The notes below the pieces were generated by a model, which did no database searches, was not told where the DNA came from, and was given only the letters and a program-made list of their open reading frames with translations. A program made the translations under genes and the position numbers. 64,000 nucleotides of DNA from a virus. The stretch covers positions 290,681 to 354,680 of IMG/VR virus record IMGVR_UViG_3300032236_000747; one strand, given 5' to 3'. Below, in pieces: positions 1 to 64,000 of the stretch (its first letter is position 1; each line of letters begins with the position of its first letter).

Positions 1-19
1 GATATCAGTCAGTCAATCT

Positions 20-682
20 ATGGCTATTAAATTAGATGACACATATGTTCAAATTACTCCTGTTGATCAGTATTCTAATAGTACTACCCCTTGGACTTTT
101 AGTAGTACTGGCACACTTACATTCCCTAACGATACTGTGCAAACCACAGCCTATTTAGGAACTGCTACAACTGGAAGAGTTGGTGGAGTTAAGATTGGTA
201 GTGGCATTAGTATAACAGCAGATGGTACCATATCGGCTGCGGCAATTAGCACATCTAGTTTCTTAGTTAATAACTTTACCGCAGTAGGTACAACCACGGT
301 AGGTGTATTTAAAGCAACACAGGTAGCGGAAACATTCACTAGTTTAACTCCTGCCAACGCATCAACTGCTACACTTAACTGTTCAGGTGGTAATGTCTTT
401 AATATCACAATGGGGACATTGGGTCAAAACTGGACTCCATGGTTGACTAACCTTAATGTAACATCAGGCACAGTGGCTACTGTATCTATCATTGTTAACC
501 AAACAGGCACAGCTTACATTCCGACTAGTGTGGTTATTCCGGGCGCTACTAATACTAGTTTTACATGGCAAGGCGGATCTACTCCAACAGGTAGTCCTAA
601 CAAGAAAGATGTTATTGCTTATAACATCTACAGTACAGCAACTAACCAATATGTTGTATTAGCACAGTTGATATCATTCTAA
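20..682 (+). CDS. Tail fibre-type structural protein
   Basis: 220 residues, Thr/Ser/Gly-rich with a beta-strand character typical of phage fibres; no enzyme motif seen. It contains a segment ending LTFPNDTVQTTA and a segment RVGGVKIGSGI that both recur in the giant fibre encoded at 9599-16525 (LTFPDNSTQT and RLGGVRIGAGI), so the two share modules. It is the first complete gene of the window and is followed 8 nt later by a lectin-like gene, in a run of same-strand adsorption genes. Function as an accessory fibre or fibre tip is inferred from composition and context. Confidence 0.6.
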   Translation: MAIKLDDTYVQITPVDQYSNSTTPWTFSSTGTLTFPNDTVQTTAYLGTATTGRVGGVKIGSGISITADGTISAAAISTSSFLVNNFTAVGTTTVGVFKATQVAETFTSLTPANASTATLNCSGGNVFNITMGTLGQNWTPWLTNLNVTSGTVATVSIIVNQTGTAYIPTSVVIPGATNTSFTWQGGSTPTGSPNKKDVIAYNIYSTATNQYVVLAQLISF

Positions 683-690
683 GGACTGCA

Positions 691-1509
691 ATGTTTGGAT
701 TTTTTACTAACGCTATAGGTTTTGGGGAACGACCTGCTATTAAGCAGACTGTTACTGCGGCCAACTTAACCGCTACTGTGACTGCTACAGTAGTTTGGTA
801 TGATATGAGTACTACTGGTACAAATTATGTAGATCAATTTGTACAAGCTACTTCTGCTGCTACCCCTATAAACAGCGGAACAGCTATTACTAAGTTTATT
901 AATCGAGCCAATACTGCAACTTATACAATGACAGTGTCGGGTAATCCGCAGTATGTTACTAATGCTAATAATACATTGGGTGCTGTCAAGTTCACAGGCA
1001 GTCAATACGGAACATTAGGTTCTATGTCAACAGTATTTGGTGGCAAGTCGGGGATGACTGCTATTGCTGTGGTCAAGCCCGCTGCAATGTCTACATCAAC
1101 ATCGGGTGGCTTGTGGATATGTGGTTCAGACAACGGTCCAGAGATGGTTATAAAATACGAAACTAGTGTATGGAAATGTACTGTTGCTGGATACACTGGC
1201 GCTACTACAGTTCCTTTGAACACTACTACTTGGCAAGTGTTCAGTTTTGTGTTTGATGGCATAGCACCAGCAACTGCTGGTAGACTGCGATTCCGTTATA
1301 ACAAAGCAGATCAAGTATTAACCTATAGTGGAACTGCTGGTACTGCCACAGGTGGTTCAACAGACAACTACTATATAGGTGGTATGGGATCAGGTCCTTC
1401 AAATCAAATGAGCGGACAGATAGGCGAGTTCTTTATTTGGAATCGTGCTCTTAAAGTTTCTGAAGTAAGTGCTATAGAAACTTATCTCGGAACCAAGTGG
1501 GGTATATAA
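691..1509 (+). CDS. LamG/concanavalin A-like fibre protein
   Basis: 272 residues. The layout VVWYDMST... then GAVKFTGSQYGTLGSM, AIAVVKPAA, WQVFSFVFDG, YYIGGMG and a closing GQIGEFFIWNRALKVSEV is the pattern of concanavalin A-like (LamG) jelly-roll domains, which bind glycans in many phage tail proteins. The ending 'EFFIWNRAL..SE' is the typical last strand of this fold. Stop codon overlaps the start of the next, also LamG-like, gene (TAATG), indicating coupled translation. Carbohydrate-binding adsorption role is inferred. Confidence 0.7.
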   Translation: MFGFFTNAIGFGERPAIKQTVTAANLTATVTATVVWYDMSTTGTNYVDQFVQATSAATPINSGTAITKFINRANTATYTMTVSGNPQYVTNANNTLGAVKFTGSQYGTLGSMSTVFGGKSGMTAIAVVKPAAMSTSTSGGLWICGSDNGPEMVIKYETSVWKCTVAGYTGATTVPLNTTTWQVFSFVFDGIAPATAGRLRFRYNKADQVLTYSGTAGTATGGSTDNYYIGGMGSGPSNQMSGQIGEFFIWNRALKVSEVSAIETYLGTKWGI

Positions 1510-2873
1510 TGGCAATAACAATACGATCAGCACAGACTATCAGCAACGGTATTAAACTCAAAGGTAATTACAATATTAACGAAGGTATAATCTTATGGCT
1601 TGATGCTGCCAACCCAGCAAGTTATCCTGGTTCAGGAACAACCTGGTATGATTTAACCAGCAATCACTATAACGCTACCTTATATGGCGCTACTTATAGC
1701 AACAGGGCCATCAACTTTGACTACACACAAAGCCAGTATGCTGCACTAGCCGCTAACAATATCCTAGGTGGAGACTTTACAGCTATAGGTTGGGTCTATG
1801 TTCGCAGTTATCAAGCCTGGAGTAGACTATTTGATTTTGGTAATGGTGCAGGTGGTGTTAATGTGATTCTAGCAGTTACACAGGGCTCTAGTGGGAATCC
1901 TGTGTGGAGCACTGACGGAGCAGATAATATAAACAGCAGTCAACTATTACCTCTAAATCAATGGGTTCAGTTGTCAGCAACTCAATCAGGACTAACAGGC
2001 ACAATCTACATAAACGGACAACAAGTGGCTAGTGCTACTAATACTGGAATAGCTACTGTAACTCGTAATCTCAACTATATTGGCAAGAGTAACTGGAATG
2101 GTGATGGTTACCTAGATGGTAAGATTAAATCGTTGAAAATGTGGAATAGAACACTGAGTCCTAGTGAGATTAGTTTTGACTATCAAACTAACAATCCTAA
2201 TATTGTTACTACAGGACTCTACGCCAACTATGATGCCACTGCAATAACCAACACCACAACATTCCCAGACTCTAGCGGTAATGGTCGCAATGCTAGCTTG
2301 TTTAATGGTCCTACTACTACAATATTTAATGGTACACAAGTATTACAGTTAAACGGTAGCAGTCAATATTTTGCTAAAAATGATGGGTACGGTTCAGACT
2401 TGGACTCAGCGTTTACATTTGATGTATGGGCGTGTCCTGTAAGTGCTGGCACACCAGGAGTGCTGATAGCCGAATGGTCACCGACGGTTACTGGCGGCTG
2501 GCAAGATACACAGATGGGATTTACTAATGTGGATATCAGAGCAGGTGTTTATAATACTAATGCCGCTGTAGCCAAAGACAGTTGGACTGCTAACACTTGG
2601 TATCATATCGTAACAACATATGACGGGTCTATACTTAGAACCTATGTCAATAGTGTAGCAGGTGCTACTAGTGCAGGAGCAAAACAAAGTCCAACAGGAT
2701 CTAGTGTTGGGCCAACAGTTTTAAGTATGGGTATACCTTGTGCTGATTATCTAGGCGGCGTTAGCGGATACTTTCACGGATTTATTGGTGCTTGGAAAAT
2801 CTACAACCGAGCACTAACACCTGCAGAGGTAAATCAAAACTTTAACGCACTACGCGGTCAGTACGGAGTATAA
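1509..2873 (+). CDS. Double LamG-like fibre protein
   Basis: 454 residues with two concanavalin A-like repeats. The first (about 25-225) opens with LWLDAANPASYPGSGTTWYD and ends SLKMWNRTLSPSEI. The second (about 230-450) opens with LYANYDATA and ends AWKIYNRALTPAEV. Both endings match the LamG last strand and the single domain of the upstream gene, so this is a tandem duplication. The ATG at 1509 overlaps the preceding stop; an upstream in-frame GTG at 1497 is less likely. Probable glycan-binding tail component. Confidence 0.7.
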   Translation: MAITIRSAQTISNGIKLKGNYNINEGIILWLDAANPASYPGSGTTWYDLTSNHYNATLYGATYSNRAINFDYTQSQYAALAANNILGGDFTAIGWVYVRSYQAWSRLFDFGNGAGGVNVILAVTQGSSGNPVWSTDGADNINSSQLLPLNQWVQLSATQSGLTGTIYINGQQVASATNTGIATVTRNLNYIGKSNWNGDGYLDGKIKSLKMWNRTLSPSEISFDYQTNNPNIVTTGLYANYDATAITNTTTFPDSSGNGRNASLFNGPTTTIFNGTQVLQLNGSSQYFAKNDGYGSDLDSAFTFDVWACPVSAGTPGVLIAEWSPTVTGGWQDTQMGFTNVDIRAGVYNTNAAVAKDSWTANTWYHIVTTYDGSILRTYVNSVAGATSAGAKQSPTGSSVGPTVLSMGIPCADYLGGVSGYFHGFIGAWKIYNRALTPAEVNQNFNALRGQYGV

Positions 2874-2874
2874 C

Positions 2875-3681
2875 ATGAGCCTAATAATTAATCCAGGATA
2901 CACAATAGGGCCAGGTACTACTCTACATAGTGGCAATCCAGTAATACCAGCACCAACGGGACTAACCAGTAGTAATCCTAGTACAAGTGCGTGGGCTATT
3001 AAACAGGCATATCCAAATAGTCCGGATGGCCGATACTGGATACAGAACGCTAACATTAACGGCGGAGCTCCTGTACAGATTTATGCTGATATGACCACAT
3101 TGGGTGGCGGCTGGACCTTATTAGTACAGAACCCTAGTTCAGACTGGACCACCTCAAATGGCTTATTACGCAATCAAACCTCACCACCTAGCAGTCTAGT
3201 TGACTTTAACAGCAATGGCTCCGGCACGGCCTACAGCATACTAGGTTGGGCAGATTATATCAAACGTAGCGCAAGCGGATTTGATTATATGTTTGATGCT
3301 GGCTACAGAGGACGCAACGGAGCGGCTTATACTGCTAACGAAGCCTATAGTTTTGTTGAAGTATGGAACAATCAATCAGTTGGAAGTGTTGGATTAGCTA
3401 ATAACGGTTGGCGCAAGAACATTACAGAAATTCAGCGTTTCCCAGCAGGTACTTCAAGCGATACTAACTTAACTTGGAACTACGATCAAGACGGTATAGA
3501 AGCTCGTATGCCCTGGTATGCCTACGGAGGCCACGATGCTCAAGCAATATTGACCACAGACGGCCCAGGCAATGGGGGGTGGTGGGGAACTATTATAGCA
3601 ACAGCTGGCTGGGATCCAGCACCATGGCATAACCCCTCAGGTTGGGGTTACCCAAAGGTTATCTGGTACTGGGTTAGATAA
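2875..3681 (+). CDS. Fibrinogen-like (FReD) domain tail protein
   Basis: 268 residues. The stretch from about residue 45 (PNSPDGRYWIQ, then PVQIYADMTTLGGGWTLL) is the signature start of fibrinogen C-terminal domains, where a peptide segment is followed by GGGWTLI/L. The C-terminal half is rich in Trp and Gly (GNGGWWGTII, WHNPSGWGYPKVIWYWVR), also in keeping with that fold. Fibrinogen-related domains bind acetylated sugars. The gene starts 1 nt after the preceding stop, within the adsorption-gene run. Confidence 0.65.
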   Translation: MSLIINPGYTIGPGTTLHSGNPVIPAPTGLTSSNPSTSAWAIKQAYPNSPDGRYWIQNANINGGAPVQIYADMTTLGGGWTLLVQNPSSDWTTSNGLLRNQTSPPSSLVDFNSNGSGTAYSILGWADYIKRSASGFDYMFDAGYRGRNGAAYTANEAYSFVEVWNNQSVGSVGLANNGWRKNITEIQRFPAGTSSDTNLTWNYDQDGIEARMPWYAYGGHDAQAILTTDGPGNGGWWGTIIATAGWDPAPWHNPSGWGYPKVIWYWVR

Positions 3682-3693
3682 CACAAAAACAGG

Positions 3694-3699
3694 TAAATA
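3694..3699 (+). promoter_or_regulatory. Late-type TAAATA motif, leaderless configuration
   Basis: TAAATA followed by CGCAT and then the ATG of the next gene at 3705. No Shine-Dalgarno is visible. It resembles the core of T4 late promoters (TATAAATA) and recurs before many structural genes in this window. Confidence 0.45.
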
Positions 3700-3704
3700 C
3701 GCAT

Positions 3705-4886
3705 ATGACACATCCAATACCATTTCCAACAAGCCCTCAAACAGGGCAACAATTTCTAGCAGATAATACAGTGACTTATATCTGGACTGGAGATCGTTGG
3801 TCTTCTAGTCGTGCTCTAGTTAATAGATATACAACATTTACTGTAGAAGAAGGCGCATTTGCAGATTTTGACTACAATCCATCAATTAATAAGTTATTAG
3901 ATAGTGGTGATAGTACTACAGAATCATACCGTTTTATAGATGCAGGCAGTTCTAATGTTGGACTTGAGCAAATAACTGTCACATCATCTTATCTAGCACC
4001 TAGCGGATACGCACCTGGTGATTTTGGCACAGTTACTTACTATATTGTACACGACGGCGCACAAGAAGCTGGTCTAGTTTTCCACGGACTAACCGGCGGT
4101 GGAGACCAAACAATAACAGGCACCTACGCTCAGGGCAGTAATACTTTAGTAATACCTCCATTATATCAGAGTTTATGGTCACAAATAGTATCTGTTAGAG
4201 CTTATGTGGTAGACAGTCTCGGTGATACATATTTTGCTGATGTTAGCGATATGTGGGAAACACCTTATGGTCCGTGTCTAGTAGCAGGCACATTAATGAC
4301 ATTGGCTGATGGAACACATAAGAAGATTGAAGACATTACATATGATGATGTATTGAGTGTATGGAACTTTGATCTAGGTGAAATGTCAGAAGCCCGTCCA
4401 CTATGGGTCAAACGCAAACAAACCGCCGGAGACTATACACTGGTAAAGTTCAGCGATGGTACAGAATTACGCACTGTTGGACACCATATATTCAACAAAC
4501 AAGTAGGCGAGTTTACAAAGATTATCACTGATGATACTCCGGTAGGTACTATCACCGTAAACGAACAAGGACAAGAGATTGCTATTGTTAGCAAAGAACT
4601 AGTGCGAGAAACTGTAGACTACTATAACATCTGGACACAGTATCATTTGAACGCTTATGCTAATGGTCTATTAACTGGCAACAAATATTGTAATATCTAC
4701 CCTGTTGTGGATATGAAGTATGTGAAAGATGACAGAACTTTACGCTCTGTAGAAGAATTTGCGGATATCGATGAGAAATATATCGCAGGTATGAGATTAC
4801 AAGAACAAACATTCGATTTAGCATTTATACAAACTATGGTAGATAGAATAGAATTATTAGACAGCAAGGCTGCTATAACAGCATAA
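3705..4886 (+). CDS. Tail protein with Hint (hedgehog/intein) domain
   Basis: 393 residues. The N-terminal part begins with a short motif common in phage tail proteins (PQTGQQFLADNTVTYIWTGD). From Cys191 (GPCLVAGTLMTLADG, then KKIEDITYDD) it reads as a Hint domain: a nucleophilic Cys start, the block-B-like GHHIFN near residue 260, and NIWTQYHLNAYANGLLTGN near residues 308-326. Hint domains perform autocatalytic N-S acyl shift and cleavage. There is no obvious C-terminal extein to splice to, so cleavage or cross-linking rather than splicing is more likely. Late motif and no ribosome site upstream. Confidence 0.65.
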   Translation: MTHPIPFPTSPQTGQQFLADNTVTYIWTGDRWSSSRALVNRYTTFTVEEGAFADFDYNPSINKLLDSGDSTTESYRFIDAGSSNVGLEQITVTSSYLAPSGYAPGDFGTVTYYIVHDGAQEAGLVFHGLTGGGDQTITGTYAQGSNTLVIPPLYQSLWSQIVSVRAYVVDSLGDTYFADVSDMWETPYGPCLVAGTLMTLADGTHKKIEDITYDDVLSVWNFDLGEMSEARPLWVKRKQTAGDYTLVKFSDGTELRTVGHHIFNKQVGEFTKIITDDTPVGTITVNEQGQEIAIVSKELVRETVDYYNIWTQYHLNAYANGLLTGNKYCNIYPVVDMKYVKDDRTLRSVEEFADIDEKYIAGMRLQEQTFDLAFIQTMVDRIELLDSKAAITA

Positions 4887-4899
4887 TAGGAAAACAACT

Positions 4900-6522
4900 A
4901 TGACAACGAGAATTAAACAAAGACGCGACACAGCGGCAAACTGGTTAGGTTATAACCCAATTCTAGCACTGGGAGAAACAGGCTGGGAAACTGATACCGG
5001 CCGCGTAAAAATAGGCGACGGATCCTCAAACTGGCAAACCCTACAGTATGCAGTAGGTGGCGCAGGACACGGACTAGGTGGTGCTATTCAAATAGGAACG
5101 GTATGTACATCTGGTTCATATTGCGGTTGTTGTAATAACTCAGTGGCTATTGGCACAGGTGCTGGTTCTTGCTGTAGATGCAGCGGCCCGTCGATCGCTA
5201 TAGGACACGATGCAGGACATTGCAAACAACATGGATCTGCGATCGCAATTGGTCGCCAGGCAGGGCGTTGTTGCCAAGCTATGAATACAATAGCCATGGG
5301 TCGTTATGCTGGCTCATACGGTCAAAACTACGGTGCTGTTGCTATTGGTAAGTATGCTGGCAACTATGGTCAACAATCATATGGAGTAGCCATTGGGTAT
5401 GGTGCTCAAAACGGTTATGGTGGATGTAATGCTGTTGCCATCGGACATTATGCAGGCAGCTATGGGCAAAATACTTCTGCCGTAGCTATTGGACATCAAG
5501 CAGGTTCCTGTTGTCAAGGATATCGATCAGTTAGTATTGGACGTTGGGCAGGCCAGTGTTGTCAGTGCTACCAGTCAGTGGCTATCGGTGCATTGGCAGG
5601 AAGAGAATATCAAGGCGAGTGTTCGGTTGCTATCGGTCGTCATGCTGGTCTTGTAAATCAAGGTTCCAACTCTGTAGCTATCGGACATCAAGCAGGACAG
5701 GGATTAGGCGATAGTCAGTACTATTGTCACATAAACGCAACTTATGTATCTGGTGGTGCTAGTGGAGCTACAACATTTGTAGTCAATACTGTTGCAGGCA
5801 TTCACCCAGGTATGTATCCTGAAGGTGCTAACCTTGGCCCTCAAAAGGTCACAGCAGTTAACACAGCAACCAACGAAATCACTTTAGATTTTGGTACCTT
5901 TGGACAGTTAAGTGGTACATACTATTTCTACGGTGCTCAAGGTAGTAATGCTGTTGCTATTGGTGCATATGCTGGTCTTTCAGTTCAACAAGATAATAGC
6001 ATTATTATCAACGCTACAGGCATTGAAGTAAATTCAGCAGGTACAGGCACAACGGTAATTAAACCAGTTGCGCCAACTACTACTGGTAATCCTTTGTATT
6101 ATAATGCCGACACTGGTCAAATTACCTACGGTACTGTTAATCGTTATGTCAGCACTGCTACCAGTACACCTGTCAATGCCCCTGTAATTGATATAACTAG
6201 TAGTAAGGTATTCCTAGCACCGCTATCTGGTGGTAATGCCAGCTATGTAATACCAGGGAATGGATTATATGACGGACAAACTATTGAATTCTACCCACAA
6301 TGGGTCTCTGGCACAAATAACACAGATGTAGCGAACATCTTTATCTATGTGTCAAATATATTTGATATTAATTCAGGAAACGGTCAATACTCCGGTGGCG
6401 GATACTACAACTGGTATCCATTCCAAACTTATAACACAACAGGTGCCGCGAAAGGTACCGCAACTTGGGATGCCCACCAACAACATTGGGTGATTGATCC
6501 AGGTTGGACCAAGTTTGATTAA
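4900..6522 (+). CDS. YadA-like beta-roll tail protein with Cys-rich repeats
   Basis: 540 residues. Residues 1-55 (TTRIKQRRDTAANWL, LALGETGWETDTGRVKIGDG) match the N-terminal attachment domain common to phage fibre proteins. About residues 67-265 hold roughly a dozen repeats of the form S/AVAIG-xx-AG-xxxQ, as in the left-handed beta-roll of trimeric autotransporter adhesins. Many repeats carry Cys pairs at the same place (AGSCC, AGRCCQ, AGQCCQC) while others have Tyr-Gly (AGSYGQ). The C-terminal part is a beta-rich domain. Likely trimeric fibre; the cysteine ladder is unusual. Confidence 0.7.
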   Translation: MTTRIKQRRDTAANWLGYNPILALGETGWETDTGRVKIGDGSSNWQTLQYAVGGAGHGLGGAIQIGTVCTSGSYCGCCNNSVAIGTGAGSCCRCSGPSIAIGHDAGHCKQHGSAIAIGRQAGRCCQAMNTIAMGRYAGSYGQNYGAVAIGKYAGNYGQQSYGVAIGYGAQNGYGGCNAVAIGHYAGSYGQNTSAVAIGHQAGSCCQGYRSVSIGRWAGQCCQCYQSVAIGALAGREYQGECSVAIGRHAGLVNQGSNSVAIGHQAGQGLGDSQYYCHINATYVSGGASGATTFVVNTVAGIHPGMYPEGANLGPQKVTAVNTATNEITLDFGTFGQLSGTYYFYGAQGSNAVAIGAYAGLSVQQDNSIIINATGIEVNSAGTGTTVIKPVAPTTTGNPLYYNADTGQITYGTVNRYVSTATSTPVNAPVIDITSSKVFLAPLSGGNASYVIPGNGLYDGQTIEFYPQWVSGTNNTDVANIFIYVSNIFDINSGNGQYSGGGYYNWYPFQTYNTTGAAKGTATWDAHQQHWVIDPGWTKFD

Positions 6523-6542
6523 TACACAAAGGATAACATAAA

Positions 6543-6794
6543 ATGGCACAATATAACATTACAGCAACATCAGCTAGTAGAGACATGACAGTGAGTAACA
6601 CCACTATTGACATCTTGGTAGAAAATGAAGAAGGTGGTCGTCCAACAGCGGGCACAAGAATACAATTTCCAAGTCCTGCTGAGTTTGATACACTGGAACT
6701 AGCACAGAAATATGCCAACAGCTATGCTGGACATCTAAATGATCATTATCACGAAGGTGGCGATGATTGGGTTGGACAGGCTACAGCAGTTTAA
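6543..6794 (+). CDS. Small hypothetical protein
   Basis: 83 residues beginning MAQYNITATSASRDM with an acidic, His-containing C-terminus (HLNDHYHEGGDDWVGQ). Preceded by a weak ribosome site (AAAGGATAACATAAA) and 20 nt after the beta-roll gene on the same strand, so probably co-expressed with the tail genes. No family recognised. It converges tail to tail with the minus-strand gene that ends at 6795. Confidence 0.5.
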   Translation: MAQYNITATSASRDMTVSNTTIDILVENEEGGRPTAGTRIQFPSPAEFDTLELAQKYANSYAGHLNDHYHEGGDDWVGQATAV

Positions 6795-7388
6795 TCAAGC
6801 TCTAATACCAGCGTCCTTCAACTGTAGGCAAGTTTTACATTTGCCGCAGGGTTGGATGCTTTCTTTTGAGTATACTGGAGTGCGGCATGACCAAAACATG
6901 TTCTTTAATGTGTCAGGCAAGCTGTCATAGATCTCACGCTTGGTCAAGTCAAGTACAGGGTAAATCTTCTTTACACTTGTAAAAGCTGACAGTATAGCAT
7001 TAGCACGGACTCTGCGCTCTTCTAGACTGTGATTGCTGTCATCAGACTGCATGCCTAGAGCTACTAGTTTGATATCAGGGTTTACACTACAGATATAGCC
7101 CGCAAAAAAGTTGATGCTGTCCGTGTCATACATATACTGTCCATTATAGGGTTGACTGGCTATTTGGCTTTCACTATAGACAAAACTGTAGCCTAGACGT
7201 TCTAGTTCTCTTAGTGCCATTTCGACTGTAATGGCCTCGGCACGGTGTCTGTCCTCTACATTGTGTTGATGCACGTGATGTATGTGTATCTGGTAGTCTT
7301 GATATTCAGGATCTGTTAATAACTTATAAACAGTACCTAGACTGTCTAGGCCACCTGAATACATTACAAGGATTGTTTTTTGTTCCAT
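6795..7388 (-). CDS. PP-loop ATPase, QueC-like
   Basis: 197 residues. SGGLDS at residues 11-16 is the PP-loop that binds ATP in the QueC/ExsB and related amidotransferase families. Four cysteines near the C-terminus (C168, C181, C184, C187; PCGKCKTC) match the zinc site of QueC, which makes preQ0 (7-cyano-7-deazaguanine). Phages use this pathway to modify DNA guanines or tRNA. No other queuosine gene is visible here, so a different adenylating reaction is possible. Its start overlaps the end of the neighbouring minus-strand gene by 25 nt; the pair forms an inverted island in the tail region. Confidence 0.65.
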   Translation of the reverse strand: MEQKTILVMYSGGLDSLGTVYKLLTDPEYQDYQIHIHHVHQHNVEDRHRAEAITVEMALRELERLGYSFVYSESQIASQPYNGQYMYDTDSINFFAGYICSVNPDIKLVALGMQSDDSNHSLEERRVRANAILSAFTSVKKIYPVLDLTKREIYDSLPDTLKNMFWSCRTPVYSKESIQPCGKCKTCLQLKDAGIRA

Positions 7389-7825
7389 ATATAAAATGTG
7401 TAAACGTTGTTAACGGGATGCTCTTCTGGCTGTGGATCTAGTTCATAGACACGTGGAAAATACACAGCGTATTTTGTGGGCCAGTTGGGATTTAAAAACG
7501 TGCGTGATATAAATCGATCACAATGATCTAGAACAATGGGCAACAAGCGTTCTGTAAAATCTTTACCCAAGGCTAGTCCGCCGTCGATTATTATAGTGTC
7601 CCAATGTTCGTTCAAACTAAACCAATCTTTGACCCTTATTTTAGGATCATTGTAAACTGGCTCTAGGTCCCATGCTTCTGTACATAAAGGTAATAGTAGC
7701 TTAGTGCTACCCAGCAATAAAACTTTACCTCTACAATATCTTTCAAATACAGCATAATCATCTTGATTAGGAGCAGCGGGCCACTCTAATGTTGTCCAGA
7801 ATTCGGGGTCGTTGATCATGCTCAT
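7364..7825 (-). CDS. Rossmann-like protein, possible methyltransferase-type fold
   Basis: 153 residues. GKVLLLGSTKLLLPL followed by an acidic segment, then WDTIIIDGGLAL, has the spacing of a nucleotide- or SAM-binding Rossmann fold with a glycine-containing first loop and an acidic strand-4 end. No catalytic motif is clear, so the assignment is weak. It is translated just ahead of the QueC-like gene with a 25-nt overlap, suggesting related functions. The minus-strand start has a TAAATA motif upstream (7831-7836). Confidence 0.4.
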   Translation of the reverse strand: MSMINDPEFWTTLEWPAAPNQDDYAVFERYCRGKVLLLGSTKLLLPLCTEAWDLEPVYNDPKIRVKDWFSLNEHWDTIIIDGGLALGKDFTERLLPIVLDHCDRFISRTFLNPNWPTKYAVYFPRVYELDPQPEEHPVNNVYTFYIWNKKQSL

Positions 7826-7830
7826 GTGGA

Positions 7831-7836
7831 TATTTA
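7831..7836 (-). promoter_or_regulatory. Late-type TAAATA motif (minus strand)
   Basis: TATTTA on the given strand, i.e. TAAATA read on the minus strand, 5 nt upstream of the start at 7825. It has the same motif and spacing as seen before several plus-strand structural genes. Confidence 0.4.
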
Positions 7837-7888
7837 AGCGGTAAATAACGGTAGAACATACAATAATGGCTGAGATTACCTAACTAGG

Positions 7889-7894
7889 TAAATA
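7889..7894 (+). promoter_or_regulatory. Late-type TAAATA motif
   Basis: AGGTAAATATAG lies 19 nt upstream of the start at 7914, which also has a GGAG ribosome site. It is the first plus-strand promoter candidate after the minus-strand island. Confidence 0.4.
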
Positions 7895-7913
7895 TAGCAA
7901 ACGGAGACAACAA

Positions 7914-8240
7914 ATGTCAGTAAACTTTAGAAAAGGTGCTTATTACCCAGGCACAACCCAGAATCAAACAACAACTAGCACTAATGCTGTGACCAATGCT
8001 TTTAGTTCAACTACGAGCATTATTCGTGTCGCAGTACAAAATGATACATATGTTCAGCCTGTTAACAACTCTAGCACAACGGCCACTGTTAGCAGTATGA
8101 TCATCCCAGGTGGTGGCGTAGAGTTCTTCGCAGTTCGCCCGAATACATATCTAGCACACCTATTAGTGAGTTCGGCGGGTTGGATAAGTGTTACTGAACT
8201 TTCTAATCTAAACAATATTGTAAACGGAACAACTTACTAA
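7914..8240 (+). CDS. Small virion-associated protein, unknown
   Basis: 108 residues, beta-rich and Thr/Ser/Asn-rich (TTSTNAVTNAFSSTTS). It has a clear ribosome site (CGGAGACAACAA before ATG). Its stop overlaps the next start (TAATG). The composition matches neighbouring fibre genes. The central part (RVAVQNDTYVQPV, GGGVEFFAVRPNTYL) suggests a small jelly-roll or fibre-cap domain, but no family is recognised. Confidence 0.5.
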   Translation: MSVNFRKGAYYPGTTQNQTTTSTNAVTNAFSSTTSIIRVAVQNDTYVQPVNNSSTTATVSSMIIPGGGVEFFAVRPNTYLAHLLVSSAGWISVTELSNLNNIVNGTTY

Positions 8241-9289
8241 TGTGGGCAAAACCTGGTCATGTTAAACCAGCTGGAAGTCTACACACCGTAGCCAAAGCTA
8301 TTAATATTAAGAATACTGTGGATCGTTACGGTTTCTTTGAACAGCAACTAGATGGTGGAACTTATATTGATTTTAATCAAAGTATTTCTAGACAACAGGT
8401 AAAGTTTATCTGTACCAACTTCAACGGCAATCCAACACACGGCAGCTATATCAAAGTTAACGGTACACTGATAGCAGGTGACAAGCAGGGTCTTGCCCCG
8501 GACGGTGTTAACACTAACCTTGCACCATTCCAAATGGGTCGCGGACATACCATTGTGGTCATAAACCCAGCTGATGGTTCTATAAGAGCTGGTTATCCAA
8601 AATTATATGATACCTACGGCAACTCCGCACTATGTAGCCAAATGAGACTTGATCTCAATATTGTAGACCCTAATGATATTGTAGCCATTGGCACATATGA
8701 TGCTACCAGCTGTACACAAGATCTTCGCGACGGTCTAACCAATTACTTCGGCGACATTACTTATAGTAACACATGGACCAGCAGTCGTATCAGCCAGATG
8801 TTCTTGGGCAAGCGAAACTCCTTCATTGACTATCTACCAGGTGCGGTTCGCAGAACCTATGGATCATACTATAACGGTACCAAAGCATATTTTAATACAG
8901 CCAGTGTTACAGCAACAACCGTTGCTACAGACTTTCAAGTTAGTACAAACACCGCTAACTTCAGCTATCAGTATCAAGGTTACATACTGGCAGACTATAC
9001 AGGAACTTGGACATTTGCGTTTACCACAGATGACTATTGTCATATCTGGATAGGACCTGAGGCACTTCGTTCACCGGACGTTGCTGGCGCAGAAAATGCT
9101 GCAAGTCCAATCGGCAGTGGTAGTTTTACAGTTAATATGGTATCGGGCACGTACTACCCAATTAAAGTAATGTACGGAAACAGTGGCGGGCCGGGAAATC
9201 TTACATTGTCCTGGAACCGCAACGGATCTGGTGCATCAACTAACTGGACCAACAAACTGTACTTCAACCCAAGAACAAATGGCTTCTAA
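8240..9289 (+). CDS. PA14-domain tail/adhesin protein
   Basis: 349 residues. The C-terminal third (about 210-345) carries the PA14 pattern: YQYQGYILADYTGTWTFAF, then TTDDYCHIWIG, and YYPIKVMYGNSGGPGNLTLSW. PA14 domains are beta-barrels that bind carbohydrates in adhesins and glycosidases. The N-terminal part (VKFICTNFNGNPTHGSYIKV, MRLDLNIVDPNDIV) is unassigned. Start overlaps the preceding stop. Inferred role: host-surface binding. Confidence 0.65.
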   Translation: MWAKPGHVKPAGSLHTVAKAINIKNTVDRYGFFEQQLDGGTYIDFNQSISRQQVKFICTNFNGNPTHGSYIKVNGTLIAGDKQGLAPDGVNTNLAPFQMGRGHTIVVINPADGSIRAGYPKLYDTYGNSALCSQMRLDLNIVDPNDIVAIGTYDATSCTQDLRDGLTNYFGDITYSNTWTSSRISQMFLGKRNSFIDYLPGAVRRTYGSYYNGTKAYFNTASVTATTVATDFQVSTNTANFSYQYQGYILADYTGTWTFAFTTDDYCHIWIGPEALRSPDVAGAENAASPIGSGSFTVNMVSGTYYPIKVMYGNSGGPGNLTLSWNRNGSGASTNWTNKLYFNPRTNGF

Positions 9290-9295
9290 TAAATA
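9290..9295 (+). promoter_or_regulatory. Late-type TAAATA motif, leaderless configuration
   Basis: TAAATA then CTATC then ATG at 9301; 5 nt between motif and start, no Shine-Dalgarno. Confidence 0.45.
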
Positions 9296-9300
9296 CTATC

Positions 9301-9576
9301 ATGAGAGCAAAAGAATTTACAATTAACATTCCTATCAACATTAAGATCAATGGTGATGGCGAGCCTGAAATCAGCACAAGTCAAGATACCGAAGCTGATG
9401 TAGATTCTAACCCTGTATTTGTTCCGCCTCTACAGCAACATTTAGAGCTACACAAAGCAGAACTAGGTAAAGAAAGCCCTGTCATTGACAAACTTACACA
9501 AGATAATGATATTGGCACAGAACCGGACGGAACCGAAGCACAGCTAGCTAGACTCAAGCAACTGATGGCCCGATAA
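9301..9576 (+). CDS. Small acidic hypothetical protein
   Basis: 91 residues. N-terminus MRAKEFTINIPINIKING, then an acidic middle (DTEADVDSN) and a C-terminal Leu/Gln helix. No family recognised. It has no ribosome binding site but a TAAATA motif immediately upstream, so it may be translated from a leaderless mRNA. Sits between the PA14 protein and the giant collagen-like fibre, both structural, which suggests a virion role. Confidence 0.45.
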   Translation: MRAKEFTINIPINIKINGDGEPEISTSQDTEADVDSNPVFVPPLQQHLELHKAELGKESPVIDKLTQDNDIGTEPDGTEAQLARLKQLMAR

Positions 9577-9579
9577 ATA
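9574..9579 (+). promoter_or_regulatory. Late-type TAAATA motif
   Basis: GATAAATACT overlaps the stop of the preceding gene, 19 nt before the start of the giant fibre gene at 9599. Confidence 0.4.
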
Positions 9580-9598
9580 CTCAAACTAGGGTATTTTA

Positions 9599-12500
9599 AT
9601 GGCCTTCATTCAGAAGTTATTCACAACACTACAAAACTACGATAATGGCGATACTCGTATTGGCGAGCTCAACCGTATTTGGTATGACTCTAATCGTAAT
9701 GCCTTCTACATATCTGACGGCCAAACAGAAGGCGGTATACTAATTGGTGGCGGTGGTGGTGGCGGAACTTACACACTATTAACAGCAACTACTACCCGCC
9801 TAGGTGGTGTTAGAATCGGTGCTGGTATTCAAGTTGATTATCGCGGTGTTATTAGTGTAAACACATCTACGCTAGCAGGACCACAAGGTCCTAAAGGCGA
9901 CACTGGTCCTAAAGGGGATACTGGAACACAAGGATCAGTTGGGGCTCAAGGCGATCCCGGTATAGGAGTTCCTGTCGGCGGCGTTGCTGGACAAGTGCTG
10001 GCTAAAATTGACGGTGTTGATTATAATACATATTGGGTTGATCAAACTGGTGGTACAGGTAATGGTAGCGTAATACAAAGTGATATAGCTCCTACTCCTG
10101 CAAATACTACGACTCTTTGGTATGATACAGTAGGCGGTCGTAGTTATGTGTATTATTACGGGGGTTGGGTTGACGCTAGCCCAGGAATAGGCGGGATACC
10201 TGGACCAAAAGGCGATACAGGTACGCAAGGACCTACTGGACTACAAGGAGACATAGGTCCAAAAGGTGATACAGGTACTCAGGGACTAATAGGTCCAATG
10301 GGTCCGAAAGGCGATACAGGTACTCGAGGCCTTACTGGTGATATAGGCCCAGTTGGACCAAAGGGAGATACCGGAACACAGGGATTGATAGGACCAACAG
10401 GACCTAAAGGGGACACTGGTACACAAGGTATTCAAGGACCGATTGGTCTAACTGGAAACACTGGAACACAGGGTATACAAGGAATTCCGGGCGAAGGCGT
10501 TCCGGTAGGCGGAACTGCCGGGCAAGTATTAACCAAGATTGACGGTGTTGATTACAATACACACTGGGTTGATGCTAATTTTTCTAGTTCAACTGCTACT
10601 GCTGGTGTAAGTGATATTACCGCAGGGACAGGAACTTATGTATCTGCTAATACAGGTTCAGTGAGCATCTGGGTTGATCCAAACGTAGTCGAAGGCACGG
10701 TAGCTCCTGCATCTACAGCTTCATTTTGGTATGATACTAATGTAGGTCGACTATTCATATATTATAATGGGTCTTGGATTGATGCTAGTCCGGGAACTAC
10801 TGGTATACCTGGTCCAAAGGGAGACACTGGAACTACTGGTCCAACTGGACTACAGGGAGATATTGGCCCTAAAGGTGATACCGGTACAGCAGCTACCCTA
10901 GTTATAGGAACAGTTACCTTAGGAACTTATACAAGTGTAATTAATGTAGGCGATCAATACAATGCTGTGTTTGACTTTGTATTACAGCAAGGACCTAAAG
11001 GTGATGCTGGGCTCAAAGGCGACACAGGAACCACAGGTGCAACTGGCGCACAAGGACCTAAAGGTGATACTGGCACCCAAGGAATACAAGGCATACAAGG
11101 TTTTCAGGGAATACAAGGCATTAAAGGTGATACTGGCACCACCGGAGCAACTGGTGCTACAGGCAGTGTTGGTCCAAAAGGTGATACCGGTACACAGGGT
11201 ATTCAAGGTATTCAGGGACCAAAAGGCGATACAGGAACTACCGGCGCACAAGGTATCCAAGGCATACAAGGTATCCAGGGCGTAACGGGTAGTACAGGTA
11301 CTCAAGGACCAAAAGGCGATACTGGCTCAATTGGCATAGCTACATTAAATTTAGGCACAGGTACATACGGCACACTAACATCGCAGACATTAAGTTTATG
11401 GATCGGCCAAGATGTTTCTGCTACAAGTAATGTAACATTTAACTCTGTGGCTATTAGTAATCTTGGTAGCATTTTATCATCTCAAGTAAACATTGATGCA
11501 TTTATTACAGTCTATACCTTAACTAATGTTGTTGACTATAGTTCTACTGCTACTTTGGCATCGGGTGTTTACGGTAACATCAATGGAGTTCAACCTCCGT
11601 GGACTGTATTTGATCTAAGTCCCGGACCTTCAGGTACTCCTGTAAGTACTATTGCTATTAACGATAAACTAACAGGTGCTGGTATTATTCCTAGTACCGT
11701 AGAAGATCGCGGCACCGGAACTTATGCATCTTATGTTATTGTTAATTTAGATCTAGCTGGCCTAGGACAGATACAACCTTTAGTTGGGGCGGCATTTAAC
11801 CTTGTACGCCCACTACAAAAAGCTGGCTTGGACATTACTACACAAAACAACACAGACATTTTCCTAAACAGCAATGGTCTAGGTGATGTACTAGTTAACA
11901 CCAACATTCTACCAGTTGCCACCAATGTAAGTAATTTAGGAAGTCCAGACTTTAGATGGAAGAGTTTGTATGTTGGCCCAGGTACTATCTATGTCTTAGA
12001 TGAAACATTAGGCAAAGATATTAGCATTGGCGCTCGTGACGGACTACTATATGTACAAAACGGTGCTGGGCTTGTAGTAGGTGAGTTTACTCTTATTGAC
12101 AATCAGATTAAGATTGCCAATCCCGATCGTGATATTATTATTGGAACTACTACTGCTACAGGTAGTGTAGTATTAAATCGTCCTATTAGAGTTAACACAC
12201 TAGCAGGACAAACTTCATTTAGTGTAGATAGACTAGGTCTAACTACAATCCACCCACTTATCTCAATGAGCTCTACTCAATCAGCATTGAATATTGTGGG
12301 CAACACTAGCGGACTACAGCAACCTCGTAATTTTAACGATACAATGTTGCAGATTACAGGTGCAGACAATACTGCTACTCGTGTAAGTTTAGATTCATTT
12401 GGTACAGGCACATATCCAGTTATTGCTGGTCGTCAAGCAGGCGGAACAGTAGCGTCTCCAAGTCAAACAAAATTAAACGATACGCTGTTAAGATTTAGTG

Positions 12501-15500
12501 CCCAGGGTTGGGGGACTACAGGATATGTAAGTACTATTGCTCGTATAAACATGCGAGCTCTACAAGATTTTACTGACACCGCCGCAGGCACAGGAATACG
12601 TTTTCAATTAACTCCTATAAACACAACTACAATACAAACTGTTACAGTAGACATCACTGCTACAGGTATAAGTTTTGTTGGTAACTCTATTGGCGGAATC
12701 ACATTCAGTAACAATGACAGACTAACTTACTTCCCAACACCTGTGGGACAAGCCGGCTTATATTTAAAGTCAGATGGTACTACAATGAGTTGGCAAACAG
12801 GAGGTGCTGGCGCCAAAGGTGATACCGGTACAGCAGCTACAATTACAATAGGTACTGTTACAGTTTCTACAACTACAGCAAGTGTAACCAATGTAGGTAA
12901 CTCTAGTAGTGCTATACTTAATTTTGTCTTACAACAAGGTCCACAAGGTATCCAGGGAGCTACCGGTAGCACAGGAACACAGGGACCCAAAGGCGATACA
13001 GGTACTACTGGCGCACAGGGCATACAAGGTATTCAAGGCATTCAGGGAGCAACCGGAACCAGTGCGACAGTTATGGTTGGACTAGTTACTACAGGTTCAA
13101 CAGCTCTAGTTACTAACACAGGAACAAGTGCTAACGCGGTACTTAACTTCCAAATTCCATGGATACCGGGCCCACAGGGCGCAACTGGTGCTACGGGAAG
13201 TACAGGTACACAAGGACCTAAAGGGGATACCGGAACACAGGGTATTCAAGGACCTATTGGGCCAACTGGAACATTTACAGGTAGTGTAGTTACTCTAGCA
13301 TCTGCTGATACTGCGGCACTGACTTATACATCATCAACTGGCATATTCTCATTCACTCCTAACAATGTCTATAAGACATTGTCTAGTTTAAGTGATGTTA
13401 ATGTTCCAGCACCCGGCAACAATCAAGTACTAACCTGGAGTACCGGCACTAATCGTTGGATTCCTACAACAGTAAACGGTGTTGGTGTTCCTATTACAGG
13501 TATTGCCTACTATGGTACATTCTACGACGTGGGCGCGGATCAAACAGCGCCACTGACAACCAGCAGTTATGTTGTAAGAATAGATCACACTGACGGTAGC
13601 AATGGCATCAGCATTGTTGACAATAATCAAATAACATTTGCCTACGGCGGAACTTATGAAGTAGAGTTTAGCATACAGTTCCAAAATACAGATACTAAAG
13701 ATGCCACTGTTAGTGTATGGTTTAGAAAGAACGGCGCAGACATAGCAGATTCAAACAGCATATTCACAGCGCCAAGTAAGCAAAACGGTAATGGATTCTT
13801 GATAGCAGTCACTCCGTTTATCGTCACAGTCAACGCCGGCGACTATGTACAGATTATGTGGTCAAGTGACAATACAGTAACCAAAATCGTCACAACAGCG
13901 GCTGGAACTACCCCAACTGTTCCACGCACACCGGGCGTTATTATCACAGTGGTGCCGGTTACCTCAGTGGTTATCCCAGGCACCGTTGAGAGTTTAACAG
14001 TAACGGGCAATGCCAGTGCCAATAACTTTATCTCAGCGTATCTGCCCATAGTGTCAAGTGGTACTACTACTGTGCTGTCTGTTACAAGTCCGCACTATAT
14101 ATCAGTAAGTGGTGTATCAACACAGACTATCAAACTGCCAAACGCTACCTTATTGACTGTAGGACAAAGTTACAAGATTGACAACAACTCAAGTGGCAAT
14201 GTTTACATACAAGATGCTACTGGTGCTCAGATTGGCGGTGCTCTGTTACCGGGTGCGGCCACTGAAGGTAGAGTTATTAATGTAGGTACAACAGCAGGCA
14301 CATGGGATGGTTGGAACTATGTTCCTGGCAATGTATCATTTGGCACAAGTCAGATGGTGTTTACTGGCGGGACCATTGTAGCCAGCACATTCACTGGTAG
14401 TTTAGTAGGTACTGCTACCACAGCAACCTACGCACAATCATTTAATACTGCGACTCTAGTAACTACTGCTGTTAGTGCTACTACTGCCACTAACGCTGGT
14501 TACGCATATTCATTTAATACAAACACAGTCGTAACTACAGCAGTTACAGCAACTAACGCTGGGTATGCCTACTCGTTCAACACATCAACCCTAGTATTGA
14601 AAGCAACTACAGCTACACTGGCACAAACTGTTACTGCGGCCGCACAGCCTGCTATCACAAGTGTAGGAACACTAACAAGTCTATCACTTCAGGGCAGTAT
14701 AACATTTAATGATGCCACTACACAATCTACAGCATGGACTGGTAGTACATATAGAATAATCAAAGTTGCTGACGGTTTTGGAGTAGGCCTACCATTCCAG
14801 TCTTATGTAACTGCTGATACCAGCACAGGCATTATTGTTTCCGCATTAACTGGTATTCCAGCAAGCCCTACATATAAAACTTGGACATTTGGGTTTGACG
14901 GAGTCTTAACATTCCCAGATAACTCAACACAAACAGTTGCGTGGAATACAAGCACAGCAGTTTATTATTCACAGATAAGGAATGCGCCTTCTACTACAGG
15001 CACAGCAGTATTCAATATTGTTAGTGCTACTAACATAACAGTTGGCGGAACAACAATACAAAACTTGTTTAGTGTATCAACAGCTACAGTGAGCAATACT
15101 GCTACTAGTCTTGTCTATAATACTAGCACCGGTGTTTATACATTTACACCATTTAGTCTAAACACCAGTACACTAATGGCTCGAGCTGTCACTGTTACAA
15201 GTTCAACACAAGCGGCTATTACCGCACTTGGTACATTAACGTCTCTATCAGTTAGCGGAGCATCAACAGTTAGTGGGCTTGCTACCTTTAACTATACAGG
15301 CGGTGGATCAACTTCAACTATTTCTGTCAGTGGGCAAAATAGCAAAGGTGGCGCACTATATCACGACTTCCTAAGTGCTACTAACGGGTTAGCCACTGCT
15401 ACCAATGCTACCAAATATTTCCGTCTAAACAACGTAGGCACCTTAGAAATATTGAATAGTGCTTATAATGCAACTGTATTCTCAGTAACTGATAACGGAT

Positions 15501-16525
15501 ATATTGCTATCAATGCGGCATCCGGTGTTTCAAACGGTTTGCCTGGTAATAATGCTATAGCGATGAATAACAACAGTTACATCTACGATGATGGTAACTA
15601 TCACCTTACAAGTAAGTCTGGTAGCATTTGGATCAATGCCAACGGTGGTAATGATGTTAATATAAACACACAAGTCCCTAGTGGTACTATGCCAGGCGGG
15701 TTGAATGTACAGGGTGCTATAACAAGTCAAGGCTCTGGTACAGCCGCTACATCGTTTATATCAGGTGTAAACGCATATAGTGGCGTAGCACTACAGCTGA
15801 CTCCAAACGGTACAGGTGCGGCAAACCAAGCTATTCGTGATACATCAAGTGCGGCAAGCACAATGTATTTTGACGTTAATACTGGTGGTAGTGCTCACGG
15901 CCAATTCCAATTTAGATCAAGCAATGCGTTTAGTCAACTCTTGGTTGTAAGTAATAGTGCCGTAACAGTTAACAGACAAATGTTGATAGGTGGTGGTAGT
16001 CAAGGCGCCTATGTTACTATTAACGGAACAAACACTTACAACATCAATGGGCCTTTTGGATACTTAAACGGTGGCGGCGCAGGCGCCATCAACAGCAGTG
16101 GATCAACGGGTAATCAAGGGTTTTCATTACAATGTAGTGGACGTATTCAAGCTAATGAAGTTGACGTTCCTTCAGACGAACGATTAAAAGACATACAGGG
16201 CACTATTCCTTTAGATAAGGCACTACAGTTTGTTCGAGCCGTAGATGGTATCTTGTATACTTGGAAGCCAGGATTTGGCGACAACGGATTAAAGTCAGGG
16301 TTTAATGCTCAAGGTGTATACAAAGCTGGATTTGATCATATGGTTGTTCCTGTGCCAAATGATCGTGTAGCGGGTTCAACTGATGCTGATGGATTTACAA
16401 GCCCAGATAAGTTCCAATTAAGTTTAAACTATCAAGAAGCTATCCCATATCATCACGAAGTTATCAAGCACTTGCTAGATCGTATTGAGCAGCTAGAAGC
16501 TACAGTAGCCAAGTTAACTAAATAA
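9599..16525 (+). CDS. Giant collagen-like tail fibre with S74 chaperone domain
   Basis: 2308 residues, the largest gene here. Residues about 1-60 form an N-terminal attachment domain (RIGELNRIWYDSNRNAFYISDG). Several blocks of Gly-X-Y triplets follow (units such as GPKGDTGTQG and GIQGIQGIQG), which form collagen-like triple helices. They are separated by globular inserts repeated in tandem (WYDT..GR.YVYY.GGWVDASPG twice; GQVLTKIDGVDYNTHW twice). The C-terminal ~110 residues (SDERLKDIQGTIPLDKAL ... VDGILYTWKPG ... ELEATVAKL) match the Peptidase_S74 intramolecular chaperone, which trimerises the fibre and then cleaves itself off at the Ser-Asp. Long adhesive tail fibre. Confidence 0.85.
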   Translation: MAFIQKLFTTLQNYDNGDTRIGELNRIWYDSNRNAFYISDGQTEGGILIGGGGGGGTYTLLTATTTRLGGVRIGAGIQVDYRGVISVNTSTLAGPQGPKGDTGPKGDTGTQGSVGAQGDPGIGVPVGGVAGQVLAKIDGVDYNTYWVDQTGGTGNGSVIQSDIAPTPANTTTLWYDTVGGRSYVYYYGGWVDASPGIGGIPGPKGDTGTQGPTGLQGDIGPKGDTGTQGLIGPMGPKGDTGTRGLTGDIGPVGPKGDTGTQGLIGPTGPKGDTGTQGIQGPIGLTGNTGTQGIQGIPGEGVPVGGTAGQVLTKIDGVDYNTHWVDANFSSSTATAGVSDITAGTGTYVSANTGSVSIWVDPNVVEGTVAPASTASFWYDTNVGRLFIYYNGSWIDASPGTTGIPGPKGDTGTTGPTGLQGDIGPKGDTGTAATLVIGTVTLGTYTSVINVGDQYNAVFDFVLQQGPKGDAGLKGDTGTTGATGAQGPKGDTGTQGIQGIQGFQGIQGIKGDTGTTGATGATGSVGPKGDTGTQGIQGIQGPKGDTGTTGAQGIQGIQGIQGVTGSTGTQGPKGDTGSIGIATLNLGTGTYGTLTSQTLSLWIGQDVSATSNVTFNSVAISNLGSILSSQVNIDAFITVYTLTNVVDYSSTATLASGVYGNINGVQPPWTVFDLSPGPSGTPVSTIAINDKLTGAGIIPSTVEDRGTGTYASYVIVNLDLAGLGQIQPLVGAAFNLVRPLQKAGLDITTQNNTDIFLNSNGLGDVLVNTNILPVATNVSNLGSPDFRWKSLYVGPGTIYVLDETLGKDISIGARDGLLYVQNGAGLVVGEFTLIDNQIKIANPDRDIIIGTTTATGSVVLNRPIRVNTLAGQTSFSVDRLGLTTIHPLISMSSTQSALNIVGNTSGLQQPRNFNDTMLQITGADNTATRVSLDSFGTGTYPVIAGRQAGGTVASPSQTKLNDTLLRFSAQGWGTTGYVSTIARINMRALQDFTDTAAGTGIRFQLTPINTTTIQTVTVDITATGISFVGNSIGGITFSNNDRLTYFPTPVGQAGLYLKSDGTTMSWQTGGAGAKGDTGTAATITIGTVTVSTTTASVTNVGNSSSAILNFVLQQGPQGIQGATGSTGTQGPKGDTGTTGAQGIQGIQGIQGATGTSATVMVGLVTTGSTALVTNTGTSANAVLNFQIPWIPGPQGATGATGSTGTQGPKGDTGTQGIQGPIGPTGTFTGSVVTLASADTAALTYTSSTGIFSFTPNNVYKTLSSLSDVNVPAPGNNQVLTWSTGTNRWIPTTVNGVGVPITGIAYYGTFYDVGADQTAPLTTSSYVVRIDHTDGSNGISIVDNNQITFAYGGTYEVEFSIQFQNTDTKDATVSVWFRKNGADIADSNSIFTAPSKQNGNGFLIAVTPFIVTVNAGDYVQIMWSSDNTVTKIVTTAAGTTPTVPRTPGVIITVVPVTSVVIPGTVESLTVTGNASANNFISAYLPIVSSGTTTVLSVTSPHYISVSGVSTQTIKLPNATLLTVGQSYKIDNNSSGNVYIQDATGAQIGGALLPGAATEGRVINVGTTAGTWDGWNYVPGNVSFGTSQMVFTGGTIVASTFTGSLVGTATTATYAQSFNTATLVTTAVSATTATNAGYAYSFNTNTVVTTAVTATNAGYAYSFNTSTLVLKATTATLAQTVTAAAQPAITSVGTLTSLSLQGSITFNDATTQSTAWTGSTYRIIKVADGFGVGLPFQSYVTADTSTGIIVSALTGIPASPTYKTWTFGFDGVLTFPDNSTQTVAWNTSTAVYYSQIRNAPSTTGTAVFNIVSATNITVGGTTIQNLFSVSTATVSNTATSLVYNTSTGVYTFTPFSLNTSTLMARAVTVTSSTQAAITALGTLTSLSVSGASTVSGLATFNYTGGGSTSTISVSGQNSKGGALYHDFLSATNGLATATNATKYFRLNNVGTLEILNSAYNATVFSVTDNGYIAINAASGVSNGLPGNNAIAMNNNSYIYDDGNYHLTSKSGSIWINANGGNDVNINTQVPSGTMPGGLNVQGAITSQGSGTAATSFISGVNAYSGVALQLTPNGTGAANQAIRDTSSAASTMYFDVNTGGSAHGQFQFRSSNAFSQLLVVSNSAVTVNRQMLIGGGSQGAYVTINGTNTYNINGPFGYLNGGGAGAINSSGSTGNQGFSLQCSGRIQANEVDVPSDERLKDIQGTIPLDKALQFVRAVDGILYTWKPGFGDNGLKSGFNAQGVYKAGFDHMVVPVPNDRVAGSTDADGFTSPDKFQLSLNYQEAIPYHHEVIKHLLDRIEQLEATVAKLTK

Positions 16526-16549
16526 TATACTAACTTTTAAAGGTTTAAC

Positions 16550-17371
16550 ATGAAGAAGATTTTATTTGCACTATTGCTAGCAGCCACAAGCCTAGCACAC
16601 GCTTGGGACCAACGTGCCCCTAATCCAGTACAAGCCTGTGCTGTCCATAGCCCATATGGCTTTGCTCAAACAGCTCGTACAGCACAACCAATCTGCAGAG
16701 AGGCCTATCTAGTAGCATATGATGCACCAGTTAAAATTCCGGCTTATGTCGCTTATACACTACAGCCACAGAACGCACTTGGATGCTTTCCTCGCACTAA
16801 TGCTTTTGTCGCTGATCAGTCAATCACTGGTGGAGCTCGCCCTGACGACTACGCAGGAACAGGCTACGACAAAGGACACGCAGCCCCAGATGGAGATTTG
16901 TCTTGGTCTGCACAAGTAGAATACGAAAGTTTTTTAATGACAAACATGTATCCACAACACGGTTCTTTAAACAGGGGAATCTGGAAGTTGTTAGAGACAT
17001 CAGTCCGCGGATGGGCCGTCCAACTGAACCAACCATTTACTATATACGTTGGCGCTTTATATGGCGCTGGTGATCCTACTATTGGTAATGGCGTTATCGT
17101 TCCGCACGGTTTCTACAAGATTGTTATTAATAACACAACAGGTCAAGTTGCAGGCTGGATGTTCCCACATACCAAACCTTATGTTAATCTAGGCAACGAC
17201 CTAACCAAGTTCCGTGCTACTATAGCACAGATACAACAGCAAGCAGGAGTACAATATAAGTTTCCTGCCAAGGCTGTTGAACTACAACCTGGTCAAGAAT
17301 GGCCGGTCAACTTTGGCGCACTAACAAACGCTAAAAGAGCAAAGTGCGGCGCTAATGCATCCGCAGATTAA
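16550..17371 (+). CDS. Secreted DNA/RNA non-specific endonuclease (NUC family)
   Basis: 273 residues. Residues 1-18 (MKKILFALLLAATSLAHA) form a classical Sec signal peptide with an AHA cleavage site. DKGHAAPDGD near residue 106 is the active-site block of the beta-beta-alpha-metal non-specific nucleases (DRGH family); the His is the general base. MTNMYPQHGSLNRGIWK near residue 130 supplies the metal-binding Asn and helix. The enzyme would degrade nucleic acids in the periplasm or outside the cell. It follows the fibre gene by 24 nt and precedes a cold-shock gene. Confidence 0.85.
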   Translation: MKKILFALLLAATSLAHAWDQRAPNPVQACAVHSPYGFAQTARTAQPICREAYLVAYDAPVKIPAYVAYTLQPQNALGCFPRTNAFVADQSITGGARPDDYAGTGYDKGHAAPDGDLSWSAQVEYESFLMTNMYPQHGSLNRGIWKLLETSVRGWAVQLNQPFTIYVGALYGAGDPTIGNGVIVPHGFYKIVINNTTGQVAGWMFPHTKPYVNLGNDLTKFRATIAQIQQQAGVQYKFPAKAVELQPGQEWPVNFGALTNAKRAKCGANASAD

Positions 17372-17382
17372 GGAAATAAGAA

Positions 17383-17586
17383 ATGCAAGGTACAGTGAAG
17401 TGGTTTAATACCGTAAAAGGGTTTGGTTTTATCACACCCGAAACAGGCGGAGCGGATGTATTTGTACATTATTCGCAAATTCAAGCAGATGGCTATAAAA
17501 ACTTAAAAGAAGGACAACAAGTTCAGTTTGAGCTAGTTAGTACTCCAAAAGGCGATTTAGCAAATTCGGTTACTGTTGTCGGTTAA
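17383..17586 (+). CDS. Cold-shock domain protein (CspA-like)
   Basis: 67 residues, the exact usual length of CspA proteins. The fold markers are present: MQGTVKWFN at the start, RNP1 (KGFGFI, 12-17) and RNP2 (VFVHY, 26-30), then GQQVQFELV and SVTVV at the end. It binds single-stranded nucleic acid and can act as an RNA chaperone or antiterminator. The start is preceded by AAGGAAATAAGAA. A terminator hairpin follows directly. It may have been acquired from a bacterium. Confidence 0.9.
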
Positions 17587-17593
17587 AATAAAT

Positions 17594-17621
17594 AAAGGAT
17601 ACACTTAAAACTGTATCCTTT
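17594..17621 (+). terminator. Hairpin terminator after csp gene
   Basis: AAAGGATACA (17594-17603) pairs perfectly with TGTATCCTTT (17612-17621) around an 8-nt loop. The T-rich 3' arm supports factor-independent termination. Confidence 0.6.
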
Positions 17622-17636
17622 ACTATTTGCCACACA

Positions 17637-18473
17637 ATGAAAACATTCAAAGACTATCTTAGGGAAGCACAACAGGCCGCAGCAGCGGAACCTGAAGATG
17701 ATGAACCTCCTAAGAAAAGAACACAAACACAAGATCGTCCTAATACCAGTGCCTATGATAGAGCATTCGGACAACAAGGACAAGATCACCCCCTAGCACA
17801 AAATCCTGATCACAATCGCAGAGAACGTGAACCAGAACAGCCAGATGATCCTAGAGGCCGTCAATCTAGCAGAGATAATACTCGCAATAGAACAAGCGGT
17901 CTAAGCACACCGGGTATGTCGGATTTACTTGCTAACCTAAGAGATATAGAGCCACATCCAGATGATGTTCCTAATCCAGACCAAGAACCTAGACAAGACA
18001 TAGAACTAAGAGTAGACACAGAAAACCTACCATCGGTGGCAGGACAGGCTCTACAAGCTTCGGGTATTGTCAATCCAGAATGGCACAAGGTAGCTAACCT
18101 ACCAGGCAACATGAAACGTGCTATACAATCACTAGGTCGACATTTGTTTAGTAGCATGACAAGTACTCCTACAGAAGAAATACAAATGATTGCTAATCTA
18201 GGAGGACAAGGTCCTAACACTACAAGAGAAGTTAACTCTGTGGCTAACTGGATTCGTGAACACGGTGATGATCAAGGACCAGGCAACATAGATTTCGCAA
18301 CTAGCATCCCAGGATACAACGCAGAGATACATAACTATGTAGCAGCAGGAATACATTGGTTGTTGGTTAGAGATGAGTTTGGACAATACATTTATAGTTG
18401 GCCAGAGCAAGATTCTCTAGAGCATCGATCAGCTGCAAGACTAGGCAACGATAGACCAAGATTAGGTAGGTAA
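17637..18473 (+). CDS. Probable capsid-targeted internal protein, unknown
   Basis: 278 residues. The N-terminus MKTFKDYLREAQQ closely resembles the T4 capsid-targeting sequence of internal proteins (MKTYQEFIAEA), which is cleaved by the prohead protease. Next comes a very hydrophilic region rich in Glu, Asp, Pro, Gln and Arg (about 15-125), then a globular domain (about 130-265) with IREHGDDQGPGNID and IHWLLVRDEFGQYIYSWPE. No known family. If the targeting analogy holds, the protein is packaged in the head and could be injected with DNA. Confidence 0.45.
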   Translation: MKTFKDYLREAQQAAAAEPEDDEPPKKRTQTQDRPNTSAYDRAFGQQGQDHPLAQNPDHNRREREPEQPDDPRGRQSSRDNTRNRTSGLSTPGMSDLLANLRDIEPHPDDVPNPDQEPRQDIELRVDTENLPSVAGQALQASGIVNPEWHKVANLPGNMKRAIQSLGRHLFSSMTSTPTEEIQMIANLGGQGPNTTREVNSVANWIREHGDDQGPGNIDFATSIPGYNAEIHNYVAAGIHWLLVRDEFGQYIYSWPEQDSLEHRSAARLGNDRPRLGR

Positions 18474-18476
18474 ATA
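18471..18476 (+). promoter_or_regulatory. Late-type TAAATA motif, leaderless configuration
   Basis: TAAATA overlapping the preceding stop codon, 4 nt before the ATG at 18481; no ribosome site. Confidence 0.45.
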
Positions 18477-18480
18477 TAAA

Positions 18481-19422
18481 ATGAGACCAGAACGATTAAG
18501 ATTATTTGCTCAACTAGCAGAGCAGTTAATGGAAGCTAGTACCGCCGGCGATTTAGTTAAGCGCCATCCAGGTGGTAATGAGATCATGCAGAAGTTGCAT
18601 AGAGATCTAGGACTACCACACAACGTAACATGGTCCGAACTAGGCATGGGAGAACGTTTCCATTGGACTCCGTTTAAAGAAACCAAGTTCGGTAGCTGGG
18701 TTATTGTTAAAGGACCAAAAGGCACAGGAGCCATTCAAGCTCAGAAAGGCGGCGGCGCATATCTAGGCATGGCTAGCACAGGTGGCCCTATTGAAACAAT
18801 CAGAGATGACCGTGGTGGTAACATTGTAGACTTTCTAGTAAGACATCTAGGCAAGGATCTAAGAAGATATAGCGGAGACACAGTAGGACCAGCGTCGACA
18901 TATCAACGAACTGATAATCCAAGACAAATGACATATCCTGAAAAAACAAAATACAGGAAAGATCTTAAAACACTGGGCGGTTCAAAGAAAACCATGGATG
19001 CTGATGCCATACTAAAAAGATTTAAACCTCTATGGAAATCTGGTGTAGTAAAAGCTATGGCTGACATTCAAGGTTTTGTTTCTCAACAAATCAAAGCAGG
19101 TGCCTATGCCAAAGCTGAAAGTAAAATTCAAAGATTAAAAAAACTTCAATCAATAATGAATATTTTAGACAATGATGAAGAACTACCACCATCAAATGAT
19201 TACAGTGATAGTAATATTCTTTCATCTGCTGTTAAGAGTGCTATTACTCTCGGAGCAGCGCACTACTATCCAGAGTTAACAGGTAATGTAACTAAAAACG
19301 GTTACTCTTATCGTGCAGGTAATGCTGAAGGTACACAAAAGTTATTACAAGATATCGCAGGAGGTGATACAAGTAAAATGTTTACAGTAGCACATTTCTT
19401 TAGAAGGAGTTTAATATCATGA
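18481..19422 (+). CDS. Hypothetical protein, possible internal head protein
   Basis: 313 residues. It starts MRPERLRLFAQLAEQLMEA, an amphipathic helix ending in E-A like the capsid-targeting peptides of T4 internal proteins. The rest is basic and globular (WSELGMGERFHWTPFKETKF, GSWVIVKGPKGTGAIQAQKG, NIVDFLVRHLGKDLRRY). No catalytic motif recognised. The stop (TGA) overlaps the next start by 4 nt, and the gene is one of three successive unknowns of similar size and N-terminal style. Confidence 0.4.
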   Translation: MRPERLRLFAQLAEQLMEASTAGDLVKRHPGGNEIMQKLHRDLGLPHNVTWSELGMGERFHWTPFKETKFGSWVIVKGPKGTGAIQAQKGGGAYLGMASTGGPIETIRDDRGGNIVDFLVRHLGKDLRRYSGDTVGPASTYQRTDNPRQMTYPEKTKYRKDLKTLGGSKKTMDADAILKRFKPLWKSGVVKAMADIQGFVSQQIKAGAYAKAESKIQRLKKLQSIMNILDNDEELPPSNDYSDSNILSSAVKSAITLGAAHYYPELTGNVTKNGYSYRAGNAEGTQKLLQDIAGGDTSKMFTVAHFFRRSLIS

Positions 19423-20459
19423 AGCTAGGACAGATTGTTACAGAAGCCAACATAGCCCTTAAGGTATTAAAAGACCCTAAACTACCTAAGCAGTTATACA
19501 TTGCTTTTACTCATGATAGTAGTCTTCCTGGAAACATTATTGCTAGACTAGGAACAAAGCCTACAGTAGAGCAAGTAGTTAAAGCATGGAGTGATCTAAT
19601 AGATAGTTCTCTAAGAGATAGTAACTACGGTGACCTAAGTTCTAATGGTAAGTTTGATGATTGGTTGTTAAGATTGTATATATCCGGTCAAGTTGATTAT
19701 GAAGATATCAACGGAGAAGCAGGAGATGCTCTTGGACTGTGGAGTGCCCTAAGCAGAAGAGGTAGACTTGATGTTAAAGATCAAGACTTCAACAAGTTTA
19801 AAGATATCCATAGCCTTAGAGCAGCAATGAATAAACCTCAGTATCGTGCTGAACTAGAAAGAATTAAAAACTCGGAAATTATTGAAAAACACAAGCGTGC
19901 TAGAAAAGAAGTTGTGTTAATCGACGATGACAGATTCCATGTTATTCTACCATTGAACTATGGTGCTTGTTATACATTTAATAACTCCGAAGGTATTCAA
20001 GCAAACTTCTGTACTGGAGGTAGTAACGGTCTACACTGGTTCCAGAACTATGCTCCTTATACACCTATTATCAGTATTCTAGATAAAACTAATATGAATA
20101 ATAAGTGGGGCAAATGGCAGTTACACGCATGGCCAGCTTTTGGTGCTGCCGGACAGTTAGTTAATGCTGAACAAAATAACAGAGGTGATCTACCGGGAAA
20201 TGATCGTAAGTTTGCTGAACTATTTCCGGGATTAATGAAGAGAATAGTAGCAGCTCTGGCAGAGAAGGGCCCTGAGATTGAACAACTCAGCGGTGAACCG
20301 GATTCTACAGGAACTACACTAATTCGCGGAGGCTACGATATACAAGACGCTATTTCTCGTATTAAACAAACTTTTCCAGCTAGCTATGCTTCGGAAGAGC
20401 CCGGAGCAGAAGAACCGGGCGCCGGCGAACCAGCACCAGGCGGCGAAGAGTTGTACTAA
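19419..20459 (+). CDS. Hypothetical protein, possible internal head protein
   Basis: 346 residues beginning MKLGQIVTEANIAL, again a short amphipathic helix ending in E-A. The core has ARKEVVLIDDDRFHVILPLNYGACYTF, then QANFCTGGSNGLHWFQNY and PYTPIISILDK. The 'CTG...F..Y....P.I.I.D' spacing recalls a domain seen in many phage proteins with a KWCTA-like motif, but this is from memory. The C-terminus is Glu/Pro/Gly-rich. Possibly an injected effector; no function can be assigned. Confidence 0.4.
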   Translation: MKLGQIVTEANIALKVLKDPKLPKQLYIAFTHDSSLPGNIIARLGTKPTVEQVVKAWSDLIDSSLRDSNYGDLSSNGKFDDWLLRLYISGQVDYEDINGEAGDALGLWSALSRRGRLDVKDQDFNKFKDIHSLRAAMNKPQYRAELERIKNSEIIEKHKRARKEVVLIDDDRFHVILPLNYGACYTFNNSEGIQANFCTGGSNGLHWFQNYAPYTPIISILDKTNMNNKWGKWQLHAWPAFGAAGQLVNAEQNNRGDLPGNDRKFAELFPGLMKRIVAALAEKGPEIEQLSGEPDSTGTTLIRGGYDIQDAISRIKQTFPASYASEEPGAEEPGAGEPAPGGEELY

Positions 20460-20464
20460 ACCCA

Positions 20465-20568
20465 CCTTAGGGCCGTTGTCGCTAACGGTTAGGACGAAAG
20501 TCCAGGCGTCACAAGGCGGCTGCTGCCGACCACATTACTTACGCCAGAGTATTGTGATAAGTGAGCAA
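20465..20568 (+). ncRNA. Candidate structured RNA in intergenic region
   Basis: The 120-nt gap between two genes has no reading frame of its own but folds well by eye. There is a 7-bp hairpin with G.U pairs (20471-20477 with 20484-20490). Next comes a GAAA tetraloop closed by GGAC/GTCC (20492-20503). GGCGT (20505-20509) pairs with ACGCC (20541-20545) and encloses CGGC/GCCG (20517-20528). CACA (20531-20534) could pair with TGTG (20553-20556) across that stem, making a pseudoknot. Family not recognised. It could be processed from the upstream transcript. Confidence 0.4.
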
Positions 20569-20574
20569 TAAATA
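20569..20574 (+). promoter_or_regulatory. Late-type TAAATA motif, leaderless configuration
   Basis: TAAATA then CTATT then ATG at 20580; no ribosome binding site. Confidence 0.45.
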
Positions 20575-20579
20575 CTATT

Positions 20580-21863
20580 ATGAAAATACATCATCTCTTA
20601 AATGAAACTGTAGAAACTTATACTACTGTAGATGAGTTCGTGGACATTATGAAGGATTTTTTACCTTTGGCCATGCATCATCTTAAGATAGATGCGCTAC
20701 CTCACATTAGGTTAGAAAAGTATATCAAAGACTCACATCAGCCTACGTTTGGCAAATACGTTAACGAAGAAAATGTGATACACGTAGGCATTGAAAATCG
20801 TCACCCATTAGATGTTCTAAGAACACTAGCACATGAACTAGTACACTTTAAACAAGGAACAGAGAATAGATTAGATGCCAAGAGCGGCGAAACTGGCAGT
20901 CCTATAGAGAATGAAGCACACGAGGTAGCTGGTATTATCATGCGTCATTTTGGTAAAAGATATCCTCATTATTTTACAGACACAGCTATTACTATTTCCG
21001 AAGATTGGAACAAAGTTAATCACCACGATAAAACTAACGGCCTAAGTCGTAAAGCAGTCAAAGCCTATCGTCGTGAACATCCAGGTAGTAAACTACAAAC
21101 AGCAGTTACTACTAAACCTAGTAAGTTAAAGGCGGGTAGTAAGGATGCTAAACGCCGTAAAAGTTTCTGTGCTCGTATGAGTGGCAACAAAGGCCCAATG
21201 AAAAAGCCTAATGGTAAACCTACTCCTAAAGCATTGGCCTTGCGCCGTTGGAACTGTGAGAGCATTGAAGAAATGCGTCAGCTGATCGAAACAGCTGAAC
21301 AGGTTATCATGCAGGAAAAATGGAGCAAGAAGTATAAGAGTAGTATCAACTGCTCACATCCTAAAGGCTTTAGTCAACGTGCCCATTGTGCCGGTAAGAA
21401 GAAGCACAATGAAAGTCATGACGTTATGGAACATGTATGCCCTGATTGCGGTATGTGCCAAACACATGGTACACTTAATGAGATTAAGAAAGGCGCCAAA
21501 GACTCAAACGGCTTTACCAAGTGCTGGCCAGGACATCATGCCGCTGGTACTAAGAAAGGTAAAAATGGTGGACAGGTTCGTAACTGTGTGCCTAACGAAA
21601 GTGTGGCGGAAGGTGGTGGAGCTCAACAAGCAGCCATAGCTATTGCTAAACGTGAAAGCGGCAAGTATACCAAAGACGGCAAGCGAATAAAAGAAAACTT
21701 TGCTGACGGAAAGCATCCCGAAGACAAAGGCGACAGCAAACGCTATGGGGTTCCTACTAAAGCAAGCGTGAGCACACTACGCAAGGTAGCACATCAAGGT
21801 GGTCGTAAAGGACAACTAGCTCATTGGATGGCTAATATGAAAGCAGGCAAAGCCAAAAAATAA
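20580..21863 (+). CDS. Zn metallopeptidase domain fused to Cys/Lys-rich phage motifs
   Basis: 427 residues. LAHELVHFKQG near residue 84 gives the HExxH zinc site, with a downstream NEAHEVAG (Glu/His) as a likely third ligand region; this is a small metallopeptidase-like domain (about 20-140). The rest is Lys/Arg-rich with three Cys-containing modules common in phage structural proteins: KRRKSFCARMSG, INCSHPKGFSQRAHCAGKKK, and TKCWPGHHAAGTKKGKNGG followed by NCVPNE. N-terminus MKIHHLLNETVE is capsid-targeting-like. A virion-associated peptidase is a fair guess. Confidence 0.5.
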   Translation: MKIHHLLNETVETYTTVDEFVDIMKDFLPLAMHHLKIDALPHIRLEKYIKDSHQPTFGKYVNEENVIHVGIENRHPLDVLRTLAHELVHFKQGTENRLDAKSGETGSPIENEAHEVAGIIMRHFGKRYPHYFTDTAITISEDWNKVNHHDKTNGLSRKAVKAYRREHPGSKLQTAVTTKPSKLKAGSKDAKRRKSFCARMSGNKGPMKKPNGKPTPKALALRRWNCESIEEMRQLIETAEQVIMQEKWSKKYKSSINCSHPKGFSQRAHCAGKKKHNESHDVMEHVCPDCGMCQTHGTLNEIKKGAKDSNGFTKCWPGHHAAGTKKGKNGGQVRNCVPNESVAEGGGAQQAAIAIAKRESGKYTKDGKRIKENFADGKHPEDKGDSKRYGVPTKASVSTLRKVAHQGGRKGQLAHWMANMKAGKAKK

Positions 21864-21888
21864 GGACTAGCTGTTACACTAGTCCTTG
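21863..21888. terminator. Bidirectional hairpin terminator
   Basis: AAGGACTAG (21863-21871) pairs with CTAGTCCTT (21880-21888) around 8 nt. It lies between a plus-strand gene end and a minus-strand gene end, so it probably serves both. Confidence 0.55.
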
Positions 21889-21911
21889 TAGATGCGCTAT
21901 GCGCCTTATAA

Positions 21912-22181
21912 TTATTTTGTTTTGTTTCCGGTGTTAACAAAAGCGTACATTTTTTCCGCAGTCTCTAGAACCTTTTCGATTCCTGGGAACTCTGGCATAG
22001 TAACGCTGCTAACTAGTTGCCCAGTTTTTTCATCACGCTTGCTAGACATTTCCCAACCTTGGAACTTCATAGCATATTCCTGACCAACTAGGTCCTTGGC
22101 CATTGCTAGAATGTCTGTACGGATTTCATATCCGTTTTTATTAAATTTAACTTCTGGTACTTTTGGAGTTAGATCAGTCAT
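21912..22181 (-). CDS. Small hypothetical protein
   Basis: 89 residues (MTDLTPKVPEVKFNKNGYEI... VLETAEKMYAFVNTG). A helical, charged protein; no family recognised. Its start codon overlaps the stop of the upstream minus-strand gene, so the two are translationally coupled. It is read from a minus-strand cluster of five small genes between 21.9 and 23.4 kb. Confidence 0.55.
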   Translation of the reverse strand: MTDLTPKVPEVKFNKNGYEIRTDILAMAKDLVGQEYAMKFQGWEMSSKRDEKTGQLVSSVTMPEFPGIEKVLETAEKMYAFVNTGNKTK

Positions 22182-22405
22182 TACACAGTTCCCTTCGTGG
22201 CTTTGTAAAATGAATCGCTGGCATTCTTAACGATTGCTTGAGCGATATCCATAGAACTTTTAACTGAACCTTTTGCAAAGTTAGTTTGTGCGTCGATGAG
22301 TTTGATTAGATCTGCTTTGAACTTAGCATCGGTAACAAAAGTGTTAACGAGCTTCTTTTTACCATCCTGAATGGATTCGATAATTGTATCTTGATTGATA
22401 AACAT
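22181..22405 (-). CDS. Small helical protein, weakly phasin-like
   Basis: 74 residues, almost entirely predicted amphipathic helix (LVNTFVTDAKFKADLIKLIDAQTNFAKGSVKSSMDIAQ). The run 'DAQTNFAKGSVKSSMD' recalls phasin-type proteins that coat polyhydroxyalkanoate granules, but length and similarity are too limited to be sure. A ribosome site (GGAGAAAA) is seen upstream on the minus strand, and a TAAATA motif lies at 22460-22465. Couples to the downstream 89-residue gene. Confidence 0.5.
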   Translation of the reverse strand: MFINQDTIIESIQDGKKKLVNTFVTDAKFKADLIKLIDAQTNFAKGSVKSSMDIAQAIVKNASDSFYKATKGTV

Positions 22406-22459
22406 ATTTTTCTCCTTTGTGTGTATGTTTGTGTGTAGACAGCAATATTGCCGTCTAAG

Positions 22460-22465
22460 TATTTA
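22460..22465 (-). promoter_or_regulatory. Late-type TAAATA motif (minus strand)
   Basis: TATTTA on the given strand; reads TAAATA toward the minus-strand gene starting at 22405. Confidence 0.35.
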
Positions 22466-22476
22466 TTATACAGATA

Positions 22477-23040
22477 TTACTTTAATATTGCAAGTGGTTT
22501 AGCAAAACGTTTGCCCCAATAATCCATAACTGCTATATTACTGTCGGTAGCTTCTGTGAAGTAGGTCTGTAAACTAGGATGGTCTAAGTGAATATTAGCA
22601 AGTGTTTCGCCGTCCTCACTCTCCATATGAATGCCGTGTTTAGTACATAAATGCTTAATGACTCTGTTTGTACTTAAACAGACCATAGTACCTTCTAGGA
22701 AGTTATGTGTCCGGCACCATTGGATAGCACGTTTCATAAGATGTGTACCCATACCTTGCCCTTGATATTCTTTAAGAACACTAAAGGCTAGTTCCATTTC
22801 ACTTTTCTTGTCAATGGCAATGTGTGCCACTGCTATCAAATCTAGGTTATTGTCTTCTATGGCAAATAGGATATTGTGCTCATAATCCTTTTCCCACCCA
22901 TTGCATAGGTTATCGATAACACTATCAGACAGAGGATTGGCAAAACGCAGGGTCTTGCTTTCTCTGTCTAGTGCTTTTAGATGTTTGCGATACTTTGGAT
23001 ACTCATGATGAAGTACCCGCCTTACAGTGGTAAATGGCAT
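22477..23040 (-). CDS. GNAT family N-acetyltransferase
   Basis: 187 residues. EYQGQGMGTHL at 91-101 is the acetyl-CoA-binding motif A (Q/R-x-x-G-x-G/A) of GNAT enzymes, preceded by the usual beta-4 segment (EMELAFSVL). The C-terminal part (CLSTNRVIKHLCTKHGIHME) fits motif B. Substrate unknown: small molecule, tRNA or protein. It is the second gene of the minus-strand cluster and starts 1 nt away from the end of a small membrane protein gene. Confidence 0.8.
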   Translation of the reverse strand: MPFTTVRRVLHHEYPKYRKHLKALDRESKTLRFANPLSDSVIDNLCNGWEKDYEHNILFAIEDNNLDLIAVAHIAIDKKSEMELAFSVLKEYQGQGMGTHLMKRAIQWCRTHNFLEGTMVCLSTNRVIKHLCTKHGIHMESEDGETLANIHLDHPSLQTYFTEATDSNIAVMDYWGKRFAKPLAILK

Positions 23041-23041
23041 G

Positions 23042-23155
23042 TTATTGATTCCATACTAGCCAAATGACCATAAGGACAACACCCCATGCTGCTGCCTTGG
23101 GACCCCAATGATCTTCAGTACCAGGCTTTGTAACCGTGCTTTTTGTAGTATTCAT
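23042..23155 (-). CDS. Tiny single-pass membrane protein
   Basis: 37 residues beginning MNTTKSTVTKPGTED and ending in a hydrophobic segment (AAAWGVVLMVIWLVWNQ) that can span the membrane once. A good ribosome site (AGGAGAG) lies 8 nt upstream on the minus strand. The stop is separated by one nucleotide from the start of the acetyltransferase gene. Such peptides may modulate holins, transporters or superinfection; nothing specific can be said. Confidence 0.6.
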   Translation of the reverse strand: MNTTKSTVTKPGTEDHWGPKAAAWGVVLMVIWLVWNQ

Positions 23156-23209
23156 GCTTTAACTCTCCTAGTTCTATTAAAAAATTCCAAATAGATTGTG
23201 CTGTTTTGA

Positions 23210-23401
23210 TTAACATGGAAAACCTCCGCATTGGCGATTTGACATCTTGTTGTCAAACTCGCGCATTAAACGATCTACATCTCCGGCGTTTTGTGGATCG
23301 TGACTTACAATATATGCTTCTAACGCTGAGCCATAGGTTAATGGCTTCTCAAATGATTCAGCTAGGCTCTTGACCCAACTTACTAGTGGTTGTATAAACA
23401 T
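23210..23401 (-). CDS. Small hypothetical protein (DUF3563-like?)
   Basis: 63 residues. The middle (YGSALEAYIVSHDPQNAGDVDRLMREFD) resembles small bacterial proteins of the DUF3563 type, which have a helix ending in DLE.RMR.L. It ends with two cysteines (CGGFPC). Preceded on the minus strand by AGGAAAAA and by a TAAATA motif (23453-23458), so it is the first gene of the minus-strand cluster. Family assignment is weak. Confidence 0.5.
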   Translation of the reverse strand: MFIQPLVSWVKSLAESFEKPLTYGSALEAYIVSHDPQNAGDVDRLMREFDNKMSNRQCGGFPC

Positions 23402-23452
23402 TTTGTTTTTCCTCTGTGTATAAAATGTGTAGTACTCATGGTTTCTACTGAG

Positions 23453-23458
23453 TATTTA
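23453..23458 (-). promoter_or_regulatory. Late-type TAAATA motif (minus strand)
   Basis: TATTTA on the given strand, 52 nt upstream of the minus-strand start at 23401, at the head of the five-gene minus cluster. Confidence 0.35.
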
Positions 23459-23537
23459 TGCTAGTATACATTGCAGTGCAACAAAAGTCAACGTTGCATT
23501 TTACCAAAATATGTGTTACACTAATAGCAGATAACAA

Positions 23538-23543
23538 TAAATA
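23538..23543 (+). promoter_or_regulatory. Late-type TAAATA motif
   Basis: AATAAATACC, 16 nt upstream of the probable GTG start at 23560. Confidence 0.35.
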
Positions 23544-23559
23544 CCAAAAGGGAATAAAA

Positions 23560-23862
23560 GTGCAAAGAAAAACCCGAAGTCTACTAGAAGAACTAAACGA
23601 CATATCTGTTAAAAAAGACAGTGAAGCCTTCATTGAAGCTAGGGCAGGGCATGTTATTGATAGTGCTATCAACTTACTAGCTCTTATAAAAGAAAACTTT
23701 GATCCCGAAACAGCCTACGAACTAGAGCGCAGACTAATAAACAGCATTAAAGGTGCTGATCCCAGTAAGTTTACCAGAGGCATACGTAAACTTAGAGATA
23801 GTAAAGAAACAGCCAAGAACCTTACTATCATAAACGGTAATCTCGAATCCGATTCAAATTAA
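23560..23862 (+). CDS. Helical hypothetical protein
   Basis: 100 residues if it starts at GTG 23560, which has AAAGGGA 6 nt upstream; a longer in-frame start at 23458 would run through the promoter-like motif and has no ribosome site. The protein is charged and helical (RSLLEELNDISVKKDSEAF, NLLALIKENFDPETAYELE, RRLINSIKGADPSKF). It lies upstream of a highly expressed-looking gene and on the same strand. Family unknown; small phage head-assembly proteins can look like this. Confidence 0.5.
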   Translation: MQRKTRSLLEELNDISVKKDSEAFIEARAGHVIDSAINLLALIKENFDPETAYELERRLINSIKGADPSKFTRGIRKLRDSKETAKNLTIINGNLESDSN

Positions 23863-23892
23863 CATATATTGGGCCCTTTTCTCCTAAATGAC

Positions 23893-23898
23893 TAAATA
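23893..23898 (+). promoter_or_regulatory. Late-type TAAATA motif
   Basis: ACTAAATAGT 48 nt before the start at 23947; the intervening leader ends in the strong ribosome site AAGGAGAAC. Confidence 0.35.
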
Positions 23899-23946
23899 GT
23901 AGTACACCGATCTCGGAGCGAGATCATATATTCAAGGAGAACTAAA

Positions 23947-24414
23947 ATGGGTGGAATTTCAAGAGTACATGGTGGCTTACTAGCACCAAAAAACTTCGCA
24001 GGCGTTAATCTACAAGACTATACACTAACTTTCTGGGTTGGTGACGCAGCAGCAGTTTGGGCTGATTATGTCTATGTTGGTGCTAACTCAACAGGCGCAA
24101 GCATCTATGCTACACAAGGTACATATCCAGGTGGCGCATTTGATCAAATCTTCCGTAATGCTACTGGTAACATTGGCTCTATCAGCCGTGTTGGTACACT
24201 ACAAAGCACAGCTACATCAGCTACACTAAACTTCGCAGTTGAAGTATTGGGCGCTGATTACCTAAGCACAGGTACACTAGGTCAAGGTAGTTCAGAAGAT
24301 ACAACTTACGCATATGCTACAACAGCATTGGCTTTACAAGGTCGTATCCGTGAACTAGGAACAGTTAACGGCGTCCACTTGACAAGCGCAACAGTTGCTG
24401 CATTTGTATATTAA
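23947..24414 (+). CDS. Probable abundant structural protein
   Basis: 155 residues, rich in Gly, Ala, Thr and Tyr, beta-type (YTLTFWVGDAAAVWADYVYV, TLNFAVEVLGADYL). The gene has a late-type motif, the strongest ribosome site in the area (AAGGAGAACTAAA) and its own terminator, the layout of a highly expressed monocistronic gene. A head decoration, head fibre or minor capsid protein is plausible. No family recognised. Confidence 0.55.
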   Translation: MGGISRVHGGLLAPKNFAGVNLQDYTLTFWVGDAAAVWADYVYVGANSTGASIYATQGTYPGGAFDQIFRNATGNIGSISRVGTLQSTATSATLNFAVEVLGADYLSTGTLGQGSSEDTTYAYATTALALQGRIRELGTVNGVHLTSATVAAFVY

Positions 24415-24442
24415 TCAGTAACACACAGTTTTATTACTGTAG

Positions 24443-24469
24443 AAAGGCATCTTTTTTAGATGCCTTTTT
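24443..24469 (+). terminator. Strong rho-independent terminator
   Basis: AAAGGCATCT (24443-24452) pairs perfectly with AGATGCCTTT (24458-24467), followed by more T residues. Ends the 155-residue gene. Confidence 0.8.
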
Positions 24470-24478
24470 CTTTGACCA

Positions 24479-24484
24479 TAAATA
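24479..24484 (+). promoter_or_regulatory. Late-type TAAATA motif
   Basis: CATAAATATC, 17 nt before the start at 24502. Confidence 0.4.
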
Positions 24485-24501
24485 TCATAAAGTAGGTACT
24501 T

Positions 24502-24927
24502 ATGGAAAACATAGAAATAAAAACTCTTATAGATATAACAAACACAAACAAGAGTAGGCCAAATCAAGCAAACGGAGTAGAGTACGATCAATACAGAAAC
24601 TATACAACATTGATGCAGACTATAGGACTAAGATGTATTATCACCTACGATAGTAATCCCACTGTAGAAAATATAGATGTTAGCAATCTGGGGTTTGGAT
24701 CAGAGTATACAGGCAAACATAATGTATGGACGTTTCGCTTTAGACCTGATAGGCAACTAGCGTTTGAAGACGAAGGTAATCCTGTGGGCTTGTTAGTGCA
24801 CGACATGCATGAGATACCTGTTATTAAAAAATTAACTGAAACGATAAATATCGATAAGGCTGTATTCTTTACCTATGAATCACAGTACAAAAATACACTC
24901 ATCACGGCACTTTCAGGCAACTCTTAA
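24502..24927 (+). CDS. Hypothetical phage protein
   Basis: 141 residues (MENIEIKTLIDITNTNKSR... VWTFRFRPDRQLAFEDEGNP ... HEIPVIKKLTETINIDKAVF). An alpha/beta protein with a Phe/Arg-rich central strand; I recall related uncharacterised proteins in T4-like marine phages but cannot name a function. It starts a plus-strand group of small genes (24.5-28.4 kb) that appear to be virion or assembly genes. Confidence 0.5.
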   Translation: MENIEIKTLIDITNTNKSRPNQANGVEYDQYRNYTTLMQTIGLRCIITYDSNPTVENIDVSNLGFGSEYTGKHNVWTFRFRPDRQLAFEDEGNPVGLLVHDMHEIPVIKKLTETINIDKAVFFTYESQYKNTLITALSGNS

Positions 24928-24966
24928 TATTTTTCTATAGCAGTACAACTAAACAGGAGACCTTAA

Positions 24967-25248
24967 ATGGCATCAGTAGCAGAACGAGTAAGCGTGCTAG
25001 AAACGCAGGTATTAAACATAGACGAAAAAATTGACGACATCAAAGAAGATGTTAAACAAAATCATACAGATATCAAGACCCAACTTACTGATATGTATAA
25101 TGCGTCTTGCACCCAACACTCCGAGTTAGCTAAAAAAATAGGCGACATTGAAAAGTTTAAGAACAAATGGATGTATATGATCATTGGCGGTGTTGCAGTA
25201 CTAGGTTACCTAGCAGGACATTCGGGAATACTTAAAATACTTTCATGA
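24967..25248 (+). CDS. Coiled-coil membrane protein (XhlA/holin-accessory type)
   Basis: 93 residues. Residues 3-65 are a heptad-rich coiled coil (VSVLETQVLNIDEKIDDIKE). Residues about 69-90 are one transmembrane segment (MYMIIGGVAVLGYLAGHSGI). This arrangement is that of XhlA-like and related phage membrane proteins linked to lysis. A clear AGGAGA ribosome site precedes it. The stop overlaps the next start (ATGA). A lysis role is inferred from architecture only. Confidence 0.55.
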   Translation: MASVAERVSVLETQVLNIDEKIDDIKEDVKQNHTDIKTQLTDMYNASCTQHSELAKKIGDIEKFKNKWMYMIIGGVAVLGYLAGHSGILKILS

Positions 25249-25958
25249 GAGCCTACGAAATATTCCTAGAAGATGTAACTGATCAGATCCAACCTAATCA
25301 AGCTGTAGGTAGTGGACCTGGTAAGATTGCACAGACTCCAGGAAATAAAGCAGCAAAGCCTGCTATGCCTAGTGCTACAACAATAGCAAATGCTGCTCAA
25401 GGAGCAGGAACCACACCGGATGCTACACAACCGGTTGGACAAAAACAAATGATGGGACAAAATGTCCCTGGACAACAACAAACAGGATCTGCTACACAAG
25501 GAACTGTAGGTACTATGGGTACAGCAGGAAGACCAGGTACACCCGATCCCAAGAGTGGCATGACACAAACACCTGCTCAACAACAAAGTCAGTTACAAAA
25601 AGCGCAGAGTCAGCTACAGCAAAAACAACAACAAGATCAAATAGCTCAGAAAAAGACTGATCTAACCAAAGACCTTAATCAACTTAAAACTGTAGCACCT
25701 AGTATTAATGTTTCCAAGGATGCAGATGCTCTAACAAAACCAGCAGATGAAAGATCCCCACAGGACCTTAAAAACATGGCAGGTATCACGAATGATATTG
25801 CCAGCATCATTGGACAACAGAACGGAACACAACAACTAAAACAGTTGTTAATGAAAATGAAAACCCTCGATGCTCAAAAGCAACAAGCACAGCAAGCAGA
25901 TAATCAAGCAGAGTTAGATAGTCTATCTCAACAAAATACCCCAACTCAGGCTAGATAA
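25245..25958 (+). CDS. Gln-rich low-complexity protein, probable internal/scaffold protein
   Basis: 237 residues. N-terminus MRAYEIFLEDVTDQI is an amphipathic helix of capsid-targeting type. The body is Gln-, Thr-, Pro- and Ala-rich (repeated PGQQQT and SQLQQKQQQDQ). Helical stretches follow (KKTDLTKDLNQLKTV, LKQLLMKMKTLDAQK). Such proteins are often scaffolds or packaged core proteins. It overlaps the coiled-coil membrane protein gene by 4 nt. Confidence 0.45.
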   Translation: MRAYEIFLEDVTDQIQPNQAVGSGPGKIAQTPGNKAAKPAMPSATTIANAAQGAGTTPDATQPVGQKQMMGQNVPGQQQTGSATQGTVGTMGTAGRPGTPDPKSGMTQTPAQQQSQLQKAQSQLQQKQQQDQIAQKKTDLTKDLNQLKTVAPSINVSKDADALTKPADERSPQDLKNMAGITNDIASIIGQQNGTQQLKQLLMKMKTLDAQKQQAQQADNQAELDSLSQQNTPTQAR

Positions 25959-25961
25959 ATA
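25956..25961 (+). promoter_or_regulatory. Late-type TAAATA motif, leaderless configuration
   Basis: GATAAATATCACT directly followed by ATG at 25967; no ribosome site. Confidence 0.45.
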
Positions 25962-25966
25962 TCACT

Positions 25967-26182
25967 ATGCGAATACATCATATCATCGATGGAATATCTA
26001 TTATCATTACCAATGAAGAACGCCGATTCATTTCTAAAAATGATGATAAGACTGTGACCATCGAATCACTAGACGATCACGATCAGTGGGTCGCTCAGAA
26101 CCTAGTACGCAAGGGTGTTTACACACTAAGTAAAGATAAGAAACACATTACTAGGATTGACAATGCTAGAGAAAGTCTATAA
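25967..26182 (+). CDS. Small hypothetical protein
   Basis: 71 residues (MRIHHIIDGISIIITNEE... DDHDQWVAQNLVRKGVY). A small beta-type protein with a hydrophobic N-terminus. Its gene has a TAAATA motif 5 nt before the ATG and no Shine-Dalgarno. The 3' end overlaps the next gene by 20 nt. No family recognised. Confidence 0.45.
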   Translation: MRIHHIIDGISIIITNEERRFISKNDDKTVTIESLDDHDQWVAQNLVRKGVYTLSKDKKHITRIDNARESL

Positions 26183-26615
26183 ACAGATTGAAAACCTTGC
26201 CCGTGGCGTTAAAACAGATTTACGCCACAAAGGTTTTGTAGTCCCTATTGAAAACAGAGACGGGTCAATAAGTGTAGACCTTTACACTATATCTAAATCA
26301 AAGGCAGGATTCTATAAGATTACTAGCAATGCTGGTGATGTATTAGTAGATCATATTAACTTACCGCAAACCGCTGCCCTATTGGCTAACAGTCTAGCAC
26401 TTGGACGCTGGGTAGATGATAGGCTACTAAACGAAGATAGGCAATATGGATACAGTTTGTTTGAAGAACTTCAGGCCAAACACATAATAGACAAGCGCCG
26501 TGATTGGGATAGGGTAGATATTATGTATACTAAGATGTCATTAGCAAAGCATAGAAAAACTGCCGCTAAACAGGCCATAATGAATAGTTTTGAAAAACTA
26601 CGCAACGTGAGATAA
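26163..26615 (+). CDS. Hypothetical phage protein
   Basis: 150 residues from the ATG at 26163, chosen because AGGA lies 7 nt upstream; a TTG two codons earlier is less likely. Alpha/beta protein: MLEKVYKQIENLARGVKTDL, RDGSISVDLYTISKSKAGFY, AALLANSLALGRWVDD, ending in a basic helix. Related proteins occur in T4-like marine phages near capsid genes, as far as I recall. No function known. Confidence 0.5.
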   Translation: MLEKVYKQIENLARGVKTDLRHKGFVVPIENRDGSISVDLYTISKSKAGFYKITSNAGDVLVDHINLPQTAALLANSLALGRWVDDRLLNEDRQYGYSLFEELQAKHIIDKRRDWDRVDIMYTKMSLAKHRKTAAKQAIMNSFEKLRNVR

Positions 26616-26618
26616 ATA
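26613..26618 (+). promoter_or_regulatory. Late-type TAAATA motif
   Basis: GATAAATATAAT, overlapping the preceding stop; next start at 26643. Confidence 0.4.
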
Positions 26619-26642
26619 TAATATCATTTTCTGGAACCTAGC

Positions 26643-28052
26643 ATGATTACAAACGATTTAAACGCCAAGTTAACAGCGGCCAAACTTAATGAAAATATGT
26701 ACAAGAAGTTTGGCACAAAGATTAACTTTGACAAATACACGAGAGAAGAACTAGAAAACTATCGTAATCTTCTACGTACTAATATTCATCAAGTAGAAAC
26801 TAGCAGCAACTTTAATGATTTGTTAGCCAACGAAACATATCAAAAAGACAAATACATGATGGGTGTATTAAACACTAAGATCAAAGAGATGTTAGGTGAA
26901 GCTAGGATCCTATCAGAAAAGAGCAAAACACAGAAGCAAGCACGTACGATGGCAGCAGCCGCACACGATCCAAAGTTTGCTAAGAAAGTGGGAATCAAAC
27001 AAAGCGTGGCCAAGGAATTCAACAAGGCCGATACAGGAACTAAAAAATTGAGCCAAGCTATGAAAAACAAAAAAACAACCGAAGCCCTAAAAGGCAACCA
27101 ATATAAAATAGATGCCAACAAAAACGGAAAAATAGACGGCGACGACTTTAAAAAGTTACGTGCTAAAAAGACCGAAGGCGCAATGGACACAGTTAAGGCA
27201 GTAGGCAAGAAAGTTGCTGGCGCTGTTAACAAAGCCATCGGTCATGGAAGCGATGAGGAAATGCGCAAAGATCTACAGAAAAAAGTAGGAGTAGCACAAA
27301 CTGGTAAGAAACCAGCAGCTCCTGTCAAAGAAGCCTCTAAGAAAAAGAATGACGGCAATCTGGCCAACAATGCCAAACCATACGACAAAGTAACACGCGG
27401 TGATGTTATCTCCGGTCGCCTTGGTAAAGATGAAATGGGTGGCAAGAGGAAAACAACTATGAAAAAGAAAGCAACTGAATCACAACTAATCTTCCGTAAC
27501 CACGTTAAGATTGTTAATGAAAGTCTAGCATACTTGCTAAACGAAGATGAAGAAGGCAAAGCCAAAGCCATTACCGCTGCCAGTGATATGGTCAATGACT
27601 TTACAACATGGATGCAACGTGTTGGTCAATACCAAACTAAATCTATGATTGAACTAGCTGATAGCATCCGTGCTGAGTTTGGTCAAGCCGAAGCAGAAGC
27701 ATTTAAGAATGCAGTTGCTCCTGCTCTACAAGCTACACTAGAAACAATGACACAACAACGCGAAGCTATTAGTCATGCTGTTGCTGTGCTAGCAGGTGAA
27801 GCCAGCGACATGGACCAAATGGGTGGAATGGGCGGCGGCGAAGTTCCTGACATGACTGGCGGTGCCGATGAGTTCTCTAGCCCATCAGGACAAGACAGCA
27901 TGAATGCAGGCGACGAGTTTGGTGCCAGTGATGCTGCTGCAGGTGGAATGGAAACCAGCGGACGTGAACTACGTGAAAGCCATAAGCGTGCTGCTGCCAA
28001 GAGCCGTATTGCTGAATCACATGCCATCATGAGTATCCTAAGCGGAAAATGA
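26643..28052 (+). CDS. Virion/prohead-core type protein with EF-hand-like motif
   Basis: 469 residues. Residues about 160-175 (DANKNGKIDGDDFKKL) match a calcium-binding EF-hand or dockerin loop (D-x-N-x-N-G-x-I-D-x-x-D). The N-terminal third is helical. The middle is Lys-rich (AMDTVKAVGKKVAGAVNK). The C-terminal part holds a long helical region (FRNHVKIVNESLAYLLNEDE, MIELADSIRAEFGQ) and a Gly/Met-rich linker. It resembles core or scaffold proteins of T4-like marine phages. Its stop overlaps the next start (ATGA). Confidence 0.5.
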   Translation: MITNDLNAKLTAAKLNENMYKKFGTKINFDKYTREELENYRNLLRTNIHQVETSSNFNDLLANETYQKDKYMMGVLNTKIKEMLGEARILSEKSKTQKQARTMAAAAHDPKFAKKVGIKQSVAKEFNKADTGTKKLSQAMKNKKTTEALKGNQYKIDANKNGKIDGDDFKKLRAKKTEGAMDTVKAVGKKVAGAVNKAIGHGSDEEMRKDLQKKVGVAQTGKKPAAPVKEASKKKNDGNLANNAKPYDKVTRGDVISGRLGKDEMGGKRKTTMKKKATESQLIFRNHVKIVNESLAYLLNEDEEGKAKAITAASDMVNDFTTWMQRVGQYQTKSMIELADSIRAEFGQAEAEAFKNAVAPALQATLETMTQQREAISHAVAVLAGEASDMDQMGGMGGGEVPDMTGGADEFSSPSGQDSMNAGDEFGASDAAAGGMETSGRELRESHKRAAAKSRIAESHAIMSILSGK

Positions 28053-28435
28053 GATTATTTGAAGTAGAAGGCAACATTGTCAATGATCTTGTTGTCTTGT
28101 TAAGAAACCAGGTAGGCAGGACAGATAGCGTAAGTCATAACAAAGCTCCACAGACTTTAACGTATCCTGCTTTAGCCAGCCTTATGAACAATTTAGGTTA
28201 CCCTGGTATTACCAAAGATAGTTTAAAACAACTATACGATGGTAGTGATGAGCTTAAGAAGTTAATCAGAGATCCAAAACCAGCAGGTGAAGATCCTAAT
28301 GCCAACGCAGCCGACGTTGTCACATTAAAAACATCCGAAGAACGTACCAAAGATGAACCAGCTACAGCAGCCGGGGGCAAGAGTATAGACTCTATGGCTA
28401 AATCTGGTGCTAACTATAAACCCGAACTAAGTTGA
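28049..28435 (+). CDS. Hypothetical protein with capsid-targeting-like N-terminus
   Basis: 128 residues starting MRLFEVEGNIVNDLVVLLRN. A helical N-terminal domain (TYPALASLMNNLGYPGITKD, DSLKQLYDGSDELKKLI) is followed by a disordered acidic and Ala/Gly-rich tail. Translationally coupled to the upstream gene by a 4-nt overlap. Unknown function. Its 3' end overlaps the -35 box of the promoter for the next gene. Confidence 0.45.
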   Translation: MRLFEVEGNIVNDLVVLLRNQVGRTDSVSHNKAPQTLTYPALASLMNNLGYPGITKDSLKQLYDGSDELKKLIRDPKPAGEDPNANAADVVTLKTSEERTKDEPATAAGGKSIDSMAKSGANYKPELS

Positions 28436-28460
28436 CATTAACTTAGAGAAGTAGTATACT
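28432..28460 (+). promoter_or_regulatory. Sigma70-type promoter, leaderless configuration
   Basis: TTGACA (28432-28437), 17-bp spacer, TATACT (28455-28460). The ATG of the exonuclease gene follows at 28466, so transcription would start at about the start codon. Confidence 0.7.
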
Positions 28461-28465
28461 CAAGT

Positions 28466-29188
28466 ATGATATACACTCCTCCGCCTTTTATTGAGCGGTT
28501 CCAATACAAAAACTGTAAACAAATAAACGATCCTGTTACACGCAAGCGTGTATACCTAACACCAGACGGCGAAAGTCTTCCAAGCGTTACAACTATCCTT
28601 AGTGCTACTAAAGATATGACCCATTTAAATGAATGGAAAAAGCGTGTTGGTGTAGAAAACGCACAACGTATAACCACCGAAGCTGCTGGAGTAGGCACAG
28701 CAATGCACGCCAATCTAGAACGTTTTATCATTGGTGAACAACGTCAACCCGGCAACAATGTAGTGCATGTACAAGCCAACAAAATGGCTGATGTTATTAT
28801 CGAAAATGGACTAAGCAAGGTAAACGAAGTATGGGCCATGGAACAGAGCTTGTACTTTCCGGGCTTGTTTTCAGGCACCACTGACCTAGTAGGTGTATAC
28901 GAAGATGAACCAGCAGTAATGGACTACAAACAAACTAATAAGCCTAAGAAAGCAGAGTGGGTAGACGACTACTATATGCAGCTAATGGCCTATATATTAG
29001 CACATAACGAAGTATACGGCACCGACATTCGCAAAGGTGTTATCTTTATGTGTAGTAGAGACTTCCAATACCAGCAGTTTACTCTAGAGCCCAAAGACTT
29101 TAACAAGTGGCAAGATGCTTGGTTAAACAAAGTAGAAGAGTATTACACAACAGGTATGAAAGGCCTCAAGCAACTACTCACGCAGTAA
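28466..29188 (+). CDS. PD-(D/E)XK exonuclease (MGME1/Cas4-like)
   Basis: 240 residues. GVGTAMHANLER near residue 77 is the conserved first helix of this nuclease group. The core is FSGTTDLVG with D140, then MDYKQ with D153 and K155: the D...(D/E)xK metal site. WVDDYYMQLMAYILA downstream is the Gln-Tyr helix typical of RecB-like and MGME1-like exonucleases. Probable role in DNA replication, recombination or processing. It is the only gene in this part with a consensus sigma70 promoter, suggesting early expression. Confidence 0.8.
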   Translation: MIYTPPPFIERFQYKNCKQINDPVTRKRVYLTPDGESLPSVTTILSATKDMTHLNEWKKRVGVENAQRITTEAAGVGTAMHANLERFIIGEQRQPGNNVVHVQANKMADVIIENGLSKVNEVWAMEQSLYFPGLFSGTTDLVGVYEDEPAVMDYKQTNKPKKAEWVDDYYMQLMAYILAHNEVYGTDIRKGVIFMCSRDFQYQQFTLEPKDFNKWQDAWLNKVEEYYTTGMKGLKQLLTQ

Positions 29189-29190
29189 GA

Positions 29191-29196
29191 TAAATA
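29191..29196 (+). promoter_or_regulatory. Late-type TAAATA motif
   Basis: GATAAATATC, 19 nt upstream of the spike gene start at 29216, which has AGGGGA as ribosome site. Confidence 0.4.
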
Positions 29197-29215
29197 TCTA
29201 ACTAGGGGATATTAT

Positions 29216-30964
29216 ATGGCTGTTATAGAGATTGCTAAGATACAAGTACGCAGAGGAAATGAAGGTGATGTTGGAATGCCTCAACTCGACAGCGGTGAGT
29301 TCGGTTGGGCTATAGACACACAAACACTTTACATCGGTAATGGTAGTGTAGCAGAAGGAGCGCCAGCAGTTGGCAATACAGAGGTTATTACAGCTAATAA
29401 CATATCAAACTTCTTTAACTTAAATGCTGTTTATACATACGGATCTAGCTACGGAAATCCGTATTCTATTGTAGATTCAAACATAAGAAAAGCTGTTACT
29501 AGATCTGTTTCGTCAAAGTTAGATGACTTTGTTAATGTTGTAGACTTTGGCGCAGTAGCAGACTGGAACGGAGTTAGTGGTACTGATAATACACAAGCGT
29601 TTCAAACAGCGATAGATAACCTATATCTAACAAACACATCTACAAATGGTCAGCTATTAAGAATACCAGCAGGTACTTATTATATTGCCGGAACTATATA
29701 CGTACCACCTAACGCTACTATAACAGGTGACGGACCCGACAAGACTGTACTAGTAGGTGTTTCTGGAAGTAACCCATTGATTCAACTATGCGACGGTAGC
29801 AGCCCAGGCAACGGATCATATATTATATTTGTACCAGGGCAGGTTAATATAACAGGACCCGGAAAACCAACTAACATATATATAGAAGGAATGACCTTCA
29901 CCTATACTACAGATCCTAGTTCTTTCAGTCCATTAACATCTTATTCTCCTTTGTTAAGCCTGGACTGTGTTACAACTTGCCGAGTCGTCAACTGTAAGTT
30001 TTTAGGATTATATACAGCACAAACTATATACACTAGCGATACTAACGACCAATATAATGGATACACCGGTATAGACATCAGGAGTCAAGGTACTTCTATT
30101 AGTGTACTAACTTCGGATAATATATTGATTAAAGATTGTGTGTTTATTGGATTAAAATACGGTATCACTTCAAACTATAACTGTTCTGATATACTGATTG
30201 TTAATAACCTATTTGAAATATTGAATAGGGGAGTTAACTGGGCAACCAACCTTGCTAACTACAACACAGAAGGTCCTATTAGATCAAGAATCAATAGTAA
30301 TATTTTTGACTACATTTATAACGAAGGTATCTACGCAGGATCTAGTATTAATCAAACACAGCACATATCTAGTTTTAACTCGTTTTTTACAGTAGGAACA
30401 CACTTAGATAGCGCACCATTTGACGATACAAATGCCATTACACCTAGTATTAGATTTAACAGCGCAGGTAACGTATCTGTTGAAGATAAGTTTTATAGAG
30501 ACGAAAAGGTAGCAAGACTAACAACGGCCCCTACAAAATATGTACCTAGTATACTAGGTAAGGTATCTGTGTCATCTAATGTAGCATACACCAAGACTTG
30601 GGATATAACCGGCATTCCAACTTTGCCAACGGCACTAGTCTATATTCCATATGCTGGCAATGATCAAACAATCAACATACCTTATCTATATACTACATCC
30701 GGTGTTGGGGCTACTCCTAATGTGTATGTGACTAGAAAAGGAGTACTGTCAATATCTGTTTCTACTATAGCAGGAGCAGGACCACAACCAGTAACTGATA
30801 CATTTACATACACCTATACAGGTGGTGGTGGCACTGACCCGGAACCATTAAACGGTTTAACATTTACAGCAACGTTGGATACCACAGGCAACTTTATCAA
30901 AGTAGCCTACACAGGTAACTACAACGCAGGCACAATAGAATATCAATACAACTATCTAGGTTAA
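29216..30964 (+). CDS. Tail spike, pectate-lyase-type beta-helix
   Basis: 582 residues. Residues 1-55 (IEIAKIQVRRGNEGDVGMPQLDSGEFGWAID...) form the same type of attachment domain as in the beta-roll fibre at 4900. VVDFGAVADWNGVSGTDNTQ near residue 100 is the classic start of the pectate lyase/rhamnogalacturonase beta-helix domain (DFGA..DG..D.T.A...A). Helix turns continue with ITGDGPDKTVL and ILIKDCVFIGLKYG to about residue 400, then a beta-sandwich C-terminus. Spikes of this kind cleave capsular or lipopolysaccharide chains. Confidence 0.75.
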   Translation: MAVIEIAKIQVRRGNEGDVGMPQLDSGEFGWAIDTQTLYIGNGSVAEGAPAVGNTEVITANNISNFFNLNAVYTYGSSYGNPYSIVDSNIRKAVTRSVSSKLDDFVNVVDFGAVADWNGVSGTDNTQAFQTAIDNLYLTNTSTNGQLLRIPAGTYYIAGTIYVPPNATITGDGPDKTVLVGVSGSNPLIQLCDGSSPGNGSYIIFVPGQVNITGPGKPTNIYIEGMTFTYTTDPSSFSPLTSYSPLLSLDCVTTCRVVNCKFLGLYTAQTIYTSDTNDQYNGYTGIDIRSQGTSISVLTSDNILIKDCVFIGLKYGITSNYNCSDILIVNNLFEILNRGVNWATNLANYNTEGPIRSRINSNIFDYIYNEGIYAGSSINQTQHISSFNSFFTVGTHLDSAPFDDTNAITPSIRFNSAGNVSVEDKFYRDEKVARLTTAPTKYVPSILGKVSVSSNVAYTKTWDITGIPTLPTALVYIPYAGNDQTINIPYLYTTSGVGATPNVYVTRKGVLSISVSTIAGAGPQPVTDTFTYTYTGGGGTDPEPLNGLTFTATLDTTGNFIKVAYTGNYNAGTIEYQYNYLG

Positions 30965-31399
30965 ATGCAATATCAAGAAGTAGAAGAAAACCTTGACGAG
31001 TGGGTCAAGTTTAGAAATAATCTCACTCATAGTACCACTCCATTGGGTGATGTAGCAGACTTTTGGGGCAAGGTAAAACAAATCCAGTTCAACCACAAAA
31101 TAGATCCTCATCATCCTGCAAGTTGGCCTACCCCTTGGTCAATCATAGCAGACGGACAATACGATGATCTGACCACAGCCATAATGATTGGTTATACCAT
31201 TAAGCTAACAGATCAGTACAAAGATAGTAAAGTAGAAATCCGTATTCAAGTTGACGAAGACCGAACTAGGTTGTATAATCTAGTATACGTGGATGATATG
31301 TATGTACTAAATTACGAAAGGTTTAGAGTAGTTAAAGCCCAAGACATAGATGATTCGTTTTTTATAGAAAATCTAGTTGAGCTAGCAAGACCTAGGTAA
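30965..31399 (+). CDS. Hypothetical phage protein
   Basis: 144 residues (MQYQEVEENLDEWVKFRNNL... VADFWGKVKQIQFNHKIDPH ... WPTPWSIIADGQYDDLTTAI). It starts directly after the spike stop codon. Trp-rich alpha/beta protein that I associate with uncharacterised proteins conserved in T4-like marine phages; no function known. It precedes the nucleotide-metabolism genes. Confidence 0.5.
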   Translation: MQYQEVEENLDEWVKFRNNLTHSTTPLGDVADFWGKVKQIQFNHKIDPHHPASWPTPWSIIADGQYDDLTTAIMIGYTIKLTDQYKDSKVEIRIQVDEDRTRLYNLVYVDDMYVLNYERFRVVKAQDIDDSFFIENLVELARPR

Positions 31400-31402
31400 A
31401 TA
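31397..31402 (+). promoter_or_regulatory. Late-type TAAATA motif
   Basis: AGGTAAATATC overlapping the preceding stop, 50 nt before nrdA. Later AAGAAGGTAAAGT provides the ribosome site. Confidence 0.35.
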
Positions 31403-31452
31403 TCTTCCTAGGTAAGTCGATCCCAAGAACAATAACAAAAAGAAGGTAAAGT

Positions 31453-33783
31453 ATGATCACAGTTGTTAAGCGCAACGGAGAGAGAGTTCCATTAGATATC
31501 AACAAGATACAGAGACAAGTAGCACACGCATGTAAGGGGATAGACGGAGTAAGCCCTAGCATGATTGAAATCAAAGCCCAGATTGAAATACATGATGGGA
31601 TGACAACACAGACCATAGACGAGCTCTTGCTCAAGGCAATGGTTGACTTAATAGACGAGTCAGAGAATCCAGAGATTAACAACGTTAACTATCAATATGT
31701 GGCAGGCCGTCAAAAGGTCAGTATGTTGCGTAAAGAAATCTACGGAGAGTACGAACCTCCTAGACTTTTTGATATAGTTAAGAAAAATACTGAATCGGGT
31801 CTATACAGCAAAGAACTACTACAATGGTATACAGAAGATGAGTGGAACATTATCGACTTATTCATTGATCATGCCAAGGACGAAACATATACGTTTGCTG
31901 CTATTGCGCAGCTAGCAGAAAAATATCTTGTGCAGAATCGGGCCACTGGTCAAATCTACGAAACTCCGCAAGTACGTTATGCAGTTGCAGCGGCAACCGC
32001 TTTCCATAATGAACCTAAAGAAAAGAGATTAAAATATGTTAAAGAATATTATGAGTGCGCATCTGATGGTCACTTTACTTTGGCTACTCCTGTACTTGCT
32101 GGCCTTGGTACTCCTACCAAACAGTTCAGTTCATGTGTTCTTATTAGTTCTGACGATACACTCGACTCTATTTTTGCCGCCGGAGAAATGATGGCCAAGT
32201 ATGCTAGCAAGCGTGCTGGCATTGGTTTAGAGATTGGACGCATAAGACCTGTTGGAGCCCCTATTAGAAATGGAGAGATCAAACATACAGGTTTAATCCC
32301 ATTCCTTAAGAAATGGTTTGCTGACCTTCGTAGTTGTAGTCAAGGCGGCATTCGTAACGCAAGCTGTACAGTTACATTCCCTGTCTGGCATTATCAGTTT
32401 GAAGACCTTATCGTTCTAAAGAACAATCAAGGCACTGAAGAAGTGCGTGTTCGTCAAATGGATTATAGTGTAGTTGTCAACAAGATGTTTTGGAATCGTT
32501 ATAAGAACAATGAAATGATTACATTGTTTGATCCGCATGACGTACCAGATCTCTATGAATCTTATTATCGTAATAGCACAGAGTTTGAAAAGTTATATAC
32601 AAAATATGAGCAAGATAAGAACATTAAAAAGAAAGTTGTATCGGCAGATGCGATATTCAAAGGTGGAATCCTTAAGGAGAGGACTGATACGGGGCGTATA
32701 TATCTTGTCAATATCGACAACGTTATTGGCCAGGGACCGTTTGATACTACCACAGATCCAATATATCAATCAAATTTATGCCAAGAGATACTTTTACCCA
32801 CAAAGCCTTTCCAGAGAATTGAAGATCCAGAGGGACGAATTGCTCTTTGCACTCTTGGCAGCGTAAACTGGGGAGCGTTCCGTAACCCACAAGAAATGCG
32901 CAAAGCCTGTAGAGTATTACTACGTTCGTTGTCTAATCTACTAAGCTATCAAGATTTTTTAAGTGTTCAAAGTCAGTTAGCTAATAATGAGTTTGAGCCA
33001 CTAGGCATCGGTGTAACCAACCTTGCTTATTGGCATGCCAAACGTAACCTGAAGTACGGAAACCCTGACTCACTTGCTGAAGTCAAGCGTTGGATGGAAC
33101 ATCAAGCATTTTACTTGACAGAAGTCAGCGTTGAACTAGCACAAGAGAGAGGAGCTTGCGAGCGTAGCTCATACACATATTACGGTAAAGGTATTTTTCC
33201 TTGGGAACGACGTAACCCAGGAGTTAATGAGCTAACTGACTTTACTCCTAGTTTAGATTGGGAACCACTACGTGCTCGTATGAAACAATACGGTATTCGT
33301 AATGCTACACTAATGGCCGTGGCACCGGTCGAATCCAGCTCAGTTGTGTTAAACTCCACCAACGGAATTGAAATGCCGATGGAATTGATTTCTGTGAAGG
33401 AATCGAAAGCTGGATCGTTTGTACAAGTCGTGCCAGAGTACAAACGTCTAAAAAATCGTTATCAGCTAATGTGGGATCAAATGGACTGCGTTGATTACTT
33501 GAAGACAGCATGTGTGCTAGGAGCATACATTGACCAAAGTCTAAGTACCAATACATTCTACAATCCAGCACACTTTGTAGGTAACAAGGTTCCTGCTACT
33601 TTGGTTGCTAAAAACCTAATGCTGGCTTACAAATGGGGTTTGAAGACAGTATACTATAGTTTAATCAATAAGGTTGGCGCTAAAGCAGAAATAACAGGCA
33701 CCAATGTTATACCCGGCATTGCTATTAGCTCTGCTGACAACGTTCTATTAATAGACGAAGACTGCGAGGCATGTAAGTTATGA
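31453..33783 (+). CDS. nrdA: Ribonucleoside-diphosphate reductase large subunit (class Ia)
   Basis: 776 residues, the normal size. Reduces ribonucleoside diphosphates to deoxy forms for phage DNA synthesis, with the radical supplied by the NrdB partner encoded next. The N-terminus (ITVVKRNGERVPLDINKIQR) is the ATP-cone. FSSCVL (Cys about 227) is one active-site redox cysteine; NLCQEI (Cys about 443) is the thiyl-radical Cys with the NxCxE motif; the C-terminal pair C771/C774 (DCEACKL) passes electrons from glutaredoxin. The stop overlaps the nrdB start by 4 nt. Confidence 0.95.
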   Translation: MITVVKRNGERVPLDINKIQRQVAHACKGIDGVSPSMIEIKAQIEIHDGMTTQTIDELLLKAMVDLIDESENPEINNVNYQYVAGRQKVSMLRKEIYGEYEPPRLFDIVKKNTESGLYSKELLQWYTEDEWNIIDLFIDHAKDETYTFAAIAQLAEKYLVQNRATGQIYETPQVRYAVAAATAFHNEPKEKRLKYVKEYYECASDGHFTLATPVLAGLGTPTKQFSSCVLISSDDTLDSIFAAGEMMAKYASKRAGIGLEIGRIRPVGAPIRNGEIKHTGLIPFLKKWFADLRSCSQGGIRNASCTVTFPVWHYQFEDLIVLKNNQGTEEVRVRQMDYSVVVNKMFWNRYKNNEMITLFDPHDVPDLYESYYRNSTEFEKLYTKYEQDKNIKKKVVSADAIFKGGILKERTDTGRIYLVNIDNVIGQGPFDTTTDPIYQSNLCQEILLPTKPFQRIEDPEGRIALCTLGSVNWGAFRNPQEMRKACRVLLRSLSNLLSYQDFLSVQSQLANNEFEPLGIGVTNLAYWHAKRNLKYGNPDSLAEVKRWMEHQAFYLTEVSVELAQERGACERSSYTYYGKGIFPWERRNPGVNELTDFTPSLDWEPLRARMKQYGIRNATLMAVAPVESSSVVLNSTNGIEMPMELISVKESKAGSFVQVVPEYKRLKNRYQLMWDQMDCVDYLKTACVLGAYIDQSLSTNTFYNPAHFVGNKVPATLVAKNLMLAYKWGLKTVYYSLINKVGAKAEITGTNVIPGIAISSADNVLLIDEDCEACKL

Positions 33784-34880
33784 GTAAAGCACAATACGAT
33801 TTTAGTAAACCAACTAACTATTTAAAACGACATATGTTTCTGGACCCAGCTGGTCCAGTTACTGTTCAAAGATTTGAAGAAGTTAAATATCCAAAAATAC
33901 AAAAGTACGAGGAACTTGCTCGTGGGTTCTTTTGGGTACCTGAAGAAATATCTTTAACTAAAGACAAGATTGATCATAAGGAAGCTAGCGATGCTGTTAA
34001 ACATATCTTTACTAGCAATCTATTGCGCCAGACTGCTTTGGACTCCATTCAGGGTCGTGCGCCTTTCCAAGTATTTGGACCAGTCAGTTCAATCCCAGAG
34101 CTTGAAGCACTAACACTTACATGGAGTTTCTTTGAAACAAGTATCCATAGTAAGAGTTATAGTCACATCATTCGTAATGTCTACGGTGTGCCTAAAGAAG
34201 AGTTTAACAAGATCCACGATACTAAAGAAATCATAGGCATGGCGGCCAGTGTCGGTCGTTACTATGAAGAACTGCACATACTTAACAGCCGTAAAGAGCT
34301 AGGCGAAGAAGTTGCTCTACGCACGCATAAGCGAGCCATTTGGATGGCCTTACACGCTAGCTATGCTCTAGAAGCTCTACGCTTTATGGTATCCTTTGCT
34401 ACAAGTCTAGCCATGGTTGAGAATAAGATCTACATCGGCAACGGTAACATTATTTCATTGATTCTACAAGACGAGTTACTACATACAGAATGGACAGGCT
34501 GGTTAATCAACCAAGTACCAAAAGATGATCCAGACTTTATTTCCATTGCTGAAGAATGTGCTGCTGAAGTGTATGCTCTATACATGGACGTTATCCGTGA
34601 AGAAAAAGAGTGGGCTACCTACTTGTTTAAACTAGGTCCAGTTATTGGATTGAATGCTATTATCCTACAAGACTTTGTAGACTATACAGCATTTACTAGA
34701 TTAAAAGAAATCGGAATCAAGTACCTTGAAGATCATCCACGCCAGAGTCCTATCCCGTGGTTTAACAAGCATGTAAATATCAATAAGAAACAAACCGCTC
34801 TACAAGAAAACGAATCAACAAACTATGTTATTGGTGTAATGAGCGATGCGGTAGAGTACGCAGAACTACCAGATTTATAA
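33780..34880 (+). CDS. nrdB: Ribonucleoside-diphosphate reductase small subunit
   Basis: 366 residues. Houses the di-iron tyrosyl radical cofactor that activates NrdA. Iron-ligand helices are visible: PELEALTLTWSFFETSIHSKSY (Glu and His ligands with the Tyr region), YYEELHILNSR, and LQDELLHTEWTGWL near residue 235. The C-terminal tail (AVEYAELPDL) is the segment that docks on NrdA. Overlaps nrdA by 4 nt and is followed by glutaredoxin, giving a complete class Ia reductase operon. Confidence 0.93.
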   Translation: MSKAQYDFSKPTNYLKRHMFLDPAGPVTVQRFEEVKYPKIQKYEELARGFFWVPEEISLTKDKIDHKEASDAVKHIFTSNLLRQTALDSIQGRAPFQVFGPVSSIPELEALTLTWSFFETSIHSKSYSHIIRNVYGVPKEEFNKIHDTKEIIGMAASVGRYYEELHILNSRKELGEEVALRTHKRAIWMALHASYALEALRFMVSFATSLAMVENKIYIGNGNIISLILQDELLHTEWTGWLINQVPKDDPDFISIAEECAAEVYALYMDVIREEKEWATYLFKLGPVIGLNAIILQDFVDYTAFTRLKEIGIKYLEDHPRQSPIPWFNKHVNINKKQTALQENESTNYVIGVMSDAVEYAELPDL

Positions 34881-34893
34881 TAAGGAAGAACAA

Positions 34894-35124
34894 ATGAATG
34901 CGATTGTATGGAGTAAGTATCACTGCCCTTTTTGCGACCAAGCAAAGGCATTGTTAAAATCAAAAGGATATACTATTGAAGAACGCAAGATCGGAGATGG
35001 CTATACCAAAGAAGAGTTGCTAGAAGCAGTTCCTAGCGCACGTACAGTACCACAAATATTTTTAGATGGTGCTCATGTTGGTGGATTTGATGAACTGAAG
35101 AGACATTTTAATACGGTGATCTAA
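34894..35124 (+). CDS. Glutaredoxin
   Basis: 76 residues. The CPFC active site (C11/C14) sits at the start of helix 1 in a thioredoxin fold; TVPQIFLDGAHVGGFDEL contains the cis-Pro and glutathione-binding GG. Reduces the NrdA C-terminal disulfide. Placed 13 nt after nrdB with an AAGGAAGAA ribosome site. The stop codon overlaps the next start (TAATG). Confidence 0.92.
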   Translation: MNAIVWSKYHCPFCDQAKALLKSKGYTIEERKIGDGYTKEELLEAVPSARTVPQIFLDGAHVGGFDELKRHFNTVI

Positions 35125-35597
35125 TGTCACAGTCTTTACCTTCTAGCGATGAAAGAAAGATGGAAGATCTTACAGACGACGATTTTGATATCAATAGCCA
35201 GACGATTAACATCAATGGTGGTAATAGTTGGCCTTATACTATGTCTACACTTAACACAGCTAGCTATTCTTGGCAACCAAGTTTAGGTAATATAACTGTT
35301 AGCAGTACACCTTCTAGTGGTAGCTGGTTAACTTCTAACGGAAGCGGAAGCACAGTATATACATCTAGTAATCTTAACGGATCAAATCTAAAGGTTTCGG
35401 GAGATGCTGAAGTCGACGGCGATATAAAAATCAAAGGTAAGAGCCTCGGTGAGTTTATGGATACCCTAGAAAGGCGCCTTGCTATATTAACTCCTGATCC
35501 TGATAAACTAGCACACTTCGAAGCTCTCAAGAAAGCATATAACCATTACAAGGTATTGGAAGCACTATGTGAGCTTCCAAATAAAAAAGATGAGTGA
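35124..35597 (+). CDS. Conserved phage protein, unknown
   Basis: 157 residues. The N-terminal half is Ser/Thr/Asn-rich (INSQTININGGNSWPYTMST). The C-terminal helices (SLGEFMDTLERRLAILTPDP, AHFEALKKAYNHYKVLEALC) match a motif I have seen repeated in phage proteins ending in EALKKAYxHYK. Follows glutaredoxin with start/stop overlap and overlaps the next small gene by 8 nt. Function unknown. Confidence 0.55.
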   Translation: MSQSLPSSDERKMEDLTDDDFDINSQTININGGNSWPYTMSTLNTASYSWQPSLGNITVSSTPSSGSWLTSNGSGSTVYTSSNLNGSNLKVSGDAEVDGDIKIKGKSLGEFMDTLERRLAILTPDPDKLAHFEALKKAYNHYKVLEALCELPNKKDE

Positions 35598-35733
35598 ATC
35601 CAATAAAATCAACGAGCTAGAAAAACAAATAAGATTTCTAACACAACAAGTTAGTAACTTAAATAAACGAGTAGACTTTTTAGAGCGTGAAAACAAACGC
35701 CGTAGAAGTGAAATACAACAACAGAAAAAATAA
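35590..35733 (+). CDS. Small coiled-coil protein
   Basis: 47 residues (MSESNKINELEKQIRFLTQQ... VDFLERENKRRRSE), a single continuous coiled coil with heptads of Ile/Leu/Val and a basic C-terminus. Overlaps the preceding gene by 8 nt, with a weak ribosome site, and precedes the next gene by 7 nt. Probably an oligomerising or adaptor peptide. Confidence 0.55.
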   Translation: MSESNKINELEKQIRFLTQQVSNLNKRVDFLERENKRRRSEIQQQKK

Positions 35734-35740
35734 GGACAGT

Positions 35741-36028
35741 ATGTTATTAAGTAAACCAATCGCTGCTAATGATATTATCAGCATTAAACTAATCAACGGT
35801 GATGAACTCATCACACGTTTTGTGGGTGAAGATGCTACCAGCATTGAAATCGAGCGCCCGCTAGCATTAACTATGGGAGCACAAGGGCTAGGTATGATTC
35901 CTTGGGTATTCTTAGGTGATAAGAATGTAATGTCACTAAAGAAAGATCATGTGTTTGTAATGGTACCTGCTAAAAAGGATGCCGCTGATCAGTACACGGA
36001 AGGCACTACTGGCATTGCGTTGAGATAA
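35741..36028 (+). CDS. Small beta-barrel protein, Sm-like character
   Basis: 95 residues from the ATG at 35741, preceded by AAGGACAGT. IISIKLINGDELITRFVGED followed by SIEIERPLALTMG has the strand pattern of Sm/LSm folds (strong bend strand, Gly-Asp turn), then VMSLKKDHVFVMVPAKKD. Related small proteins are common in T4-like marine phages. RNA binding is possible but not shown. Confidence 0.5.
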   Translation: MLLSKPIAANDIISIKLINGDELITRFVGEDATSIEIERPLALTMGAQGLGMIPWVFLGDKNVMSLKKDHVFVMVPAKKDAADQYTEGTTGIALR

Positions 36029-36029
36029 C

Positions 36030-37397
36030 ATGGCAACTAGTAATCAAGATACTGGTAGTGTTAATGCTGCAGGATCGGCTGCTAGTTATGCCACACAACC
36101 TGCAGGTACTGTAACCGGCGTTTCTAGACTATGGACTAGTGGTCAGGCTGCGCCTGTTGTTGAACGGTCGGTGTCTGTAGTCGGAGCATCAACTGATATT
36201 ACTACAGGGATTACTAGTGTAAATGCAGGAGTAGAAGCAACTAGCGCAGCAACTGTCGCAGCACCTAGTGTAACTTCTACTTTGGGTGCTGCTGCTGGTA
36301 CTGTTGGTACAGCCTTGGCAGCGGCTAGTGCTGTGGCAATAGGCGGTGGGGCAGTAATGGGGTTGATTAAATCAGTGTTAGGCCCTTGGAGAATAGCACC
36401 TTCTGTGAGTCTTACTGTCGGCGGCCTGCCTGCCATGAAGCAGTTATCTGGATTAGGTGCTCTCAAACAGTTTGCTAATAATATAACTAGTGGAGCCAAG
36501 GCAGGTTACAAAGGTCTACAAGCAATAGAAGGAAAAGTTTTAGGAACAGTTATTTCTGCAGTAGCAGGACAGGGTAGCAGTAATCCAAACGCAGCATCAA
36601 CTCCAGTTACTACGGCTAGTAACATTGTTGCGGCCAGTGCTATTGCCAACGTTGATACAACTAAGGTCAATCCGTATTCTACAGCACTTATAGAAGACAT
36701 GGTTTTCTGTAAAGTCTTGTCAACTGCTACAACTAGTACAGTTATATACCTAGCAGGTAATACAGGTACATCAGCTGGCGCTGTATTTTGGCAAGTACAA
36801 CAAGACTTTGCTAGTACTGCTACAGGATCTTATCAAAGTATTTTTTATTCAGCAAAACTCTTAACTGACGGATTATGCGGAGTATCCCAAACATCGGGGA
36901 TTATGAGTCTTGAAGATATTATTAAATCTAGTTCAACTAGTACGTTCGGCTCTGGTGTAATAACAATGCCTTCTGTTGGAACTTTTGCCGGAACACTCTA
37001 CTACTCGGATTTTATAAATTCTTCTACCGTGGCATTAGCTAACCTAATCATTGCGGCTAATACTTCTACTAGCACAGTTGCTCAAATAACTACACTTAGA
37101 AGCAATCTTAATCTTTATACTCAAAACTTATCAAATAGAGTTAACGCAGATATAAACAATCAAATAACTTATCTTACACAGATGGGTAACATAGGTAGTG
37201 TTGCTAATGCTGCTAAGACATTAACTGAGATTAGAAGCAATCAACCATTAGATATTATTAATCTCTACCAAAGTACGATCAACCCTGCTCTATATAATCA
37301 TATTAATACACTTTCGATACTAAGTTATATAGATTCATCTAACACAGCAACAGCAGCAGCGGCTGTATCTGTTCTAACAGCAACTACTGCTACATAA
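36030..37397 (+). CDS. Large Ala/Ser/Thr-rich hypothetical protein
   Basis: 455 residues. N-terminal 110 residues are low-complexity Ala/Thr/Val/Ser. About 95-120 is hydrophobic and Gly-rich (ALAAASAVAIGGGAVMGLIK), possibly membrane-active. The rest is helical with repeated Asn/Thr/Ser (LNLYTQNLSNRVNADINNQI). The composition resembles virion proteins, possibly a pilot or structural protein. No family recognised. Begins 1 nt after the preceding stop and is the last gene before the tmRNA locus. Confidence 0.45.
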   Translation: MATSNQDTGSVNAAGSAASYATQPAGTVTGVSRLWTSGQAAPVVERSVSVVGASTDITTGITSVNAGVEATSAATVAAPSVTSTLGAAAGTVGTALAAASAVAIGGGAVMGLIKSVLGPWRIAPSVSLTVGGLPAMKQLSGLGALKQFANNITSGAKAGYKGLQAIEGKVLGTVISAVAGQGSSNPNAASTPVTTASNIVAASAIANVDTTKVNPYSTALIEDMVFCKVLSTATTSTVIYLAGNTGTSAGAVFWQVQQDFASTATGSYQSIFYSAKLLTDGLCGVSQTSGIMSLEDIIKSSSTSTFGSGVITMPSVGTFAGTLYYSDFINSSTVALANLIIAANTSTSTVAQITTLRSNLNLYTQNLSNRVNADINNQITYLTQMGNIGSVANAAKTLTEIRSNQPLDIINLYQSTINPALYNHINTLSILSYIDSSNTATAAAAVSVLTATTAT

Positions 37398-37405
37398 ACT
37401 AGTAA

Positions 37406-37411
37406 TAAATA
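37406..37411 (+). promoter_or_regulatory. Late-type TAAATA motif
   Basis: AATAAATACC lies 6 nt before the first pairing segment of the candidate pseudoknot RNA at 37417, so it could start that RNA. Confidence 0.35.
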
Positions 37412-37416
37412 CCTAC

Positions 37417-37486
37417 ATCCAAATAGCATCCCGGCGTAGCCAGGGCTAGATAGGGCTAGGCGAAGCTAACTGTTTGGATCGTCGGG
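37417..37486 (+). ncRNA. Candidate H-type pseudoknot RNA
   Basis: Four segments alternate as required for a pseudoknot. ATCCAAA (37417-37423) pairs with TTTGGAT (37473-37479). CCCGGCG (37430-37436) pairs with CGTCGGG (37480-37486) with one G.U. The two 3' arms are adjacent, allowing coaxial stacking. The loop also has TAGC/GCTA (37437-37440 with 37465-37468). It lies between a gene stop and the tmRNA promoter. It could be a short RNA or a 3' end structure; unknown family. Confidence 0.4.
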
Positions 37487-37515
37487 TTGACAACATTCCT
37501 TGATTGTTGTATAAT
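37487..37515 (+). promoter_or_regulatory. Consensus sigma70 promoter of the tmRNA gene
   Basis: TTGACA (37487-37492), 17-bp spacer, TATAAT (37510-37515): a perfect match. Predicted start about 37522, exactly where the tmRNA acceptor piece begins. Confidence 0.85.
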
Positions 37516-37521
37516 AAAAGT

Positions 37522-37586
37522 TATTGCTGTATGAAGCAAAGAGAAAAGTGTTCTGGACGCGGGTTCGACTCCCGCCAGGTCCACCA
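37522..37586 (+). ncRNA. ssrA: Permuted tmRNA, acceptor (3') piece
   Basis: This is the part of tmRNA that carries the CCA end, placed upstream of the tag-coding part. T arm: GCGGG-TTCGACT-CCCGC (37559-37575). Acceptor strand CAGGTCC (37576-37582), discriminator A, then CCA (37584-37586). It closely matches the E. coli tmRNA 3' end (GGACGCGGGTTC...). The strand pairs with GGGCCTG at 37842-37848, giving the G3.U70 pair that alanyl-tRNA synthetase needs. UUGCUGU (37524-37530) and UUCUG (37551-37555) pair with the coding piece to form helix P2. Confidence 0.92.
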
Positions 37587-37597
37587 TAAGGAAGTTT

Positions 37598-37840
37598 GTG
37601 AAAGAGTATTACATAGTTAATGGTAAAAAGTGTAAAAGAGATTCATTGCAAGATGACCTCATTTGGTCCATGAAACAATCCGATAACACTTTCAAACATT
37701 ATTGGATAGACGAACAGCAAGGATTAGGAAACAGTCACGGTGGACAATATATGCCTCCGTGGATTATGAATCGTAATCGTTATGTTGTTGATGATTTTGG
37801 AACGGTTGTAAAATATCTTCCATACAAAGTTTCTTTATGA
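37598..37840 (+). CDS. Reading frame inside the tmRNA intervening segment
   Basis: 80 residues from a GTG with TAAGGAAG 4-5 nt upstream, only 11 nt after the tmRNA CCA. Its TGA ends one base before the first G of the tmRNA coding piece. The sequence (MKEYYIVNGKKCKRDSLQDD... YWIDEQQGLGNSHGGQYMPP) looks like a real small protein, with normal amino-acid composition. No family recognised. Permuted tmRNA genes normally have a short spacer that is discarded; here it is about 255 nt and coding. The protein could be translated from the precursor or from the excised spacer. Confidence 0.65.
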   Translation: MKEYYIVNGKKCKRDSLQDDLIWSMKQSDNTFKHYWIDEQQGLGNSHGGQYMPPWIMNRNRYVVDDFGTVVKYLPYKVSL

Positions 37841-37841
37841 T

Positions 37842-38027
37842 GGGCCTGCCATGGTTTCGACAGGGCAAAGAGTAACAGAGTGGACAGCAGGGCAAAGCAG
37901 AAGCCCTTAGGGTTGGGGATTCCCGGCCGTAGACGCAAAAAAAGTAAATGCAAACGACTCACAGTTTCTAATGGTTGCCTGATAAAGGCTTCCGGGGTAG
38001 GAAATACCTTGCAACAGAAAATAACAG
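37842..38027 (+). ncRNA. ssrA: Permuted tmRNA, coding (5') piece with proteolysis tag
   Basis: Begins GGGCCTG (acceptor strand) then CCATGGTTTCGACAGGG, the conserved tmRNA D-arm region. CAGAG (37876-37880) and ACAGCAG (37884-37890) pair with the acceptor piece as helix P2. The resume codon GCA is at 37950-37952; the tag reads A-N-D-S-Q-F-L-M-V-A followed by TGA TAA (37980-37985). Bacterial tags also start A-N-D and end in small hydrophobic residues (ALAA, AVAA). The 3' end before the terminator is approximate. Confidence 0.92.
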
Positions 38028-38045
38028 AACCCGCTTCGGCGGGTT
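38028..38045. terminator. Terminator of tmRNA gene (UUCG loop)
   Basis: AACCCGC-TTCG-GCGGGTT followed by TCTT. It may also serve the convergent endolysin gene on the minus strand. Confidence 0.85.
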
Positions 38046-38047
38046 TC

Positions 38048-38728
38048 TTATGTTTTCTTAGAAGCCCATTGTTTAACTGCTGGATAGTATGTTGTAAACA
38101 GTTGATGACGTTTTTTGATTTCAGCAGCAGGCGCAGCTTTTCCATTAATGGCTCTTGTAACTGAAGCAGTATCAGCAAAGTCCTTTATACGTCTTTTAAC
38201 ATTTTGATCCCAAAACCATTTAGCAATCTTTGCCGCTTCGTGGGGATCTGCTGCCTTACTAGGATGTTCAACATAATATGATTCATCGCCATGCACGCCT
38301 GCGCCAGCAGCAATATAGTTACCCTTGCCTGTTAACTGAATGAATCCACGTCCGGCATATTCCAAAGCATCATTTGCGCCTTGGTTACCTGTGCTACGTG
38401 CATATTTGTGAGCTGCTTTATTAGGCCGACCTATCTCGCCGAGGTGTTTAAAGTTACCTGTTTCTGCGCTACACTGTGCTAGAAACTGTGCTAGTTCTGT
38501 TGGCTCGGTCATACCGCTGTTAATAGCATGTGAAGACAGTATTTTACGTGCTACATCGGCATCAACTTTTGGTGCTTGAACTAGTGGTTGCACTTTTGTA
38601 CTACGTGGATCTATTTTTTGGGGATGTTGAACAGGCTTGGCTTGTGCTATACCTGCTGCCATTGCGGCTGCTCCACCAAGGAATCCCCTGCGTGTTAAAT
38701 CTTCTCTAGTAATTTCGTATATTCGCAT
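38048..38728 (-). CDS. GH19-type endolysin with twin-arginine-like signal
   Basis: 226 residues from the ATG at 38728. The catalytic part contains LAQFLAQCSAETGNF (general acid Glu) and YAGRGFIQLTGKGNY, hallmarks of glycoside hydrolase family 19 lysozyme/chitinase domains that cut peptidoglycan. The N-terminus has TRRGFLGGAAAMAAGIAQA (RR at 13-14), which fits a twin-arginine (Tat) export signal with an AQA cleavage site. Export of an endolysin in this way would be unusual. A TAAATA motif (38733-38738, minus) abuts the start. Confidence 0.8.
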   Translation of the reverse strand: MRIYEITREDLTRRGFLGGAAAMAAGIAQAKPVQHPQKIDPRSTKVQPLVQAPKVDADVARKILSSHAINSGMTEPTELAQFLAQCSAETGNFKHLGEIGRPNKAAHKYARSTGNQGANDALEYAGRGFIQLTGKGNYIAAGAGVHGDESYYVEHPSKAADPHEAAKIAKWFWDQNVKRRIKDFADTASVTRAINGKAAPAAEIKKRHQLFTTYYPAVKQWASKKT

Positions 38729-38732
38729 CAAG

Positions 38733-38738
38733 TATTTA
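38733..38738 (-). promoter_or_regulatory. Late-type TAAATA motif (minus strand), leaderless configuration
   Basis: Reads TAAATACTTG then ATG (38728) on the minus strand; no ribosome site. Consistent with late expression of the endolysin. Confidence 0.45.
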
Positions 38739-38757
38739 GTTATGGATAAAAGATGAC

Positions 38758-38786
38758 TTTACAACCGACGATTTCTTGTGTATAAT
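38758..38786 (+). promoter_or_regulatory. Sigma70-type promoter
   Basis: TTTACA (38758-38763), 17-bp spacer, TATAAT (38781-38786). Heads the plus-strand group of small genes starting at 38.8 kb. Confidence 0.7.
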
Positions 38787-38792
38787 ATTACT

Positions 38793-38891
38793 ATGATAGC
38801 TTATTGGATAGTCGCAGGATTTTTTACCGCATTCGGGTGGCATTATGGTGAAAAGTTTATTGTGACATATGTTGACAAACCCGAAACTAAA
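38793..38891 (+). CDS. Possible tiny leaderless membrane peptide
   Basis: 32 codons (MIAYWIVAGFFTAFGWHYGE...). ATG lies 7 nt after the -10 box, so it would have to be translated leaderless. The N-terminal 17 residues are hydrophobic. It may simply be the 5' leader of the next gene; support is weak. Confidence 0.3.
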
Positions 38892-38913
38892 ATAGAACAA
38901 CTGGAAAAGTAAT

Positions 38914-39138
38914 ATGGCAACAAAGAAAAAAGCCAAACAGTTTAACTATGCTGTAGGTCACTACTGGGAAGGCGAAAGCGGATCAGTAGGTACTTATGCT
39001 TACGGCAATGATATCTTCTACGGCACTATGGAACAAGCACAAAGCTTCTTGAAATATGTACAGGAAGAGAACAAAAAGAAAAAAGTAGCTGATCGCAGAG
39101 ATTGGCGTATCTTTCAACTAATCGAAGTTCCGGTATGA
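38914..39138 (+). CDS. Small hypothetical protein
   Basis: 74 residues (MATKKKAKQFNYAVGHYWEG... YGTMEQAQSFLKYVQEENKK). The Lys-rich N-terminus is followed by an aromatic-rich middle. GGAAAAG serves as ribosome site. Its TGA overlaps the ATG of the next gene. The first clear gene behind the 38758 promoter; unknown family. Confidence 0.55.
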   Translation: MATKKKAKQFNYAVGHYWEGESGSVGTYAYGNDIFYGTMEQAQSFLKYVQEENKKKKVADRRDWRIFQLIEVPV

Positions 39139-39251
39139 CAGAATTTAGCTGGGGGCCAATCATTGGCACAGTTATTGCTATTGCGGGTATGTTGTTTGCG
39201 TTGGTATTGGGTTATATCATCGGTTATAGTGATGCCAAGGAAGGCAGATGA
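39135..39251 (+). CDS. Small single-pass membrane protein
   Basis: 38 residues (MTEFSWGPIIGTVIAIAGML... YIIGYSDAKEGR): one strongly hydrophobic segment (about 8-30) with a short charged tail. Start and stop overlap the flanking genes by 4 nt each (ATGA), so it is translated as part of a coupled series. Function unknown. Confidence 0.6.
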   Translation: MTEFSWGPIIGTVIAIAGMLFALVLGYIIGYSDAKEGR

Positions 39252-39457
39252 ATGAATCCGAGAACACCATGCGAGCCTTGGCAGAAAAGCCGTTGCTGGT
39301 CAAAAGCCGCTGGTGCTTGGTTGGATGGCATCGTTGGACACAGTGGGGTAAACCACTAATCCGAGAAGAAGGCGCCTATACAGTAGACTATCAAACTCGA
39401 GTTTGTGCCAGTTGTAATGTGTATAATGTTAAAGTTTTGAGAAGGGTATGGAAATGA
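39248..39457 (+). CDS. Small CxxC protein
   Basis: 69 residues. RVCASCNVYNVKVLRRVWK at the end has a CxxC pair; with C and H residues upstream (RWCLVGWHRWTQW) a zinc site is possible. The pattern resembles small phage zinc-ribbon-type proteins. Overlaps its neighbours by 4 nt on both sides. Confidence 0.5.
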   Translation: MNESENTMRALAEKPLLVKSRWCLVGWHRWTQWGKPLIREEGAYTVDYQTRVCASCNVYNVKVLRRVWK

Positions 39458-39495
39458 TGCAAGATTTAGAAGTTTTTTATGAGGATGACGAATGA
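39454..39495 (+). pseudogene. Remnant or duplicated 3' end (13 codons)
   Basis: Reads MMQDLEVFYEDDE. The last 26 nt (39470-39495) are identical to the 3' end of the gene at 39941-40279 (40254-40279), including its stop and the following start overlap. It looks like what remains after a duplication or deletion, now acting as a translational coupling link. Confidence 0.45.
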
Positions 39496-39941
39496 AAACA
39501 CAAACAGTTGAAACATACGATTGGCAAGAAGATGTTGAGCCTATTCTTCGTGCCAATCTAAATGAACTACTTGTTGCTAAAGGTATTGACCCATTAGATG
39601 ACTTACACGGCGGTACCTTCAAAGATGGCAAGTGGGTTAGTGTTAGTGAATCACGGGACTATCGTAACTACTGGCATGCCTATGTTGAGATGTGGGGTGA
39701 GCGACTACATAACGACAGTTATCAAAATGTTTGGTTCAATGACGCCGATGATGACGAAGAATGGCACTACTGTGTCAAACATCTACGTCAATGGGCTAAC
39801 CATACCTATCGTCAGTATAATCACACTGACCCTAACTGGACAGATGACTTAGTTATTGCGTTGCGTAAGGTAGTGAAAGAACATTTCCCTAAAGATGAAG
39901 TACATGGTGGTCATCCTGTTGTATTCTGGTGGAGTTGGTAA
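39492..39941 (+). CDS. Hypothetical protein
   Basis: 149 residues, acidic and aromatic-rich (TYDWQEDVEPILRANLNELL, YRNYWHAYVEMWGERLHN, WFNDADDDEEWHYCVKHLRQ). No known motif. Starts in the copied ATGA junction and its TAA overlaps the next ATG, so it belongs to the coupled group at 38.9-40.5 kb. Confidence 0.5.
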   Translation: MKTQTVETYDWQEDVEPILRANLNELLVAKGIDPLDDLHGGTFKDGKWVSVSESRDYRNYWHAYVEMWGERLHNDSYQNVWFNDADDDEEWHYCVKHLRQWANHTYRQYNHTDPNWTDDLVIALRKVVKEHFPKDEVHGGHPVVFWWSW

Positions 39942-40279
39942 TGATTACACTACAACTATTGGAAGCTGATGATGTTGTACATCCAGATGATTGGTGCCGT
40001 CCTTTAAGCATTGTATCAATGAGCGGTGGACACAGTGATTACTATTCATTTACTAATCAATACACGGGCGCACCTGAGAACAATGTCAAATGGGTCAAAG
40101 TCAAATATATTCTTGGCAAACCTTGGCACGGCAAAACAGTCAAAGAGATTGACGCAGGTCTAGGTAAGTTTATAAAATATGAATATGTAAGGGGAGATAT
40201 CCCAATACGAAGCCGACTGAGTCTGAGTGGTTACAACATCACTGACTATACAAAAGTTTTTTATGAGGATGACGAATGA
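39941..40279 (+). CDS. Hypothetical protein
   Basis: 112 residues (MITLQLLEADDVVHPDDWCR... VKYILGKPWHGKTVKEIDAG). The ATG at 39941 overlaps the previous stop and is preferred to a GTG four codons upstream. Ends in KVFYEDDE, encoded by the same 26 nt that end the remnant at 39454-39495. Unknown function. Confidence 0.5.
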   Translation: MITLQLLEADDVVHPDDWCRPLSIVSMSGGHSDYYSFTNQYTGAPENNVKWVKVKYILGKPWHGKTVKEIDAGLGKFIKYEYVRGDIPIRSRLSLSGYNITDYTKVFYEDDE

Positions 40280-40455
40280 TGATTCCACACACTGAATATG
40301 AAAAACTTGCCCTCCTTGAAGAAATTCAACGAGGGGACAAGGTCGTTCTTCCTACCAGTATGGAACACGCTAGGTTTATGGTGATGGTTGGGCAGGCCTA
40401 TATCAATGAGCATCATCAGGCTTTAATGGATACCATTAAATACTCTGATAAATAA
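40276..40455 (+). CDS. Small hypothetical protein
   Basis: 59 residues (MMIPHTEYEKLALLEEIQRG... MVMVGQAYINEHHQALMDTI), helical. Two adjacent ATG codons; the first overlaps the previous stop. A hairpin (TTTGCGG/CCGCAAA) follows about 2 nt after the stop region and may end this transcript. Confidence 0.5.
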   Translation: MMIPHTEYEKLALLEEIQRGDKVVLPTSMEHARFMVMVGQAYINEHHQALMDTIKYSDK

Positions 40456-40528
40456 ATTTGCGGGTGGTCCGCAAACCCACAGACTTTAATAATAAGCGTT
40501 TAGTCTGTACGCTGTATAAGGAGATACC

Positions 40529-41425
40529 ATGATGTATCAATCAAAACTCGTTGCGAGTCTAAAAGCTAACGGCAAAATTCTACGTGAATTTAAAGACACA
40601 GTATACATTCCATTCGGCAGTGAATACTCATTCCTAATCAAGAACCTTCATACACAACGAGCATGTGTTAATATTTTTATTGACGGTGAAGATGTTGTAG
40701 AGGGCGGACTTGTTGTTAACGCAGGACAAGAAGTTAACCTAGAACGTTATGTAAAGAACGGTAACCTCACAGCAGGTAACAAGTTTAAGTTTATTGAACG
40801 CACAGGTGCAGTTGAAGAGCACCGAGGTATAAAACTAGAAGATGGTCTAGTGCGCATTGAGTTCCAATACGAAAAGTATACACCACCATTGGTTACAACG
40901 AAATGGGTTCCGGGACATTATGAGTACGACACTAGCCTTACTCGCGGCCTGTTTAACAATCCAATGTATGGTGGTATGACTGGCATTAGCAATAGCACCG
41001 GAGATCGTTTCAGCGTAACTGCTAGCGGTGCTAGCTATTCAACTAATGTTAACGGCCAAATGCGTGGTGTTGATTTTAGCAAAGGAGAAAGTGTAAAAGC
41101 AACTGCTGCGGCCGCAATCAACAAAGTAGCACCTCAGTCTAGCGAAGTACACGATGGTATGGCCACTTGTGATTGGAACGATGTTGGTATTACTGTTCCC
41201 GGTAGCAAGTCAGATCAACGTTTCACTCATATTACAATGGGGGCAATGGAAATAGAAAAGCATAGTATTGTTCTTAAACTACTAGGCGAAACCCCTGATA
41301 ACAAACCTGTACTACAGCCCGTTACAGTTGAACGCAAGCCCGAGTGTGTGACCTGCGGCAAGAAGAACAAGGCTACTGCTAAGTTTTGCGCAGAGTGTGG
41401 TACAGCACTAGAAATATTTGCTTAA
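40529..41425 (+). CDS. Zinc-ribbon protein, virion- or host-surface-like
   Basis: 298 residues. The N-terminal part is a beta-domain (YIPFGSEYSFLIKNLHTQRA, VNIFIDGEDVVEGGLVVNAG). The C-terminus holds a zinc ribbon (ECVTCGKKNKATAKFCAECG, C-x2-C...C-x2-C). Preceded by a strong ribosome site (AAGGAGATACC) and closed by its own UUCG terminator, so it is monocistronic. Similar zinc-ribbon-ended phage proteins exist but their role is not established. Confidence 0.5.
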   Translation: MMYQSKLVASLKANGKILREFKDTVYIPFGSEYSFLIKNLHTQRACVNIFIDGEDVVEGGLVVNAGQEVNLERYVKNGNLTAGNKFKFIERTGAVEEHRGIKLEDGLVRIEFQYEKYTPPLVTTKWVPGHYEYDTSLTRGLFNNPMYGGMTGISNSTGDRFSVTASGASYSTNVNGQMRGVDFSKGESVKATAAAAINKVAPQSSEVHDGMATCDWNDVGITVPGSKSDQRFTHITMGAMEIEKHSIVLKLLGETPDNKPVLQPVTVERKPECVTCGKKNKATAKFCAECGTALEIFA

Positions 41426-41439
41426 TATTTTAGTACTAC

Positions 41440-41459
41440 AAATCCGCTTCGGCGGATTT
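41440..41459 (+). terminator. UUCG-loop terminator
   Basis: AAATCCGC-TTCG-GCGGATTT, followed by CTATT. Ends the zinc-ribbon gene. Confidence 0.8.
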
Positions 41460-41462
41460 CTA

Positions 41463-41491
41463 TTGACTATTTGATAAAACCACTGTATAAT
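41463..41491 (+). promoter_or_regulatory. Sigma70-type promoter, leaderless configuration
   Basis: TTGACT (41463-41468), 17-bp spacer, TATAAT (41486-41491). ATG of the next gene at 41498. The spacer contains ATAAAACCACTG, related to the promoters at 42116 and 42733. Confidence 0.75.
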
Positions 41492-41497
41492 AATAAC

Positions 41498-41905
41498 ATG
41501 GAATACAAAGTTCAATGCCGTAGCACTAAGACAAAGCGTTATGTGGAATCACTAATGCCTAGTTTAATCAAACAGCTGAAACTTGAAAATAGTCGCAGAT
41601 TTGTGTTGATCGACATATCTAAAAATGCTCCTAATCCACTAGCACTCGGTAGCACCACTACGTTGCCTGGATTAGATAGCTATGTTATAGCATTGCGTCC
41701 TCAAAAGTTATTAGAACTAGGCTCTACCCTAGCACATGAAATGATTCATGTTAAACAGTTTGCCAAGGGACAGTTTCAGATTGTAGACGGCAAGTATTTC
41801 TGGATGGGCAAGCGTGTTACAAAACGTACAAAATACTTAGACCAACCCTGGGAAGTAGATGCTTACAGTAAACAAGAAATCGTTTTTCGAAAGGCCTTAG
41901 AATGA
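41498..41905 (+). CDS. HExxH metallopeptidase-like protein (SprT-like)
   Basis: 135 residues from the ATG at 41498 (an in-frame start at 41471 would lie inside the promoter). LAHEMIHVKQF near residue 79 is an HExxH zinc site with a following Gln-Phe helix, as in SprT-like or similar small peptidases. Basic N-terminus. Translation would be leaderless because the promoter -10 box ends 6 nt before the ATG. Stop overlaps the next start by 4 nt. Confidence 0.6.
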   Translation: MEYKVQCRSTKTKRYVESLMPSLIKQLKLENSRRFVLIDISKNAPNPLALGSTTTLPGLDSYVIALRPQKLLELGSTLAHEMIHVKQFAKGQFQIVDGKYFWMGKRVTKRTKYLDQPWEVDAYSKQEIVFRKALE

Positions 41906-42105
41906 ACATCCAAACCGTAGCAGACAATCTGCGTAACACAATCTCCGGCAAGGAATACATGCTCCAAGAACTTGAAGGAATGAAGTTCAACGAGATAGGC
42001 AAGAACATTGCCAATGATGCAACAATCAAGTTTCTTACTATCAACATCGGCGAACTCCGGCGTATCTTAGAGGATGTGGAACAGTGTATCGGAGTTGAAG
42101 AATGA
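41902..42105 (+). CDS. Small hypothetical helical protein
   Basis: 67 residues (MNIQTVADNLRNTISGKEYM... LRRILEDVEQCIGVEE), predicted all-helical. The ending '..GVEE' recurs in the paralogous small proteins at 58522 and 58967. ATGA overlap with the preceding metallopeptidase-like gene. Confidence 0.5.
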   Translation: MNIQTVADNLRNTISGKEYMLQELEGMKFNEIGKNIANDATIKFLTINIGELRRILEDVEQCIGVEE

Positions 42106-42115
42106 ATAAAAAGCC

Positions 42116-42144
42116 TTGACATCTTGGTAAAACCAGTGTATAAT
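42116..42144 (+). promoter_or_regulatory. Sigma70-type promoter with shared spacer element
   Basis: TTGACA (42116-42121), 17-bp spacer ending GGTAAAACCAGTG, TATAAT (42139-42144). The 20-nt stretch from GGTAAAACC through TATAATA recurs at 42743-42763. Confidence 0.85.
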
Positions 42145-42170
42145 AATATACATCGCAACAAGGAGTTAAC

Positions 42171-42551
42171 ATGGCACGTTTAACCAAAGCAGAAAAACTG
42201 GCACTTGAGCACGCAGAGCGTGAAGAGCGTGAGGCAACTGCCGCTGCACATTACTTTCCACGCTTAATGGCAGCATTAGCCACAGCTACAAACTATCCAA
42301 ATAACTTTGAGCTCAAAGTTAAAGACGGAATGTTTTTACTATATAATCGCAATACGGAAGAAACTTATGCGTTAAGCCCTTCTTGGAATCGCGAAGTATG
42401 GGAGTTAGACAACTTAGAAACAGAGCTTGAACATGCCGAACAAGCTCGCATTGAAGCCAAGCGTATTGATGATCTTGCTAGGGCCGCTTTTAACAAGCTG
42501 ACCAAAGAAGAACAACAAGCTCTGGGATTGAATAGCCGTTACAACTGGTAA
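42171..42551 (+). CDS. Helical hypothetical protein
   Basis: 126 residues, mostly Glu/Ala/Arg-rich helix at both ends (KAEKLALEHAEREEREATAA, LEHAEQARIEAKRIDD) with a short beta part in the middle (ELKVKDGMFLLYNRN). Strong ribosome site AAGGAG and a strong dedicated promoter, so it is likely an early, well-expressed gene. No family recognised. Confidence 0.55.
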   Translation: MARLTKAEKLALEHAEREEREATAAAHYFPRLMAALATATNYPNNFELKVKDGMFLLYNRNTEETYALSPSWNREVWELDNLETELEHAEQARIEAKRIDDLARAAFNKLTKEEQQALGLNSRYNW

Positions 42552-42561
42552 GGAGTCCAAA

Positions 42562-42729
42562 ATGGATGAACTTAAAATTCGCTTCGACGAGGACGAAGGT
42601 AAGTATTATGTATACTTTAATGGACCTTGGGGGCAATGTGCTTATCAAAGTGATCCTTTTGATACTCTAGAAGAAGCCGAGGCTTTTAAGCAAGAACAAG
42701 AAGATTCTGCCGATTATTCTGGCGAATAA
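42562..42729 (+). CDS. Small acidic protein
   Basis: 55 residues (MDELKIRFDEDEGKYYVYFN... TLEEAEAFKQEQEDSADYSG), very acidic, with two short strands and a helix. AAGGAG ribosome site 10 nt after the preceding stop. Acidic early phage peptides often bind host proteins, but nothing specific is visible here. Confidence 0.55.
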   Translation: MDELKIRFDEDEGKYYVYFNGPWGQCAYQSDPFDTLEEAEAFKQEQEDSADYSGE

Positions 42730-42732
42730 TGG

Positions 42733-42761
42733 TTGACAATACGGTAAAACCAGTGTATAAT
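42733..42761 (+). promoter_or_regulatory. Sigma70-type promoter of rIIA with shared spacer element
   Basis: TTGACA (42733-42738), 17-bp spacer ending GGTAAAACCAGTG, TATAAT (42756-42761). Leader of about 33 nt precedes the rIIA ATG at 42800. Confidence 0.85.
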
Positions 42762-42799
42762 AAACACATACAGACAAACACACAACTGAAAGGTAAAAA

Positions 42800-44998
42800 A
42801 TGATTCTTAACACAGCACCACAAGACCAAGCTATTTTAAGCAACGTCGGTGAAATTGGCGACTTTAAGATTAAAGCAAGTGCCAAGGCATTCAGTATCTT
42901 GAGCTCAGGCTTGTATGCTAACAAGATCCGTGCTATTGTGCGTGAGTTGTCGTGTAATGCGGTAGACAGTCATGTGGCTGCAGGCAAAGAAGAGGTACCG
43001 TTTGAAGTACATTTGCCTAACCAACTTAGTCCACATTTTAGTGTGCGTGACTTTGGTACTGGTTTAAGCCACGAGCAAGTTACACAAATCTATACAACTT
43101 ACTTTGAAAGTACCAAGACTGACAGTAACTCCTTTATTGGTGCATTGGGCCTAGGCTCAAAGAGCCCGTTCTCTTACACAGATAACTTCACTGTTACTGC
43201 TATCAAAGATGGTCGTAAGGGCATTTACTCTGCGTTCATCAACAACGACGGTGTGCCTAGCATTGCGTTGATGATGGAAGAACAAACTGACGAACCAGCA
43301 GGTGTTGAAGTTAAGTTTGCCGTTGAAGATCGCTATGACACTTCTAAGTTTGCTGAAGAAGCTCGTCATGTGTTTATCAACTTCAAGTTGCGTCCAACTA
43401 TCCTAGGTAGCTCAGGATTCCAGTTCTATGAGCGCAAATATGAATCCAAGGACATTATTCCAGGCGTACACAACTTTACTACACGTGGCTATGATAAGAG
43501 TATTGCTGTTATGGGCAATATTGGTTATCCGATCGATGTTCCTAACGCAGAAAAGAATCTAGGTGAACTAGAAAACTTGTTGAGCTGTGGTTTGGAAATG
43601 CACTTTGCTATCGGTGAGCTTGACTTCCAAGCAAGCCGCGAAGGTTTGTCATACATTCCTAGTACCATTGAAGCTATTCGTAAAAAGTTAAAAGATGTTA
43701 ATGAAGCATTAACTGTAGTGTTAGCTAAAGAAGCAGACGCTATTGTTAATCTCTGGGAACGTGCAGACTTTTTGAATCGTCGTTCAAACAACTATCTGTG
43801 GCGAGCCGCTGTTGAGAAATATGTAACTGACTCGAAATTTGAGTTGATTGAAAAGACTCATAACTATTTGCGTACACGAGTATTTGAACTCGGTGTATCC
43901 GATCTGGCATCTAAGTTCAATATTTCATTAAACGGCTTTATCAAACAACAGAGTTATTCAGCTTGTACTAAGATGAGTTCTCACAGCAAGAGCATCGGCC
44001 CTGACCCTGATCGTCCTGGTTATTACCTTACTAAACAAGTGTGGGACGTTAGTGCCAGTTTAGACACGGGCTTTGTAATCAACGATACAAAAGTTGGTGC
44101 CACAGAGCGTGCCAAGTATCATTGGAGAAATACTCCCCGCAAGAATGATGACGGTACAACTATTCCTTCAAATGTCTTTGTGTTAGAAAAAGCTGACCGT
44201 AGTAAAGAAATGAAACTCAAGGAATTCTTTGATTACATTTCTAGTCCACCAACTGCCAATGTCTTTACGGCATCTGATTTGAAGGAAAAGCCACGCCAAA
44301 CATCATCTGCCTTGGGTCGTAATGTTAGCCTAATGCGCATGGAAGAACGTGGCATGGGCGGTTACTATCGTGAAAAGGAAATGGTATGGCGTGATGCTGG
44401 AAAGCTCGACTCTTACGACAATAGCAAGACCTACTACTATTTGCCTTTGAGTGGATACACTGTTCAAAGTGCGTATGGGTACACTAGTGCTACAGAGATG
44501 TATAAAGATCTCAACGAGTGTGGTATCGGTGGTTTGATTCCAGAAACTGTTTTTGGTGTTCGTAAGATCGACATCGAAGCTGTTAAGGCCAAGAAGAACT
44601 GGGTCAACCTTGAAAAGTTTGTTTTGGATAAACTGACCAAGCAGAATCCCAATGATTTGATGTCGTTGGCTGTTAGTGCCATTGACGACTACGAAAGAGT
44701 CAAGTATAATAGTAAGATCGTCAACAAAGTCTCTGATCCTAAGAGTCCGTACTCGGTATTGGCAAATAAGTTCAAAGGCGTAACAGCAAAACGTTACAGT
44801 AGTCATCGTTTGAATAGTGTGTGTTCTAAGTTTATTCCTAAGAACCCTATTAATCCAGACAAGATTATTGCATCGTTTGTTAAAGAATCAAAGGATGTGA
44901 TTGCCCGGTATCCTTTGTTAGAAATCATGCGTTCGGATTCGAAACATGAAGCAGTGGCAGAGTACATTAACATGATTGACGCAAAGAAAGGTGTCTAA
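42800..44998 (+). CDS. rIIA: rIIA-like protein (GHKL ATPase fold)
   Basis: 732 residues. The N-terminal third is a GHKL ATPase: IVRELSCNAVDSHVAAGKEE (N box, about 45-60), FSVRDFGTGL (G1, about 80-90) and GALGLGSKSPFSYTDNFTV (G2, about 115-133). These match phage rIIA proteins. In T4, rIIA and rIIB lie at the membrane and counter lysis triggered by lambda Rex and other exclusion systems; the same role is inferred. It is followed by a small gene and then rIIB, as a transcription unit. Confidence 0.85.
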   Translation: MILNTAPQDQAILSNVGEIGDFKIKASAKAFSILSSGLYANKIRAIVRELSCNAVDSHVAAGKEEVPFEVHLPNQLSPHFSVRDFGTGLSHEQVTQIYTTYFESTKTDSNSFIGALGLGSKSPFSYTDNFTVTAIKDGRKGIYSAFINNDGVPSIALMMEEQTDEPAGVEVKFAVEDRYDTSKFAEEARHVFINFKLRPTILGSSGFQFYERKYESKDIIPGVHNFTTRGYDKSIAVMGNIGYPIDVPNAEKNLGELENLLSCGLEMHFAIGELDFQASREGLSYIPSTIEAIRKKLKDVNEALTVVLAKEADAIVNLWERADFLNRRSNNYLWRAAVEKYVTDSKFELIEKTHNYLRTRVFELGVSDLASKFNISLNGFIKQQSYSACTKMSSHSKSIGPDPDRPGYYLTKQVWDVSASLDTGFVINDTKVGATERAKYHWRNTPRKNDDGTTIPSNVFVLEKADRSKEMKLKEFFDYISSPPTANVFTASDLKEKPRQTSSALGRNVSLMRMEERGMGGYYREKEMVWRDAGKLDSYDNSKTYYYLPLSGYTVQSAYGYTSATEMYKDLNECGIGGLIPETVFGVRKIDIEAVKAKKNWVNLEKFVLDKLTKQNPNDLMSLAVSAIDDYERVKYNSKIVNKVSDPKSPYSVLANKFKGVTAKRYSSHRLNSVCSKFIPKNPINPDKIIASFVKESKDVIARYPLLEIMRSDSKHEAVAEYINMIDAKKGV

Positions 44999-45231
44999 TG
45001 AAAACATTTGATACATTTGAAGAGGTAGTAGAAATGCTACCTTGTATGAAAAAACCGATTGTAGTTCACACAAAGCGTATTGACGAAGAGTTTCGAGTTA
45101 ATACACTGGAAGGTAATTACAAACAAGGCAAGCCCGGAGACTATTTGATGAAGGGCATCGACGGAGAGTTGTATATTTGCGACGGTCCGATTTTTGAGAA
45201 AACTTACGATATTTTGAAAGAAGGCAAGTAA
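44998..45231 (+). CDS. Small hypothetical protein between rIIA and rIIB
   Basis: 77 residues (MKTFDTFEEVVEMLPCMKKP... KQGKPGDYLMKGIDGELYIC). The 'GDYLMKGIDGELYIC' part has the look of small phage proteins with a PGDYLVKG..GE.Y.C motif. Start overlaps the rIIA stop; followed 1 nt later by rIIB. Function unknown, conserved position suggests a link to rII. Confidence 0.55.
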   Translation: MKTFDTFEEVVEMLPCMKKPIVVHTKRIDEEFRVNTLEGNYKQGKPGDYLMKGIDGELYICDGPIFEKTYDILKEGK

Positions 45232-45232
45232 A

Positions 45233-46042
45233 ATGGCATACCCATATTTGATCCAAGGTAAGAACATTGTTGTTGTTATTGGCAATAACAGTCATACTAT
45301 TAACAAGAGTCACATTAACTATCAGAAGGTTCTTGATGCTATTAAAGCTGATGATTGGGACACAGTTAAGAATGTGATTGAACCACAGAAGGTTGTCCTT
45401 AACTATGGCGCTGGCAATATCAGCATCAAAGGTGATGTACTGTATTGGAAGAATGAAGAACTTCATACTAGCCTTACAGTTCGTATCATCGAGATGTTGG
45501 AAGAAGGCTTTCCGATTGAGCCAATGGTTAACTTTATGGAAAACTTGATGTCTAACCCAAGTAAGCGTGCCGTTAGTGAGTTGTATGGTTTCTTGTCAAA
45601 GAATAACTTGCCAATCACTCCAGATGGTCACTTCTTGGCCTACAAGAAAGTACGCGATACTTACTTCGACGTCCACAGCAACACCATGGACAATAGCGTT
45701 GGTAAAGTTCTTGAAATGGAACGTAATCAAGTTGACGATGATCAGAACAATACTTGTTCAACAGGTCTGCACTTCTGTAGTCAAAGCTATTTGAATCACT
45801 TTGGTGGAGAGCGTACAGTTATTGTTAAGATCAATCCACGTGACGTTGTAAGTATTCCTACTGACTACAATGACAGCAAAGGTCGCACTTGCCGCTATGA
45901 AGTTATCGGCGAGTTGGGCGTTGATGCCGACGAAGCGTTTACAGCGCCTGTACAAGAAAATGCCAATCAACCAGTGTTTGATAATGTCAACTACGGTGCT
46001 GGTACTTCAAACATGCCATTTGGTTCTCCAAACGGTGGTTAA
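45233..46042 (+). CDS. rIIB: rIIB-like protein
   Basis: 269 residues. NFMENLMSNPSKRAVSELYG followed by FLSKNNLPITPDGHFLAYKK and NTCSTGLHFCSQSYL are the conserved blocks of rIIB-type phage proteins; DVVSIPTDYNDSKGRTCRYE follows. Partner of rIIA in membrane-associated control of lysis and exclusion in T4. Last gene of this operon; a strong terminator follows directly. Confidence 0.85.
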   Translation: MAYPYLIQGKNIVVVIGNNSHTINKSHINYQKVLDAIKADDWDTVKNVIEPQKVVLNYGAGNISIKGDVLYWKNEELHTSLTVRIIEMLEEGFPIEPMVNFMENLMSNPSKRAVSELYGFLSKNNLPITPDGHFLAYKKVRDTYFDVHSNTMDNSVGKVLEMERNQVDDDQNNTCSTGLHFCSQSYLNHFGGERTVIVKINPRDVVSIPTDYNDSKGRTCRYEVIGELGVDADEAFTAPVQENANQPVFDNVNYGAGTSNMPFGSPNGG

Positions 46043-46065
46043 AAAAGGGGCTTAGACCCCTTTTT
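46042..46065 (+). terminator. Rho-independent terminator after rIIB
   Basis: AAAAAGGGG pairs with CCCCTTTTT around CTTAGA; the T tract completes the signal. Confidence 0.85.
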
Positions 46066-46338
46066 ATGTTGTAAAAGGACAGCGCGGTAAGGTTGGCGCC
46101 CGTGGCAAAATGTAACTCGGATTCCATAGGATGCGGCGATGCTTAAATGCTCCCCGAGGTAGAATATGCCTAAGTTACGATCAACCCTTCCAGCAGTCGG
46201 GAAAAAGCGAAAACGCGAAAGCGGTCAGTAAAGGTTGGCAAATATGGACAAGGCACCCGCTTTTAGGAACCCCCATATAACCGTTGTAAAACTGGCAAGT
46301 GAGGTTACCACCGGTCAAATCCAAGACTGCTACAACAT
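46066..46338 (+). ncRNA. Large candidate structured RNA (~270 nt), family unknown
   Basis: No gene fits in 46043-46441. The ends pair: ATGTTGTA (46066-46073) with TACAACAT (46331-46338). Inside, GGTTG and CAACC enclose GTAACT/AGTTAC, and the CTCGG/CCGAG arms also lie in this first domain. A middle domain has CGC-GAAA-GCG. A third has GGTT...ATATGG with CCATAT.AACC, and a fourth ACCG/CGGT. Several long-range helices and a GNRA loop indicate a compact fold. I find no conserved blocks of RNase P RNA, group I introns or tmRNA. Confidence 0.5.
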
Positions 46339-46357
46339 ATTTTGAATAATAAATCAC

Positions 46358-46386
46358 TTTACAACGTGATTAAATGATAGTATAAT
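46358..46386 (+). promoter_or_regulatory. Sigma70-type promoter with inverted repeat over -35
   Basis: TTTACA (46358-46363), 17-bp spacer, TATAAT (46381-46386). AATCAC (46352-46357) and GTGATT (46366-46371) form an inverted repeat around the -35 box, a possible operator. Confidence 0.75.
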
Positions 46387-46441
46387 AAATACATACAGCA
46401 AAGAGATAGACTCTGAGCACATTTATACAAAGGATTTTTGT

Positions 46442-47461
46442 ATGTCAAAACAATATAACACTCTAGTCCTCATCGGACGTTTTCAACCCTTACACAATGC
46501 TCACCTTGAGATTATCAAGCGAGCCACAGCACTTACAGATGAACTAGTTATCATCGCTGGTAGCGCAAACCAACCACGTACTTATAAGAACCCGTTTACG
46601 TTTGATGAGCGTGTTGCAATGATCAAGGCTGCTACTAGCGGTTTAGCAATGCGGGTCCATGTTGAATCTAACATTGATACTATCTATAATGATCAAGCAT
46701 GGGCAGTTCGTATCCAAAGCATTGTTAGCAAGTACCGTGTCCTAGGTGGTCGTACTGCTGTTATCGGTCATAAGAAAGATGCTAGCTCATTCTACTTGGA
46801 TATGTTCCCCCAATGGGAATACGTAGATGTAGAAAAGATCGAGCCACTGGGTGCCACTGACATCCGAGACTTGTACTTCAAACAAAGTTTCAACAGCAAC
46901 TTTATTAAGAATGTTGTTCCAACTACTACCTACGACTTCTTAATGGAATTCCGCCAAACCGAAGAGTTCCAACAAATCATTCGTGAGCGTGAGTTCGTCG
47001 AAACCTACAAGAAGCAGTATGCTAGTTTGCCATATCCTCCAATCTTCAGTACTGCTGACGCTGTTGTTATTCAAAGCGGCCACGTGCTAATGATTAAACG
47101 TAGAGCAGAGCCAGGTAAGGGCCTGTGGGCATTGCCAGGTGGTTACGTTAACGCTAACACAGACCGTACAGTAGAAGATGCCGCTATCCGTGAACTCCGT
47201 GAGGAAACAATGATTAAGGTGCCTGCGCCTGTACTGCGTGGCAACATTGTTCGCAGTAAAGTATTTGATGCTATTGACCGTAGCCCACGTGGACGCATTA
47301 TTACACACGCCTTCTTTATCCAACTGCCAGATGGTGAGTTGCCTCGAGTAAAAGGTAGCGACGATGCTGAGAAAGCACGTTGGGTTCCGATCGCAGAGGT
47401 CAAATCAGAGGAATGCTTTGAAGACCACTACGAAATCATTCAACACTTTCTTGGAGCATAA
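46442..47461 (+). CDS. nadM: Bifunctional NMN adenylyltransferase / Nudix hydrolase
   Basis: 339 residues. The N-terminal half is a nucleotidylyltransferase: GRFQPLHNAH at 12-21 with the HxxH site, and IGHKKDASSFYLDMFPQW further on. It joins NMN and ATP to give NAD+. The C-terminal half has a Nudix box from about residue 231 (GGYVNANTDRTVEDAAIREL-REET) that hydrolyses ADP-ribose or similar. This fusion is known from bacteria and from vibriophage KVP40. With the NAMPT at 48684 it forms a two-step NAD+ salvage route from nicotinamide. Confidence 0.92.
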   Translation: MSKQYNTLVLIGRFQPLHNAHLEIIKRATALTDELVIIAGSANQPRTYKNPFTFDERVAMIKAATSGLAMRVHVESNIDTIYNDQAWAVRIQSIVSKYRVLGGRTAVIGHKKDASSFYLDMFPQWEYVDVEKIEPLGATDIRDLYFKQSFNSNFIKNVVPTTTYDFLMEFRQTEEFQQIIREREFVETYKKQYASLPYPPIFSTADAVVIQSGHVLMIKRRAEPGKGLWALPGGYVNANTDRTVEDAAIRELREETMIKVPAPVLRGNIVRSKVFDAIDRSPRGRIITHAFFIQLPDGELPRVKGSDDAEKARWVPIAEVKSEECFEDHYEIIQHFLGA

Positions 47462-47462
47462 T

Positions 47463-47792
47463 ATGAACTGGAAAGTTAAAATCAAGCTAGATGATATTAC
47501 ATACGGTCCTAAAGATGAAGAACTCGACGAGCTGACTGTAATGACCTTTGCTCATGAACTTATGAAGCAAGGCTATCGCAAGACCAGTAATGCCTACTGC
47601 ATGGTTAGTCGCATTGATCGTAAAGATTGGGTAGAAGTTATGGCTAAAGAGCGTCACTGTAGTGTAGCAGACTTTTACAATCTAGACGGTAGCGGAATAA
47701 GAGACAGCCACCGTGATCATTATATTCGTTGTTTCAGCAACGACACACTAACTGTGCATCCGTTGATTCACAGAAAAATGAAAGGTTATTAA
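47463..47792 (+). CDS. Hypothetical protein
   Basis: 109 residues from ATG 47463 (MNWKVKIKLDDITYGPKDEE... FAHELMKQGYRKTSNAYCMV). Starts 1 nt after the NadM stop. Contains a helix-strand core with a DxD-rich middle; no family recognised. Its last codons and the start of the next gene form a 25-nt direct repeat that is copied at 47919-47943. Confidence 0.5.
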   Translation: MNWKVKIKLDDITYGPKDEELDELTVMTFAHELMKQGYRKTSNAYCMVSRIDRKDWVEVMAKERHCSVADFYNLDGSGIRDSHRDHYIRCFSNDTLTVHPLIHRKMKGY

Positions 47793-47793
47793 A

Positions 47794-47925
47794 ATGAAAG
47801 ATAAGATAGACATAGCGGTTTTTATCTGTTTATTTGTAGCTCTCTATGTTAACCTAACAAGTATTCCTAAGAAAGAATATCCTCGAGAAGTGCGTGGAGC
47901 ATTGATAAGATTAGAAACAAAATGA
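47794..47925 (+). CDS. Small membrane protein
   Basis: 43 residues (MKDKIDIAVFICLFVALYVN... PREVRGALIRLETK). One transmembrane segment (about 6-22), then a basic cytoplasmic or periplasmic tail. AGGTTATTAAA serves as a weak ribosome site, present in both repeat copies that flank this gene. Possibly inserted or duplicated as a cassette. Confidence 0.55.
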   Translation: MKDKIDIAVFICLFVALYVNLTSIPKKEYPREVRGALIRLETK

Positions 47926-47937
47926 AAGGTTATTAAA

Positions 47938-48129
47938 ATGAAATTTATTTTAGTTGCGTATTTGATATCAGGCGTACCTAGTACAGGAATGTCTATTAAC
48001 TGGGAAGTCAAGGGTGATTATGACACAAGGGCTGAATGTATCTACGCAAGATCACAGTTGATTAAATCTGTTCAAACAGGACCTAAGAAAAAATACGAAT
48101 GCCACGCCATGGAGGTAAGTGTAGAATGA
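47938..48129 (+). CDS. Small secreted or membrane-anchored protein
   Basis: 63 residues with a short hydrophobic N-terminus (MKFILVAYLISGVPSTG) and two Cys in ECIYARSQL and YECHAM, which could form a disulfide after export. The pattern (hydrophobic leader, 'ECxxAR...Y.C') is common among small phage or bacterial periplasmic proteins. Its TGA overlaps the macro-domain start. Confidence 0.5.
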   Translation: MKFILVAYLISGVPSTGMSINWEVKGDYDTRAECIYARSQLIKSVQTGPKKKYECHAMEVSVE

Positions 48130-48605
48130 CACTAAAGCACACAAAAGGTAATCTCCTCAACCTAGCAGAAGCAGGCGAGTTTGATGTTGTGGTACAAGGC
48201 TGTAATTGCTTTAACACAATGGGTGGTGGTATTGCTCGAGAGATTCGCGAACGCTATCCTCATGTAGCCGCAGTAGACAGCAAAACTGTTCGCGGTGACT
48301 ACAACAAGTTAGGCACGTGGACCAGTGAAAATGTTATTGTAAAAAATGGTACAGTTACATTTGATATTATCAACGCCTACACTCAATACAATATGAGTAC
48401 AGGTGAAGATGTATTTGAGTATACTGCTTTCTTGTTGATTCTAGAAAAACTTTTATACGCTCACGGCGATAAACGAATTGGCTTGCCATACATTGGTATG
48501 GGACTAGCAGGTGGTGATCGAGAAACGATCATTCCGATGATTGAGGAATTTGCCTACCGTGTTGCTGATAAAGGTGGTACAGTCACTTTGGTAGAATTTG
48601 GTTGA
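48126..48605 (+). CDS. Macro domain protein (ADP-ribose binding/hydrolysing)
   Basis: 159 residues, a stand-alone macro domain. VVVQGCNCFNTMGGGIARE (about 24-42) is the loop that binds the distal ribose, and RIGLPYIGMGLAGGD (about 122-136) the diphosphate loop. It may remove ADP-ribose from proteins or nucleic acids or act on ADP-ribose phosphates. It lies between the NMNAT-Nudix and NAMPT genes, so a role in ADP-ribose/NAD+ homeostasis is likely. Start overlaps the previous stop by 4 nt. Confidence 0.85.
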   Translation: MTLKHTKGNLLNLAEAGEFDVVVQGCNCFNTMGGGIAREIRERYPHVAAVDSKTVRGDYNKLGTWTSENVIVKNGTVTFDIINAYTQYNMSTGEDVFEYTAFLLILEKLLYAHGDKRIGLPYIGMGLAGGDRETIIPMIEEFAYRVADKGGTVTLVEFG

Positions 48606-48630
48606 CACAATAATGATGTTGTGTTATGCT
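48602..48630 (+). promoter_or_regulatory. Sigma70-type promoter with inverted repeat in the spacer
   Basis: TTGACA (48602-48607), 17-bp spacer, TATGCT (48625-48630). ACACAA (48605-48610) and TTGTGT (48619-48624) form an inverted repeat. Drives the NAMPT gene. Confidence 0.65.
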
Positions 48631-48683
48631 GATAACAAGTCCACTAGATAGACTGGTGGCATTTTAAATAAAGGAACTTTATT

Positions 48684-50081
48684 ATGAAACTCGCAAAAAA
48701 CATTATTCTGAACACTGACTCATACAAAGTGAGCATGTTCAAACAATACCCAGCAGGTACTACAGGTGTATATTCTTACATTGAATCACGAGGCGGACGT
48801 TACGATCAGACAGTATTCTTCGGACTCCAAGCGTTCATTAAAGAGTACTTACTCGACCCCATCACACAGGCAGACATTGATGTGGCTGACGAAATCCTTA
48901 CCGCGCACGGTGAGCCTTTCAACCGAGCAGGATGGCAATACATTCTTGACAAGCACAATGGACGCCTCCCAGTTGTCATTCGGGCCGTCCCTGAAGGAAC
49001 ACTTGTACCTGTCAAAAACGTACTCGCTACTATTGAAAACACTGACCCAGAATGCTTCTGGTTAACTACTTGGCTTGAAACAGCCTTGCTTCGTGCTATT
49101 TGGTATCCTACCACAGTAGCTACTCAATCTTACACAATCAAGAAAGTTATTCTTGACTATTTGGAGAAAACAGGTGAAACTAGTACAATCAATTTTAAAC
49201 TGCACGATTTCGGTGCTCGTGGTGTATCTAGCTTTGAGTCAGCGGGCATCGGAGGCGCAGCACACTTGGTTAACTTCATGGGTAGTGATACTATTTCTGG
49301 TGTTCTTTATGCTCGTGAATACTATGATGCTGGGATTGCAGGTTTTAGTATCCCTGCCGCCGAGCACTCAACAATCACTAGTTGGGGCCGTGCTGGTGAA
49401 GTCGATGCCTACAGAAACATGCTCAAACAGTTTGGACGAGAAGGATCAATCTTCGCAGTTGTCTCCGACAGTTACGACATTTTCAATGCCGCAAGCAAAC
49501 TCTGGGGTGAAGAACTCCGAGATGAAGTAATCGCTAGCGGAGCAACAGTTGTTATTCGACCAGACAGCGGTGATCCTGTTACTGTTAACCGTCAGTTGAT
49601 TGCTATCTTAGATCAAAAGTTTGGACACACAGTTAACAGCAAAGGATTCAAAGTCCTTAACAATGTTCGCCTCATTCAAGGAGATGGTGTAAATGAACTT
49701 ACTATTCGCGGGATTCTGGGTGCTTTTATGGCTCTTGGGTATAGTGCTGATAATATTGCTTTTGGCATGGGTGGAGCGTTGTTGCAAATCGTGGACCGCG
49801 ACACACAACGATTCGCAATGAAGTGCAGTTCCATGCAAGTGGGCGATAAGTGGGTAGATGTACAAAAAGATCCAATCACTGACGCCGGTAAGAAGTCTAA
49901 AGCAGGTAGTGTAACTCTTTGGGAGAGCGGTGGAGAATGGGTAAGTGCTGTTGATCAACCAAAAGGTTGGACAGATAAAGGATTTGGCCCATTCACCGAA
50001 ATGCTTGAAGAAGTTTACCGTGATGGTCGCCTAATCAAAGAAATTACTTTTGACCAGGTTCGGGCAAACAGCAATAAATAA
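48684..50081 (+). CDS. nadV: Nicotinamide phosphoribosyltransferase (NAMPT)
   Basis: 465 residues, the usual size. Converts nicotinamide and PRPP to NMN. Recognisable blocks: NIILNTDSYKVSMFKQYP at the start, HDFGARGVSSFESAGIGGAA (about 173-192), SIPAAEHSTITSWGR (about 222-236), VIRPDSGDPV (about 291-300) and IQGDGVNELTI. Together with the NMNAT-Nudix enzyme it rebuilds NAD+ from the nicotinamide released by NADases; such phage pathways are known to defeat NAD-depleting defences. Confidence 0.95.
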   Translation: MKLAKNIILNTDSYKVSMFKQYPAGTTGVYSYIESRGGRYDQTVFFGLQAFIKEYLLDPITQADIDVADEILTAHGEPFNRAGWQYILDKHNGRLPVVIRAVPEGTLVPVKNVLATIENTDPECFWLTTWLETALLRAIWYPTTVATQSYTIKKVILDYLEKTGETSTINFKLHDFGARGVSSFESAGIGGAAHLVNFMGSDTISGVLYAREYYDAGIAGFSIPAAEHSTITSWGRAGEVDAYRNMLKQFGREGSIFAVVSDSYDIFNAASKLWGEELRDEVIASGATVVIRPDSGDPVTVNRQLIAILDQKFGHTVNSKGFKVLNNVRLIQGDGVNELTIRGILGAFMALGYSADNIAFGMGGALLQIVDRDTQRFAMKCSSMQVGDKWVDVQKDPITDAGKKSKAGSVTLWESGGEWVSAVDQPKGWTDKGFGPFTEMLEEVYRDGRLIKEITFDQVRANSNK

Positions 50082-50086
50082 TTTGC

Positions 50087-50115
50087 TTGACAAGCGTCAC
50101 TATAAGTTGTATACT
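50087..50115 (+). promoter_or_regulatory. Sigma70-type promoter with long inverted repeat
   Basis: TTGACA (50087-50092), 17-bp spacer, TATACT (50110-50115). CGTCACT (50095-50101) and AGTGACG (50122-50128) flank the -10 box as an inverted repeat, a likely operator. Confidence 0.75.
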
Positions 50116-50167
50116 CAACACAGTGACGTAAGTCATTTATTTTAATATATTAAAAGGAAACTTAAAA

Positions 50168-50620
50168 ATGAAAAAAATCGCATTCGCAACAATCTTGGCT
50201 GTAGCAGCAATGGCAGCATCAGCGGTTGAAGTTGGTGTAGTTGGCGTTGAACAAACAACTCCAAACCCAAATCGTTATGGTTATGGTGTTACTGTTGGTG
50301 AGAACTTCGGTGCTTACAATGTAACAGCAGGTGTTAGCCGTTTCATCCGTGAAGCAAATGACCAAACTCGTGTTACCCTAGTTGGTAGCAAAGAAGTTGC
50401 TAAGTTGGGCCCAGTTGCAGTCAGCGGTCGCGTTGGCTATGCTTACTTGAATAACCGTACAGGTGATGATGGTTCAGCATTAACAGTTGGTGTTGGAGCA
50501 AGTGTTCCAGTTACAAAGACTGTAGCAGTTGGCGTAAGCGTTGATCGTCAATACGGCCAAAACCGTGTTAGCTCATTTGACGGTAACGTTGTAACAGCTG
50601 GTGTTAAAGTAGGATTCTAA
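50168..50620 (+). CDS. Outer-membrane beta-barrel-type protein
   Basis: 150 residues. Residues 1-19 (MKKIAFATILAVAAMAASA) are a signal peptide. The mature part is alternating hydrophobic/polar strands with Gly-rich turns (YGYGVTVGENFGAYNVTAGV, VAVSGRVGYAYLNN, ALTVGVGASVPVTKTVAVGV) and ends in Phe (VTAGVKVGF), the C-terminal signal for outer-membrane barrel assembly. About 8 strands. Could block adsorption by related phages, as Lom-like proteins are thought to do. Own promoter, operator-like repeat and terminator, so a stand-alone unit. Confidence 0.7.
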   Translation: MKKIAFATILAVAAMAASAVEVGVVGVEQTTPNPNRYGYGVTVGENFGAYNVTAGVSRFIREANDQTRVTLVGSKEVAKLGPVAVSGRVGYAYLNNRTGDDGSALTVGVGASVPVTKTVAVGVSVDRQYGQNRVSSFDGNVVTAGVKVGF

Positions 50621-50639
50621 TCCACGATTTAATTAGCAG

Positions 50640-50659
50640 AGGCTCTTCGGAGCCTTTTT
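50640..50659 (+). terminator. UUCG-loop terminator
   Basis: AGGCTC-TTCG-GAGCCT followed by TTTTATTT. Ends the outer-membrane protein gene. Confidence 0.85.
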
Positions 50660-50674
50660 ATTTGAAAGACTATA

Positions 50675-50923
50675 ATGACCTACGCTGAATATTTCGACCT
50701 AGTAACCTATAAAGCAACATATCACCTAGGTGATAGAATCATAGGTAAGCATAATGGTATTCCATTTGTAGGCACTGTTGGCAATGATAGACAACTTAAT
50801 CCAACGGAAGGTCCACGTATTAGTGTTCATTTAGATTTGCCATTAAAGGTTGACGGAACAGTTAAATGTGTTATACTAGTTAAACACAAAGATGTTAAAC
50901 GTCTTAAAGAATTAAGCGTCTGA
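50675..50923 (+). CDS. Small hypothetical protein
   Basis: 82 residues (MTYAEYFDLVTYKATYHLGD... GTVGNDRQLNPTEGPRISVH). Beta-rich, with a turn 'LGDRIIGKHNGIPFVGTVG' that resembles small SH3-like barrels. Its last 8 nt overlap the 5' end of the tRNA gene, so the tRNA must be cut out of this mRNA. Unknown function. Confidence 0.5.
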   Translation: MTYAEYFDLVTYKATYHLGDRIIGKHNGIPFVGTVGNDRQLNPTEGPRISVHLDLPLKVDGTVKCVILVKHKDVKRLKELSV

Positions 50924-50990
50924 GGCTAAGTGGTATTGCAAGGGCTTCTAAAACCCGAGACAGCAGGTTCGAACCCTGTCAGGCGCACCA
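50916..50990 (+). tRNA. tRNA with probable CUA anticodon (amber suppressor candidate)
   Basis: 75 nt with encoded CCA. Acceptor stem GCGTCTG (50916-50922) with CAGGCGC (50980-50986), one G.U. D arm GCTA...TTGC with GG in the loop. T arm GCAGG-TTCGAAC-CCTGT (50963-50979). The anticodon arm has only three central G-C pairs (50942-50944 with 50954-50956). With a 7-nt loop the loop reads TTCTAAA and the anticodon CTA (50948-50950), with U33 and A37 in place. Mismatches in the anticodon stem (C31-A39, A27-G43) and D stem leave some doubt about activity and register. Charging amino acid not determined; discriminator is A. Confidence 0.75.
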
Positions 50991-51005
50991 AACAAAAGAA
51001 AAAAT

Positions 51006-51299
51006 ATGAATGTAACTGTAATGGGTGATCGTGTATTGATCAAACGAGTTGTTAATGAAGCTAAAACAACAGGCGGTATTATTTTCTCCTGGAATGGTGA
51101 AGATAAAACCAGCGAAGGGATTGTAATGGAAGTTGGTCCTGGCCATAAGACTGACGAAGATATTATTATTCCTACAGGTGTTGAAGTTGGAGACAGAGTT
51201 CTCTATAATGTCACAGCTGGTGTACCAGTAAAGGTAGACGGCGAGGATATGACTATGTTAAAAGCAGAAGATATCTACGCTGTAGTTGGAGAAGAGTAA
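51006..51299 (+). CDS. GroES-like co-chaperonin
   Basis: 97 residues, the GroES size. NVTVMGDRVLIKRV at the start, TTGGIIFSW (mobile loop), EGIVMEVGPGHKT, VGDRVLYNVTAG and LKAEDIYAVVG at the end are the conserved GroES strands. It would cap host GroEL, as T4 gp31 does for folding of the major capsid protein. Located 16 nt after the tRNA. One of several phage-encoded protein-quality-control factors in the window. Confidence 0.9.
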   Translation: MNVTVMGDRVLIKRVVNEAKTTGGIIFSWNGEDKTSEGIVMEVGPGHKTDEDIIIPTGVEVGDRVLYNVTAGVPVKVDGEDMTMLKAEDIYAVVGEE

Positions 51300-51325
51300 A
51301 AATGGAAAATCCAAGGAGAAACGCA

Positions 51326-51685
51326 ATGCGTAGTGTAAAAGTAAACAAAAAAGAGTTAATGACTATTCTAGCAGACAATAAAAAGAAACATGTCAAAGAG
51401 TTTGAAGAAGCAGTCAAAGATTATAAAAAGGCCGCCCTTAAGGTAGCCAAGGAACACGTAGAACTAGCCAAGACAGGCGAGCTAGATAAGATTGCTAAGA
51501 TCCGTAGTATGCCAAACGGGCCTATAAGCTATGAAGACAGCTATAATCGTGCTATCCGTATGATGGAACTAAGCGTAGACGAAGTCATCGAACTTGAAGA
51601 ACAGATCTTTAATCAGCTGGTCCTTGATGAGTGGATGTGGAAGCAGGCATTTGTCGCTTCTGCTAGTTTGTATAAAACAATTTAA
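51326..51685 (+). CDS. Hypothetical phage protein
   Basis: 119 residues from the ATG at 51326, which has AAGGAG 8 nt upstream; an in-frame ATG at 51302 lies before the ribosome site. Lys/Glu-rich helices (LMTILADNKKKHVKEFEEAV, DSYNRAIRMMELSVDEVIEL) then a C-terminal hydrophobic part (LVLDEWMWKQAFVASASLYK). I recall similar uncharacterised proteins in T4-like phages. Downstream is an inverted repeat, then the gene with the in-frame amber codon. Confidence 0.55.
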   Translation: MRSVKVNKKELMTILADNKKKHVKEFEEAVKDYKKAALKVAKEHVELAKTGELDKIAKIRSMPNGPISYEDSYNRAIRMMELSVDEVIELEEQIFNQLVLDEWMWKQAFVASASLYKTI

Positions 51686-51697
51686 AGAACCTGGGTT

Positions 51698-51731
51698 TGA
51701 CAGTTTTTCCTGCACCCCCTAAAAACTGTCA
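51698..51731 (+). promoter_or_regulatory. Perfect inverted repeat containing a -35-like box
   Basis: TGACAGTTTTT (51698-51708) pairs with AAAAACTGTCA (51721-51731) around 12 nt. The left arm includes TTGACA (51697-51702); a -10 at the right distance is poor (TAAAAA). No T tract follows on the plus strand. It may be an operator or an RNA hairpin controlling the next gene. Confidence 0.5.
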
Positions 51732-51763
51732 CTAAATATATTGTCAACTAAGGAGAAACTAAA

Positions 51764-52336
51764 ATGACAAAATCGTAGATTGAATATAGTTGTAAGGACC
51801 TAGTGTTCCATTTTAACAAAAAACATCTAGAAGATCCGACCATACCTATGTGGGTCGTTAAAGCACATGGCGTCACGTTCTACGTCAATCACGTAACAGC
51901 AGATATGCCTTGGAGTACCAAAGAAACTCCTGACAATGATAAAACCAAAGGCAGTATCAAGTTCCAGAAATGTAAACTAGTCATTGACGATGATAACTGT
52001 GCTACTATCTCTAAGTTAGGTGTACTTGAATCTCTTACCTTAGATCATCCCAGAGTAGTACACGCTCGTATCATGGCTGCTAATGGCGGAAAGTTTCACT
52101 GTGCTTTAAAGCTAGGCGAGTTCAAGCACAGCAAAATCAAATTCATCCAAGGCGCTTGTAGTAGTGGGTATATTATCTGCGACTTACTTGAACCTAAAGA
52201 GATTACTATGGCTAGTTTAAAGTATACTCGTGACTTCCGTATATTAAGTGCCAACGAAGTATACTACAAGGAATATGCCAAGACTGGGGATTTTATCGAC
52301 GAAGATGCCTTGTGGGATGAAGACGAAGATGATTAA
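51764..52336 (+). CDS. Unknown gene with in-frame amber at codon 5
   Basis: The best ribosome site (AAGGAG, 8 nt before) serves ATG 51764. Reading on: M-T-K-S-TAG-I-E-Y-S-C-K-D-L-V and the same frame continues for 190 codons to TAA. The only other start is GTG 51803, with AAGGA 4-5 nt upstream, which gives a 177-residue protein. The body (MWVVKAHGVTFYVNHVTADM, WSTKETPDNDKTKGSIKF, acidic C-terminus DEDALWDEDEDD) looks like a normal folded protein. Full-length synthesis would need UAG readthrough; a candidate CUA tRNA lies 0.8 kb upstream. Family unknown. Confidence 0.6.
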
Positions 52337-52390
52337 TAGTTTGCCTATTACAGGCATTGAAAAATACAATAGCTTTTTCCTATAAAATCG

Positions 52391-52419
52391 TTGATTTCAT
52401 TAGTAAATACTATTATAAT
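52391..52419 (+). promoter_or_regulatory. Sigma70-type promoter for rubrerythrin gene
   Basis: TTGATT (52391-52396), 17-bp spacer containing TAAATA (52404-52409), TATAAT (52414-52419). May be used in both early and late phases if TAAATA is a late motif. Confidence 0.6.
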
Positions 52420-52443
52420 ATAACTTTACAAGGAGAGACACAC

Positions 52444-52893
52444 ATGTCTATTACAATAAAAAATCTCGAAAGCGCACTTGCTGGTGAGTCACAAGCTCAC
52501 ATCAAGTACCGTTACTTTGCCAAACTAGCAAGAGCAGAGGGCCATGAAGAAGTTGCTAAACACTTTGAACACACAGCGGACCAAGAGTTGCTACACGCAT
52601 GGGGGCATTTAGAGTTGCTTATCGGTAAGCCAACAACTAAAGAGTGTTTGGAAAAAGCCATTGAAGGTGAAACATACGAGTTTACCGAAATGTATCCAAA
52701 GATGGAAGAAGAAGCCGAACTCGAAGGCAACGACGAAGCATTGCTCGAAGCACGTCTTCAAACAGCAGAAAGCAAAGAACACGCAGAGCAATTTGCCCAA
52801 GTTCTAGCCAAAGCTGAAAAACGTTTTGCAGCATTGACCAAGGTCGAGAAGAGACACGCATTAGCATATCAACAAGTAAAGGAGACACTATAA
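52444..52893 (+). CDS. Rubrerythrin-like di-iron protein
   Basis: 149 residues from ATG 52444 (AAGGAGAG ribosome site). A four-helix ferritin-like bundle with Glu/His motifs: GESQAHIKYRYFAKLA, ADQELLHAWGHLELL, YPKMEEEAELEGN and ESKEHAEQFAQVL. Rubrerythrins reduce hydrogen peroxide. The usual C-terminal rubredoxin domain is missing but is encoded separately by the next gene, which overlaps the stop. Oxidative-stress protection during infection is inferred. Confidence 0.85.
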   Translation: MSITIKNLESALAGESQAHIKYRYFAKLARAEGHEEVAKHFEHTADQELLHAWGHLELLIGKPTTKECLEKAIEGETYEFTEMYPKMEEEAELEGNDEALLEARLQTAESKEHAEQFAQVLAKAEKRFAALTKVEKRHALAYQQVKETL

Positions 52894-53024
52894 TGGATCG
52901 CATTTGTATTGTATGTGGACACGTTCACGATGAAGAACTAGAAGGTAAGTGGGAAGAACTAGCAGAAACATTTGAATGTCCAGAATGTGGTGTGGGCAAA
53001 GAAGACTACGTGTTAATGGAATAA
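52893..53024 (+). CDS. Rubredoxin-type protein
   Basis: 43 residues with two CxxC knuckles (CIVCG at 5-8; CPECG near 29-32) as in the rubredoxin domain that normally ends rubrerythrin (short form with few residues between knuckles). Likely the electron donor to the rubrerythrin encoded by the overlapping upstream gene (TAATG). Split two-gene version of a rubrerythrin. Confidence 0.85.
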   Translation: MDRICIVCGHVHDEELEGKWEELAETFECPECGVGKEDYVLME

Positions 53025-53048
53025 TATCTTATATTATTATTGGTAAAG

Positions 53049-53095
53049 AAATGGTAAACTTGTCTCTTGACAGTTTACCATTTTTCGTTTATAAT
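53049..53095 (+). promoter_or_regulatory. Terminator hairpin overlapping a sigma70 promoter
   Basis: AAATGGTAAACT (53049-53060) pairs perfectly with AGTTTACCATTT (53072-53083), followed by TT: a terminator for the rubredoxin gene. The same sequence contains TTGACA (53067-53072), a 17-bp spacer and TATAAT (53090-53095) for the next gene. The repeat could also be an operator. Confidence 0.75.
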
Positions 53096-53116
53096 AATAC
53101 AAAGGAGAGATAGTTT

Positions 53117-53449
53117 ATGTCATCTAATAAAACAATCGAAAGTCTAATGGAGTTTTGTAAAAAGAATTCCGGTGACGAGCAGATTTGGTCCGGCAAGAGT
53201 GGTACATACTTTTGGAACACAGGTAAGACAACAGCAGATATGGTACTTAACGGTGTAGTACGAAAGTTAGCAGGCATCGACGCAAGCGGCAGGAAGATTT
53301 GGACTGTAGCAGGTTCATTCAAGATTGCAGAAAATGGCACTATTCTACGTTTTACAGGTCTTGCTAAAAAAGATCAAGTAACCATTGCCCGTGTTGGTCA
53401 AATCAAAGTTGAAGCTAAAGCCACTGTAGCAGAAACAGCCCTAGTATGA
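53117..53449 (+). CDS. Hypothetical protein
   Basis: 110 residues (MSSNKTIESLMEFCKKNSGD... TYFWNTGKTTADMVLNGVVR). A small alpha/beta protein: N-terminal helix, then beta strands with GTILRFTGLAKKDQVTIARV. AGGAGAG ribosome site and its own promoter. Its stop overlaps the next start by 4 nt. No family recognised. Confidence 0.55.
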   Translation: MSSNKTIESLMEFCKKNSGDEQIWSGKSGTYFWNTGKTTADMVLNGVVRKLAGIDASGRKIWTVAGSFKIAENGTILRFTGLAKKDQVTIARVGQIKVEAKATVAETALV

Positions 53450-53841
53450 GTATGCATCTACATCACCCATCCTTGTCTTATAATGGTAAGAAAAAAGGCA
53501 AGCAAAAGTTCCGCAATGCTGACGAGGCCGCAAGATCACGCGAGCTCGATGCTAGCTGGAAAGAAATGCAAAAGAAATGGGGAGTTGAAGCAGAAGAAAA
53601 GAAACGTAGTCGAGCAATGAATGCTGAACCGTTGACCTATAAGTTATCTGTTCCAGCTGGTCGTGCAACTAACTCTGCTATCCCTAGTAGAGACACAGGG
53701 CACCTTGGCACAGTTCGTTCTAAGGACATTCCTAAATACACCGGTACCAAAGTTATCGGTATCGGTACTATGCATAAATCAAACGCAGTACCTATCTTCA
53801 GCGATGAGGAAGCTATAGATATCAGTAAGATGCGACGATAA
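53446..53841 (+). CDS. Hypothetical protein
   Basis: 131 residues, basic (SLSYNGKKKGKQKFRNADEA, WKEMQKKWGVEAEEKKRSRA) with a C-terminal segment SIPSRDTGHLGTVRSKDIPK-like and IGIGTMHKSNAVPIFSDEEA. The latter pattern (GTxxSK.. Y.G....IG..HKSNAVP.F) is one I have seen in conserved phage proteins near replication genes, function unknown. Coupled to the upstream gene by an ATGA overlap. Confidence 0.55.
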   Translation: MSMHLHHPSLSYNGKKKGKQKFRNADEAARSRELDASWKEMQKKWGVEAEEKKRSRAMNAEPLTYKLSVPAGRATNSAIPSRDTGHLGTVRSKDIPKYTGTKVIGIGTMHKSNAVPIFSDEEAIDISKMRR

Positions 53842-53844
53842 ATA
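53839..53844 (+). promoter_or_regulatory. Late-type TAAATA motif, leaderless configuration
   Basis: GATAAATATCCCT directly followed by ATG at 53850; same spacing as at 25956. Confidence 0.45.
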
Positions 53845-53849
53845 TCCCT

Positions 53850-55199
53850 ATGAAACCATCATTCAACGACAAACTAATAGCATATCTAGTATTATTCAGT
53901 GGACTGGCGATTTCCGGTGTAGCAGAATATTACTCCATTATGGGCCTAATGGCCATCTACCCTGCTGCACTTATTCCTATTGTTATCATGGGTGTAGTGC
54001 TAGGCATTGGGAAGATTAGCGGAACTGTTTGGCTCAAACAAAACTGGGAATGGTCACCGTTCTTTCTTAAAGCATATGTGTTACCTGCTATTGTTGTCTT
54101 GATGTTGATTACAAGTTTAGGTGTATTTGGTTTCCTAAGTAAAGCACACAGTGATCAAAGTTTAGTTAGCGGTGATGTACTAAGTAAGATTGCGGTATAC
54201 GACGAAAAGATTAAGGTAGCAAAGGAAAATATCGATGCTAATCGCAAAGCTCTCAAACAGATGGATGAGTCTGTGGACCAAGTTATGGGTCGAAGTCAAG
54301 ACGAAAAAGGTGCGGACAAAGCGGTTGCGCTACGTAAAGGGCAGGCCAAAGAACGCACTCGATTACTTTCTGAGATTACAGCCGAACAGAAAGCTATTGC
54401 CCAGCTTAGTGAAGAACGGGCACCCATTGCCGCAGAAGTGCGTAAGGTGGAAGCAGAAGTTGGTCCGATAAAATACATTGCACACTTACTCTATGGAGAA
54501 AATCCAGATGCTAATATTCTTGAAAAAGCGGTTATTTGGGTCACTGTTCTTATTGTTATCGTTCTCGATCCTTTGGCTGTTGTCTTATTGTTAGCAAGTC
54601 AATACAGTTTCCAACGCTTCCGTGAATACGAAGAAAGTAGCTGGTTAGATGATCAAGCAGACGAGTTAACAGAAGCTTTTTATGTGGCAGATGTAGGAGA
54701 AAAACCTACAGCAGAAGAAAAAGTTCCTGAAGAGGAAGATCTCCTAGTTGAAAACGAACCAGAAAAGGCTTATCTAAAACAACCATTTGTGCATTTTAGA
54801 AATCTAACTCCTATGCCAGCGCCTTCAAATGATATTACATCTGGGTTTGGTAGGTCAGAGATTGTAGAGATTCCAGACATGGAACGTCCTGGCGATTACC
54901 TAACACCGCCCGACGATACTCCGAACTTTGAAGGTGTTAAGATAGACGGTGAGTGGGTACAAACAGGCCCAGCGATTGAGCCGGACCCATTTGAGGGCAA
55001 AGAATATGTAATGATGGATGGACAGCAAATGCATGTCAGTGCCGCTAGAACAGTACTTGCTCATAAAAATCGTGAAAACAGCGGATACGTTCAAAATGAA
55101 GAACAGGGCGAAGGCACTAAGTGGAACCGTGTTATCAGTGAAGCAGAATACAGAGACAAAATAAATGACAATAAAGATAACCCTAGTAACACCGCCTGA
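53850..55199 (+). CDS. Multi-pass membrane protein with coiled-coil region
   Basis: 449 residues. Transmembrane segments at about 10-30, 32-55 and 75-97 (LKAYVLPAIVVLMLITSLGV), then a charged coiled-coil stretch (about 105-205), one more membrane segment (about 225-250, VIWVTVLIVIVLDPLAVVLL) and an acidic tail. Proteins of this architecture occur in T4-like marine phages without known role. Overlaps the next gene by 35 nt. Has the TAAATA motif 5 nt before the ATG. Confidence 0.6.
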   Translation: MKPSFNDKLIAYLVLFSGLAISGVAEYYSIMGLMAIYPAALIPIVIMGVVLGIGKISGTVWLKQNWEWSPFFLKAYVLPAIVVLMLITSLGVFGFLSKAHSDQSLVSGDVLSKIAVYDEKIKVAKENIDANRKALKQMDESVDQVMGRSQDEKGADKAVALRKGQAKERTRLLSEITAEQKAIAQLSEERAPIAAEVRKVEAEVGPIKYIAHLLYGENPDANILEKAVIWVTVLIVIVLDPLAVVLLLASQYSFQRFREYEESSWLDDQADELTEAFYVADVGEKPTAEEKVPEEEDLLVENEPEKAYLKQPFVHFRNLTPMPAPSNDITSGFGRSEIVEIPDMERPGDYLTPPDDTPNFEGVKIDGEWVQTGPAIEPDPFEGKEYVMMDGQQMHVSAARTVLAHKNRENSGYVQNEEQGEGTKWNRVISEAEYRDKINDNKDNPSNTA

Positions 55200-55566
55200 T
55201 ATATACCAGAACGACAATGAGGGTATATTTTTAGCCAACTTATCAGAAGATGAACAAACAGCAGCCACACAGTGGTTGAGCAAGTTTGAAACCGAGCAAG
55301 ATATTAATATATACTTCTATCAAGGTGAGGTAGAAGTGCCTTGGTTTTTGCACAGCATGGCCGCCAGCAAGTATAAGTACATTGAGCTAGATACTAAAAT
55401 AGACGTCGGACTATTATTAGCAGGTTACTTGTTAGGTAAACCAAATACATTTTATGCTAGTAAAAATCCCAACATTTTAGCTGTTTACAATCACATCAAT
55501 CAAAATCAAGTTAGGGGTGTGGTTGAATTTTTTGAAAGAACACTAGGTGCAGAAAAACAACGATAA
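55165..55566 (+). CDS. Hypothetical protein
   Basis: 133 residues (MTIKITLVTPPDIYQNDNEG... ASKYKYIELDTKIDVGLLLA). An alpha/beta fold, with 'VTPPDIYQND..GIFLANL' then a conserved-looking 'DVGLLLAGYLLGKPNTFYA'. Overlaps both the membrane protein gene and clpX, so the three are translated as a coupled unit. Function unknown. Confidence 0.5.
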   Translation: MTIKITLVTPPDIYQNDNEGIFLANLSEDEQTAATQWLSKFETEQDINIYFYQGEVEVPWFLHSMAASKYKYIELDTKIDVGLLLAGYLLGKPNTFYASKNPNILAVYNHINQNQVRGVVEFFERTLGAEKQR

Positions 55567-56788
55567 TAATCACAGTTGTGATTTTTGTGGGAAAAGTAAA
55601 GACGATGTAGAAAAACTTATAGTAGGAGAAAGCTCTGCTATATGTAATGACTGTGTTGAACTTTGCGTAGACATCCTCAAGGATGATAAAGTTAAAAAGT
55701 TTCCAGCAGATGAAACTAAACAACTATTCAATCCTGTGTCCATTAAAGACTTTCTTGACAACTATATCATTGGACAAGACGAAGCTAAGATTGCTATCAG
55801 TGTTGCTGTATGCCAACACTTTAAGCGCATTAACAATCCCAATAAAGATATACAGTTAGAAAAGACCAACGTATTAATGATGGGTCCGACTGGTTGTGGT
55901 AAAACACTAATGGCCAAGAAGATAGCTGAATATCTAGATCTACCATTTGCTATATGTGATGCTACAGGTATAACTGAAGCAGGATACGTAGGTGACGATG
56001 TGGAAAGCGTTCTAACACGTTTATTAAATGCCGCTGACGGAGATGTTGAAAAAGCACAGCGTGGCATTGTTTATATCGACGAAATCGATAAGCTAAGTCG
56101 TAAAGGTGAAAACGTTAGTACCACAAGAGATGTAGGCGGAGAGGGCGTCCAGCAAGCTCTACTTAAAATGGTAGAAGGCACTATCATGCGTTTGCCCAGC
56201 GATAATAAACGCAAGCACCCCAGGGGTGAAATGAACGAAATCGATACAAGTCAAATCTTGTTTATCTGCGGTGGGGCTTTTGTTGGCTTAGATAAGATTA
56301 TTCAAAAGCGTACAAGTTCCAGTAGCATTGGATTCCACGGTACTCCAACTAAGAAAGACGAAGTGTTGGCTAGCTATCATGATGTTACTACCAAAGATTT
56401 GATTAACTTTGGACTTATTCCTGAGTTTATTGGACGCTTTGGTCTTATCACAGCAGTTGACGAGCTAGGCGAAACTCAGTTAATATCTATTCTAAAAGAA
56501 CCTAAGAATAGTTTGATATCGCAATATCAATATCTGTTTCAGTTAGATGGCGTAGAACTAGCATTTGAAGATACAGCATATTCTGCTATTGCTGACAAAG
56601 CCAAAGAGATGAAGACTAATGCTAGGGGCTTAAAGAGCATTTTAGAAAAAACATTATTGCCCTATCAGTTTGAAGCTATCGATCTTGTAGCACGAGGTTT
56701 AACAAAGATTGTTATAAGTAAAGATACAGTAGAAGGAAAACCTGCTACACTTATATTTGAACAACAGAATGAGAAAACCAAACAGTAA
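55547..56788 (+). CDS. clpX: ClpX, ATP-dependent unfoldase
   Basis: 413 residues, full bacterial length. Zinc-binding domain: C11, C14 (CDFC) and C33, C36 (CNDC), which binds adaptors and substrates. AAA+ module: GPTGCGKT (Walker A, about 114-121), VYIDEID (Walker B, about 175), sensor arginines further on, and the IGFHGT-type ClpP-binding loop at about 264 (I-G-F), so it could dock with host ClpP. Starts at GTG 55547 within the preceding gene. Phage ClpX plus a phage tmRNA suggests control of tagged-protein degradation. Confidence 0.93.
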
Positions 56789-57002
56789 ACGAGGCTTGGC
56801 AGTTGAAGTAAGAGACGACAATGTTAATGTTGCTCTTAGGAAATTCAAAAGAAAGATAGACGATAGTGAACGTTTGATAGATTATCTTGCACACGAGTTC
56901 TATGAGAAACCAACTACTGAACGCAAACGTAAAGCAGGCGCTGCCAAAGCCCGCTGGAAAAAGAAACTAAGAGAACAACAGTTACCTAAGAAACTATACT
57001 AA
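56769..57002 (+). CDS. rpsU: Ribosomal protein bS21
   Basis: 77 residues from ATG 56769 (overlapping the clpX 3' end). [20 protein letters not shown] and [20 protein letters not shown] are the conserved halves of bS21; the 'EFYEKPT.ER+RK' motif is diagnostic. bS21 sits at the platform of the 30S subunit near the anti-Shine-Dalgarno sequence. Phage versions are thought to replace the host protein and bias initiation toward phage mRNAs. Operon with clpX. Confidence 0.93.
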
Positions 57003-57007
57003 AAGTA

Positions 57008-57901
57008 ATGAAGCAGTACCACATTATTTGTAGCGACAATGTTTCCGCTTTGGCACAACTGCCTGAGAATAGCATTGATGCCTGTATCACTGATCCTCCA
57101 TACGGCATGGATATTGCGGGCGCAGGATGGGATAAGAATGTCCCTCCAAGAGCAACTTGGGAAGCTGTATTTCGTGTGCTCAAGCCCGGCGCATTTGTAC
57201 TAAGCTTCTGTAATCCAGAGTTCTATCATAGAATGGCCGTAAACGTAGAAGACGCAGGATTTATTCCTAAAGATATGATTATCTGGATGGTCACTACAAA
57301 GATGGCCAAGGCAAACAGACTTAAGCCAGCACACGAGCCTATATTTGTAGCACAGAAGCCCCTAGACGGTACCATTGAAAATAATGTAGCTACATGGGGA
57401 TGCGGGCGCATTAACACAACTACTACTCGTGTACCTTGGGACGGCAAACCTCCCAAAGGATGGATCAAGGGAGGAGTTAAGCGCAGAGCATTCGGCGGTG
57501 ATGTTGCTAAGGCAGCAGACGCAGTCACCGAAACTGAAGACGCTAATCCAAATGGCCGTTATCCCACAGATATTATTGGTCATTTTGACGAACCCGATCA
57601 TCAAAAGTATTTCTATGCTCCTAGAGCAACACGCAAAGAACGTGGAGAGTATAATGACCATCCTACTCCCAAACCTATTAATCTAATGCGTTATCTGTGT
57701 AGAGTGTATGCTCCTCAAGGCGGAGTAGTGCTTGACCCATTCATGGGCAGTGGTAGCACAGGCATTGCTGCTCTACAAGAGGGCATGGAGTTCTACGGTA
57801 TAGATTTAAGTCAACATTACTGCGATATTGTACACAAACGTATTACAGATCATGTTGTAAATCAGTTGCCCGCTGATAAACTATTTGACTACGAACCCTA
57901 A
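57008..57901 (+). CDS. DNA adenine-N6/cytosine-N4 methyltransferase (beta class)
   Basis: 297 residues. DPPYGMD at 29-35 is catalytic motif IV; DPFMGSGSTG near 243 is SAM-binding motif I. The order IV then I marks the beta class. No restriction endonuclease gene lies beside it, so it is an orphan enzyme, likely protecting phage DNA from host restriction or marking it. Starts 5 nt after the bS21 stop. Confidence 0.9.
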   Translation: MKQYHIICSDNVSALAQLPENSIDACITDPPYGMDIAGAGWDKNVPPRATWEAVFRVLKPGAFVLSFCNPEFYHRMAVNVEDAGFIPKDMIIWMVTTKMAKANRLKPAHEPIFVAQKPLDGTIENNVATWGCGRINTTTTRVPWDGKPPKGWIKGGVKRRAFGGDVAKAADAVTETEDANPNGRYPTDIIGHFDEPDHQKYFYAPRATRKERGEYNDHPTPKPINLMRYLCRVYAPQGGVVLDPFMGSGSTGIAALQEGMEFYGIDLSQHYCDIVHKRITDHVVNQLPADKLFDYEP

Positions 57902-57913
57902 GTGTGTTATAAT
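57885..57913 (+). promoter_or_regulatory. Sigma70-type promoter
   Basis: TTGACT (57885-57890, inside the end of the methyltransferase gene), 17-bp spacer, TATAAT (57908-57913). Next gene at 57940. Confidence 0.7.
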
Positions 57914-57939
57914 ATTATATACATTTTAGAAAGATACTC

Positions 57940-58470
57940 ATGGCAAAACATTTAATGGTTGACTTGGAAACTATGGCAGTTACCCCAAGAGCAACAATAC
58001 TTACACTAGGTGCAGTTCATTTTAATCCACACGGTAACGGTATCGGTGAACAGTTATACTTTCGCATTGACATTGATGCTCAGGATGCACTAGGTCGTGA
58101 AGTAGATCCAAACACTCTCGATTGGTGGAGCAAGCAAGATCCTGCTATCATGGAAGAAGCATTTAGTCCAGACAATCGTTTGCCGTTAGATGAAGCTGTT
58201 GACAAGTTTCATAAGTTTGCTTGGGGATGCGATGCGTTTTGGAGTCACGGTGCTGTGTTCGACTTAATCATTATTGAAGATTTGTATCGTCAAATGGGGC
58301 GTGTTCTTCCTTGGCAGTTCTGGCAATGTCGTGACACACGCACATTGTTTGATCTAGGATTTGACCCGGATATGCCACAAGGGGGCAAACACGATGCCTT
58401 ACAGGATGCTATAAGACAAGCAGTTGGTGTTCAAAATATGTACACTAAACTAAAAATCAGGCCTCGTTAA
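57940..58470 (+). CDS. dexA: 3'-5' exonuclease (DexA/Rv2179c-like, DEDDh)
   Basis: 176 residues. DLET at 8-11 (first Asp/Glu pair), WSHGAVFDLIIIED near residue 107 (second Asp), and GGKHDALQDA near 148 (His and Asp) form the DEDDh active site. The LDWWSKQDPAIMEEAF segment is typical of phage exonuclease A and related Rv2179c-like 3'-5' exonucleases. Probable role in degrading host DNA or in RNA/DNA turnover. Confidence 0.85.
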   Translation: MAKHLMVDLETMAVTPRATILTLGAVHFNPHGNGIGEQLYFRIDIDAQDALGREVDPNTLDWWSKQDPAIMEEAFSPDNRLPLDEAVDKFHKFAWGCDAFWSHGAVFDLIIIEDLYRQMGRVLPWQFWQCRDTRTLFDLGFDPDMPQGGKHDALQDAIRQAVGVQNMYTKLKIRPR

Positions 58471-58521
58471 ACCTCAAGTTCCGGATTGGTACGTAGTTGC
58501 TGAGTATGCTGGAGAAGTTCG

Positions 58522-58785
58522 ATGAATCAACAAATTAAAAAACTTGCCGGTCGAGCATTAGACGCCTCAGTACCGCAAACTTGGACAACCTTGACTGCTT
58601 ACGATTTAAATAAGTTTACAGAAAAATTCGCCGAGTTGATTGTCAAGGAATGTATTGAACGAATTACCACATATGATTTGGTGCCCGGTCATTCTGCTAA
58701 ATGGGAAGACATTTACGATATTCATGCTAGGTTGTTACAAGACTTAGGCGAAGATTTGAAAGAACATTTCGGAGTTGAAGAATGA
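58522..58785 (+). CDS. Small paralogous phage protein (FAELIV...FGVEE family)
   Basis: 87 residues. The motif TEKFAELIVKECIE and the ending LKEHFGVEE are shared with the gene at 58967 (DEKFAELIVRECIN ... IKQHFGVEE), so the two are paralogues separated by one small gene. The family is widespread in phages with many copies and unknown function. Overlaps the next gene by 4 nt. Confidence 0.6.
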   Translation: MNQQIKKLAGRALDASVPQTWTTLTAYDLNKFTEKFAELIVKECIERITTYDLVPGHSAKWEDIYDIHARLLQDLGEDLKEHFGVEE

Positions 58786-58970
58786 ACGAATATTTCACAA
58801 AACAAATTGAACAAGGTGCCACAGAAATGTTTTTCTATGGACTAGAACGACCGGAACCTTTTACTGTAAGCATTATGAGTCACAAAGGCTCATTGGATAC
58901 ATTTCCTACCAACTTGAAATATGTGCGTCATTTAACTGATGGTATGCCCTTGTTCAAGGAAACAGTATGA
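58782..58970 (+). CDS. Small hypothetical protein
   Basis: 62 residues (MNEYFTKQIEQGATEMFFYG... YVRHLTDGMPLFKETV). No family recognised. Start and stop overlap both flanking paralogues by 4 nt (ATGA), giving a chain of coupled short genes. Confidence 0.5.
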   Translation: MNEYFTKQIEQGATEMFFYGLERPEPFTVSIMSHKGSLDTFPTNLKYVRHLTDGMPLFKETV

Positions 58971-59203
58971 ACGAACGAATTCAACAACTTGCTCTACAGG
59001 CTAGAGAATATGCTAATTCTAAAGAGCCATATGAAAAGATAAAAAACAAAGCCTGGATCGATGTTTATGATGAAAAGTTCGCCGAGTTGATTGTTCGTGA
59101 ATGTATCAACCAGTGTGCCGATAATGATAGCAATGACGAATGGGATAAAGGTGTTCGTTGGGCGGCGGCACAGATTAAACAACATTTCGGAGTCGAAGAA
59201 TGA
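58967..59203 (+). CDS. Small paralogous phage protein (FAELIV...FGVEE family)
   Basis: 78 residues, paralogue of the gene at 58522 (shared KFAELIV+ECI and HFGVEE). The duplicated pair and the identical ending also recall GVEE at the end of the gene at 41902. Coupled by ATGA overlap with the phosphoesterase gene downstream. Confidence 0.6.
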   Translation: MNERIQQLALQAREYANSKEPYEKIKNKAWIDVYDEKFAELIVRECINQCADNDSNDEWDKGVRWAAAQIKQHFGVEE

Positions 59204-60018
59204 TAACGATTAATCTAGTTTCGGATTTACATTTAGACGTCTCTGGGTATTTAGATTTACCAGGCGGGGATGTTCTCATTTTAGCAGGCGACATCTGTGA
59301 AGCGAAAGAACTACACAAAGAGTTTCATAGTACTAAAGTAGTAGATCGAGAGCCCGGCGCTTTTCCCTGCCACGATTTCTTCGAGTTTGTCGTTCCACGC
59401 TATAAAAAAGTCTTTATGGTAATGGGCAATCACGAACACTATCGCGGCCGCTTTGACAAGACCTATAATCAACTTAAATCTATTCTTCCGCCTAATGTAA
59501 CTCTATTAGAAAACGAAGTAGTAGAATACGAAGGTGTGATGTTCCTTGGTGCTACATTGTGGACTGACCTTAACAAAGGCGATCCTATTACTGTGTATAC
59601 TATCAAGAATATGATGAATGAGTACAAGTGTGTGCAGAACTTCTATGAAGAAAAAGGTCTGTATCATAAACTGACTCCTGACCATACCGCCATGGTTCAT
59701 AGAGAAACCAAAGCGTATTTTAAAAAAGTTCTAGAAGAACACAAAGATAAACCTTTTGTTGTTATCACACACATGGCTCCTAGTTTCCAAAGCGTAAACT
59801 GGAAGTATGAAGGTCAAACAACCAGCAACGGTGGTTACTGTTCTAGCATGGAAGAGTTTATTTTGGATCACGAAAACATCAAAGTTTGGGTACACGGTCA
59901 TGTGCATGATCCGGTAGATTACACAATCGGTTGGGCCCGTGTACTTTGTAATCCACGTGGCTACCTACCTTGGGAAGCCGGTAATGGATTTGACCCAACA
60001 TTTACATTTGATATATGA
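59200..60018 (+). CDS. Calcineurin-like metallophosphoesterase
   Basis: 272 residues. All metal-binding blocks are present: SDLH at 8-11, AGD near 30, GNHEHY near 76, THMAP near 190 and GHVHDP near 232. Such enzymes cut phosphodiesters or phosphomonoesters with two metals; phage versions may act on DNA ends or cyclic nucleotides. The length of the acidic loop is normal. Overlaps both neighbours by 4 nt and heads the array of small paralogues. Confidence 0.85.
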   Translation: MITINLVSDLHLDVSGYLDLPGGDVLILAGDICEAKELHKEFHSTKVVDREPGAFPCHDFFEFVVPRYKKVFMVMGNHEHYRGRFDKTYNQLKSILPPNVTLLENEVVEYEGVMFLGATLWTDLNKGDPITVYTIKNMMNEYKCVQNFYEEKGLYHKLTPDHTAMVHRETKAYFKKVLEEHKDKPFVVITHMAPSFQSVNWKYEGQTTSNGGYCSSMEEFILDHENIKVWVHGHVHDPVDYTIGWARVLCNPRGYLPWEAGNGFDPTFTFDI

Positions 60019-60242
60019 CCGCCGACTGGGGCGCCAAAGACAAATACAATGACTATCCTTACAAGATAGAAATATTTCCCATGGGCGGGCTCAAGGATAG
60101 TTGGGCACGTCAAGGTTGGTGTGCTGACAATGTAGGCGAAAGAGAAGAAGCCTGGGATTTTTACAGCGAACGATATGATCAGCAGGTATATGTATTTGCT
60201 AGACAGAAAGATGCTGTTAACTTTGCTTTAATATGGGTGTAA
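60015..60242 (+). CDS. Array paralogue 1 (C-terminal FAL+W-type motif)
   Basis: 75 residues ending VYVFARQKDAVNFALIWV. The pattern 'aromatic-F-x4-DAxxFxL-x-W' near the C-terminus is shared by nine small genes from here to 62784. ATGA overlap with the phosphoesterase gene. Unknown function. Confidence 0.55.
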   Translation: MTADWGAKDKYNDYPYKIEIFPMGGLKDSWARQGWCADNVGEREEAWDFYSERYDQQVYVFARQKDAVNFALIWV

Positions 60243-60243
60243 A

Positions 60244-60534
60244 GTGATCTCAAGTATTGTATGGGGAAGAAGTATTGGTTGGAATCTTGATTTTAGAAGT
60301 TCAAAGAAAAAAGGAATGGAATACACAATCATAGTAGATGGCCCAGGCTGTTATCCTTGGACCAAACATTTTGCTTGGCTTCCAGTTAAAACAATCACAG
60401 GTCTACGTGCTTGGGGTGTTACAGTTTACAAACGTAGGGTGTGGTTAGTGTGGGGCACAGGATTCCACATGGAACCACATGTAGAGTATGCTACATTATT
60501 TGAAGTACTAGCAGATGGCAGACGCGGTTACTAA
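60244..60534 (+). CDS. Array member, FAW.PVK family (copy 1)
   Basis: 96 residues from a GTG at 60244 right after the preceding stop. KHFAWLPVKTITGLRAWGVT and VEYATLFEVL are matched in the gene at 60999 (KWFAWYPVKIHGKRVWLKNV and YEYGTLFDIL). The two are paralogues of a second family interleaved in the array. Overlaps the next gene by 20 nt. Confidence 0.55.
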   Translation: MISSIVWGRSIGWNLDFRSSKKKGMEYTIIVDGPGCYPWTKHFAWLPVKTITGLRAWGVTVYKRRVWLVWGTGFHMEPHVEYATLFEVLADGRRGY

Positions 60535-60790
60535 ACACCATAAAAAACTTAAAGGTACAATTCCACCTGTGGTCTTGCCACCGGGCGAGCATTTTGTTAT
60601 ATTAACTAAAGCAGACGTTGATGGAGAGCCGTGGTACACTGTGCGTATAAGCCCTAAAGTCCGAGATTGGTTAGTTAAACAACCTACTAATCAATGGTAT
60701 GAGCATTTTGGTAACAACCACTATAGGGTTGCGTGTACCTTTGACCTTAGTGAAAAACTATATACAACTATGTTGTTAACTTGGCTATGA
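60515..60790 (+). CDS. Array paralogue 2
   Basis: 91 residues ending FDLSEKLYTTMLLTWL, a divergent form of the family's C-terminal motif. The N-terminal half (TIPPVVLPPGEHFVILTKAD, WYTVRISPKVRDWLV) is its own. Overlaps neighbours by 20 and 4 nt. Confidence 0.5.
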   Translation: MADAVTKHHKKLKGTIPPVVLPPGEHFVILTKADVDGEPWYTVRISPKVRDWLVKQPTNQWYEHFGNNHYRVACTFDLSEKLYTTMLLTWL

Positions 60791-61002
60791 AAAAAGTAAC
60801 ACTCACAGATAAGTCTCCCAACGAAGTTATTGACATTGTTCGTGCTTTGCGAGAAGAAGGTCTAGTACAAGGCACTAACTTTGATTTTGCTTATCATCAA
60901 AGCAAATGGGACGAAATGATAGGAGAAATTCCTACGCAGGCTACGTTTACATTTTATAATGACAAGTATGCTACATTTTTTATATTAAAATATTGTAAAT
61001 GA
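60787..61002 (+). CDS. Array paralogue 3
   Basis: 71 residues from ATG 60787 (overlapping the previous stop). Ends TFYNDKYATFFILKYCK, the shared C-terminal motif with K-Y instead of R-W. N-terminus MKKVTLTDKSPNEVIDIVRA suggests a helix-strand start. Function unknown. Confidence 0.55.
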   Translation: MKKVTLTDKSPNEVIDIVRALREEGLVQGTNFDFAYHQSKWDEMIGEIPTQATFTFYNDKYATFFILKYCK

Positions 61003-61205
61003 AAAAAGAAATATTTGTTGCTAGGAAAATAGAAATACTATCTTGGAAAAAATGGTTTGCTTGGTATCCTGTAAAGATACACGGAAAAAGGGTATGGCTT
61101 AAAAATGTATATCGTCGTTGCATTAACACCTATGTTGATTACGATGATTGGAGTCGTTATGAGTATGGTACTTTATTTGATATATTGAAAGAAGACATAA
61201 CATGA
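60999..61205 (+). CDS. Array member, FAW.PVK family (copy 2)
   Basis: 68 residues, paralogue of 60244-60534 (KWFAWYPVK, VYRR, YGTLFDIL). Shorter at the N-terminus. ATGA overlaps on both sides keep it coupled in the array. Confidence 0.55.
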   Translation: MKKEIFVARKIEILSWKKWFAWYPVKIHGKRVWLKNVYRRCINTYVDYDDWSRYEYGTLFDILKEDIT

Positions 61206-61501
61206 AAGTTAACCCTAAAATAGAAGATGCTTTTCTTCCCATGTACGAAGATGATATTATTCCTCTTGAAGAAATAAAGAAAAAACGTGATCGATATTGG
61301 GCCATGTTGCGCAGAGCTAAAAACGAGTATTTAAGTCTAGTAGACGGCACAGAGTACAACGATGGTATTAATGGTTTCTATTATTTCATGCAGCAGAACT
61401 ACGGTCTTCAACCAGAGTTGATTGACGGCAACCTAGGATCAACGTATAATATAGTTGACGAAAAGAAATATCTATTGTTTTTACTAAAGTACGGATCATA
61501 G
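61202..61501 (+). CDS. Array paralogue 4, ends in TAG
   Basis: 99 residues ending VDEKKYLLFLLKYGS, close to paralogue 7 (VVDEKKFIMFLLRWS). Its stop is TAG (61499-61501), the only TAG stop I find among the genes of the window. The next gene starts 9 nt later in the same frame, so UAG readthrough would join the two units into one protein of about 185 residues. All other array junctions are TCATGA-type overlaps. Confidence 0.55.
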   Translation: MKVNPKIEDAFLPMYEDDIIPLEEIKKKRDRYWAMLRRAKNEYLSLVDGTEYNDGINGFYYFMQQNYGLQPELIDGNLGSTYNIVDEKKYLLFLLKYGS

Positions 61502-61510
61502 GCAACCGCC

Positions 61511-61759
61511 ATGGAGTTAAAAATAAGTGAAGGTCGTGTATACGGTTCACGATATTATACAGTTGAAGTTGTTACTGGTCTGTTCTCCAGAGAAAAACTA
61601 ATAAAGATAGACGATGTAAAAAACTGGGTCACTGAAGCATTTGGCTCAACCTCTGCAAAAAGTATATTAGAACCCGGTAGCCGATGGTATTATACCTATG
61701 ATACTTTCTGGTTTCGTAATCAGAAAGATCTAACATTATTTGTGTTGAGATGGTCATGA
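61511..61759 (+). CDS. Array paralogue 5
   Basis: 82 residues ending FRNQKDLTLFVLRWS. N-terminal part MELKISEGRVYGSRYYTVEV. No ribosome binding site is visible before the ATG, in line with translation by readthrough or reinitiation from the upstream paralogue, which is in the same frame after a TAG. Confidence 0.55.
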   Translation: MELKISEGRVYGSRYYTVEVVTGLFSREKLIKIDDVKNWVTEAFGSTSAKSILEPGSRWYYTYDTFWFRNQKDLTLFVLRWS

Positions 61760-61947
61760 GAGTTTTAAATAAAAAATACTGGCCTCACCAGTTCAATGTT
61801 AATCCCGATAAAATATCCGAAGCACGTAAATGGTGCTATAGTAGTTTTAAAAGCGGCAACTGGAAATCGTTTGATGTCGGTAATAATACAAAGTTTGCTT
61901 TTAAAAGAGGCATCGATGCTACTATGTTTTCACTGAGGTGGTCATGA
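61756..61947 (+). CDS. Array paralogue 6
   Basis: 63 residues from ATG 61756, overlapping the previous stop. Ends FKRGIDATMFSLRWS. Contains KISEARKWCYSSFKSGNWKS. The DNA at its 3' end (GAGGTGGTCATGA) is repeated almost exactly at 62179-62192. Confidence 0.6.
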   Translation: MRVLNKKYWPHQFNVNPDKISEARKWCYSSFKSGNWKSFDVGNNTKFAFKRGIDATMFSLRWS

Positions 61948-62192
61948 AACCCGATAAACTAGAAACAATATTGGCACGAGCCGTATTAGAAGTAGGAGTA
62001 GGACGAAATGGTCGTTGGCAACTTACACCGGAGGCAAGGGTAATCACTGGCAATCCAAAATATGATGCACAAATTCATCATGTGTTGGTTGAGTATGGTA
62101 TAGAAGTAAAGTTAGACAAAAATAACAATATGGAAGATTACCGTGTAGTTGATGAAAAAAAGTTTATAATGTTTTTACTGAGGTGGTCATGA
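61944..62192 (+). CDS. Array paralogue 7
   Basis: 82 residues from ATG 61944. Ends VVDEKKFIMFLLRWS. N-terminus MKPDKLETILARAVLEVGVG and middle KYDAQIHHVLVEYGIEV. Coupled by ATGA overlap on both sides. Confidence 0.6.
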   Translation: MKPDKLETILARAVLEVGVGRNGRWQLTPEARVITGNPKYDAQIHHVLVEYGIEVKLDKNNNMEDYRVVDEKKFIMFLLRWS

Positions 62193-62581
62193 TTGAGTGG
62201 ATTAAAGATAAATGGCTTACCTGGCGCACAGGCAAGGACAAAGATCAGCGTGATTGGGAAGCGTGGTATGAAACTAATGTAGTTTATCGTGCGTCTACAA
62301 TCCCTAACATGTTTATGAACTTTAAACATGTTATTGAAGTTTCACACGAAAAGTTTTTAGACTACTGCGAACCATTTGACTGGGTCCCTTGCGAAGATGC
62401 ACTACAATACTTCTGGCCACAACGCGAACTAGGCAATAACGCTGTCTGGAGATTTGAACGAGTCATTTGGGACAAGTGGGAACAAAGATGGCACATAAGC
62501 TCACTCGGCGACGAAGACAAAGTGTTTGTAGCAACAAATAATCAACGAGATGCTGTAATGATAGCATTAAAATATGCATGA
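62189..62581 (+). CDS. Array paralogue 8
   Basis: 130 residues from ATG 62189, the longest array member. Trp/Asp-rich (WIKDKWLTWRTGKDKDQRDW, PFDWVPCEDALQYFWP). Ends VATNNQRDAVMIALKYA, the shared motif. ATGA overlaps on both sides. Confidence 0.6.
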   Translation: MIEWIKDKWLTWRTGKDKDQRDWEAWYETNVVYRASTIPNMFMNFKHVIEVSHEKFLDYCEPFDWVPCEDALQYFWPQRELGNNAVWRFERVIWDKWEQRWHISSLGDEDKVFVATNNQRDAVMIALKYA

Positions 62582-62784
62582 AACTCAAAGTTAAATCATT
62601 GAGCTCTATAGAACAGTGGTGCGAAAAGCATCTGGGCCCACGGTTATACTATATTCATGATCGTCGAGGTGGCATGGTATGGAGAATAAAAAAGGATCCT
62701 GCGGGCGGCTGGGAACTAGAAATAGACAATGACCATCAAGCACTATTGTTGATATTAAAATTCAGTGATGAAATATCAACCTAA
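62578..62784 (+). CDS. Array paralogue 9
   Basis: 68 residues. Middle YYIHDRRGGMVWRIKKD, end EIDNDHQALLLILKFSDEIST: the motif is followed by six extra residues, so this last copy has run past the usual end. Overlaps the next gene by 17 nt. Confidence 0.55.
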   Translation: MKLKVKSLSSIEQWCEKHLGPRLYYIHDRRGGMVWRIKKDPAGGWELEIDNDHQALLLILKFSDEIST

Positions 62785-63067
62785 CGAATCCTATGATGAA
62801 TGGGCTACCCGAGTTTCTATGTATGAAAAGGGTAGAGCTCTTCAGCGAATCGCCAGCGGAGAAAACATAGAAGAAGTAATGGAAGAAATGAGTCGTAGAA
62901 TCACTGACAAACTATTACATCCAATCCGCAAAGTTATAACAGAATCCGGACCTAAAACAACCGAAGCAGAAATGGAAGAAAGCAGGCAACGTTATAAAGC
63001 AGAAATGGATAAAAAAGGGCTAACTGCTGATCAAGTTGATGGCCAAATATTTGACAAAAATCAATAA
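62768..63067 (+). CDS. Hypothetical helical protein
   Basis: 99 residues from ATG 62768 (a GTG lies one codon upstream). Charged helices (DEWATRVSMYEKGRALQRIA, EEMSRRITDKLLHPIRKVIT, EAEMEESRQRYKAEMDKKGL). Not a member of the array motif family. Last gene before dnaK. Confidence 0.5.
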   Translation: MKYQPNESYDEWATRVSMYEKGRALQRIASGENIEEVMEEMSRRITDKLLHPIRKVITESGPKTTEAEMEESRQRYKAEMDKKGLTADQVDGQIFDKNQ

Positions 63068-63073
63068 ACTGTG

Positions 63074-63081
63074 TATAAATA
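63074..63081 (+). promoter_or_regulatory. T4-like late promoter TATAAATA
   Basis: Exact TATAAATA, 54 nt before dnaK; the leader ends with TTTAAGGAGAATATT as ribosome site. Confidence 0.5.
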
Positions 63082-63135
63082 TATTTGTAAGATACTTTTA
63101 AGGTCTTACAAATCTTACTTTTTAAGGAGAATATT

Positions 63136-64000
63136 ATGAGTAAAGTAATCGGTATCGACTTGGGTACCACAAACAGTTGCGTAGCTATTATTGAAAATGG
63201 AACCACAAAGGTTATTGAAAATAGTGAAGGCGCAAGAACAACACCCTCAATCATAGCTTACACTGACAGTGAAATACTAGTTGGCGCAACAGCTAAAAGA
63301 CAAGCAGTAACAAACCCCAAAAACACAATCTACGCAGCCAAGCGTTTAATCGGACGCAAGTTTAAAGAACAGGCTGTACAGAAAGACATCGACTTAATGC
63401 CCTATGAAATCGTCGAAGCAAGCAACGGCGACGCATGGGTAAAAGCACAAGGCAAAGAACTAGCACCTCCACAAATCAGTGCTGAAGTTCTACGCAAAAT
63501 GAAACAAACTGCTGAGGATTATCTAGGTGAGACAGTTACACAAGCGGTTATCACAGTACCTGCGTACTTTAATGATAGCCAAAGACAAGCGACTAAGGAT
63601 GCTGGAAAAATCGCCGGCTTGGAAGTACTCCGTATTATTAACGAGCCTACTGCGGCAGCTCTTGCTTATGGCGTTGATAAAGCTACTAAAGGTGACAGGA
63701 AAGTTGCTGTTTACGATCTTGGTGGCGGTACATTCGATGTTTCGATCATTGAAATCGCGGATTTGGACGGCGAAAAACAAATCGAAGTATTAAGCACTAA
63801 CGGAGATACATTCCTCGGTGGTGAAGATTTTGACCAACGCATCATGGACTACCTAGTTGACGAGTTTAAGCGTGATACTGGTGTTAATCTCAAGAATGAT
63901 ATGCTGGCCTTACAGCGTTTGAAAGAAGCTGCTGAAAAAGCCAAGATTGAACTTTCTAGCTCACAACAAACTGATGTCAACTTGCCATACATCACAGCAG
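63136..64000 (+). CDS. dnaK: DnaK (Hsp70) chaperone, 3' end beyond window
   Basis: 288 codons visible; the gene continues past the right edge. [13 protein letters not shown] (phosphate-1), [35 protein letters not shown] (connect) and [15 protein letters not shown] (phosphate-2) are the Hsp70 ATPase blocks, all intact. The sequence is far closer to bacterial DnaK than the other phage proteins are to host ones and reads like a betaproteobacterial version, suggesting recent capture. It would join GroES, ClpX and tmRNA as phage-encoded proteostasis factors. Confidence 0.95.

Follow-up and report, generated by a model that had tools for sequence, protein, structure and literature searches.

The final 64 kb of a jumbo phage record hold a complete permuted tmRNA gene whose transcript very probably forms a three-part precursor, with an intervening segment (IVS) that is a slot for an exchangeable small phage gene. 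The anatomy of the gene, the generality of protein-coding IVSs among viral contigs, the selection on the encoded proteins (here called passengers), the covariation of a helix closing the IVS and the exchange of passengers between phages can all be read from sequence comparisons. The initial annotation of this DNA had overlooked both the 80-codon ORF that fills the 255-nt IVS and the fact that the ends of the IVS pair.

The stretch analysed (64 kb; the window) belongs to virus record G000 of 354,680 bp, which, like all records used, is metagenomic. It encodes a contractile tail sheath, and since the nearest isolates of this protein are those of Sinorhizobium phage Phosso and Agrobacterium phage Atu_ph07 (43–46% identity), we regard G000 as a Rak2/Atu_ph07-like jumbo phage. 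Two relatives, G002 (L020) and G003 (L042), have 133–135 of its 292 proteins in common at a median identity of about 48%. Side features of the record include a cluster of 13 tRNA genes at its start (G000:307–9703, L004), a tRNA-like sequence at window positions 50916–50987 (anticodon UCU by eye; 46 bits with Rfam, no call by ARAGORN) and an NMN adenylyltransferase-like and NUDIX fusion near a nicotinamide phosphoribosyltransferase (46442–47461 and 48684–50081), resembling a phage NAD+ salvage pair.

The initial annotation had proposed a complete phage-encoded two-piece tmRNA and named the permuted covariance models as the check; its strand and coordinates were right, and the proposal is borne out. 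Rfam RF04321 (tmRNA_permuted, gathering score 47 bits) matches 37525–37982 end to end with 106.9 bits (E 7e-20); ARAGORN likewise predicts a permuted tmRNA, placed at 37494–38073. The claimed consensus promoter, T arm and UUCG-loop terminator are all present, as is an encoded A-CCA at 37583–37586. The 7-bp acceptor stem pairs 37576–37582 with 37842–37848 and includes G3.U70 (G37844.U37580), and P2 joins the pieces through TGCTGT (37525–37530) and ACAGCA (37884–37889). The acceptor piece lies upstream of the tag-coding piece, and the IVS joining them runs from after the CCA (37584–37586) up to the acceptor base at 37842 with which the tag piece begins. With this model score, order of pieces, acceptor stem, T arm and a tag frame closed by stops, the locus, as judged from its sequence, truly belongs to the permuted tmRNAs. 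Just downstream, a GH19 chitinase/endolysin-like gene (38048–38731, minus strand) converges with it. Upstream, a hairpin-forming stretch between the preceding gene and the promoter (37415–37478) was discarded, its stability not exceeding that of shuffles (z −1.1).

Table 1. Features of the permuted tmRNA locus and of related genes in the window (window positions).
Feature	Position	Strand	Basis or remark
Sigma-70 type promoter TTGACA-17-TATAAT	37487..37515	+	12/12 consensus matches
Acceptor (3') piece: P2 strand, T arm, acceptor 3' strand, encoded A-CCA	37523..37586	+	ARAGORN, Rfam; 5' end (37523) estimated from promoter position
Acceptor stem 3' strand CAGGTCC	37576..37582	+	Partner 37842–37848 incl. 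G3.U70
IVS, 255 nt	37587..37841	+	Predicted excision by RNase P and 3'-end processing
IVS end helix, 5' strand, contains Shine–Dalgarno AAGGA	37587..37595	+	Covariation; minimum free energy of window precursor
Passenger ORF80, 80 aa, GTG start, UGA stop, no known family	37598..37840	+	Coding-like codon use
IVS end helix, 3' strand (GTTTCTTTA), encodes passenger C-terminal VSL	37829..37837	+	
Conserved UGAU leader before RNase P site; UGA is passenger stop codon	37838..37841	+	
Tag-coding (5') piece	37842..38026	+	ARAGORN, Rfam
Tag reading frame ANDSQFLMVA, tandem stops TGA TAA	37950..37985	+	Aligned with relatives' ANDSQFALAA/ANDSVFALAA
Intrinsic terminator, UUCG loop	38027..38046	+	Minus strand also terminator-like for convergent GH19 endolysin gene
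Phage ClpX, 413 aa: zinc finger, Walker A/B, GYVG pore loop, RKH loop, IGF loop	55547..56788	+	Motifs by eye
Free-standing 62-aa gene	58779..58967	+	51% identical to L024 IVS passenger

The passenger of the window, ORF80, has a Shine–Dalgarno sequence that begins 2 nt past the CCA, starts at an offset of 11 nt from it and stays open through the IVS; a single base, U, separates its UGA from the predicted RNase P site (stop offset −1). Such an arrangement turns out to be general. We scanned 2.9 million viral contigs by pattern for permuted tmRNAs at set CCA-to-ATGG gaps, the pattern covering only genes with an encoded CCA (CCACCA) and an exact T-loop, and obtained at least 202 unique IVSs within ARAGORN-confirmed permuted tmRNAs; the matches L463, L466 and L467 were rejected as tRNA arrays and L023 as not a tmRNA. 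An ORF was taken to fill an IVS if it started within 25 nt of the CCA and stopped between −20 and +14 relative to the acceptor, with the expectation drawn from dinucleotide shuffles or from shuffles with the IVS ends kept. Filling ORFs are present in 15 of the 17 clusters with an IVS of 180–300 nt, against 0.035 expected (0.17 with the ends kept), in 7 of 12 clusters of 120–150 nt (0.5–0.7 expected) and, among the matches listed, in 11 of 35 clusters of 90–120 nt (4.1–5.8 expected). A frame open through the IVS occurs in 17/19 clusters of 180–400 nt (null 0.12–0.17) and in 9/10 of 150–180 nt (null 0.33–0.47); in several of the latter, first scored as empty, the ORF does not end at the RNase P site but reads on into the tag piece. 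Exceptions among the long IVSs are L030, which has a second Shine–Dalgarno sequence and a 61-aa ORF from position +39, and L027, with a 36-aa ORF only; the longest passengers reach 104 and 122 aa.

The bacterial control gave a different picture. With the pattern set to gaps of 216–276 nt, viral contigs yielded 14 ARAGORN-confirmed tmRNAs, whereas 84,980 bacterial and archaeal genomes yielded one match that was not a tmRNA (L304, a tRNA-Ala beside an unrelated match, in a genome whose real tmRNA has a short IVS); as the pattern requires an encoded CCACCA and an exact T-loop, this is a contrast and not a census. RF04321 matches span about 170–290 nt in 399 genomes of one bacterial phylum, with few longer ones (311, 332 and 337) among the matches listed above the cut-off, and 422–458 nt in the three jumbo phages.

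The ends of the IVS are tied together by a helix of nine base pairs, one strand being the start of the IVS and the other the stretch immediately ahead of a UGAU leader. Across 139 IVS cluster representatives, among the matches listed, 93.8% of cells are standard pairs, compared with 60.7% after re-dealing the 3' ends (maximum 65.2% of 500) and 61% for the best slid version. The ORF-bearing IVSs alone are 95.5% paired vs. 79.5% when re-dealt (maximum 86.4%), and helix positions 4–8 show at least four pair types, so that pairing has been kept through changes on both strands. Folding of the window precursor to its minimum free energy also yields the helix. A test in which only the ends were shuffled, by mononucleotides, is less decisive: 22 of 1000 shuffles were as good. 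Among the matches listed, UGAU stands ahead of the acceptor in all 27 ORF clusters and in 59 of the 92 without an ORF, with UAAU in 22 more. Since the motif is there without an ORF as well, the passenger stop appears to exploit an RNA motif that exists independently of it, and the recurring passenger C-terminus VSL is accounted for by the helix 3' strand and the leader.

From these patterns we infer how RNA processing, passenger translation, gating by the helix, tagging and the use of ClpXP may follow one another. A single transcript, with one promoter and one terminator for all three products, would give rise to the acceptor RNA, a short mRNA and the tag RNA. Mature tmRNA is regarded as lacking the spacer of permuted genes; here, host RNase P would be expected to cut at 37841/37842, and this cut together with 3'-end processing after the CCA at 37586 would leave a two-piece tmRNA and a freed IVS. 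As the IVS-end helix continues the acceptor stem, the Shine–Dalgarno sequence would be masked while the precursor is folded, and the helix may in this way gate translation. A ribosome at the end of the passenger would open the 3' strand of the helix right at the RNase P site, and processing would in turn give the passenger mRNA a 3' end that falls at its stop codon or short of it. Non-stop mRNAs are the standard substrate of trans-translation, and the stop-less passenger types (the L043 family, L048, L054 and L055) would become such mRNAs upon processing.

Taken to its full extent, this reasoning would make the IVS a dedicated, structurally gated slot for swappable small genes and the passenger an inherent substrate and sensor of its own carrier tmRNA, because RNase P would trim its mRNA at or before the stop; passenger levels would rise only when trans-translation is overwhelmed, and phage ClpXP would destroy the tagged product. 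We consider this complete scheme unlikely as it stands. Its regulatory core recalls ArfA: with the tmRNA active, a cleaved mRNA that lacks a stop, or has it one base from the 3' end, would give a product that is tagged and destroyed, and that would accumulate only under saturation of trans-translation. Such regulation, which would be an addition to the coding slot and not a replacement for it, finds support in at least four families (the stop-less types just named) without a stop before the RNase P site and in a stop placed exactly one base before the cleavage site in 16 of the 27 ORF clusters, that of the window included. The same UGAU is kept without any ORF, however, and the position of the stop may reflect a constraint at the RNA level; in the other 11 of 27 clusters the stop lies 9–13 nt before the site, leaving normal room for termination, and the passengers are diverse and not rescue factors. 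ArfA-like control is, on balance, rather improbable.

A further alternative is a decayed or decoy molecule that would titrate host SmpB or alanyl-tRNA synthetase and not tag proteins. The tag proposed initially, A-N-D-S-Q-F-L-M-V-A with tandem stops, is found as GCA-AAC-GAC-TCA-CAG-TTT-CTA-ATG-GTT-GCC (37950–37979) followed by TGA TAA. ARAGORN prints a longer tag (AKKVNANDSQFLMVA), and the tags of relatives, ANDSQFALAA and ANDSVFALAA, support the original resume codon over it. The tag had also been described as unlike the usual LAA/VAA endings: the LMVA end is indeed unusual, but it amounts to a minor variant of the ALAA found in related phages. This ending and the lack of SmpB in the phage record by profile search are what speak for a decoy. 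Against it, the structural elements, G3.U70, the tag frame and the tandem stops are all intact, and ALAA tags are kept in related phages; a C-terminal LVA is moreover an efficient ClpXP degron. We therefore find a decoy quite unlikely next to a working tmRNA with a coding IVS, which presumably pairs with host SmpB in trans-translation.

Proteins tagged by this tmRNA would be degradable by phage ClpXP as well as by that of the host. In addition to ClpX, the phage encodes a ClpP with serine and histidine motifs (G000:23212–23754). Of 13 large records with a permuted tmRNA, none has a detectable SmpB, nine have ClpP and four have a ClpX zinc finger over the cut-off, a co-occurrence that is suggestive only, as Clp proteins are known in jumbo phages. 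Such phages could rely on the SmpB of the host and have their tags read by a protease that they encode themselves.

Coding by the IVS is best judged from the passengers themselves. In homologous passenger pairs, changes are concentrated at third positions and dN/dS is 0.02–0.4 in most, with a few pairs near 0.7; comparable pairs of the stop-less class have pN/pS from 0.33 to 2.0. By this measure passengers of several families are under purifying selection. ORF80 is not among them, since it has no homologue in Pfam, PHROGs or other phages and selection was measured on other families. Its sole match in the viral contigs (L002) covers 18 residues, comes without a tmRNA and has overlapping ORFs that are not homologue-like; we judged it to be due to chance. 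AlphaFold2 on ORF80 alone gave no usable fold (pLDDT 45). Its codon score of 0.191 per codon lies at the 5th percentile among real gene segments of the phage but exceeds that of every off-frame 80-codon segment of the long genes.

These results weigh on the simplest alternative, an ordinary phage permuted tmRNA whose IVS frame is a functionless chance ORF. Permuted tmRNAs are common in phages: they make up 53 of 133 unique phage tmRNA structures in PMC9004378, 79 phage tmRNAs of all forms together are reported in PMC11915505, huge phages with tmRNA and SmpB in PMC7162821, and each of two short-spacer pattern scans of IMG/VR gave at least 120 matches. Given such published cases and abundant matches, a permuted phage tmRNA alone is ordinary, and the early claim that a complete one in a phage is notable is not supported in that form. 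A chance frame would also agree with the orphan status of ORF80 and with IVSs shorter than 90 nt, which, among the matches listed, have no ORF excess over shuffles. It is very unlikely nonetheless, in view of the filling ORFs of long IVSs far above shuffles, the purifying selection on passengers and their free-standing homologues, and the codon score of ORF80. A separate observation concerns single-helix peptides of 24 aa (MNDDLTPLAIGVVVVLVVFAIVLL and relatives) encoded in IVSs of 87–91 nt; in L068, L086, L089, L091, L095, L107 and L172 (IVS 88–91 nt) they form a conserved, third-position biased family with a single transmembrane segment.

The content of the slot changes readily. By blastp, 34 passengers from IVSs of 120–300 nt fall into 26 families, and adding the two longest and four stop-less types brings the number to about 32 by eye. 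Many of the passengers of 34–122 aa are membrane or basic micro-proteins; one (L465) was considered as a GNAT acetyltransferase, but with a model pLDDT of 61 and a weak match (best E 0.036) we claim no function. The passengers of G000, G002 and G003 (80, 68 and 83 aa) are mutually unrelated despite the relatedness of the phages. Besides the homologue of the L024 passenger in the window, free-standing homologues are found for the passengers of L060 (in G003) and L047 (in G000), and those of L033, L134, L047 and L060 have homologues in other contigs that end 55–104 nt ahead of the CCA of the tmRNA. As homologues occur at both places, genes have evidently shifted between the IVS and the flank upstream of the tmRNA, one way or the other. 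The copies within the IVS end in the residues imposed by the RNA: FKKVSL in the L024 passenger vs. FKETV in its free homologue. A particular case is a small gene that ends 66–104 nt upstream of the CCA in L187, L102, L251 and L196 and lies within the IVS in L033. With different genes in the same slot of related viruses, the IVS looks like a swappable gene pocket. That the ORFs are selfish inserts parasitising the tmRNA gene in the manner of the homing endonucleases of group I introns is hardly credible: the position inside a conserved RNA gene and the exchange between phages are reminiscent of these, and LAGLIDADG genes do occur in group I introns of tmRNA (PMC11915505), but the passengers scanned against Pfam and PHROGs have no endonuclease or recombinase domain and form about 30 families of 34–122 aa with ordinary free-standing homologues.

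If the IVS is a coding slot, the precursor of a housekeeping RNA also serves as an mRNA, which would physically couple the expression of small phage proteins to RNA processing and to ribosome rescue. Phage proteins of 24–122 aa, many of them membrane or basic, would then form a hidden reservoir that annotation pipelines may skip because the genes sit inside an RNA gene. The arrangement allows a direct test of whether a gene can be controlled by the ribosome-rescue system cut from the same transcript.

Several known systems share parts of this organization. Rak2/Atu_ph07-like jumbo phages have Clp proteins, like G000, as far as the available portions of the reports on Atu_ph07 (PMC6102473) and AP-J-162 (PMC11242549) describe, and the latter phage also resembles G000 in having both a tmRNA and ClpX. 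No isolate with an IVS ORF was found by blastn; the cultured phages X1, XacN1, PA_L9 and FBPa45 have a permuted tmRNA with a structured IVS and no such ORF. In Stenotrophomonas phages Marzo and Bhz51 (L035, L040) the permuted tmRNA lies within a tRNA array, and its deposited annotations are inconsistent among Menderavirus records (tmRNA, tRNA-OTHER or nothing). In the open-licence literature, covered in part, we found no tmRNA whose IVS was reported to hold a protein gene, and to the extent that this can be checked, a coding IVS closed by a covarying end helix is an undescribed variant.

With the RF04321 family, which merges the alpha (RF01849), beta (RF01850) and cyano (RF01851) forms, the locus has in common the order of pieces, G3.U70, the T arm, the CCA and the tag frame. 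The aligned structure of that family is without pairing of the IVS ends, whereas the viral IVS ends covary strongly, and the protein-coding gene within the IVS is a feature of the locus. Methylophage Melnitz and other phages of PMC9004378 carry a two-piece tmRNA, as here; the sections of that source at hand link a glutamine riboswitch to the tmRNA gene and mention no protein gene within the IVS. Permuted tmRNAs in which the IVS carries a tRNA-Ala gene or else a repetitive element also put this segment to another use (PMC11915505), but these are single, non-protein cases, the tRNA coming from a MAG of uncertain origin. The group I introns with LAGLIDADG genes (PMC11915505) do place a protein gene inside a tmRNA gene, as in our case. 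There, however, the gene sits in a self-splicing intron in the T-loop and encodes an endonuclease, whereas the passengers described here are not endonucleases and lie in a spacer that would be removed by tRNA-type processing.
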